From positions 1 to 41,730 of the forward strand of contig JAQWJH010000081.1 in NCBI GenBank assembly GCA_029248455.1: a DNA stretch of 41,730 nucleotides. Reading direction: 5' to 3'. This DNA comes from Flavobacteriaceae bacterium. Its GTDB lineage: Bacteria; Bacteroidota; Bacteroidia; Flavobacteriales; Flavobacteriaceae. Position numbers and translations under genes: made by a program. Below the pieces are notes generated by a model that did not search any database, was not told where the DNA came from, and saw nothing but the letters and a program-made list of their open reading frames with translations. Within the stretch, counting starts at the first letter, position 1. Each line of letters opens with the position of its first letter. Positions 1 through 41,730 of this stretch are shown here, piece by piece.

Positions 1-75
1 CATACCTGGCATTAAATAAACATGTATCATTTTTTAGCTTTTAATAGATTAATATTTCTTGAAATCTATTTTTAG

Positions 76-83
76 TATATTTG
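76..83 (+). promoter_or_regulatory. Putative Bacteroidetes -7 promoter element TATATTTG
   Basis: Exact match to the Bacteroidetes consensus TAnnTTTG, 33 nt upstream of the ATG at 116; overlaps the palindrome at 80-97. Confidence 0.5.
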
Positions 84-97
84 TAATCGATTACAAA
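80..97. promoter_or_regulatory. Perfect 18-bp palindrome TTTGTAATCGATTACAAA, candidate LacI-family operator
   Basis: TTTGTAATC / GATTACAAA are exact reverse complements with a central CG, as in LacI/CcpA-type operators; overlaps the -7 element. Confidence 0.6.
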
Positions 98-115
98 ATT
101 AATTATTAAAATTAA

Positions 116-409
116 ATGGATAATCTAGTTATTAACGACAATACTTTCTTGAGACAATTTGAGGTTGAAATTGAAGAAGATCTAGCCAAGATTGAATATG
201 CCCTGCAAGACAGAAAGATATTTTTAACCAAACTGATTGTTCCGAAATCTAATACAGATAGTGATTTTCAAGAAAAATTCATAAGGGAAGTTTTCGAAAT
301 CATAAAAGAGAAGAATATCAGAATTATGCCAACCTCCCCCGAAATAAGAAAATTTATTAAAAAAAATAAAGAATTTAAAGAACTTCTTCCAATTGGAATC
401 AGGCTATAA
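116..409 (+). CDS. GNAT-like (YjdJ-type) small N-acetyltransferase family protein
   Basis: 97-aa ORF resembling the short YjdJ-type GNAT fold (beta-strands, then VP..., then ...PTSPEIRKFIKKNKEFKELLP). The acetyl-CoA-binding loop is degenerate. Confidence 0.6.
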   Translation: MDNLVINDNTFLRQFEVEIEEDLAKIEYALQDRKIFLTKLIVPKSNTDSDFQEKFIREVFEIIKEKNIRIMPTSPEIRKFIKKNKEFKELLPIGIRL

Positions 410-1733
410 CTAATTTTTTATTAACATCTGAAATCACATAACCATCCTCAGAAATTTCTTTCAACTCGCAATCTACTATTGAGTCAACTAATTTTTTTCT
501 CCAAGGAGTTTTAACTCTTACGTAATTTTCCGAAAATCCATAAATAAACCCTTTTTTATTTTCGGATTCAAACAATATGTTTTTATTAGATTCAAGCTGT
601 GAACGATAAAAATTTCTTTTCAGCTTTACAGAGAGTGATCTTAACATTTTGCTTCTTTTAGATCTAATTTGCTTAGGAACCACATCTAAAAAACCACCAG
701 CTTTTGTATTATCTCTTTCAGAATATGAAAAAACATGTAGATATGCGATATTTAAATCAGCAATAAATTTGTATGTTTCTAAAAAAAGTTCATCAGTTTC
801 CCCCGGGAATCCAACTATGACGTCTGCACCAACGCAAGCATCAGGCATTAAGGATTTAATATAATTTACTCTTTCAAAATACAATTCTCTCTTGTATCTT
901 CTTTGCATTAAATTCAATATCTTGTTACTACCACTTTGTAGAGGAATATGAAAATGTGGGACAAACTTATTACTATTGGCTACAAAATGAATTATTTTAT
1001 CTGAAAGTAAATTGGGCTCAATAGACGAAATCCTAATTCTTGAAATACCATTAACTTTATCTAATTCAGAAATTAAATCCAAAAAGGTGTTATCATGTTT
1101 TTTATTACCAAACTCTCCTTTTCCATAATCACCAATATTTACGCCAGTTAAAACAATTTCTTTTATTCCAGACTCAGAAATTGACTTGGCAGAAGAAATA
1201 ATATTTATAAGTGAATCACTACGTGAGATTCCTCTGGCTAAAGGAATTGTGCAGTAACTACACTTATAATCACATCCATCTTGAACTTTTAAAAAAGATC
1301 TAGTACGATCACCAATCGAATAGCTCGATTTATAAAAATTTGTTTCGCCTATTTCACATGAATGTATTTCTCCAAAATCATTTTTACTTAAATCATTTAA
1401 ATAATCTAAAATTTTAAATTTTTCGTGACTTCCCAATACTAAATCAACACCATTAACATTGGCAAGTTCTTTAGGTTTCAGTTGAGCATAACAACCAATA
1501 GCTACAATAAAGGCATTAGAATTTATTTTTAGAGCTTTTTTTACAAAAGATTTAAATTGTTTGTCCGCATTGTCTGTGACTGAACAGGTATTTATTACAT
1601 ATAAATTTGAAAATTCATCAAATTTTACCAGTTCATATCCATTGTCCGTAAATTGTCTTGAAATAGTTGAAGTTTCAGAATAATTTAATTTACAACCAAG
1701 AGTGGTTAATGCTACTTTAAATTTTTTATTCAT
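399..1733 (-). CDS. mtaB: tRNA (N6-L-threonylcarbamoyladenosine(37)-C(2))-methylthiotransferase MtaB
   Basis: MiaB/MtaB architecture: N-terminal TTLGCKLNYSE, radical-SAM CDYKCSYC, GVNIGDYG, GFPGETDE, C-terminal TRAM-like region. Confidence 0.9.
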   Translation of the reverse strand: MNKKFKVALTTLGCKLNYSETSTISRQFTDNGYELVKFDEFSNLYVINTCSVTDNADKQFKSFVKKALKINSNAFIVAIGCYAQLKPKELANVNGVDLVLGSHEKFKILDYLNDLSKNDFGEIHSCEIGETNFYKSSYSIGDRTRSFLKVQDGCDYKCSYCTIPLARGISRSDSLINIISSAKSISESGIKEIVLTGVNIGDYGKGEFGNKKHDNTFLDLISELDKVNGISRIRISSIEPNLLSDKIIHFVANSNKFVPHFHIPLQSGSNKILNLMQRRYKRELYFERVNYIKSLMPDACVGADVIVGFPGETDELFLETYKFIADLNIAYLHVFSYSERDNTKAGGFLDVVPKQIRSKRSKMLRSLSVKLKRNFYRSQLESNKNILFESENKKGFIYGFSENYVRVKTPWRKKLVDSIVDCELKEISEDGYVISDVNKKLVIA

Positions 1734-1760
1734 TTAAGTTGAATAACTTATTTTAGCTTA

Positions 1761-1768
1761 CAAATATA
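1761..1768 (-). promoter_or_regulatory. Putative mtaB -7 element TATATTTG
   Basis: Reverse complement of CAAATATA; TTTG lies 17 nt further upstream on the minus strand. Confidence 0.4.
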
Positions 1769-1780
1769 ACAGGATTTAAA

Positions 1781-3385
1781 ATGAACAAAAATCAATGTAA
1801 TTTTATCGTTATTATTTTTATGGTTTTCATCAACCTAAGTTGCTCAAAAAAATCTGTATTAAATGAAAATACTATTTTTAGATACAATGAGCATTCTAAC
1901 GTTAGTTCACTAGATCCTGCATTTTCTAACACTCTGAGAAACATATGGCCAGTAAACCAAATTTTTAATGGATTAGTTCTATTAGATGATTCCTTAAACA
2001 TTAAACCTGATTTAGCAAAAAGTTGGAAAATTTCTAATGATGGAATCAAGTACAGTTTTTTAATAAAAAAAAATATTTTTTTTCATAAATCAAAAATTTT
2101 TGGTGTTGATTCAACCAGAACAGTTGATGCCTACGACTTTGAGTATAGTTTAAATAGATTAAAAAATCCTGAACTGGGTTCACCTGGGTCATGGGTATTA
2201 AATAATGTTAAAAGTTTTAAAGCTGAAAACGACAGTATTTTTTCAATCAATTTAAAAACCCCTTTTGCTGCTTTCTTAGGAATATTAACCATGAAGTATT
2301 GTTCTGCGGTTCCTAAAGAAGCTATCGAATATTATGGTGTGAGATTCGGGAAAAACCCAATTGGAACGGGACCTTTTAAATTCAAGAGATGGGAAGAAAA
2401 TATTAAACTAGTTTTAAGAAAAAATAATCAATATTTTGAAAAAGACGATAGCGGAACTCAATTACCTTATCTTGAAGCTATTTCAATAACGCTTCTACCT
2501 GATAAAAAAAGTGAATTTATGGAATTTGCTCAAGATAAATTAGACTTCATTAATTCCATAGACTCCTCCTTTAAAGATCAATTATTAAATGTTAACGGTG
2601 ATTTAAAAAAGGATTACCAGACTTCTGTAAATCTGAGCTCAGGTCCATATTTAAATACCGAATATATAGGATTCTTTCTTGGAAAAAAAGATTCACCAAT
2701 CAATAATAAGAATTTAAGATTAGCCATTAATTACGGAATTGACAGAAAAAAGATGATGAAATACTTAAGGAATAACATAGGTTATCCCGCAAACAAAGGA
2801 TTTATTCCAACAGGATTAAGTGAAAATATTAACACCATAGGTTTTGAATATAATTTTGAAAAATCAAAAAAATTTTTAACTGATTATCAAAATGAGACTG
2901 GTAAAAAAATAATAAATTTAGAATTATCAACTGATGCTAACTATATAGACATAGTAGAATTCTTACAAAGAGAACTTCTAGAAATTGGAATTAATATAAA
3001 AATTAATATTATGCCGCCTTCAGCTTTAAGGCAAGCAAAATCAAACGGTAAATTACAATTATTTAGAGCAAGTTGGATTGCAGATTATCCTGATGCTGAA
3101 AATTATCTTTCCTTATTTTATTCAAAAAACAAAGCACCTAACGGCCCTAACTATACACATTTTGAAAATTTACTTTTTGATAAAAATTATCTTGAATCTT
3201 ATAAAGAGCAATCTACAGATTTAAGAAATCAAATTTATTCCGAACTTGATCAAATGATTATAAATGAAGCACCTATTGTTCCTTTATATTATGATAAAGT
3301 TATGAGATTTTCTAAAAAAAATGTACATGGAATAAAATCCAATCCAGTTAATCAGCTAAATTTAAAAAGAGTTTATAAAAAGTAA
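1781..3385 (+). CDS. ABC transporter substrate-binding lipoprotein, family 5 (peptide/nickel type)
   Basis: Lipobox LSCS; SBP_bac_5 features (SLDPAFSNT, W...GTGPFKF, LRLAINYGIDR, PIVPLYY). Confidence 0.85.
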   Translation: MNKNQCNFIVIIFMVFINLSCSKKSVLNENTIFRYNEHSNVSSLDPAFSNTLRNIWPVNQIFNGLVLLDDSLNIKPDLAKSWKISNDGIKYSFLIKKNIFFHKSKIFGVDSTRTVDAYDFEYSLNRLKNPELGSPGSWVLNNVKSFKAENDSIFSINLKTPFAAFLGILTMKYCSAVPKEAIEYYGVRFGKNPIGTGPFKFKRWEENIKLVLRKNNQYFEKDDSGTQLPYLEAISITLLPDKKSEFMEFAQDKLDFINSIDSSFKDQLLNVNGDLKKDYQTSVNLSSGPYLNTEYIGFFLGKKDSPINNKNLRLAINYGIDRKKMMKYLRNNIGYPANKGFIPTGLSENINTIGFEYNFEKSKKFLTDYQNETGKKIINLELSTDANYIDIVEFLQRELLEIGINIKINIMPPSALRQAKSNGKLQLFRASWIADYPDAENYLSLFYSKNKAPNGPNYTHFENLLFDKNYLESYKEQSTDLRNQIYSELDQMIINEAPIVPLYYDKVMRFSKKNVHGIKSNPVNQLNLKRVYKK

Positions 3386-3637
3386 TTATTTTTTTAGCTT
3401 AGCGTATCTATTTTTAAACTTATCAATTCTTCCAGCTGTATCAATGAGTTTTGTCTTACCAGTGTAAAATGGATGGGAAGTTCTTGAAATTTCGAGTTTA
3501 ACCAAGGGATAAGTAGCGCCTTCATGTTCTATTGTCTCTTTTGCCTCAACTGTTGATTTAGTTAAAAAAATATCGTCGTTAGACATATCTTTGAATGCAA
3601 CTAGTCTATAATTTTCTGGGTGTATACCTGCTTTCAT
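3386..3637 (-). CDS. rpmE2: 50S ribosomal protein L31 type B
   Basis: 83 aa, [19 protein letters not shown]...[11 protein letters not shown]; no Cys, as in zinc-independent type B L31. Confidence 0.95.
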
Positions 3638-3656
3638 TCTGTAAATAAATAGTCTG

Positions 3657-3664
3657 CAAATTTA
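3657..3664 (-). promoter_or_regulatory. Putative rpmE2 -7 element TAAATTTG with upstream GTTG
   Basis: Minus strand reads GTTG-N19-TAAATTTG, ending 19 nt before the rpmE2 ATG. Confidence 0.5.
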
Positions 3665-3787
3665 ATTCTTTTTTAGAAACATGCAACTAAAGTATACTTA
3701 TTTAGAATATTTGAATTTTATAAAACAAGTGAATTAATAAATTCTAATTACTTTTACTCTTAAATTAATAAAATCAAAAAATCAAAA

Positions 3788-4303
3788 ATGAAAGAAATTG
3801 ATCTAAAAAAATACATGTTGGAATACGGGACTTGGACTGGAATCACTCTAATTTCATTTGCAATAATGTTATTTTTTTTAGGAGCGCATTATGAAAACAG
3901 TACATCAACTCAAATTATCAATGCTTTAATTCAATTTTCAGGTATTACAATTGCTTGTTTAGCATTTAAAAAGGCTAATTCTAACACTATTACCTGGGTA
4001 GAAACTAGAAAAATAGGAACCGGGATATCTTTGATTATTGCTATTCTTTCTATTGTTTATACTTTATTATTAACAAATTTTTTGGAGCCTGATTTTATGA
4101 ATAAGGTTTTAGAAATTTCATATTATGATACAATGGAAAAAAATCCTGAATTCCTAGCAAATATGAGCTTGAGTGAATTTATAGATGTTTCAATGCCTTG
4201 GACTTATCTAACTTATCCTTTTATTTTATTTTTTTCAGTACTTTTTGGATTTGTATACAGTGTGATTTTGGGTTTATTTATTAAATCAAAAAATGTTTCT
4301 TAA
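3788..4303 (+). CDS. DUF4199-type membrane protein
   Basis: 171 aa, four hydrophobic segments, N-terminal YGTWTGI motif; first gene of the glycosyltransferase cluster. Confidence 0.7.
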   Translation: MKEIDLKKYMLEYGTWTGITLISFAIMLFFLGAHYENSTSTQIINALIQFSGITIACLAFKKANSNTITWVETRKIGTGISLIIAILSIVYTLLLTNFLEPDFMNKVLEISYYDTMEKNPEFLANMSLSEFIDVSMPWTYLTYPFILFFSVLFGFVYSVILGLFIKSKNVS

Positions 4304-5253
4304 TGCGACTTTCTTTAATAATTCCTTTATTTAACGAAGAAGATTCTTTAATTGAACTAAATAAGGCAATTATTAAAGTTGTTTCATCCATGAAAATTAA
4401 GTATGAAATTATTTACGTTGATGATGGAAGTACTGATAATTCTTGGAATATTATAACTCAACTTTGCAAAAGCTCTACAAATTTAAAAGGAATAAAATTT
4501 TTTCGAAATTATGGAAAATCTCAAGCTCTTTGTGCTGGTTTTGATTTAGCAAAAGGTGAAGTTGTTATAACTATGGATGCAGACCTTCAAGACGATCCAA
4601 ATGAAATACCATCAATGTTTAATAAAATTTTTAATGAAAATTTTGATCTAGTTTCAGGTTGGAAAAAGAAAAGATATGATTCCATAATATTTAAAAACTT
4701 TCCGTCTAAAATATTTAACTGGGCTGCGAGAAAAACCTCAGGAATTAAATTAAATGATTTTAATTGTGGATTAAAAGCTTACAAAATAGCTGTGATTAAA
4801 GAAATCAAATTAACTGGGGGAATGCATAGATATATTCCAGTTCTAGCTAAAAATGCTGGATTTGTAAAAATCACTGAAAAGATTGTGAAACACCATCCAA
4901 GAAAACATGGAAAAACAAAATATGGAGCAGATAGATTTGTTAAAGGTTTTTTGGACTTAATCACTCTTTGGTTTATCCATAAATTTGGAAAACGTCCCAT
5001 GCATTTTTTTGGGCTTATAGGTACAGTGATGTTATTAGTGGGGTTCTTTTTTTCAATTTATTTAGGAATTGATAAACTTTTTATAAAAACATCGGGAAGA
5101 CTGATAACAGAAAGACCTGAATTTTTTATAGCATTAGCTACTATGATTATGGGTTCACAATTTTTTCTAGCGGGATTTTTGGGGGAAATTATACTACGAA
5201 ATAAAAAAATTAAAAAACAATATAAAATAGCAGAAAAGTTAATAAATGAATGA
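4303..5253 (+). CDS. Family 2 glycosyltransferase, polyprenyl-phosphate (GtrB/DPM1-like) with two C-terminal TM helices
   Basis: SLIIPLFNEEDSL, YVDDGSTDNSW, MDADLQDDP motifs; C-terminal hydrophobic helices. Confidence 0.9.
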   Translation: MRLSLIIPLFNEEDSLIELNKAIIKVVSSMKIKYEIIYVDDGSTDNSWNIITQLCKSSTNLKGIKFFRNYGKSQALCAGFDLAKGEVVITMDADLQDDPNEIPSMFNKIFNENFDLVSGWKKKRYDSIIFKNFPSKIFNWAARKTSGIKLNDFNCGLKAYKIAVIKEIKLTGGMHRYIPVLAKNAGFVKITEKIVKHHPRKHGKTKYGADRFVKGFLDLITLWFIHKFGKRPMHFFGLIGTVMLLVGFFFSIYLGIDKLFIKTSGRLITERPEFFIALATMIMGSQFFLAGFLGEIILRNKKIKKQYKIAEKLINE

Positions 5254-6958
5254 AGAAAACTTAATTGAAAAAAACTACTCTATTTGGACCTCACCTGCTT
5301 TCGATAAAAGCATAATTTCAAAAATTAATAAACTCAAACAACATGATATTAGAGAATTCAACGATTCTTTTTATTGCAACTTAAGTTTTGGAACAGGTGG
5401 AATGAGAGGTATTGTTGGTTTAGGACCCAACAGAGTTAACAAATATACCTTTGGAAAAAATACTCAAGGAATCTCAGATTATATTAATAAAATTTTCAAA
5501 AAAGACTTTAAGTCAGTGGTAATTGCTTACGATTGCAGGAATGATAGTGAATTTTTAGCTCAAAAAGTAGCTGAAATTTTTAGCGCAAACAACATTAAGG
5601 TTTTTTTATTTAGCTCCCTAAGACCAACCCCTGAGCTATCCTATGCATTGATCAAATTAAATTGTTTGTGTGGAATAGTTTTAACAGCCTCTCACAATCC
5701 ACCTGACTATAATGGATATAAAGTGTATTGGAAAGATGGAGGTCAAATTGTTCCGCCAATTGATCAGAAACTAATCAACGAAATAAACAATACTAACTAT
5801 TCCTCCATAAATTTTAAAAAAAATGAAGAATTAATTGAATTGATTGATAAAAGTATTGATGAAAATTTTGTAAAAGATTCAATAAAAAATGGAAAAATAG
5901 GAACATCTAACAGAGCAAATTTTAAAATTGCTTTTACGCCTCTACACGGGACTTCATATAAAATTGGACCAGAAGTACTTAAACAAGCCGGATATAAAAA
6001 TTTGAAAATTGTAGAAGAACAGGCTTCTCCCAATGGAAACTTCCCAACTGTTAAATCACCAAATCCAGAGGATACAGAATCGCTTGAAATGGTATTAAAT
6101 TTAGCTAAAGCTAATGATTCAGATATTTTCATTGGAACTGACCCTGATTCGGACAGATTAGGTATTGGTGTAAAAAATGACAATGGAGGCTATACAACTC
6201 TCAACGGAAACCAGATAATGATTGTTTTAACAGAGTATTTGCTTTCTAAGTTTAAAGGGGAGTTAAATCAATCCTATTTTATTGGATCGACAATAGTTTC
6301 CACTCCAATGATAGTAAATTTAGCGAGCGCTCACAATGTAGATTTAAAAATTGGATTGACTGGATTTAAGTGGATTGCTAAAATGATTCATGACTTCCCT
6401 AATCAAAAATTCATTGGAGGTGGTGAAGAAAGTTACGGATATTTAGTAGGTGATTTTGTAAGAGACAAAGATGCTATTACCAGCTTGTTACTAGCATGTG
6501 AACTTGGATCAGAATGTAAAAGTAATGGAGAAAGTTTGTATAATTATCTTATAAACTGTTACATTAAATACGGATTATTCAAAGAGAGATTAATTTCAAT
6601 TGAGAAAAAAGGAATACTAGGTCTGAATGAAATAAAAAATATTATGAAAGGCTACAGAGAGAAACCAATAAGTAAATTGGCTGGGAATGAGTTACTTTAC
6701 ATTGAGGATTATAAGAAATCTGAGAAATATAATCTCCAAACTGGATTGAAATCAATTTTAAAATTTCCTAAATCTAATGTTTTGATTTTTGAATCTAATG
6801 ATGGCACAAGAGTTGCAATAAGACCAAGTGGGACTGAACCAAAAATAAAATTTTACTTTAGTGTAAATATGAAAATAGATTCAAAAAAAATGTTTGAAGC
6901 TTCAAATAAAATTTTGGAAAATAAGATAGATCAACTTGTTAAAGAATTTCAATTTTAA
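5246..6958 (+). CDS. Phospho-sugar mutase (phosphoglucomutase/phosphomannomutase family)
   Basis: TASHNPPDYNGYKVYW, GTDPDSDRLG, GGGEESYG, RPSGTEPKIKFY. Confidence 0.93.
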   Translation: MNEENLIEKNYSIWTSPAFDKSIISKINKLKQHDIREFNDSFYCNLSFGTGGMRGIVGLGPNRVNKYTFGKNTQGISDYINKIFKKDFKSVVIAYDCRNDSEFLAQKVAEIFSANNIKVFLFSSLRPTPELSYALIKLNCLCGIVLTASHNPPDYNGYKVYWKDGGQIVPPIDQKLINEINNTNYSSINFKKNEELIELIDKSIDENFVKDSIKNGKIGTSNRANFKIAFTPLHGTSYKIGPEVLKQAGYKNLKIVEEQASPNGNFPTVKSPNPEDTESLEMVLNLAKANDSDIFIGTDPDSDRLGIGVKNDNGGYTTLNGNQIMIVLTEYLLSKFKGELNQSYFIGSTIVSTPMIVNLASAHNVDLKIGLTGFKWIAKMIHDFPNQKFIGGGEESYGYLVGDFVRDKDAITSLLLACELGSECKSNGESLYNYLINCYIKYGLFKERLISIEKKGILGLNEIKNIMKGYREKPISKLAGNELLYIEDYKKSEKYNLQTGLKSILKFPKSNVLIFESNDGTRVAIRPSGTEPKIKFYFSVNMKIDSKKMFEASNKILENKIDQLVKEFQF

Positions 6959-6961
6959 TAA

Positions 6962-8785
6962 ATGACCTACTTTAGAAAAGTTTTTAGATTTGCCATTCCC
7001 TACAAAAAATTTATATTTTTAAATATTTTTTTTAATATTCTTTATGCTTTTTTTAGTGCCTTATCATTTCTATCACTCATGCCTATGTTGGAAGTATTAT
7101 TTGGTGATGACAAACAAAAATTTTCAAAACCCGAGTTTGATAGCTTATCTAATTTTGGGAATAACTTAGAGGAATGGCTTAACTATCAGGTTTATTTATT
7201 TTCTGGAGATGATCCCAAAAAAGCTCTAATTTTTGTAATCTCAACAATAGTAATTCTTTTCTTTTTTAAAAATTTTTTTAACTACATAGCTATGTATTTT
7301 ATAACTTTTTTAAGAAATGGTATCCTTAAAGATCTTAGAGAAAATGTTTATAAAAAAATAATAAGCTTACCTATCCCCTTTTTTTCTGAGAAAAAAAAAG
7401 GAGACGTAATATCTAGAATTACAGCTGATGTTTTAGAAATACAACATTCATTTTTATCTGTACTAGAGTTGATAGTTAGAGAACCCCTAACTGTTTTTTT
7501 TACTTTAATAGCTATGTTTCTAATAAGCTTTAAGTTAACTCTATTTGTTCTGTTTTTTATACCAATATCTGGATTTATTATTTCTATAATTGGCAAGACA
7601 TTGAAAAACACCTCAAACATAGTTCAACAAGAGCAATCAGAAATATTATCAATAACAGAGGAAACATTACACGGCCTTAAAATTATCAAGAGTTTTGTTT
7701 CTGAATTTTTTTTCTTGAGCAGATTTAAAAAAACTAATGATAAATTTTATAATTTTTCAAACAAACTAATTAATCGCCAAAACTTGGCAAGCCCATTAAG
7801 TGAGTTTTTAGGAATTTCAGTTATTGGAGTTTTACTTTGGTATGGAGGTCAATTAGTATTAGTTGATTCGGAATTGAAACCAGCTGCTTTTTTAACATAC
7901 ATGGGTTTAGCTTATGGCGTTTTAACACCAGCTAAAGCAATAAGTAAAGCTTCTTACTCAATAAAAAAAGGAAATGCAGCAGCGCAAAGAGTTATCGAAA
8001 TATTGGAATCAAAGACATCAATTAAAGAACTAAAAAACCCTGTTAAAATAACTCATTTTGAAAATGAATTGAGTTTTCATAATATTTCTTTCAAGTATGA
8101 GAAAGAAATGATTTTAAAGAACTTATCCTTTAAAATCAAAAAAGGAGAAACTATAGCAATCGTAGGACAATCAGGGAGTGGAAAATCTACAATTGCTAAT
8201 TTAATTCCAAGATTTTATGACACTTCATCTGGTGAAATAAAAATTGATGGAATTAATATTAAAGATTTGGCTAAAAAGGATTTAAGAAATTTAATTGGTC
8301 TTGTCACTCAAGACTCTATTTTATTTAACGATACTATTTCAAAAAATATCACATTATCAAATTTAAATGCAAATCATAATCAGATAAAAAATGCGTCAAA
8401 AGTTGCTAATGCTGACGAGTTTATTAATAAAACTATCGGTAAATTTGATTCTAATGTTGGCGACGGTGGTGAAAAATTATCTGGCGGACAAAAGCAAAGA
8501 ATTTCAATTGCTAGAGCCGTTCTAAAAAATCCTCCAATTATGATTTTAGATGAAGCTACTTCTTCTCTGGACTCAGAGTCAGAAAAATTAGTTCAAGATG
8601 CCTTAGAAAATTTGATGAAAAACAGGACCTCAGTTATAATAGCACACAGGTTATCGACTATACAAAAAGCTGATTTAATCCTAGTAATGAACAATGGACA
8701 AATAATTGAAAAAGGTAAACACAATGAATTAATCGAGCTTAATGGGATTTATTCAAAATTGATAAAACTTCAGTCTTTCAATTAA
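6962..8785 (+). CDS. ABC transporter, fused permease/ATPase (MsbA-like exporter)
   Basis: N-terminal TM domain; Walker A GQSGSGKST, signature LSGGQKQRIS, Walker B MILDEATSS, H-loop AHRLST. Confidence 0.92.
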   Translation: MTYFRKVFRFAIPYKKFIFLNIFFNILYAFFSALSFLSLMPMLEVLFGDDKQKFSKPEFDSLSNFGNNLEEWLNYQVYLFSGDDPKKALIFVISTIVILFFFKNFFNYIAMYFITFLRNGILKDLRENVYKKIISLPIPFFSEKKKGDVISRITADVLEIQHSFLSVLELIVREPLTVFFTLIAMFLISFKLTLFVLFFIPISGFIISIIGKTLKNTSNIVQQEQSEILSITEETLHGLKIIKSFVSEFFFLSRFKKTNDKFYNFSNKLINRQNLASPLSEFLGISVIGVLLWYGGQLVLVDSELKPAAFLTYMGLAYGVLTPAKAISKASYSIKKGNAAAQRVIEILESKTSIKELKNPVKITHFENELSFHNISFKYEKEMILKNLSFKIKKGETIAIVGQSGSGKSTIANLIPRFYDTSSGEIKIDGINIKDLAKKDLRNLIGLVTQDSILFNDTISKNITLSNLNANHNQIKNASKVANADEFINKTIGKFDSNVGDGGEKLSGGQKQRISIARAVLKNPPIMILDEATSSLDSESEKLVQDALENLMKNRTSVIIAHRLSTIQKADLILVMNNGQIIEKGKHNELIELNGIYSKLIKLQSFN

Positions 8786-8829
8786 ACTTCTTTTGGCTTT
8801 TTTAGTCAAAATTTTATAAATAAAACCAT

Positions 8830-9381
8830 TTGAACAAAGAGACACAACTTGTTAATGAACTAAAAGATAAGCGAACTCAAGACAAAGCATTTGAGAATCT
8901 CTTAATGCAATACAAACAACCATTATATTGGCATATAAGAAAAATCGTATTAAACCATGATGATGCAGATGATGTATTGCAAAATACATTTGTTAAAATA
9001 TTTAAAGGGATAAAGAAGTTTAAAGGTGATAGTAAATTATACACTTGGATGTATAGAATTGCTACTAATGAATCATTGAATTTTCTTAAACTTAAAGCGA
9101 AAAAATACTTTCAAAGTTCTGAAGAAATGATGACTAAATTAGCTAAAAATTTAAAAGAAGACCCCTATTTTGATGGAGATGCTCTTCAATTAAAATTACA
9201 ACTGTTAATAGCTAATCTTCCCAAAAAACAAAAGTTAGTTTTTCAAATGAAATATGAACAAAATATGAAGTTTAAAGATATTTCTGAAATTTTAGGCACT
9301 TCAGTAGGAGCTTTAAAAGCTTCTTATCATTTAGCGGTAAAAAAAATCAGGATTGAAATTACAAAAAATCAAACCTTTTAA
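8830..9381 (+). CDS. ECF-type RNA polymerase sigma factor (sigma-70 family)
   Basis: Region 2 DDADDVLQNTFVKIFKGIKKFKGDSKLYTWMYRIATNESL; region 4 LPKKQKLVFQMKY...SVGALKASYHLAVKKIR; TTG start. Confidence 0.92.
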   Translation: MNKETQLVNELKDKRTQDKAFENLLMQYKQPLYWHIRKIVLNHDDADDVLQNTFVKIFKGIKKFKGDSKLYTWMYRIATNESLNFLKLKAKKYFQSSEEMMTKLAKNLKEDPYFDGDALQLKLQLLIANLPKKQKLVFQMKYEQNMKFKDISEILGTSVGALKASYHLAVKKIRIEITKNQTF

Positions 9382-9403
9382 TAAAACTATTGTCTATAAT
9401 TAA

Positions 9404-9868
9404 ATGAGAGTTGATAATAACATAATAAATAAGAAAAGGTTCCAAGTTCCCTCTGATTATTTTGAGAGTATAGATAGCAATACTTTCAAAAATTTTAATT
9501 TGAAACCAAAGGGGTTTTTAGTTCCAGATTTATACTTCCAATCAATTGATAAACAACAGATTTTTAATAGAATTTATATAAGTAAAATAAGATTTTTAAA
9601 AAATAACTTTATAAGATATGGTTCTATGGCTGCAATTTTTATTGGCTTCTTCTTCTTTATTAATAATCCTGAAAAAACTAATAATAACATCAATTCAAGT
9701 GATGTTATAAATTATATTAATGACGATCTTATTACTCTTGAAAATTTTGAATTTTTAGAGATTTTAGATTCTAATGATTTATCTTACGAGAACCTAGTTA
9801 GTAATAATGATATTGAAAATTATTTTATCGAATCGTCATTAAGTTTAGAAAATTTAATATTCGAATAA
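9404..9868 (+). CDS. Putative membrane-anchored anti-sigma-like protein
   Basis: Follows the sigma gene; one TM (MAAIFIGFFFFI); N-terminal tandem F-x-VP-x-x-YF-x-SID motif. Confidence 0.5.
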   Translation: MRVDNNIINKKRFQVPSDYFESIDSNTFKNFNLKPKGFLVPDLYFQSIDKQQIFNRIYISKIRFLKNNFIRYGSMAAIFIGFFFFINNPEKTNNNINSSDVINYINDDLITLENFEFLEILDSNDLSYENLVSNNDIENYFIESSLSLENLIFE

Positions 9869-9869
9869 C

Positions 9870-10316
9870 ATGAGAAAAATAATTTTATTTATAAGCATTT
9901 CATTTATAATTAATACAGTTAATTCACAGGATTCAAAACTAAGCAAAGAAAAATTTGATGCATACAAAAAATTATACCTCACAGATAAGTTATCATTAGA
10001 TCCAGAGACTGAAACAGAATTCTGGATAGCCTACAAAAATTACGAAGATTCTCTAACAAAACTTATGAGAAACCACCGAAAAAACTTCAGAAAAGATTTA
10101 AGAAATTCCACTCCCTCTGATGAAGAATTCAATAATTTCATAAATAATTATATGAGTTATGAAAAGAAAAAAATTGATTTGAGAGCAAATTTAATTTCTG
10201 AATTAAAAGAAGTCATGTCCTTAAGAAAAACTTACATGTTGTTTAGATACGAGGATGATTTTCGAAGAGAAATGATGGAAAAATTAAGAGAATCTCAAAA
10301 TAATAAAAAAAATTAA
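9870..10316 (+). CDS. Exported helical protein, putative sensor of the ECF sigma system (Spy/CpxP-like)
   Basis: Signal peptide MRKIILFISISFIINTVNSQ, charged alpha-helical remainder; 1 nt after the preceding gene. Confidence 0.6.
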   Translation: MRKIILFISISFIINTVNSQDSKLSKEKFDAYKKLYLTDKLSLDPETETEFWIAYKNYEDSLTKLMRNHRKNFRKDLRNSTPSDEEFNNFINNYMSYEKKKIDLRANLISELKEVMSLRKTYMLFRYEDDFRREMMEKLRESQNNKKN

Positions 10317-10382
10317 GATCTTTAAGTCACTTTTAATATTTAAAGACTGGACTATTGCATTAACTTTACGCAAATTTTATAA

Positions 10383-11594
10383 ATGCGTCTTCACAAAAAT
10401 TTAGTTTTAGCAGTAATAAAAATACTAGATGGAGTTTTTAATCAAGATTTTTACGCGGATAAAACAATAGAAAAAGTACTTAAGCTTGACAAAAGATGGG
10501 GAAGTAGAGACAGAGCATTTATTGCTGAAACTAGCTATGAAATTGTAAGATGGAAAAGGTTATACTTGGAAATTGCCGATGTTAAAAAACCCTTTCAATA
10601 TAAAAATTTGTGGCGAGTATTTTCTGTTTGGGCTGTTTTAAAAGGAATTAATCTTCCAAATTGGACAGAATTCCAAGAAACTCCAAAAAGAAGGATAAAG
10701 GGAAAATTTGATGAGCTATCAAAAATTAGAAAATTTAGAGAATCAGTTCCAGACTGGATTGATAAGTTGGCATGCGAGGAAATTGGAGAAAAAAAATGGG
10801 AAAAAGAAATATCAGAATTAAACAAAATGGCTGAAGTAGTTTTAAGAACGAATACTTTAAAAACTAATTCTTCAGAATTGCAAAAAATATTATTAAATGA
10901 GGAAATTTCAACAGAAACTATTATTGGTTACCCAGATGCATTGAAACTAAAAAAAAGAGTTAACCTTTTCAAGAAAGAATCTTTTCAAAAAGGACTGTAT
11001 GAAATACAAGATGCTTCATCCCAACTTGTAGCACCATTTTTAAAAATTGAACCAGGAATGAGAATTTGTGATATTTGTGCAGGAGCCGGAGGGAAAACAC
11101 TTCATTTGTCCGCTTTATCAAAAAACAAAGGTCAAATTTTAGCTATGGACATTTACAAACACAAACTAATTCAATTAAAAAAGAGAGCCAAGAGAAATAG
11201 TGCTTTCAATATAGAAACTAAATTAATTGAAAATAATAAATCAATTAAAAGATTGAAAGGAAAAATTGATAGATTACTTATTGATGCTCCATGCTCTGGT
11301 TTAGGAGTTTTAAAAAGAAATCCAGATTCAAAATGGAAATTACAACCAGATTTTTTAAATAAAATAAAAGATACCCAGTTAAAAATATTAAAACAATATT
11401 CAAAACTGATTAAAGAAAATGGAAAAATAGTCTATGCTACCTGTTCAATATTACCCTCAGAAAACGAACATCAAATCAACAGTTTTTTAAAGTCTGAGGA
11501 GGGACAAGATTTTAAACTTGAAGAAGAAAAAAAAATAAGTCCACTAACCTCTGGCTTTGATGGATTTTACATGGCTAGACTGAGTTTAAAATAA
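10383..11594 (+). CDS. RsmB/NOP family class I SAM-dependent RNA (cytosine-5) methyltransferase
   Basis: DICAGAGGKTLHLS, LIDAPCSGLGVLKRNPD, VYATCSILPSENE (two catalytic cysteines). Confidence 0.9.
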   Translation: MRLHKNLVLAVIKILDGVFNQDFYADKTIEKVLKLDKRWGSRDRAFIAETSYEIVRWKRLYLEIADVKKPFQYKNLWRVFSVWAVLKGINLPNWTEFQETPKRRIKGKFDELSKIRKFRESVPDWIDKLACEEIGEKKWEKEISELNKMAEVVLRTNTLKTNSSELQKILLNEEISTETIIGYPDALKLKKRVNLFKKESFQKGLYEIQDASSQLVAPFLKIEPGMRICDICAGAGGKTLHLSALSKNKGQILAMDIYKHKLIQLKKRAKRNSAFNIETKLIENNKSIKRLKGKIDRLLIDAPCSGLGVLKRNPDSKWKLQPDFLNKIKDTQLKILKQYSKLIKENGKIVYATCSILPSENEHQINSFLKSEEGQDFKLEEEKKISPLTSGFDGFYMARLSLK

Positions 11595-11697
11595 ATATGT
11601 TAATAAGTATTTTATAATCGTTGTTTAAATTTATATTTTAACAAATATAGTTTGGTTTTTTTCTTATATTTTTGACTTAAAATTTTAATTCCCTTTA

Positions 11698-14600
11698 ATG
11701 GTTCTTTTTTTCAAAGATAAAAACGAATTAATTTACGCAGTAGATTCTCCAAAAGATTTAGATTCAAAAAACATATCAAAGCTGGAATGGCTTTTTGTAG
11801 GTAAGTACATAGACAGCAATCAAATTTCTTCAAAAGAATTTTTAGGTCCAAAAAAAACAATGATTACTCCATGGAGTACAAATGCAGTTGAAATAGCTCA
11901 AAACATGGCCATTAATGGCCTTTTACGTATCGAAGTTTTTAAACCATTTTGTGAATCTTTAAAAAGCTTTGACCCTATGTTATTCGAATTGTATGATGGA
12001 TTAAATCAAGATATTTTTAAAAACAATATTTTGCCTAACCCTTTATTAGAAATTGATGACATTAATGATTACAATGAAAAAGAAGGGTTAGCACTAAGCA
12101 TTGAAGAAATAAATTATTTAGAGAGCCTATCAATAAAAATAAATAGAAAACTAACCGATTCAGAAGTTTTTGGTTTTTCTCAGGTTAATTCTGAGCACTG
12201 CAGGCATAAAATTTTTAATGGGAAATTTATTATTGACGGTAAAGAAAAAGAAGATTCATTATTCAAACTAATTAAAAAAACATCGTTAATAAATCCAAAT
12301 GAAATTGTCTCGGCTTATAAAGATAATGTAGCATTTGTTAAAGGTCCAAATATTGAGCAATTTGCTCCATCAAGAGCAGATGTTCCCTCATTCTACGAAA
12401 AAACAACTTTTGAATCTGTCATATCGTTGAAAGCTGAAACACATAATTTCCCTACGACTGTTGAACCCTTTAATGGAGCAGCAACTGGATCTGGTGGTGA
12501 AATTAGAGACCGATTAGCTGGAGGAAAAGGATCTCTTCCTTTAGCTGGAACAGCAGTTTATATGACAGCATACCCTAGAACTGATTCAAAAAAATCATGG
12601 GTTGGAAAAAAAAGAGAATGGCTTTACCAAACACCACTTGATATTCTTATAAAAGCCTCAAATGGCGCATCAGATTTTGGTAATAAATTCGGACAACCTT
12701 TAATCTGTGGTTCAATTTTTACGTTTGAGCATAATGATGATAATGTATTATTGGGGTATGATAAAGTAATAATGTTGGCAGGTGGAATTGGATTTGGAAA
12801 AAAGAATCAAAGTCTAAAAGATATTCCCAAAAGCAATGATATTATAGTGGTTTTGGGAGGAGATAATTACAGAATCGGTATGGGAGGAGCAGCTGTTTCC
12901 TCAACAGAAACAGGAAAGTATAGTTCTGGAATAGAATTAAATGCAGTACAAAGGTCTAACCCTGAAATGCAAAAAAGAGTAGCTAATGCCATTCGTGGTT
13001 TTGTAGAAGCTGATACAAACCCTATCATTTCAATTCATGACCATGGAGCTGGTGGTCACTTAAATTGTCTTTCTGAGCTGGTTGAAGAAACAGGTGGAAC
13101 AATTAATTTAGACAATCTTCCAATTGGTGATAAAACTCTATCTTTTAAAGAAATCATAGGTAATGAATCCCAGGAAAGAATGGGACTTATAATTTCTGAA
13201 AAGGACTACGAAACACTAAAAAATATTGCCGACAGAGAAAAAGCTCCTTGTTACAAAGTAGGAATGGTAAGAAGTGATAAAAAATTTATAATTCAATCCG
13301 AACTATCAACTAAAAACCCTATAGATCTATCTCTATCTGATTTTTTTGGAAATTCTCCTCAAACAATAATGAAAGATTCTACTTTAAAAATTGGATTTTC
13401 AAAACTTGACTATAGTTCATCAGAAATTATAAATTACTTAAATAATGTTTTAACGTTGGAGTCAGTTGCTTGTAAAGATTGGCTAACAAATAAAGTAGAT
13501 CGTTGCGTAACAGGTAAAGTAGCAAAACAACAATGTACAGGTTCTCTTCAACTTCCATTAAACAATTGTGGTGTTATGGCGTTAGATTACTCTGGTATCA
13601 AAGGAGTTGCTACATCAATCGGTCATTCTCCTCTAGTTTCCCTAATAGACCCTAGTGCAGGTTCTAGAAATGCTATAGGAAAAGCTTTAACTAATATTAT
13701 TTGGGCGCCATTAGAAAAAGGACTAAAATCTGTTACTCTCTCAGCTAATTGGATGTGGCCTTGTAAAAACCCTGGAGAAGATTCGAGACTTTATAAAGCT
13801 GTTGAAGCTTGCTCATCTTTTGCAATAGATTTAGGAATAAATATTCCAACTGGAAAAGATTCACTTTCAATGAAACAGAAATACAAAGACAAAGAAGTTG
13901 TCTCACCAGGTACGGTTATTATTTCAGCAGCTGCAAATTGTGATAATATTAATAAAATAATTGAGCCGGGATTTATAAATAATAATGATCCTATATATTA
14001 TATTGATCTTTCAAATAATAGTAAGGAACTTGGTGGTTCTGCGCTAGCACAAACATTAAGTAAAGTTGGATCTAAAACCATTGATGTAATAGACCCTAAC
14101 TATTTTAAAAAAACATTTGATGTTTTACAAAATTTAATTAGTAATGATTATGTAACATCAGGCCATGATATCAGCTCGGGTGGATTAATTACTAGTTTGC
14201 TCGAAATGTGTTTTCCTAACAATATGATTGGTGCAGAAATTGATTTATCTTTCTTTAAAGAATATGATACAGTAACAACATTTTTTAGTGAAAATATAGG
14301 AATCATTTTTCAAGCAAAACCAGTTGTTGAACAAGAATTTTATAAAAATAAAATTAATTTTAAAAAAATTGGTAATGTAAACAATAGTGGTGTTTTAACT
14401 ATTTTACATAATAACAATCAAAATAAGTTTAATATTAATCATTATAGAGATATATGGTTTAAAAATTCTTATTTGATGGATATTAATCAAAGTGGAAAAA
14501 TTAAAGCAAAAGAGAGGTTTGAAAATTATAAAGTTCAGCCTTTGAAATATCATTTTCCAAAAAACTTTAAAGGATTAATTAGAAAAGTAAATAAAAGCTC

Positions 14601-15348
14601 TGTTAAAGCTGCTGTAATTAGAGAAAAAGGAAGTAACTCAGAAAGAGAAATGGCATATGCGATGAGTTTAGCAGGTTTTAACGTTAAAGATGTTCATATG
14701 ACTGATTTGATATCTGGTAGAGAAAATCTGGAAGACATCGATTTTATAGTTGCGGTTGGTGGTTTTTCAAACTCTGATGTTCTGGGTTCTGCCAAGGGAT
14801 GGGCGGGATCATTTCTTTACAATGAAAAAGCTAAAAAAAGCCTAATGAACTTTTATAAAAGAGAAAATACACTTTCTCTTGGTGTTTGTAACGGATGTCA
14901 ACTTTTTATTGAGTTAGGACTTCTGCATACTGATCACAACGAAAAACCAAGCATGTCACATAATGATTCAAAAAAGTTTGAATGCATATTTACATCTGTT
15001 GAAATTCAAGAAAACAACTCAGTAATGTTTAAAAATTTGTCTGGTTCTAAACTAGGAATCTGGTCTGCTCATGGCGAAGGAAAATTTATACTACCCTACA
15101 GCGAAAATAAATATAAAATAATAGGAAAATATGGCTATTCACAATATCCGGCGAACCCTAATGGCTCAAACTATGACACTGCTATTTTAAGTAATCAAGA
15201 CGGAAGACATATAGCGATGATGCCACATCTAGAAAGGTCTACATTTCAATGGAACTGGCCATTTTATCCCGAAAACAGAAAAGATCAGGTTTCTCCTTGG
15301 TTTTTAGCATTTGAAAATGCTAAAATATGGTTAGAAAATAATAAGTAA
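11698..15348 (+). CDS. purL: Phosphoribosylformylglycinamidine synthase (large, fused form)
   Basis: 1216 aa; FGFSQVNSEHCRHKIF, AETHNFPTTVEPFNGAATGSGGEIRD, C-terminal glutaminase SLGVCNGCQLFIELG, HLERSTFQWNWPFYP. Confidence 0.97.
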   Translation: MVLFFKDKNELIYAVDSPKDLDSKNISKLEWLFVGKYIDSNQISSKEFLGPKKTMITPWSTNAVEIAQNMAINGLLRIEVFKPFCESLKSFDPMLFELYDGLNQDIFKNNILPNPLLEIDDINDYNEKEGLALSIEEINYLESLSIKINRKLTDSEVFGFSQVNSEHCRHKIFNGKFIIDGKEKEDSLFKLIKKTSLINPNEIVSAYKDNVAFVKGPNIEQFAPSRADVPSFYEKTTFESVISLKAETHNFPTTVEPFNGAATGSGGEIRDRLAGGKGSLPLAGTAVYMTAYPRTDSKKSWVGKKREWLYQTPLDILIKASNGASDFGNKFGQPLICGSIFTFEHNDDNVLLGYDKVIMLAGGIGFGKKNQSLKDIPKSNDIIVVLGGDNYRIGMGGAAVSSTETGKYSSGIELNAVQRSNPEMQKRVANAIRGFVEADTNPIISIHDHGAGGHLNCLSELVEETGGTINLDNLPIGDKTLSFKEIIGNESQERMGLIISEKDYETLKNIADREKAPCYKVGMVRSDKKFIIQSELSTKNPIDLSLSDFFGNSPQTIMKDSTLKIGFSKLDYSSSEIINYLNNVLTLESVACKDWLTNKVDRCVTGKVAKQQCTGSLQLPLNNCGVMALDYSGIKGVATSIGHSPLVSLIDPSAGSRNAIGKALTNIIWAPLEKGLKSVTLSANWMWPCKNPGEDSRLYKAVEACSSFAIDLGINIPTGKDSLSMKQKYKDKEVVSPGTVIISAAANCDNINKIIEPGFINNNDPIYYIDLSNNSKELGGSALAQTLSKVGSKTIDVIDPNYFKKTFDVLQNLISNDYVTSGHDISSGGLITSLLEMCFPNNMIGAEIDLSFFKEYDTVTTFFSENIGIIFQAKPVVEQEFYKNKINFKKIGNVNNSGVLTILHNNNQNKFNINHYRDIWFKNSYLMDINQSGKIKAKERFENYKVQPLKYHFPKNFKGLIRKVNKSSVKAAVIREKGSNSEREMAYAMSLAGFNVKDVHMTDLISGRENLEDIDFIVAVGGFSNSDVLGSAKGWAGSFLYNEKAKKSLMNFYKRENTLSLGVCNGCQLFIELGLLHTDHNEKPSMSHNDSKKFECIFTSVEIQENNSVMFKNLSGSKLGIWSAHGEGKFILPYSENKYKIIGKYGYSQYPANPNGSNYDTAILSNQDGRHIAMMPHLERSTFQWNWPFYPENRKDQVSPWFLAFENAKIWLENNK

Positions 15349-15359
15349 AAAAATTTATT

Positions 15360-15383
15360 ATTTATTATGCGTGCATAATAAAT
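15360..15383. promoter_or_regulatory. Palindromic operator ATTTATTATGC-GT-GCATAATAAAT, likely MarR binding site
   Basis: Perfect 11-bp arms with a 2-bp spacer, 8 nt upstream of the -7 element and 31 nt before the marR ATG. Confidence 0.7.
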
Positions 15384-15390
15384 TTTTTTC

Positions 15391-15398
15391 TAAATTTG
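15391..15398 (+). promoter_or_regulatory. Putative -7 element TAAATTTG of the marR/beta-oxidation operon
   Basis: Matches TAnnTTTG; 16 nt upstream of ATG 15415. Confidence 0.5.
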
Positions 15399-15414
15399 AA
15401 TACAATAATCTTTC

Positions 15415-15852
15415 ATGCAAAAAAAAACAATTGATCACGTTTTAAGATCTACTTGGCAAAGTGTCTCAAAAATGTATAATGAAGAAGCTGCAAAATATAA
15501 TTCGTCAATGGCCGTTGGTTTTGCTTTGCTAAGTATTGATCCAAAAAAAGGAACTCCCTCAACATCTCTTGGACCAAAAATGGGAATGGAAGCAACAAGT
15601 CTTTCAAGAACACTTAAATCAATGGAAGAAAAAAAATTAATTATTAGAAAACCTCATCCAAATGATGGAAGAAGTGTTTTAATTCATTTAACAGATATGG
15701 GTAAAACTCAAAGAGCATTATCAAAGATAGCTGTCATAAAATTTAATGAAAAAATAATTGGTGAAATTGGAAAAGAATCCTTAAATAATTTTCATTTTGT
15801 TATTGAAAAAATTAATGAACTGATAGGTAATAAAAATATTTTTAAATTTTAA
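15415..15852 (+). CDS. MarR family transcriptional regulator
   Basis: wHTH: LGPKMGMEATSLSRTLKSMEEKKLIIRKPHPNDGRSVLIHLTDMGK; head of the beta-oxidation operon. Confidence 0.9.
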   Translation: MQKKTIDHVLRSTWQSVSKMYNEEAAKYNSSMAVGFALLSIDPKKGTPSTSLGPKMGMEATSLSRTLKSMEEKKLIIRKPHPNDGRSVLIHLTDMGKTQRALSKIAVIKFNEKIIGEIGKESLNNFHFVIEKINELIGNKNIFKF

Positions 15853-15853
15853 A

Positions 15854-16993
15854 ATGTACTTAAGTTATTCTGAAGAACACTTACTTATTCAAAAAGCTGC
15901 AAAAGATTTTGCTCAAAATGAGCTTAAGCCTGGTGTTATTAGTCGTGATTCAAATTCTTTGTATCCAAAAATTGGTGTTAAAAGAATGGCTGAATTAGGT
16001 TTCTTGGGAATGACCGTTTCACAAAAATATGGTGGAGGTGGTATGGACACCCTTTCTTACTCAATTGCTGTTGAAGAAATATCAAAAGTGGATAACTCAT
16101 GCTCAGTAATTATGTCAGCTCACAACTCATTAGCTTGTTGGGGGATTGAAGAATACGGAGATGATTATCAAAAAGATAAATATTTAAAAAAATTAGCTGT
16201 TGGTAAAACTATTGGAGCATTTTGTCTTTCTGAACCTGAATCAGGGTCTGATGCAACGCAACAAAAAACCACAGCCATAAAAAAAGGAGATTATTACTTG
16301 CTAAATGGAACTAAAAACTGGATAACCAATGGTGAAAAAGCTGGTATTTATGTTGTAATTGCGCAATCAGATTCAGAAAAGGGATATAAAGGAATTAATG
16401 CTTTTATTGTAGAGGCTAATTCTAAAGGCTTAACAACAGGAATTAAAGAAGATAAATTGGGTATTCGATCATCTGACACATCATCTGTTATGTTTCAAGA
16501 CGTTATAGTACCTAAAGAAAATCGCTTAGGCCCTGAGGGATTTGGATTCAAATATGCAATGAAAACACTTGAAGGTGGTCGAATAGGTATCGCATCACAG
16601 GCACTAGGGATTGCTCAAGGTGCGTATGAACTGTCTTTAAAATATTCTAAACAAAGAAAAACTTTTGGAAAATCTATTAGTCAGCACCAAGCAATAGCAT
16701 TTAAACTAGCAGATATGGCAACTGATATTGAAGCAGCTAGGTTATTGGTTCAAAAAAGTGCTTTTCAAAAAGACAATAACAAACCTTACGGATTATCAAG
16801 TTCAATGGCTAAACTGTTTGCTTCAGAAATGGCAATGAAACATACACTTGAAGCTGTGCAAATTCATGGTGGATATGGATTTGTTAAAGAATATCACGTT
16901 GAAAGATTAATGAGAGATGCTAAAATCACTCAAATATATGAGGGAACTTCAGAAATTCAAAAAATAATTATTTCAAGAAGTTTATTAAAGTAA
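15854..16993 (+). CDS. Acyl-CoA dehydrogenase (short/medium-chain size)
   Basis: 379 aa; LSEPESGSDA, GTKNWITNG, ALGIAQGAYE, QIHGGYGFVKEYHVERLMRDAKITQIYEGTSEIQK. Confidence 0.93.
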   Translation: MYLSYSEEHLLIQKAAKDFAQNELKPGVISRDSNSLYPKIGVKRMAELGFLGMTVSQKYGGGGMDTLSYSIAVEEISKVDNSCSVIMSAHNSLACWGIEEYGDDYQKDKYLKKLAVGKTIGAFCLSEPESGSDATQQKTTAIKKGDYYLLNGTKNWITNGEKAGIYVVIAQSDSEKGYKGINAFIVEANSKGLTTGIKEDKLGIRSSDTSSVMFQDVIVPKENRLGPEGFGFKYAMKTLEGGRIGIASQALGIAQGAYELSLKYSKQRKTFGKSISQHQAIAFKLADMATDIEAARLLVQKSAFQKDNNKPYGLSSSMAKLFASEMAMKHTLEAVQIHGGYGFVKEYHVERLMRDAKITQIYEGTSEIQKIIISRSLLK

Positions 16994-16994
16994 T

Positions 16995-19415
16995 TTGAAA
17001 AATAAAAAAATGAATAGAAAAATAAATAAAGTTGCCGTAATTGGGTCTGGTGTTATGGGTTCTGGAATAGCATGTCATTTTGCCAACATTGGAATTGAAG
17101 TTCTTCTTTTAGATATAGCTCCTAGTGAGTTAAATGAAAATGAAAAAAAATTAGGATTATCATTAGATAATAAAAAAGTTAAAAATAGAATTGTTAACGA
17201 AATGTTTCAAAGGTGTATTAAATCAAAGCCAGCACCATTGTATCATAAAAATTTTGCAAAAAGAATAGCCTTAGGTAATTTAAGTGATGATATAAATAAA
17301 ATAAGTGAAGTTGATTGGATTATCGAAGTTGTCACTGAGAAATTACGTATTAAACAGATAGTTTTTGAACAAATTGAAAAATTTAGAAAAAAAGGTACTC
17401 TAGTAACATCAAACACATCAGGAATTCCAATAAAGCAAATGAATGAAGGTAGATCGGAAGATTTTAGAAATCATTTTGCTGTTACTCACTTTTTTAATCC
17501 TCCTAGATATTTAAAGTTATTTGAAATAATACCTGGACCCGACTGTAAAAATGAAATTATTGCTTTTTTAAATGATTTTGGCGAACGATTTTTAGGAAAA
17601 GTTTCTGTTTTAGCTAAAGATACACCTGGATTTATCGGTAACAGGATTGGAATTTTTGGTATGGTAAATATTTTAAATATTGTAAAAAAATTAGATTTAT
17701 CTGTTGAAGAGGTTGATAGATTAACTGGTCCAATTATTGGAAGCCCAAAATCGGCAACTTTTAGAACTAGTGACGTGGTTGGATTGGATACAACAGTGAA
17801 TGTGGCTAATGGCATTTATGAGAATTGTTTAGATGATGAATTCAGAGATACTTTCAAGATTCCTGAATATGTAAATAAAATGGTGGAAAATAATTGGTTA
17901 GGTTCAAAAACTAATGGAGGGTTTTATAAAAGGATAAAAGACGAAAATGGTAAATCTACCATATTATCACTAAATCTTAACACTCTTGAATACTCAGCTT
18001 CAAAAAAAGTAACTTTTGAAACAATTGGAAAAGCCAAAAAAATAAGTAAAACAATTGAAAGGTTTCCTGTTTTAATAAAAGGAGATGACAAAGCTGGAGA
18101 GTTCTACAGATACAATTTTGGATCCATGTTCGCTTACATTCAAAATAGAATTCCTGAAATTTCAGATGAGTTGTACAGGGTTGATGACGCCTTAAGAGCT
18201 GGATTTGGATGGGAAAATGGACCATTTCAAATTTGGGACTCGATTGGAATAAAACAAGGTGTTGAGTTAATGCAATCTATTGGACATAATCCTGCAAATT
18301 GGATTTTAGAAATGATTGAAAACAACATTAATAAATTTTATGTTGTAAAAAAAGGTATTACCAATTATTATGATATAAAAACTAAAAATTATATTCCAAA
18401 ACCAGGTCAAGAATCCTTTATTATTTTAAAAAATATTCACGAAAACAAAAAGATTTGGGAAAATACTGATTCCATAATAACAGATCTTGACGATGGAATA
18501 ATAAATCTTGAATTCAGATCTAAAATGAACACCATGGGTGATGGAATAATTCAAGGAATAAACAAAGCTTTAGATATTGCAGAAAAAGATTTTAAAGGTC
18601 TTGTTATTGGAAATGAAGGAGCGCATTTCTCTGCTGGCGCTAACCTCGGGGCCATTTTTATGATGGCTGCGGAACAAGAGTATGATGAAATTAATATGGC
18701 AATTAAAGTCTTTCAAGATAGCATGATGAGATTAAGATATTCAAGTATTCCAACCATAGCAGCTCCCCATGGATTAACATTAGGTGGAGGGTGTGAACTA
18801 ACTATGCATTGTGACAAAGCTATTGTCTATGCTGAAACATATATGGGACTTGTTGAAGTTGGTGCTGGTCTAATCCCAGGTGGAGGTGTATGTAAAGAAA
18901 TGACATTAAGGGCCTCTGAAAAATTTAGTAAAAATGATGTTGAAGTAAACGTATTACAAGAATATTTCTTAAATATAGGTATGGCAAAAACTTCAACCTC
19001 TGCATGTGAAGCATTTGACATAGGTGTTCTTAATTTAAACAAAGATTCAGTAATTATGAACAAGAATCACCAAATTTCTATAGCAAAGAAACATGCTGTA
19101 TTATTATCAGAATCAGGGTATCTTCCGCCCATTAGGGAAAAAAATATTAAAGTACTAGGTAAACAAGCTTTAGGGATGTTTTTAGTGGGAACCGACTCAA
19201 TGCAAGCCGGAAAATTCATTTCTCAGCACGATCAAAAAATTGCAAATAAATTAGCGTATATAATGGCTGGAGGAGATTTATCTGAATCAACTTTAGTTAA
19301 TGAACAGTACTTGTTAGATTTAGAAAGAGAAGCTTTTCTTTCTTTGTGCTCTGAAAGAAAAACGTTAGAGAGAATTCAATATATTTTAAAAACTGGGAAA
19401 CCATTAAGAAATTAA
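16995..19415 (+). CDS. 3-hydroxyacyl-CoA dehydrogenase / enoyl-CoA hydratase (FadN-like fusion)
   Basis: N-terminal Rossmann VAVIGSGVMGSGIACHFAN, HCDH domain, C-terminal crotonase-like domain (GAHFSAGANLGAI). TTG start or ATG at 17010. Confidence 0.93.
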   Translation: MKNKKMNRKINKVAVIGSGVMGSGIACHFANIGIEVLLLDIAPSELNENEKKLGLSLDNKKVKNRIVNEMFQRCIKSKPAPLYHKNFAKRIALGNLSDDINKISEVDWIIEVVTEKLRIKQIVFEQIEKFRKKGTLVTSNTSGIPIKQMNEGRSEDFRNHFAVTHFFNPPRYLKLFEIIPGPDCKNEIIAFLNDFGERFLGKVSVLAKDTPGFIGNRIGIFGMVNILNIVKKLDLSVEEVDRLTGPIIGSPKSATFRTSDVVGLDTTVNVANGIYENCLDDEFRDTFKIPEYVNKMVENNWLGSKTNGGFYKRIKDENGKSTILSLNLNTLEYSASKKVTFETIGKAKKISKTIERFPVLIKGDDKAGEFYRYNFGSMFAYIQNRIPEISDELYRVDDALRAGFGWENGPFQIWDSIGIKQGVELMQSIGHNPANWILEMIENNINKFYVVKKGITNYYDIKTKNYIPKPGQESFIILKNIHENKKIWENTDSIITDLDDGIINLEFRSKMNTMGDGIIQGINKALDIAEKDFKGLVIGNEGAHFSAGANLGAIFMMAAEQEYDEINMAIKVFQDSMMRLRYSSIPTIAAPHGLTLGGGCELTMHCDKAIVYAETYMGLVEVGAGLIPGGGVCKEMTLRASEKFSKNDVEVNVLQEYFLNIGMAKTSTSACEAFDIGVLNLNKDSVIMNKNHQISIAKKHAVLLSESGYLPPIREKNIKVLGKQALGMFLVGTDSMQAGKFISQHDQKIANKLAYIMAGGDLSESTLVNEQYLLDLEREAFLSLCSERKTLERIQYILKTGKPLRN

Positions 19416-19418
19416 ATT

Positions 19419-20603
19419 ATGAAAGAAGCGTATATAGTTAAAGCATATAGAACAGCGGTTGGAAAAGCTCCAAAGGGCTTGTTTAGGTTCAAAAGACCTG
19501 ATGAACTTGCCTCAGAAACAATTAATCATATGATTAGTGAAGTTCCACAACTGGACAAAACTAGAATTGATGATGTTATTGTTGGAAATGCCACACCTGA
19601 AGCAGAGCAAGGTTTAAATATCGCAAGAGTTATTTCTCTGATGGGTTTAAAGGTTGAAGATGTTCCTGGTGTCACTGTAAATCGATACTGTGCCTCTGGT
19701 CTTGAGACCATAGCAATGGCTTCAGCTAAAATAAAATCTGGAATGGCAGAATGTATAATAGCTGGTGGAGTTGAAAGCATGAGTTTCATTCCAATGGGAG
19801 GTTATAAAACTGTTCCTGATTATGGAATTGCTAAACAAGGGAAAGAGGATTATTATTGGGGAATGGGTCTCACAGCTGAACAGGTAGCAGAACAGTATAA
19901 AGTGAGCAGAGAGGATCAAGATGAATTCGCTCTTAATTCTCATCTTAAGGCTGTTGATGCTATATCCAAAGGAAAATTTAAATCGCAGATTGTTCCAATT
20001 ACAGTTGAAGAAACTTTTTTAAATCAAAATGGCCAAAAAGAAATAAAAAATTACTCTGTTGATACTGATCAAGGGCCTAGAAAAGATACTAATTTAAAAG
20101 TATTAAATAAATTAAGACCGGTATTCAAAATGAATGGAAGTGTTACTGCGGGCAACTCTTCTCAAATGAGTGATGGAGCTGCATTTGTTTTAATTATGAG
20201 CGAAAAAATGGTAAAAGAATTAAATATTGAGCCCATAGCTCAACTGGTTAATTACGCAGTCGCAGGAGTTCCTCCAAAAATAATGGGAATTGGACCAATT
20301 AAAGCTATTCCAAAAGTTTTAAAACAAGCTGATATGAAAATTGATGATATCAATCTGATTGAACTAAATGAGGCATTCTCATCTCAATCACTAGCAGTAA
20401 TTCGAGAACTAGATTTAAATAAAGACATTATAAATGTAAACGGAGGAGCAATTGCACTTGGTCATCCTCTTGGTTGTTCTGGTGCAAAACTATCAGTTCA
20501 GTTATTTAGCGAAATGAGAGAAAGAAAATCTAAATATGGAATGGTAACAATGTGTGTAGGTGCAGGTCAAGGCGCTGCAGGAATTTTTGAATTTTTAAAA
20601 TAA
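19419..20603 (+). CDS. Acetyl-CoA acyltransferase (thiolase)
   Basis: [58 protein letters not shown]. Confidence 0.95.
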
Positions 20604-20610
20604 TTATAAT

Positions 20611-22413
20611 ATGGAAATAAAAGAACAAAATATTACAAGAGGAGGTGAATTTATAATTAATGAAACCGACTCAAATGATGTGTTTACACCAGAAGATTTT
20701 AGTGAGGAGCAGTTAATGATGAAACAAGCAGTTAAAGATTTTATAGAAAAAGAGGTTATTCCTTACAGAGAAAGGTTTGAAAATAAAGACTACCAATTAA
20801 CTGAAGATACTATGAAAAAAGCCGGAGAACTTGGCTTCCTAGGTGTTGCTGTCCCAGTTGAATATGGTGGTATGGGAATGGGTTTCGTTTCTACAATGTT
20901 AGTTTGTGAAGCAATTTCAGGAGCTTGCGGTTCATTATCAACAGCATTTGGAGCACACACTGGAATCGGAACAATGCCTATAGTTCTTTATGGAAATGAA
21001 GAACAAAACAAAAAATATGTTCCTAAACTAGCCAGCGGTGAAGTTTTTGGATCTTATTGTCTTACAGAACCCTCAGCTGGGTCTGATGCAAATAGTGGTA
21101 AAACTAAAGCGGTGCTTTCAAATGATGGCTCTCACTACAAAATTACAGGACAAAAAATGTGGATTTCAAACGCAGGATTTGCTAAGATATTTATAGTTTT
21201 TGCGAGAATAGAAGATGATAAAAATATAACAGGATTTATAGTGCCATATGAGAGTGATAATGGTATTACTTTGGGTGAGGAGGAAAAGAAGTTAGGAATA
21301 CATTCATCCTCTACCAGGCAAGTATTTTTTAACGAAACAAAAGTCCCTGTCGAAAACATGCTATCTAAAAGAGGAAGTGGATTCAAAATAGCTATGAACT
21401 CCTTAAATGTTGGAAGAATCAAACTAGCAGTTGCATGCTTAGATGCTCAAAAAAGAGTTACAACACATGCAATTCAATATGCTAATGAAAGAATTCAGTT
21501 TAATACTAAAATTATAGATTTTGAAGCTATCAAAGAAAAAGTTGCTATAATGACCACTGATACATATGTCGGTGAATCGGCATGCTACAGAGCTGCAAAA
21601 AACATTGAAGATCGGATTAAAATAAGACACGAAAGTGGAAATAGTTTTCAAGAATCAGAACTTAAAGGTGTTGAGGAATATGTAATTGAATGTTCTCTTT
21701 TAAAAGTTGCAGTTAGTGAAGACATGCAAAACATTGCTGATGAAGGTATACAGGTTTTTGGTGGAATGGGATTCTCAGCAGATACTCCAATGGAGGGTGC
21801 GTGGAGAGATTGCAGAATTGGAAGAATTTATGAAGGAACAAATGAAATCAACAGAATGTTAAGTGTGGGAATGCTTATAAAAAAAGCGATGAAAGGTCAT
21901 ATTGACTTCATCAATCCTGCTACAGCTGTAAGTGAAGAGTTATTGGGTATTCCATCCTTTGATATTCCAGACCTTACCGAACTTTTTGCGCAAGAAAAAT
22001 TAATATTAAAAAATCTTAAAAAAGTATTTTTAATGTTAGCTGGAGCTGGAATAAAAAAGTTTGGAGATAAATTAGAAGAACATCAACTGATGCTAATGGG
22101 AGTCTCTGATATTTTAATAGAAATATACATGTCTGAATCTGCACTTTTAAGAACGGAAAAAAACTGTAATAGATTTGGAAAAGAAAATCAATCAGAACAA
22201 ATAGCTATGACACAATTATATCTATATAATGCTGTTGATATAGTTCAATCAAGAGGAAAGGAAGTAATTATATCATTTTCATCTGGGGATGAGCAAAAGG
22301 GATTATTGATGGGACTCAAAAGGTTTACAAAATATTATGAGTTTCCAAATGTAATTGGGTTAAAAAATAAAATAGCTCAAAAATTGAAGAACGAAAACAA
22401 GTATTGTTTTTAA
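20611..22413 (+). CDS. Acyl-CoA dehydrogenase family protein, long form (600 aa)
   Basis: FTPEDFSEEQLMMKQAVKDFIEKEV, LTEPSAGSDANSGKT, GQKMWISNAGFAKIF, GGMGFSADTPMEGAWRDCRIGRIYEGTNEINR, extra C-terminal domain. Confidence 0.93.
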   Translation: MEIKEQNITRGGEFIINETDSNDVFTPEDFSEEQLMMKQAVKDFIEKEVIPYRERFENKDYQLTEDTMKKAGELGFLGVAVPVEYGGMGMGFVSTMLVCEAISGACGSLSTAFGAHTGIGTMPIVLYGNEEQNKKYVPKLASGEVFGSYCLTEPSAGSDANSGKTKAVLSNDGSHYKITGQKMWISNAGFAKIFIVFARIEDDKNITGFIVPYESDNGITLGEEEKKLGIHSSSTRQVFFNETKVPVENMLSKRGSGFKIAMNSLNVGRIKLAVACLDAQKRVTTHAIQYANERIQFNTKIIDFEAIKEKVAIMTTDTYVGESACYRAAKNIEDRIKIRHESGNSFQESELKGVEEYVIECSLLKVAVSEDMQNIADEGIQVFGGMGFSADTPMEGAWRDCRIGRIYEGTNEINRMLSVGMLIKKAMKGHIDFINPATAVSEELLGIPSFDIPDLTELFAQEKLILKNLKKVFLMLAGAGIKKFGDKLEEHQLMLMGVSDILIEIYMSESALLRTEKNCNRFGKENQSEQIAMTQLYLYNAVDIVQSRGKEVIISFSSGDEQKGLLMGLKRFTKYYEFPNVIGLKNKIAQKLKNENKYCF

Positions 22414-22446
22414 ACTTTAATTATTAAATAATTTTTAAATTTAAGT

Positions 22447-23778
22447 ATGAAATACTTGAAATTCATACCTATTTTTATTTTCACTAACATTCTTTTATCT
22501 CAAGATAGGAATGTTCTATATGAAATCATTAACGATGTTTCATCTGAAAGAATTAAAACAGACGTGCAAAAATTAGTATCCTTTGGGACACGACATACCT
22601 TAAGTGATACGATTTCAAACACCAATGGGATTGGTGCTGCAAGGAGATGGATAAAATCAAAATTTGAAGAAATTTCAAAAGAATGCAATAATTGTCTTGA
22701 TGTTGATTTCCAAAAAAATTTCTATAAAAAAAATAAAAAACGATTGGTAAATGATGTTTGGATCAATAATGTGATTGCAATTCAAAAAGGTTCAAAATTC
22801 CCTAATAGATACGTGATTATGAGTGGAGATATAGATAGCAGGGTTTCTGATCCAAACGATTTTGAATCAGAATCACCTGGTGCTAACGACAATGCGTCTG
22901 GCATGGCTGGAGTAATAGAGGCTTCAAGAGTTTTGAGTAAATATAAATTTGAAAATAGTATCATTTACGCAGGATTGTCTGGTGAAGAACAAGGTTTATA
23001 TGGCGGAATTGGACTAGCAGCTTTTGCAAAAAAAAATAATTGGGATATCATCGCAGTTTTGAACAATGATATGATTGGAAATATTGAAGGTATTGATGGA
23101 GTTATTGATAATTATAGCTTTAGAATTTTTTCAGAACCAACACCAGCTAATGAATCAGAAAATGATAGAAAAAAAAGAAGATTCTATGGTGGTGAAGTTG
23201 ACGGAAATTCCAGACAATTAGCCAGATATATTCACGGAAATGTCAAACAATTTATGCCGAAATTAAATCCAATGATGATTTATAGATTAGATAGATTTGG
23301 AAGAGGTGGGCATCATAGACCATTTAATGACTTAGGCTATGCAGGCGTTAGAATAATGGAAGCTCATGAAAATTACAATAGACAACATCAAGATATCAGA
23401 AAAGAAAATGGCATTAAATATGGAGATGTAATTTCTGGAGTTAATTTTCAATATGCAAAAAGTCTAACTGCAGTCAATGCAATTAATTTAGCTTCATTAG
23501 GATGGAGTCCTGAGGAGCCTAAGAATTTAAAAATTGGTGGTATTGTAGAACCATCTACTAAACTCAAATGGGACATTCATGATGACGAGGGTATAATTGG
23601 ATATAAGATTTATTGGAGAAATACAACATCACACGTATGGGAAAATAGTAAATTTATAGGAAAAATAAATGATTATACTTTTGAAGGTGTAGTTATTGAT
23701 AATTTCTTATTTGGCGTGTCAAGTGTGAGTAAAAGAGGATTTGAAAGTATAATTGTATTTCCAGATGAAATCTTTTAA
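22447..23778 (+). CDS. Secreted M28 family metallopeptidase
   Basis: Signal peptide; MSGDIDSR, GANDNASGMAGVIEASR, GLSGEEQGLYGG, LNNDMIGN; C-terminal Fn3-like segment. Confidence 0.85.
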   Translation: MKYLKFIPIFIFTNILLSQDRNVLYEIINDVSSERIKTDVQKLVSFGTRHTLSDTISNTNGIGAARRWIKSKFEEISKECNNCLDVDFQKNFYKKNKKRLVNDVWINNVIAIQKGSKFPNRYVIMSGDIDSRVSDPNDFESESPGANDNASGMAGVIEASRVLSKYKFENSIIYAGLSGEEQGLYGGIGLAAFAKKNNWDIIAVLNNDMIGNIEGIDGVIDNYSFRIFSEPTPANESENDRKKRRFYGGEVDGNSRQLARYIHGNVKQFMPKLNPMMIYRLDRFGRGGHHRPFNDLGYAGVRIMEAHENYNRQHQDIRKENGIKYGDVISGVNFQYAKSLTAVNAINLASLGWSPEEPKNLKIGGIVEPSTKLKWDIHDDEGIIGYKIYWRNTTSHVWENSKFIGKINDYTFEGVVIDNFLFGVSSVSKRGFESIIVFPDEIF

Positions 23779-23781
23779 AAT

Positions 23782-24894
23782 CTAATTATTTATAATTCTT
23801 AAAAAACTTTCTTTATCAGTATCTCCCTCTGTATTGAAAAGTAATATTCTTGAATTTTTGTCAAGCCCAATATGTTTTTTTAATTTTTTTACTTTTTCAT
23901 CACTTAAGCATTTAATTAATCCCGCAAGGCCGGCAGCACCGGATTCACCAGAAATAATTTTAGAATCATTTTCATAAGGATTATATAATAATTTCATTGA
24001 TGATTTTACTCGATTATCCGATATTTTTATAACCCCATCACAACCACTTTTTATTATATTCCAAGCAGATTTTGAAGGAATACCACAATTTAAACCGGCC
24101 ATTATTGTAGTTAAATTTCCAACTGGAGAAACTCTTTTACCGTTGTTAAGGGAATCATAAACTCCACTTGATTCATTGGGCTCTACTAAAATAATTTTAG
24201 GTCTATTGATTCCGTACCTATTTAAATAATACCAAATACAAGAAGCTGCCCAAGATCCAACTCCACATTGTAAAAAGACAATATCAATACTTGGTTTATT
24301 TATAAAATTAATGGTATCCTGCATTTCTATTAAGTGAGTTAAATAACCAGACATTATGTAAGCGGGAATAGTTTCATAATTATCCCAGGAAGCATCTTGA
24401 ACAAATTCCCAATTATTTTTTAGAGATATATTAAAGGCATATTTACAAGTATTCTCGTAATTTAAATCTAATATTTCAACTTTAGCACCGTAAGATGAAA
24501 TTCCTTTGATTCTTAATTTTGAAGTGTTTCTAGGCACGTATACGACGCATTTTCTATTATACATCATTGATGACCACGCCAAGGCTTTTCCATGATTACC
24601 ATCTGTTGCAGTACAAAAAACAGAAACTTCAGGTTTATTTTTTAAAATTAAACTGACAGCATATGAGGCCCCTAACCCTTTAAAAGCATTTAAACCAAAT
24701 CTTTGTGATTCATCTTTTATAAATAGATTAGCAATATTTAAATTATTTGATAAACCAGAAAGTTCATAAAGAGGTGTTTTAAAATAATTTCTTAATTTTT
24801 TATGATATATAAGAGGTTTACTTTTTTTTAAAATTTTATTTGTTGAGTTTTCAACTAATAAATTTGAAGGATTATTAATAATAAAATCTTTCAT
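23782..24894 (-). CDS. PLP-dependent enzyme, diaminopropionate ammonia-lyase family
   Basis: TPLYELSGLS, KDESQRFGLNAFKGLGASYAVS, TDGNHGKALAWSS, GVGSWAAS, GESGAAGLAGL. Confidence 0.85.
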   Translation of the reverse strand: MKDFIINNPSNLLVENSTNKILKKSKPLIYHKKLRNYFKTPLYELSGLSNNLNIANLFIKDESQRFGLNAFKGLGASYAVSLILKNKPEVSVFCTATDGNHGKALAWSSMMYNRKCVVYVPRNTSKLRIKGISSYGAKVEILDLNYENTCKYAFNISLKNNWEFVQDASWDNYETIPAYIMSGYLTHLIEMQDTINFINKPSIDIVFLQCGVGSWAASCIWYYLNRYGINRPKIILVEPNESSGVYDSLNNGKRVSPVGNLTTIMAGLNCGIPSKSAWNIIKSGCDGVIKISDNRVKSSMKLLYNPYENDSKIISGESGAAGLAGLIKCLSDEKVKKLKKHIGLDKNSRILLFNTEGDTDKESFLRIINN

Positions 24895-24903
24895 TAATTT
24901 TAT

Positions 24904-25887
24904 CTACTCTTTTCTAAAACCTTGTTTATCCATCCAATCATCATTATAAATTTTTCCAATATAGCGACTGCCTGAATCATGTAATAAAACTACTACGACA
25001 TCCTCCTTTTTAAATTTATTTTTCAATTGTAAAAGTCCCTTTACAGCAGCTCCACATGAATTTCCAGCAAAAATACCTTCCTCTTTGGCTAATTTTCTTG
25101 TATATAAAGCTGCGTCCTCATCTGTTACTTTTTCAAATGCATCAATTAAGTCAAAGTCAACATTTTTTGGCAATATATCTTCACCAATTCCTTCCGTAAC
25201 GTAGGGGTATATTTCTTTTTCATCAAAAATTCCAGTTTCATGATATTTTTTAAAAACGGATCCATAAGTATCAATTCCCCAAATCATAATATTTGGATTT
25301 TTTTCTTTTAAAAATTTAGCAACTCCAGAAATGGTTCCTCCAGTACCTACTCCCACAACAAAATGAGTAATTTTACCATCAGTTTGAGACCATATTTCAG
25401 GACCTGTAGACTCATAATGAGCAGAACTGTTAGATGGATTATCATACTGATTGACATACCATGCATTAGGTGTTTCTTCACCAATTCTTTTTGAAGTAGA
25501 ATAATATGACTTAGGATCATCAGGTTTAACATCTGTAGGACATACAATAACTTTAGCTCCGACTGCTTTTAATACATCAAACTTTTCCTTAGACTGTTTA
25601 TCGGTAGAAACACATATAAGTTTATATCCTTTAACAATGGCTGCTAATGCTAAACCCATACCTGTATTTCCTGACGTTCCCTCTACAATTGTTCCTCCGG
25701 GCTTTAACCTGCCATCTTTTTCAGCATCTTCAATCATTTTCAATGCCATTCTGTCTTTAACCGAGTTTCCTGGATTAAAATATTCTACCTTGGCAAGTAC
25801 CAAGGCATCTATTTCAGACGTGATTTTATTTAATTTGATTAAAGGTGTATTTCCTATGGTTTCTAAAATATTTTTTGAATATCTCAT
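24904..25887 (-). CDS. PLP-dependent cysteine synthase / cystathionine beta-synthase family protein
   Basis: IGNTPLIKLN, NPGNSVKDRMA, EGTSGNTGMGLA, GVGTGGTISGVA; ends after the catalytic domain with no Bateman module. Confidence 0.88.
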   Translation of the reverse strand: MRYSKNILETIGNTPLIKLNKITSEIDALVLAKVEYFNPGNSVKDRMALKMIEDAEKDGRLKPGGTIVEGTSGNTGMGLALAAIVKGYKLICVSTDKQSKEKFDVLKAVGAKVIVCPTDVKPDDPKSYYSTSKRIGEETPNAWYVNQYDNPSNSSAHYESTGPEIWSQTDGKITHFVVGVGTGGTISGVAKFLKEKNPNIMIWGIDTYGSVFKKYHETGIFDEKEIYPYVTEGIGEDILPKNVDFDLIDAFEKVTDEDAALYTRKLAKEEGIFAGNSCGAAVKGLLQLKNKFKKEDVVVVLLHDSGSRYIGKIYNDDWMDKQGFRKE

Positions 25888-25949
25888 AAAAATTTAAAAT
25901 ACAAATTTAAACTTTAAGTTTTGTCAAAATAACTTTTGCTTAATATTAT

Positions 25950-27179
25950 TCAATTAATTTTCAAAGAATCAGTTGGAGAAATTCTGCCAATAATAAATGA
26001 AGGTATTATCAACATAGCAAAACAGAGAAATAATACACAAAGATTTAATAAAATAATTGTAGTAAAATTTAAATCTAAAGGCACTTCAGAAACGTAATAT
26101 GTTAGAGGATCTAACTTTACTAACCCAGTTACTTTTTGAAATAATACCAGTCCAACACCAATTAAATTTCCAAAAAAAAGACCCAAAGAAATTAAGTATA
26201 CACCATTTGAAATAAAAATATTTCTAATTGAAGTTTGCTTAGATCCTAAAACTTTTAAAACACCTATTAGTTGAGTCCTTTCTAAAATAGTAACTAACAA
26301 AGCAGTGATCATATTAATTCCACCTACTAAAATCATTATTATAATGATAACCATGATATTCATATCAAAGAGTGCTATCCAATTAAATATATCAGGAAAT
26401 TTTTCTGAAATTTTGATAACATCAAGGTCTGACGATGTGTTTTCATATAAATCGTTAGAAATATTTGAAACCTCATCAAAATTATTAATGAACAACTCAA
26501 AGCTTCCTATTTCGTCGTGTTTCCAATTATTCATCTTTTGAATGTGTCTTATATCTCCTAAAAAATAAAGTTGATCAAATTCAATCAAACCAGACTTAAA
26601 AATTCCAACGACTTTAAAATTTCTTTCATTTGGAAAGGAAGAACCATTTTTAAAAAAGGTAGTTTTGAATTTCTCTCCTAAATTGATAGATAATCTTTTT
26701 GATAAATATTCAGAAATCATAACATCATTGGTTAACTTGTCATTTAAATTTGGGAATTTACCATCAACTAAATATTTAGAAAAATTATTAGAATTAAAAT
26801 CTTCACGTATTCCTTTGAATACCACTCCTTCAAAAGTTGATTCAGTCGTGATAACACCAGGTTTATAAGCAACTGTTTGAATATGTAAAATTTTATTATT
26901 TGTATTACTATTATAAAAATCTTGATTAATCACAATTGGGTTTAATGACGATTGAGAAGAGTTGTTTTGAAAATTTGATATAATAATATGACCAAAAAAA
27001 GAAGACACTTTATCCTCTATAGATTTTTGTAGGCCAACTCCGGATGAAATTGAAATTATCATCATTATTAAACCCATTGAAATAGATAAAATTGAAATTT
27101 TTATTATTGGTGATGAAATAGTATTTTTATAAGGCTTTGACCTTATTATTCGAGATGCAATAAATGATTCAAATCTCAT
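25950..27179 (-). CDS. FtsX-like/LolC-LolE-type ABC permease
   Basis: N-terminal TM, large extracytoplasmic loop, three C-terminal TMs; LERTQLIGVLKVLGSKQTSIRNIFI. Confidence 0.85.
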   Translation of the reverse strand: MRFESFIASRIIRSKPYKNTISSPIIKISILSISMGLIMMIISISSGVGLQKSIEDKVSSFFGHIIISNFQNNSSQSSLNPIVINQDFYNSNTNNKILHIQTVAYKPGVITTESTFEGVVFKGIREDFNSNNFSKYLVDGKFPNLNDKLTNDVMISEYLSKRLSINLGEKFKTTFFKNGSSFPNERNFKVVGIFKSGLIEFDQLYFLGDIRHIQKMNNWKHDEIGSFELFINNFDEVSNISNDLYENTSSDLDVIKISEKFPDIFNWIALFDMNIMVIIIIMILVGGINMITALLVTILERTQLIGVLKVLGSKQTSIRNIFISNGVYLISLGLFFGNLIGVGLVLFQKVTGLVKLDPLTYYVSEVPLDLNFTTIILLNLCVLFLCFAMLIIPSFIIGRISPTDSLKIN

Positions 27180-27184
27180 AACAA

Positions 27185-28366
27185 ATGAAACTCTGTAGAA
27201 TTATATTCAAAAATACCTTTTTTTTGATTTTAATGACGTTTAGTTTTTTATCTTTTTCACAAAAAAATGAAAAATTAAAAGTAGGCGCAGAGAGAACAGA
27301 ATTGTTTTTAAATGACATTAAGGATAAAAATGTGGCAATCGTTGCTAATTTAACATCAATAATAAAATCACAAAACAGCTCAATTCACCTTATTGACTCA
27401 CTAATTAAATTAAACATAAAAGTAAAGAAGGTTTTTTCCCCTGAGCATGGTTTTCGAGGTGAGGCAGATGCTGGAGAAAAAGTAGAAGATGGAAAGGATA
27501 ACAAAACTGGTTTACCAATTATATCTCTTCACGGATCAAATAAAAAACCAACTAAAGATCATTTGAATAATATAGATATAGTAATATTTGATATTCAAGA
27601 CGTAGGTGCTAGATTTTATACATACATTTCAACGCTGCATTATATAATGGAGGCTGTGGCTGAAAACAATAAAGAATTAATAATTCTAGATAGGCCTAAT
27701 CCAAATGGACATTATATAGACGGGCCTGTACTTGAAAAACAATTTCAAAGTTTCGTTGGAATGCATCCAGTTCCAATTGTTCATGGCATGACAATTGGTG
27801 AATTTGGAATAATGATCAATGAGGAAGGTTGGTTACTAAACCAAGTTAAATCAAATTTAAAGGTTATTCCTATAAAAAATTACGATAGAAATGTAAACTA
27901 TATTTTACCTGTGAAACCATCACCTAATCTACCTAACAAACAATCAATTAATTTATATCCAAGTTTATGTTTTTTTGAACAAACACCTATTAGTATTGGC
28001 AGAGGAACAACTAAACAATTTCAAGTAATTGGCAGCCCTGAGTGGAGTAAAACATCATTTTATTTTACACCACAATCAATGAAAGGGGCAAAATTTCCAA
28101 AACATATGAATATAAATTGCAATGGAATTGATCTAAGCAACTACCCATTTTTAAATGAAATAAATTTGAAGTGGCTTATAGATGCTTACAATAAATCAAA
28201 AAATAAATCTAAATTTTTTAGAGATGGATTTAACAAATTAGCTGGAAATAATAAGCTTAAAAATCAAATTATTAATGGTTTAAGTGAAAAACAAATAAAA
28301 CAAAGTTGGAAAGATGATATTGAAATTTTTAAATCTATTAGATCTAAGTATTTATTGTATAAATAG
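27185..28366 (+). CDS. DUF1343 protein, NamZ-like exo-beta-N-acetylmuramidase
   Basis: Signal peptide; SPEHGFRGEADAGEKV, LPIISLHGSNKKP, DIQDVGARFYTYISTLHYIMEA, LDRPNPNG, SIGRGTTKQFQVIGSPEW. Confidence 0.88.
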   Translation: MKLCRIIFKNTFFLILMTFSFLSFSQKNEKLKVGAERTELFLNDIKDKNVAIVANLTSIIKSQNSSIHLIDSLIKLNIKVKKVFSPEHGFRGEADAGEKVEDGKDNKTGLPIISLHGSNKKPTKDHLNNIDIVIFDIQDVGARFYTYISTLHYIMEAVAENNKELIILDRPNPNGHYIDGPVLEKQFQSFVGMHPVPIVHGMTIGEFGIMINEEGWLLNQVKSNLKVIPIKNYDRNVNYILPVKPSPNLPNKQSINLYPSLCFFEQTPISIGRGTTKQFQVIGSPEWSKTSFYFTPQSMKGAKFPKHMNINCNGIDLSNYPFLNEINLKWLIDAYNKSKNKSKFFRDGFNKLAGNNKLKNQIINGLSEKQIKQSWKDDIEIFKSIRSKYLLYK

Positions 28367-28367
28367 A

Positions 28368-29033
28368 TTAAGGAATCTTTAGATACTTATGAGTTTGTAA
28401 AGAAATTTTCCACTTATCATTTTTTTTAATATAATCGACTATAATTGGCAGCATTTCATCTTTTTTGTCCCATTCTGGCTGCAAAAAAAGAATACATTTT
28501 TTGTTGACTTTTTTTGATTGTTCTTCTGCATAAATAAGATCATGTTTATTAAAAACTATTACTTTAAGTTCGTTGGCTCGTAAATAAACTTCATCAGAGG
28601 GGGGTTTTCTTTTTTTTGGAGATAAACATATCCAATCCCAGGAACCTGTTAGTGTATTTGAACCTGATGTTTCTACATGAACTTTAATTCCATTTTGTTT
28701 TAATAATTTTGTTAAGGGATTCATATTCCACATCAAAGGCTCACCGCCTGTTATAACCACCATTTTTGAATGTTTTACAGCATTATCAACTAACATATTA
28801 ATTGAAATTACAGGATGAATATTAGAATCCCAACTTTCTTTTACGTCACACCAGTGACACCCAACATCACACCCCGCAACTCTAATAAAATAGGCAGCTG
28901 ATCCGCTATAATATCCCTCACCTTGAATGGTGTAAAAAGATTCCATAATTGGGAGTTTAAATCCTAATTCAATATCAGATTTGTCCAAGTTTTTATCCAC
29001 AGGACAAATATATATCATATAATTAATTAACAT
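28368..29033 (-). CDS. queE: 7-carboxy-7-deazaguanine synthase (radical SAM)
   Basis: MESFYTIQGEGYYSGSAAYFIRVAGCDVGCHWCDVKESWD, VVITGGEPLM. Confidence 0.93.
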   Translation of the reverse strand: MLINYMIYICPVDKNLDKSDIELGFKLPIMESFYTIQGEGYYSGSAAYFIRVAGCDVGCHWCDVKESWDSNIHPVISINMLVDNAVKHSKMVVITGGEPLMWNMNPLTKLLKQNGIKVHVETSGSNTLTGSWDWICLSPKKRKPPSDEVYLRANELKVIVFNKHDLIYAEEQSKKVNKKCILFLQPEWDKKDEMLPIIVDYIKKNDKWKISLQTHKYLKIP

Positions 29034-29073
29034 TAAAAAGGAATTACTACTTTTAATTAATTTTTAATTTAAG

Positions 29074-29622
29074 ATGAAAAATTTGTTATTTTTTTTATTG
29101 ATATTATTTTATGTTGGATGTTCAAATAACCCTGACTATCTAATAAAAAAAGGACAAGTTGGGAAGGTCAACAATGAAACTCTTGTTAAAGAGCTAGATT
29201 CGATATTCTTAAACGACTCGATTGTTAAAAGGATTGGAGAAGGAGACTATATGTTTTCTGGAGACGACAAATATTTAATTTTTAATAGAAAGGAAGAGCA
29301 CCTTCTTTCACTTACTCCTAAACAACAACATGATATAAATGAAAGAATTGAAACCATAGAAATAATAAGTGACAAGTTTAAAACTATAAAAGGGATCAGT
29401 TCAAATAGTTCTTTTGGAGACATAAAAAAAAATCTTACTATTTCTGATATTCAAAATACAATTAACAACATTGTTGTTTTTGTAGATGAAATTGATGCTT
29501 ACTTCATAATTGATAAAAAAAACTTGCCCTTAGAGTTTAGATTAGGCACTAGTAAAAAAATTCAAGCAATTAACATTCCATCAAACTCTAAAATCAAAAG
29601 ATTTATGATTGGATGGGACTAA
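29074..29622 (+). CDS. Hypothetical lipoprotein
   Basis: Signal and lipobox LFYVGCSN; no catalytic motif recognised. Confidence 0.6.
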   Translation: MKNLLFFLLILFYVGCSNNPDYLIKKGQVGKVNNETLVKELDSIFLNDSIVKRIGEGDYMFSGDDKYLIFNRKEEHLLSLTPKQQHDINERIETIEIISDKFKTIKGISSNSSFGDIKKNLTISDIQNTINNIVVFVDEIDAYFIIDKKNLPLEFRLGTSKKIQAINIPSNSKIKRFMIGWD

Positions 29623-29633
29623 ATCGTTTAATA

Positions 29634-30056
29634 ATGAATAAACTTTCACCATTTCATTTAGCAATACCTGTAAAGGATTTAAAAAAAGCCAAAACTTTTT
29701 ACAAAGATATATTGGGACTTGAAGAAGGAAGAAGCAGCAATCACTGGATAGATTTTAATTTTTTTGGACACCAACTAGTAATTCACTTTGATGAAAATTC
29801 AACAAAATCAAAAAATAGTAATCCAGTGGATGGAAAAGAGGTTCCTATTCCCCATTTTGGTATAATATTAGAATGGGAGATATTTAGTGAATTTTCACAA
29901 AAACTTAAAAATAAAAATGTAGAATTTGTAATAGAGCCTTATGTTAGATTTAAGGGTCTAGTTGGAGAACAAGCAACTATGTTTTTTAAAGACCCCTCAG
30001 GAAATGCTTTAGAATTCAAATCTTTTAAAGATTCTAAACAAATTTTTGCAAAATAA
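29634..30056 (+). CDS. VOC family protein (glyoxalase/bleomycin-resistance fold)
   Basis: FHLAIPVKDLKKAKTFYKDILGLEEG, FFKDPSGNALEFKSF. The internal ATG 29634 is preferred over the provided ORF start 29613, which overlaps the upstream gene. Confidence 0.88.
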   Translation: MNKLSPFHLAIPVKDLKKAKTFYKDILGLEEGRSSNHWIDFNFFGHQLVIHFDENSTKSKNSNPVDGKEVPIPHFGIILEWEIFSEFSQKLKNKNVEFVIEPYVRFKGLVGEQATMFFKDPSGNALEFKSFKDSKQIFAK

Positions 30057-30060
30057 AATC

Positions 30061-30930
30061 TTATAAATTTTTAGAAAAAAGAGTGTTTTTAAGCAACATA
30101 GCTATTGTCATTGGACCTACTCCACCTGGAACAGGTGTCATGAAGCTAGCTTTTTCTTTAACTGATTCAAAATCCACATCTCCTTTTATTACATATCCTT
30201 TAGAGCTTGAATCATCTTTAACTCTTGTTATACCCACATCAATTATAATTACACCCTTCTTTACCATTTCAGATTTTAAAAAATCTGGAACGCCCAACGC
30301 AGAGACAATTATATCAGCATTTTTTGTAAAACTTTCAAGATTTTTTGTTCTACTGTGCACTAAAGTTACCGTTGAATCTCCAGGGTTTCCTTTCCTACTC
30401 AATAAAATACTAATTGGTCTTCCTACTATATTACTTCTTCCAATTACTACAGTATTTTTTCCAGAAGTATTTATTTCATAACGTTTTAAAAGTTCAATAA
30501 TTCCGTAAGGAGTGGCAGGGATAAAAGATTCCATATTGAGAGCCATTTTTCCAAAATTTGAAGGATGGAATCCATCAACATCTTTATTTGGATTAACAGT
30601 CATTAAAACTTTTTCTTCATCAATATGGTTAGGCAAAGGAAGTTGAACAATAAATCCATCAATTTTATCATCGTTATTTAGTTCATGAATTTTATTTAGA
30701 AGATCCTTTTGTGAAATTTCAGCAGGTAACTTTACAAGAGTTGAATCAAAACCAACTTGCTTACATGATCTAACCTTACTGCCTACATATGTCAAACTAG
30801 CACCATCATTACCAACTAGAATTGCTGCTAAATGTGGAGGTCGATCCCCTTTTTTAATAATTTTTTCAACCTCTAGTTTAATTTCCTCTTTAATTAAATT
30901 GGAAATCATTTTACCATCAATAATTTTCAT
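30061..30930 (-). CDS. folD: Bifunctional methylenetetrahydrofolate dehydrogenase/methenyltetrahydrofolate cyclohydrolase
   Basis: YVGSKVRSCKQVGF, GFIVQLPLPNHI, PATPYGIIELL, VVIGRSNIVGRPIS, TPVPGGVGPMTIAMLLKNT. Confidence 0.96.
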   Translation of the reverse strand: MKIIDGKMISNLIKEEIKLEVEKIIKKGDRPPHLAAILVGNDGASLTYVGSKVRSCKQVGFDSTLVKLPAEISQKDLLNKIHELNNDDKIDGFIVQLPLPNHIDEEKVLMTVNPNKDVDGFHPSNFGKMALNMESFIPATPYGIIELLKRYEINTSGKNTVVIGRSNIVGRPISILLSRKGNPGDSTVTLVHSRTKNLESFTKNADIIVSALGVPDFLKSEMVKKGVIIIDVGITRVKDDSSSKGYVIKGDVDFESVKEKASFMTPVPGGVGPMTIAMLLKNTLFSKNL

Positions 30931-30940
30931 ATCTATATAA

Positions 30941-32269
30941 TTATTTCATTCCTTGCATCATCTGCATTAATTTTCCAGAACCCCCACCTTGCATCATTTT
31001 CATCATTTTAGACATTTGCTGAAATTGTTTTAAAAGTTTGTTTAATTCTTGGACATCCAATCCACTTCCTTTTGAAATTCTTTTTTTTCTACTAATATCA
31101 ATAATTTTAGGATTTGACCTTTCTTTTGGTGTCATCGAATAGATAAGTGCCTCAATATGTTTAAAAGAATCCTCATCAATTTCATTATCACCGATAGCTT
31201 TACTAGCTCCAGGTATCATATTGACCATATCTTTTAAATTACCCATCTGTTTAATTTTTTTAATCTGTTCCAAAAAATCATCAAAACCAAATTGACTTTT
31301 AGCAATTTTTTTATTTAGAATTCTTGCTTGTTTTTCGTCATATAAATCTTGTGCTTTTTCAACAAGCGAGACTATATCTCCCATCCCAAGTATTCTATCA
31401 GCCATTCTTTCAGGATGAAAAATATCAATGGCATCCATTTTTTCACCAGTTCCAATGAATTTGATAGGTTTATCCACAACTGACTTAATTGATAGAGCCG
31501 CTCCTCCTCGAGTGTCGCCATCTAACTTGGTTAATATAACACCGTCAAAATTTAAAATATCATTAAAAGTTTTGGCAGTATTAACAGCGTCTTGTCCAGT
31601 CATAGAATCAACAACAAACAAGGTCTCACATGGATTGGTAACTTGATGAATATCTTTAATTTCATTCATCATTTTTTCATCTATAGCTAACCTACCAGCC
31701 GTATCAATGATAACAGCGTTTTTTCCATTCTTTTTAGCATAATTAATCGCATTCTTTGCAATAATTACTGGGTTTTTTTCCTCTTCATTAAAATATACTT
31801 CTACTCCAATTTGATTACCAATAATATTTAATTGCTCAATTGCTGCTGGTCTATAAACATCACAAGCTACCAACAAAGGATTCTTAGATTTCTTTTTAAC
31901 TAAATACTGAGCTAATTTTCCACTAAAAGTTGTTTTACCAGATCCCTGAAGGCCAGACATTAAAATTATAGTGAAAGGTTTTGACAAATTAATTCCTGAA
32001 GACTCATTGCCCATAAGAGCAGTAAGTTCATCTTTAACTATTTTAACCATCAATTGACCTGGGTTGAGGTTTGTAAGAACATTTTGACCTATTGCCTTGG
32101 CTTTTACATTTGATGTAAACTCTTTAGCTGTTTTGAAATTGACATCAGCTTCTAACAAAGCTCTTCTTACTTCCTTGAGAGTTTCTGCTACATTTATTTC
32201 AGTTATTTTACCATGTCCTTTTAAAACTTGAAATGCAGAATTAAGCTTGTCTGTAAGATTATTAAACAT
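30941..32269 (-). CDS. ffh: Signal recognition particle protein Ffh
   Basis: GLQGSGKTTFSGKLA, DTAGRLAIDEKMM, TKLDGDTRGGAALS, Met-rich C-terminal M domain. Confidence 0.97.
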   Translation of the reverse strand: MFNNLTDKLNSAFQVLKGHGKITEINVAETLKEVRRALLEADVNFKTAKEFTSNVKAKAIGQNVLTNLNPGQLMVKIVKDELTALMGNESSGINLSKPFTIILMSGLQGSGKTTFSGKLAQYLVKKKSKNPLLVACDVYRPAAIEQLNIIGNQIGVEVYFNEEEKNPVIIAKNAINYAKKNGKNAVIIDTAGRLAIDEKMMNEIKDIHQVTNPCETLFVVDSMTGQDAVNTAKTFNDILNFDGVILTKLDGDTRGGAALSIKSVVDKPIKFIGTGEKMDAIDIFHPERMADRILGMGDIVSLVEKAQDLYDEKQARILNKKIAKSQFGFDDFLEQIKKIKQMGNLKDMVNMIPGASKAIGDNEIDEDSFKHIEALIYSMTPKERSNPKIIDISRKKRISKGSGLDVQELNKLLKQFQQMSKMMKMMQGGGSGKLMQMMQGMK

Positions 32270-32320
32270 TAATAAATATTTGATACAAATCTAATGATTT
32301 GAAAATTTTATATCCAAAAT

Positions 32321-33214
32321 TTAATTTCTTTTTATTTTAAATATTATAACTGCATGAGGGAAAGTAATAGCAGCTAAGAATGAAAAGAAAATACTTATTA
32401 AAAGATTTTGAAAATCTTTCATGAAAAAATAAATGATAAATAATCCAATCAAAGAAATTAACCAATACACAAAAGCATTTTTTAAATATGAAATAATTGA
32501 TTTAAAATCTGATTTTCCATAAATATATCTTGATTGTTCTAAAATTGAAGGTATACTGTGCCAAAAAACAAAATAAATACCAAATGCATAAATTAATTTT
32601 GTTGAGTAAAAAATGAAAGAAAGTAAAGTAATTAGTATCAATTGAATAAATAATTGATTTAAGATATATTTAAAATTAAAAAAACCACTAAAAAACATTA
32701 ATACAAAAGAAATAATTAATAAATAATCATAAAAAAATAATTGAATTTGAAATTTTGTAATTTCTTATATGACTATATTAACTTGGGAGCTATGAATCCA
32801 AAAAAGCACTGAACACAAAAAAAGACCATAGCTAAAGTAAAAAAAACTCAATTTCTTTAATCCTTTGTTATCAAACATTGTCCATTGGTGCTCCCCAAAA
32901 TGATACGAACTAAATAAAACAAAAAAAATTAGTGCGTAAAATGGAATAAAATAAAAAAAGATTCCAAAAGAAATAACCATAGCCAAATACTTAATTAATA
33001 AGTTAAGTGATGAGTCGTCATTATTTCTTGTGTTTTTTTTTAATAATAATATATCATTAGCTCCATGAATTATACCAAAAGATAAAATTCCACTGAAAAT
33101 CAATAAGTTCTGAGCAAATTCACTCAAAAAAAAACTGAGAATTAGACAAAAAATTGAGGGAATAAGTATTAATTTGAATGAAAAGTTGTTAAAAATTTGA
33201 GATTTTAACAGCAT
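32321..33214 (-). pseudogene. blh: Brp/Blh-family beta-carotene 15,15'-dioxygenase (retinal synthesis) with one in-frame TAA stop
   Basis: ORFs 33214..32765 and 32698..32321 are in the same frame (offset 516 nt = 172 codons) and separated by one TAA (32765-32767) plus 22 open codons (EITKFQIQLFFYDYLLIISFVL). Blh-like motifs fall on both sides: HGANDILLL and YHFGEHQW before the stop, FWHSIPSILEQ and FPHAVI after it. Confidence 0.85.
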
Positions 33215-33234
33215 ATTTTAAAAATATTTATTTA

Positions 33235-33242
33235 CAAATGTA
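33235..33242 (-). promoter_or_regulatory. Putative blh -7 element TACATTTG
   Basis: Reverse complement of CAAATGTA, 20 nt upstream of the blh ATG at 33214. Confidence 0.45.
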
Positions 33243-33262
33243 GCGAATAAGAATTGTTTTTA

Positions 33263-33270
33263 TATATTTG
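33263..33270 (+). promoter_or_regulatory. Putative proteorhodopsin -7 element TATATTTG
   Basis: Matches TAnnTTTG, 31 nt upstream of the preferred ATG 33302; no clear -33 TTTG. Confidence 0.45.
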
Positions 33271-33301
33271 GATATTAACAAAACAATTAATTATTATAAT
33301 T

Positions 33302-34018
33302 ATGGAAAATTTTTTAAACTTAATGTATTTTTTTGGTGATACTCCTGCTGGTGACGATTTAGTAGGTATTACCTTTTGGATAGGTACAATGGCTATGATG
33401 GCAGCATCTGCTTTTTTCTTCTTATCCATGAATTCAGTTGACGCTAAATGGAGAACTTCTATTTTAGTCTCTGGATTAATTACTTTCATTGCTGCAGTTC
33501 ATTACATGTACATGAGAGATGCTCATGCTGCTGGTGACAATACTGTAGTTTTCAGATATGTTGACTGGATACTTACTGTACCATTAATGTGTGTTGAATT
33601 CTATCTAATTTTAAAAGGTGCTGGTGCAACAACTAAACATTTAAAGCATTTAGTAGTAGCTTCTACAATTATGCTTGTTACTGGATATGTTGGTGAAGCT
33701 GGCTTAGGAGACGCTGCTATTTGGGGGTTAGTCTCTGGTCTAGCATATTTCTACATTGTCTACATGATCAAATTTGGTGAGTTAGCTAAACTTGCAGCTT
33801 CTGCGGGTGGCGCAGTTCAATCTGCTCACAACACTTTGTGTTTATTCGTAATTATTGGTTGGGCTATTTACCCTATTGGTTACATGGCAGGAACTGACGG
33901 ATGGTATGATTTTATTGATGCTTTTGTACCTAACATGGAAGTTATTTACAATATCGGTGACTCAATTAACAAAATTGGTTTCGGTCTTGTAGTTTATAAT
34001 CTTGCTGTTTCAAAATAG
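33302..34018 (+). CDS. Proteorhodopsin, light-driven proton pump, green-type
   Basis: 238 aa from ATG 33302. RYVDWILTVPLMCVEFYLIL gives D97/T101/E108 and M105 in GPR numbering; AAVHYMYMR (H75); Schiff-base Lys in DSINKIGFG (codon 33971). The provided start 33254 lies upstream of the promoter motif. Confidence 0.97.
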   Translation: MENFLNLMYFFGDTPAGDDLVGITFWIGTMAMMAASAFFFLSMNSVDAKWRTSILVSGLITFIAAVHYMYMRDAHAAGDNTVVFRYVDWILTVPLMCVEFYLILKGAGATTKHLKHLVVASTIMLVTGYVGEAGLGDAAIWGLVSGLAYFYIVYMIKFGELAKLAASAGGAVQSAHNTLCLFVIIGWAIYPIGYMAGTDGWYDFIDAFVPNMEVIYNIGDSINKIGFGLVVYNLAVSK

Positions 34019-34040
34019 TAAGTACAATTTTTTATAAAAA

Positions 34041-34069
34041 AAACCGCTCTAATGGGCGGTTTTTTTTTT
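34041..34069. terminator. Rho-independent, probably bidirectional terminator between proteorhodopsin and argS
   Basis: AAACCGCTC-TAAT-GGGCGGTTT hairpin (9-bp stem with one T-G wobble), T-tract downstream and A-tract upstream. Confidence 0.9.
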
Positions 34070-35846
34070 ACATTTTCTCAGGGACATTGATTCCTAGTAA
34101 TTTCATCGAATTTTTAATTACTTCACCAACCTTAAAAGAAAGAGTTAACCTAAAATTCTTTATGGTATTGTCATTTACTTTAAGAATAGTAATTGATTGA
34201 TAATAGGAATTAAATAATTTTACTAGTTCAAATGTGTAATTTGCAATTAATGCAGGGCTATAATTATCTGCTGCTGCTTTAATTGATATAGGAAACTGTG
34301 TTAATTGTTTTAAAATATCTTTTTCTTTTTCATTGATTTCAAAGTCCAAATTTATTTTTTCTAATGAAAAACTAGATTTTCTTTTCAATGATTGAATTCT
34401 TGCATAGGCATACTGAATAAAAGGTCCAGTGTTACCATTAAAATCTATAGACTCAGATGGATCAAACAAAATTCTTTTCTTAGGATCTACTTTCAAAATA
34501 TAATATTTCAGTGCTCCTAATCCAATTGTACTATTAAGCATGTCCTTCTCAGAATTTGAAAACTCATCGATCTTACCAAGTTCTTTTGATAAATTACTAG
34601 CATTCAATTTCATTTCACTAATTAAATCATCCCCATCAACAACAGTACCTTCTCTACTTTTCATTTTTCCAGAGGGTAAATCAACCATACCATAACTTAA
34701 ATGATGTAAATTTTTAGACCATTCGAAACCTAATTTTTTTAAAATTTTAAATAGAACTTTAAAGTGATAATCCTGTTCGTTTCCAACTGTATAAATCATT
34801 CCATCCATATTTGGATGATTCTTATACCTTAATAAAGCTGTTCCCAAGTCTTGTGTCATATAAACAGATGTACCGTCCGACCTCAGTAGAATTTTTTCAT
34901 CTAATCCATCATCAGTTAAATCAATCCATACGGAACCATCTTCTTTTTTGAAAAAAACATTATTTTTCAATCCTTCATTTATAATATCTTTACCGAGAAG
35001 ATAAGTATTACTCTCATAATAATAAGAATCAAAATTAACTCCTATATTATTATAGGTTTTTTCAAAGCCATCGTAAACCCACGAATTCATCTTTTTCCAA
35101 AGTTCTATAACTTTTTTATCTCCTGATTCCCATTTAATCAATAAACTTTGAGCATCTAAAAAAATAGGAGCATTTTTTTCAGCATAAGCTTTATCATTTC
35201 CCTCACTTATTAATTGTAAAATTTCTTCCTTATATACTTTATCAAAAAGAACATAGTACTTTCCAACAAAAAAATCTCCCTTTTCATTCAAATCTGATGG
35301 ATTACTATTTTTCCCAAATTTCAACCATGCCACAATTGATTTACATATATGAATTCCTCTGTCATTAACAATTTGTGTCTTATGGATATTTTTTCCGTTA
35401 GCTTCTAAAATTTTTGAAATTGAATCGCCTAATAAAATATTTCTAATGTGTCCTAAATGAAGAGGTTTATTAGTATTTGGTGATGCAAATTCAACTAAAA
35501 TTGTAGGGTTTTCTAAAATAGGTTTAATGAATCCATAATTATCTTGATCAAAGATCTGATTTAAAAATTCTAAATAAAACTTACTTTTGATTACTAAGTT
35601 TAAAAATCCTTGAACTAGATTAAACTCTTCAACATATTCTAACTCTTTTAATAGAAATTCTCCGATTTCATTTCCAATTTCTGATGGAGATTTTCTAAGA
35701 GTTTTAACTAATGGGAATACTACAATAGTAATATCACCACTAAAATCTTTTTTAGTCATCTGAACTTCCAATTCATTAAAATTTAAATCGTATTTTTTTA
35801 AGATAAACTCAGATACTTTTCTTTTTAATAAATTATGAAGATTCAT
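34068..35846 (-). CDS. argS: Arginine--tRNA ligase
   Basis: PNTNKPLHLGHIRNILLGDS (HIGH), SGKMKSREGTVVDGDDL, C-terminal DALR-like region. Confidence 0.97.
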   Translation of the reverse strand: MNLHNLLKRKVSEFILKKYDLNFNELEVQMTKKDFSGDITIVVFPLVKTLRKSPSEIGNEIGEFLLKELEYVEEFNLVQGFLNLVIKSKFYLEFLNQIFDQDNYGFIKPILENPTILVEFASPNTNKPLHLGHIRNILLGDSISKILEANGKNIHKTQIVNDRGIHICKSIVAWLKFGKNSNPSDLNEKGDFFVGKYYVLFDKVYKEEILQLISEGNDKAYAEKNAPIFLDAQSLLIKWESGDKKVIELWKKMNSWVYDGFEKTYNNIGVNFDSYYYESNTYLLGKDIINEGLKNNVFFKKEDGSVWIDLTDDGLDEKILLRSDGTSVYMTQDLGTALLRYKNHPNMDGMIYTVGNEQDYHFKVLFKILKKLGFEWSKNLHHLSYGMVDLPSGKMKSREGTVVDGDDLISEMKLNASNLSKELGKIDEFSNSEKDMLNSTIGLGALKYYILKVDPKKRILFDPSESIDFNGNTGPFIQYAYARIQSLKRKSSFSLEKINLDFEINEKEKDILKQLTQFPISIKAAADNYSPALIANYTFELVKLFNSYYQSITILKVNDNTIKNFRLTLSFKVGEVIKNSMKLLGINVPEKM

Positions 35847-35931
35847 TTAAATAATTTGGAAGTAAATATACTTATAAAAAGAATAATTACATTTTAATAA
35901 AATACCTTTACAAAAAATAATTTTAACTTAT

Positions 35932-36333
35932 ATGCTTAGAAATATTTCTTATAATAATCCAAAAATTAAAAAAGAAATTTTAAAAATGATAGGAGATACA
36001 TACACTTTATTTGAAAGAATAAAGATGAACGGAATTGGGTCCTCTAGCTTAAAAATAAAAACTTCAAGTTCTGAGATTCAAAATCTTCTAGATTTAGACA
36101 ATAATGATAATTGTTGTAACATAGAAATTAGAAAAAATGGTATAATTATTAGATTTAGATCTTTATTAGAAACCTATGGATTAATAATACCATTTTATAA
36201 ATTAAAATTATTTAAAGGGGAATCTAATGTCTATTCAATTTATATTGATAAATATTTTATTAAAGTTTTAGTAGATAAAAAAAAAGATCATCAATATTTT
36301 AAAAAAATATTGAATATTAAAAATTCTAATTAA
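35932..36333 (+). CDS. Hypothetical protein (133 aa)
   Basis: Open frame with start, in the divergent slot beside argS; no recognised family. Confidence 0.5.
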   Translation: MLRNISYNNPKIKKEILKMIGDTYTLFERIKMNGIGSSSLKIKTSSSEIQNLLDLDNNDNCCNIEIRKNGIIIRFRSLLETYGLIIPFYKLKLFKGESNVYSIYIDKYFIKVLVDKKKDHQYFKKILNIKNSN

Positions 36334-37249
36334 ATATTTCTGCAATCATACATCTAACTCCACCGCCCCCACATTTTTCAATAGTATTAATCGGGCTACT
36401 AATTATTTTTGAATAATTAGTCAGTCTTTGCAATTGATTGTTTTTTAAAGAATTATGGGCTGTATCACTCATAAACAAAAAACTATTTTCATTCTTTCTA
36501 AGTTCAATAACATTACCAACAAATAGCTTTAACTGATTTTCAGAAATTGAAATGATTTCTTTTTTATCATCCTCAAAACTACTAATTAACTTTTTTCTTT
36601 CATTTTTATCATCAATTGCTTCTAAACAAACAATAACATAATGCTTTGCAACACTCATCATTACATTTGTATGATAAATTGGTTTTCTATTGTTTTCATG
36701 ATTCTGAAATGAATTAAATATTATTGGCAGGTATTGAAAGTCATTGCAAAATTCAAATATGAGATCTTCGTTTGTTCTTTTGGAAATTGAGCAATATGCC
36801 TTTTTGTTAATCCTATCAAGAACCATACTTCCAGTACCCTCCAAAAACATTTCCTTTTTTTCAGCACTACTATAATCAAAAATATGATTAAAGCAGACTT
36901 TATTGTGTTCTAAAAAATTTAGAATATTCTCGTTTCTTTCCAATCTTCTATTTTTAGCATACATAGGATAGATTGCAATTCTTTTATCTCTATGGAAAGT
37001 AATCCAATTATTTGGATATATGGAGTCTGGAGTGTCATTGTTACTGTCATCCTGAAAAACAAAAACTTTAAATCCACATGATTTTATTTTTAAAACTAAT
37101 TCGTCGAACTCTTTAATTGCATTTTTTGAAATTATATCAGAATTTAAATCTAAAGTATCGTTCTGAAAATAATTACTTTCTACTGTTTGTAAATTTCTTC
37201 GAAAATTTGAAGGTCTAACCATTAAAATAGAATGCAAATCAATACCCAT
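36326..37249 (-). CDS. Arginine deiminase-related protein, CtlX-like guanidine-modifying hydrolase
   Basis: ILMVRPSNFRRN, PDSIYPNNW, FLEGTGSMVLDR, YHTNVMMSV, GGGGVRCMIAEIF with C-terminal catalytic Cys. Confidence 0.82.
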   Translation of the reverse strand: MGIDLHSILMVRPSNFRRNLQTVESNYFQNDTLDLNSDIISKNAIKEFDELVLKIKSCGFKVFVFQDDSNNDTPDSIYPNNWITFHRDKRIAIYPMYAKNRRLERNENILNFLEHNKVCFNHIFDYSSAEKKEMFLEGTGSMVLDRINKKAYCSISKRTNEDLIFEFCNDFQYLPIIFNSFQNHENNRKPIYHTNVMMSVAKHYVIVCLEAIDDKNERKKLISSFEDDKKEIISISENQLKLFVGNVIELRKNENSFLFMSDTAHNSLKNNQLQRLTNYSKIISSPINTIEKCGGGGVRCMIAEIFN

Positions 37250-37252
37250 AAT

Positions 37253-38173
37253 TTAATTTCTTATTAAAGGAAGCGAAGAACATCTGAACAATCCCTCTTG
37301 TTTTGAAACTTCATCAAATGAAATTTTTTCAACTAAAATGTCATTAGATTCTAACCAATTATTTAGTCTTATAAATTTAGGGTCAGAAACAACTATTTCA
37401 GGACTAATTGAAAGAATATTGCTGTTCATTTTATACATTTCTTTATTTGTAATCTCAAAAATATTTTCAATTCCAAAAAAAGTTTGTATCCATTTATAGT
37501 CCTCCTTGTAAGTAAAAGCATCTGGATATACAATTGCTTTATTCTTGCCTATTAATTGTAAACAACAATCCAAATGAAGCACATTTTTTAGGGGATCTAA
37601 ATTTGATTTTTTTAAGTGAAAACCCCTAATGTTTTTATTAGGAAAAAAATTTTCAAAATAACTAATGGCATGCTTATTTGTACGAGCAGTATATAACTCG
37701 CTGTAATCGAGTTTATCATAAAACCCTATAAAAATATTATTATCTGTAGATATAACATCTCCACCCTCTACATGTATTTTTTCGGGAATATTCACCACTT
37801 GTCCATTAAAATTTTCAACAATTGATTTAATTCCAAAATATTCTTTATCTCTTTTTGGAAGAATATTAGATTTAAAAAAAAAGTTATTAATTACAAAACC
37901 AACATCTCTTGCAAAAATTTGATTACAATTTTTAATATTATTTGGTCTAAAAACATTAACTCCATGCTTTATTAAAATATTAGAAAAATTTTCAAGTTCA
38001 ATTACCATATTAGATTCTAATGGGTAATTTCCCAATTTTAAATTCTGAATTGATTTTGGGTCGTACAAATCATCGATATCAGGTGTTTCACCCATATCGT
38101 TGGCAATACCGATTATTACAGAGATAAGTTTTGAAGTTTCATCGTTAACAGAGAAATCCATTTCGAATGACAA
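37253..38173 (-). CDS. Arginine deiminase/amidinotransferase family hydrolase (DDAH-like)
   Basis: IFARDVGFVI, HVEGGDVI, HLDCCLQLI, EGLFRCSSLPLIRN with C-terminal catalytic Cys. Confidence 0.82.
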   Translation of the reverse strand: MSFEMDFSVNDETSKLISVIIGIANDMGETPDIDDLYDPKSIQNLKLGNYPLESNMVIELENFSNILIKHGVNVFRPNNIKNCNQIFARDVGFVINNFFFKSNILPKRDKEYFGIKSIVENFNGQVVNIPEKIHVEGGDVISTDNNIFIGFYDKLDYSELYTARTNKHAISYFENFFPNKNIRGFHLKKSNLDPLKNVLHLDCCLQLIGKNKAIVYPDAFTYKEDYKWIQTFFGIENIFEITNKEMYKMNSNILSISPEIVVSDPKFIRLNNWLESNDILVEKISFDEVSKQEGLFRCSSLPLIRN

Positions 38174-38175
38174 AA

Positions 38176-39459
38176 CTAGCGATTATTAATTTCAGAAAAT
38201 TTTCTTAATTTTTCTCCAGTATAAATTTGTCTAGGTCTACCGATTGGTTCTTTATTAATTCTCATTTCACGCCAATGAGCAACCCATCCGGGGAGTCTTC
38301 CTAAAGCAAACATAACAGTAAACATTTCGCTTGGTATTTCAAGAGCTTTATATATAATACCTGAATAAAAATCAACATTTGGATAAAGTTTTCTTTCAAT
38401 AAAGTAGTTGTCAATAAGGGCTTCTTTCTCTAAACCTTTGGCTATATCTAAAATTGGGTCATTGATACCTAATTCGTTCAACACTTTATCAGCTTCAACT
38501 TTAATTATTTTAGCTCTTGGATCAAAGTTTTTATAAACCCTATGCCCAAAACCCATCAATCTAAATGGATCTGACTTATCCTTAGCCTTAGACATGAATT
38601 TTTTTGTATCACCACCGTCTTTTTGTATTTCTTCCAACATTTCTATAACAGCTTGGTTAGCTCCACCATGTAATCTTCCCCATAGAGCGGATATCCCAGC
38701 GGCAACAGAAGCAAATAATCCTGCATATGAAGATCCAACAATTCTGACTGTTGATGTAGAGCAATTTTGTTCATGATCTGCATGCAAGATCAATAATTTA
38801 TTTAATGCGCTAACAATTGTATCATTTTGTACGTATTCTTTATTAGGTCGTTGAAACATCATCTTAGCAAGATTTTCAACATAAGCTAGTGACGTATCAC
38901 CATATTCAAGTGGAAGACCTTTTCTTCTTCTATATACCCATGCAACTAATACTGGTATTTTTGCTAATAAATTAAGAATAGCATCGTACATATCCTCCTC
39001 ATCGTCAATATTCACAGCTGACGGGTCAAATGCCACTAAACCACTTGTTAGGGACGATAGTATACCCATTGGATGAGCGGATTTAGGAAAACTATTAAGT
39101 ATTATCCTTAAGTCTTCATCAATGATTGATCTTTCTTTAATATCATTTGAAAGCTTTTCTAATTGTTGTTTATTTGGTAATTCTCCAAAAATTAATAAAT
39201 AAGCAACTTCTAAAAAATCTGCTTTACTGGCTAATTCCTCAATAGAATATCCTCTATATCTAAGAATTCCCTTTTCACCATCTAAAAAAGTTATACTGCT
39301 TTTACAAGATCCTGTATTTTTATAGCCAGGATCTAAAGTGATAACATTAGATTTGAGTCTTAAAGAACTAATATCAATTCCTATTTCCTGTTCAGACCCT
39401 TCAATCAAATTTAATTCAATTTCAGAATCGTTTATTTTTAATTTAGCCTTGTTACTCAT
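38176..39459 (-). CDS. gltA: Citrate synthase
   Basis: DGEKGILRYRGYSIEELA, LHADHEQNCSTSTVRIVGSS, GRLHGGANQAVIEML, MGFGHRVYKNFDPRAKI. Confidence 0.96.
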   Translation of the reverse strand: MSNKAKLKINDSEIELNLIEGSEQEIGIDISSLRLKSNVITLDPGYKNTGSCKSSITFLDGEKGILRYRGYSIEELASKADFLEVAYLLIFGELPNKQQLEKLSNDIKERSIIDEDLRIILNSFPKSAHPMGILSSLTSGLVAFDPSAVNIDDEEDMYDAILNLLAKIPVLVAWVYRRRKGLPLEYGDTSLAYVENLAKMMFQRPNKEYVQNDTIVSALNKLLILHADHEQNCSTSTVRIVGSSYAGLFASVAAGISALWGRLHGGANQAVIEMLEEIQKDGGDTKKFMSKAKDKSDPFRLMGFGHRVYKNFDPRAKIIKVEADKVLNELGINDPILDIAKGLEKEALIDNYFIERKLYPNVDFYSGIIYKALEIPSEMFTVMFALGRLPGWVAHWREMRINKEPIGRPRQIYTGEKLRKFSEINNR

Positions 39460-39492
39460 ATGTTTTTACAAAATTACTGAAAAAAACTTGAT

Positions 39493-40785
39493 TTAAAACG
39501 CTATTTTGAAGGCTTCTTTTTTTGGAAAGTAAGCTTTAGAACCTAATTGTTCTTCAATCCTTAATAGCTGATTGTATTTAGCTATTCTATCACTTCTTGA
39601 GGCAGAACCAGTCTTTATTTGTCCAGTAGATAAGCCAACTGCTAAATCAGCAATAGTGTAATCTTCTGTTTCGCCTGACCTATGTGACATAACACTAGTG
39701 AAACCAGCATTATGTGCCATATTAACCGCATCAATCGTTTCGGACAGGGTTCCGATTTGATTAACTTTAATTAAAATAGAATTACCAATATTATTTTTAA
39801 TACCATTAGAAAGTCTTTCTACATTAGTAACAAACAAATCATCTCCAACTAGTTGTACATTACTTCCACAAATTTTAGTTAAATATTCCCACCCATCCCA
39901 ATCATTTTCATCCATACCATCTTCAATTGAAATAATAGGAAATTTTTTTGCTAGTTCACTTAAATACTCGGCTTGTTGTTTAGAATTTAAAATTTTTCCA
40001 GTTTTTCCTTCAAACTTTGAATAATCATACATACCATTAACATAAAATTCAGATGAAGCACAATCCAAAGCAATCATTACCTCATCACCTGCAGAATAGC
40101 CAGAACTTTCAATAGCTAATATAATAGTATTCAATGCATCCTCGGTTCCATCAAGTTTAGGTGCAAAACCACCCTCATCACCAACTGATGTAGTTAGTCC
40201 TCTTTCAGTAAGTATTTTTTTTAAATTATGAAATATTTCGGTTCCCATTTGCATTGCATGAGTAAATGAATTCGCTTTAACTGGCATTATCATAAATTCT
40301 TGGAAAGCAATTGGCGCATCTGAATGAGATCCTCCATTAATAATATTCATCATGGGAACTGGAAGAGTTTTAGCGCTATTATTTGAAATATAAGAATAAA
40401 GTGGAATCTTTTTTTCATTACTTGCTGCTTTAGCAGTAGCTAATGAAACTCCTAATATAGCGTTAGCTCCTAAATTTGCTTTATTATGAGTGCCATCTAA
40501 ATCGATCATCAATTGATCAATTTTTTTTTGATCAAAAACAGATTTACCAACAATCTCTTTAGAAATTATTTTATTCACATTATTAACAGCTTTTAAAACA
40601 CCTTTACCCATATATTTCTTTCCTCCATCCCTAAGTTCTACTGCTTCATGTTCACCAGTTGAAGCTCCAGAGGGAACAGCAGCTCTACCTAAAAAGCCAT
40701 TTTCAGTCAATACATCAACCTCAACAGTTGGATTTCCTCTAGAATCAAAAATTTGTCTAGCTTTAATTTTTGTTATTTTACTCAT
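39493..40785 (-). CDS. eno: Enolase (phosphopyruvate hydratase)
   Basis: [76 protein letters not shown]. Confidence 0.98.
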
Positions 40786-40787
40786 AA

Positions 40788-41730
40788 TTATTTATTAATT
40801 TTTATCATTTCAATAAATTGATCGAAAAGATAAGTTGAATCGTGTGGGCCAGGACTAGCTTCAGGATGATATTGGACAGAGAAACAATTTTTGTTTTTTA
40901 TTTTAATCCCAGCAATTGTATTATCGTTTAGATGAACATGGGTAATTTCAATATTATTATTAGATTCTGTTTCTTCACGAGAAATTGCAAAACCATGATT
41001 TTGTGAAGATATCTCACCCTTTCCAGTAATCAAATTTTTAACAGGATGATTAATACCCCTGTGTCCATTATGCATTTTATAAGTTGAAATTCCAACAGCT
41101 AAGGCTATAATCTGATGACCAAGACATATACCAAAAAGAGGAACATTTGTTTTTAAAATATTTTTTGCTGTTTGAATAGCATCAACTAAGGGCTCAGGAT
41201 CACCAGGACCATTGGAAATAAAATACCCGTCAGGTTTCCATTTTGACATTTCTTCAAAAGTTGAATTATAAGGGAAAACTTTAGTGTAGACGTCTCTTTT
41301 AGAAAAATTTCTTAATATATTTTCTTTTATTCCTAAGTCTAAAGCGGCTATCTTAAATTTAGAATCAGGATTCCCATAAAAATAAGGTTTTTCAGTAGAA
41401 ACTTTAGAGGCTAATTCCAATCCCTTCATTGAAGGAAAACTATTAAGTTGTTGTTTTAATTCATCAATTGAATTCGTATCTGTAGAAATAACCGCGTTCA
41501 TAGCCCCATTATCTCTGATGTAGGAAACAAGTGCTCTTGTATCTACATCAGAAATAGCAACTATTTTATGTTTTATAAAGAAGTTTTGTAAGGAATTTTT
41601 AGCTGCTGGACGAGAAAAATTTGAATTAAAATTCTTACAAATGAGTCCAGCAATTTTAGGACTTTTAGATTCTACTTCATCATCATTAACTCCATAATTA
41701 CCGATATGGGCGTTTGTGGTTACCATTAAT
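40788..41730 (-). CDS. carA: Carbamoyl-phosphate synthase small subunit, partial (N-terminus beyond the window edge)
   Basis: [80 protein letters not shown]. The frame stays open past the ATG at 41726, so that ATG is an artefact of the edge. Confidence 0.95.

Follow-up and report, generated by a model that had tools for sequence, protein, structure and literature searches.

Does the in-frame TAA that interrupts blh, next to an intact proteorhodopsin, record the loss of retinal synthesis in a marine flavobacterium, an unusual way of expressing the enzyme, or a fault in the assembled sequence? The gene lies in a stretch of 41,730 nucleotides (the window), a single contig from the draft assembly of an uncultured marine flavobacterium; the draft comprises 1.55 Mb in 124 contigs and is 73% complete. 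Our analysis points to a sequence error or a very recent mutation as the most likely origin of the stop, rather than to a new mechanism; we put the probability that it is a consensus error or a rare fresh allele, in a species that keeps a functional blh, at roughly 0.6. The features on which the argument turns are collected in the table.

Table 1. Features of the blh locus and of the other interrupted genes in the draft genome. Positions are those of the window unless a contig is named.
Feature	Location	Strand	Remarks
blh (Brp/Blh beta-carotene 15,15'-dioxygenase)	32321..33214	-	297 codons plus stop, interrupted by one in-frame TAA
In-frame TAA, codon 150	32765..32767	-	GAA in sister; column E/K/F/Y/L/N in relatives
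Codon 151, GAA (Glu)	32762..32764	-	Asp in 15 of 15 other congeneric copies
In-frame ATG, codon 173	32696..32698	-	present in intact sister; within predicted helix; implausible as new start
Invariant His50 (HGAND motif), 5' half	33065..33067	-	conserved among relatives
Invariant His105 (YHFGE motif), 5' half	32900..32902	-	conserved among relatives
Invariant His219 (WHSIPS motif), 3' half	32558..32560	-	conserved among relatives
Invariant His287 (FPH motif), 3' half	32354..32356	-	conserved among relatives
Proteorhodopsin	33302..34018	+	divergent from blh; intact; RYVDWILTVPLMCVEF and Schiff-base Lys in NIGDSINKIGFG
crtI (phytoene desaturase family)	C13, about 20236 (L060, C13:10001-30000)	-	split by one extra T
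GDPD-family phosphodiesterase	C41 (L163), gene 10816-10079		TAA at codon 52/245, GAA in sister; remaining frame intact
Transketolase-type E1-beta (PDH-like complex)	C11 (L074), gene 1163-183		TAA at codon 307/326; GAA in sister
Y_Y_Y-domain protein	C75 (L061), about 11760-14132		TAA at codon 611/790; TAC in sister
PCMT	C33 (L155), 6850-7451		TAA at codon 151/200 and one-base deletion near end

On the minus strand, the open reading frame 33214..32765 (149 aa) and the next 147 codons down to 32321 share one frame with the TAA as their sole separator, as an earlier note on this DNA had described, and the downstream motifs that it quoted are present in the 3' half. Its assignment of the gene to blh is borne out along the full length by two profiles: the halves match PF15461 at profile positions 2-108 (E 1e-16) and 131-263 (E 1e-17), and TIGR03753 at positions 3-112 and 135-259, with scores of 75.4 and 85.2 bits that each fall below the cut-off of 95.25 when taken alone. 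Read as a whole, the stretch is a single PF15461 match of 121.7 bits (cut-off 28) with one TAA inside. The gap-free alignment to the intact sister gene over 297 codons argues that the split frame is not a product of chance. As assembled, the gene lacks an uninterrupted frame; the 15 other congeneric copies are uninterrupted.

Pairing of blh with an adjacent proteorhodopsin is the standard arrangement in marine Flavobacteriia (PMC5932025), and the present gene resembles its counterparts there in its full-length family match (PF15461, TIGR03753), its invariant histidines and its location, but differs from them in the codon-150 TAA, which occurs in this assembly only. The neighbouring rhodopsin matches PF01036 (E 9e-40) and carries the D/T/E helix-C motif RYVDWILTVPLMCVEF and the Schiff-base lysine in NIGDSINKIGFG, the features by which a proton-pumping proteorhodopsin is recognized; it is thus intact, as had been claimed. 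In another genome, a long-contig assembly (G015, FRAM18_bin219 contig 3; L027 / L045), blh is intact and the proteorhodopsin next to it is disrupted across three frames, probably through indel errors.

Comparison with 16 relatives shows four invariant histidines, which the stop divides two and two, with His50 and His105 upstream and His219 and His287 downstream. Judged from this distribution, a product of 149 aa is expected to be inactive, in line with the earlier note. In the 66A03 enzyme the metal ligands are His21, His78, His188 and His192, and mutating four histidines reduces activity to less than 5% (review PMC9227343); the four invariant histidines found here may correspond to these ligands. 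The WHSxPS motif around His219 was read in the congeners and in two other Flavobacteriaceae. The predicted fold of Blh has a mean pLDDT of 86 and places residue 150 in a short helix (142-153); a comparison with solved structures gave no sequence match and no meaningful fold match for Blh.

Among the 22 genomes of the genus, including this one, blh was found in 16, and this copy alone has a stop. The closest relative (G017, CALKEO010000029.1) shares 97% DNA identity over 24.6 kb and encodes an intact Blh of 297 aa with GAA at codon 150. Close relatives had been proposed as a guide to the ancestral codon: they offer GAA from the sister, but the column is variable, with E, K, F, Y, L or N in other copies, and an ancestral GAA is therefore the simplest option on comparative grounds and not a proven one. 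All the other congeneric copies have Asp at the adjoining position 151, which a third-base change has turned into Glu here (D151E), so that two adjacent codons are altered.

The downstream half of the gene constrains the age of the lesion. The ratio of nonsynonymous to synonymous change relative to the sister, a calculation that had been suggested for the 3' half, is 0.113 there and a similar 0.120 in the 5' half. Only three nonsynonymous differences separate the 3' halves on both branches together, against about 19 expected on the draft's own branch under neutrality, and these counts reject neutral decay after the divergence from the sister (Poisson p ~7e-6). With its 3' half under normal constraint, the stop is, on this pattern of substitution, either recent or not real, and the earlier argument that the preserved downstream frame speaks against old decay is upheld.

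A survey of the draft against the sister, covering an alignment of about 307 kb with some 220 genes (100 aa or longer) compared each way, places the blh stop in a wider context. Inspection removed three classes from the count: short frames that match no family, stops that fall on the last codon, and frameshifts at the ends of genes. An in-frame TAA was found inside five draft genes, including blh (codon 150/297), compared with one sister gene (codon 311/346), an excess that is not significant. Most of these lesions in the draft are single substitutions, and the frame is otherwise well kept in four of the five genes; PCMT looks like a true pseudogene. A stop at codon 16 of a 4HBT thioesterase precedes the likely true start and was excluded from the count. 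Isolated in-frame stops occur generally in this draft, and with several of them in unrelated genes, little reason remains to ascribe the blh stop to rhodopsin biology.

The reading that we favour is that this is an ordinary marine-flavobacterial blh, which would normally supply retinal to the neighbouring proteorhodopsin, and that its TAA would be one of the isolated in-frame stops scattered across this genome, arising as a base-level consensus error or as a rare, very fresh allele caught by a thin consensus. The species would still produce full-length Blh; we infer that the lesion belongs to the consensus and not to the species. We lean towards an error or a rare allele because the stops are dispersed among unrelated genes, one of which encodes an enzyme of central metabolism, because codons 150 and 151 are both altered, because the crtI lesion described below lies in a homopolymer, because the assembly is fragmentary and because the relatives are intact. 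Homopolymers are prone to sequencing error. A high local error rate is nevertheless not visible in the blh contig, whose own branch (163 polarised changes, against 194 for the sister; nonsynonymous changes 52 and 50) is no longer than that of the sister, and in which the G>T damage signature is not enriched (4 against 4). At a nonsense fraction of 0.056, five stops in 219 kb would call for one error in about every 2.5 kb; such a rate is high for a consensus of good quality and counts against an error. So does the fact that about 2% of broken genes is not unusual in a real genome, and most of the affected genes could be dispensable, which points the same way.

A real and very recent nonsense mutation, with no Blh made and the opsin dark unless retinal comes from outside or from another enzyme, is the main alternative, though a tentative one. 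It is consistent with the clean stop and with a contig that shows no excess of changes on its own branch. The draft contains one blh and one rhodopsin, and the search that had been proposed for a further blh or brp found no second blh, and no RPE65-type oxygenase (PF03055) either, in this 73%-complete genome; no other blh alleles were found in viral contigs. Moreover, crtI, which belongs to the same pathway, has a frameshift in a T run that counts nine where eight would keep the frame (six congeners are uninterrupted), so that two pathway genes carry lesions. Against a real loss stand the lesions of the same type in unrelated genes, the homopolymer at which crtI is broken, an error-prone context, and the intact crtB and crtZ that adjoin it. 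At the observed rate, the chance of a second lesion among about five other pathway genes is estimated at roughly 1 in 10, which makes the crtI lesion a lead and not evidence of pathway loss. Nor does any congener show a loss of blh on a contig that spans the locus.

Rhodopsin-bearing bacteria without blh are documented, among them Rhodoluna lacicola, Aurantimicrobium minutum and rhodopsin-bearing Saccharibacteria (PMC7734400, PMC9296517). If the stop were real, this flavobacterium would resemble them in that its opsin is intact and no known retinal-forming enzyme is functional; it would differ in that they lack the gene, whereas here a constrained gene carries one fresh lesion and its relatives are intact. 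By this analogy the stop, even if real, would be a fresh example of an already known situation. Among the papers searched, none dealt with a broken blh beside a rhodopsin. If real, the stop would mark a recent loss of retinal synthesis that can be dated and in which the opsin has been retained, and would allow a direct test of the idea that retinal is a shared good. For the present the case is chiefly a warning: draft metagenome assemblies may hold several clean in-frame stops, and for that reason a broken blh in one draft is not to be read as retinal auxotrophy without the reads.

We consider it unlikely that the lineage is starting to lose the whole retinal pathway, with the blh nonsense codon and the crtI frameshift as first steps, and is turning into a consumer of retinal made by others while its opsin is still under selection. 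A second crtI-like gene, on C75, had been flagged as containing one TAA; that TAA is the regular terminator, and both the draft and the sister carry an intact copy, which also weighs against a real loss. An apparent loss of crtY (lycopene cyclase) was likewise set aside: a full-length PF05834 match is absent from the draft, and the matching contig C101 (6785 bases) ends before crtY, so that the gap is one of missing data. The crtI of another congener (G011, C7:123597-125047; L194/L198) is also in two pieces with a stop.

Readings in which the interrupted gene still yields active enzyme, by readthrough, suppression or assembly of halves, are together very unlikely, and those options of the earlier note found no support. 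Full-length Blh made by readthrough of the TAA or by a suppressor tRNA is highly improbable. Three of the five mid-gene stops stand at codons that are GAA in the sister, as a mutated tRNA-Glu would need, and the 3' half of blh is conserved; yet TAA terminates 134 of the 192 long frames sampled, no suppressor anticodon occurs among the tRNAs in about 0.7 Mb (about half) of the genome, and the tRNA-Glu found has a normal anticodon. Downstream of the stop no structured element was detected (z -0.39), and the congeners have no stop at codon 150. Least probable of all is a split enzyme assembled from two separately translated halves, for although an in-frame ATG at 32698 is available and the invariant histidines are distributed across both parts, no relative has a split blh, and the ATG encodes an ordinary methionine, present also in the intact sister, that lies at codon 173 within the predicted helix 160-179, so that the second product would begin in mid-helix and a restart there as a designed second protein is, on the predicted fold, unlikely.
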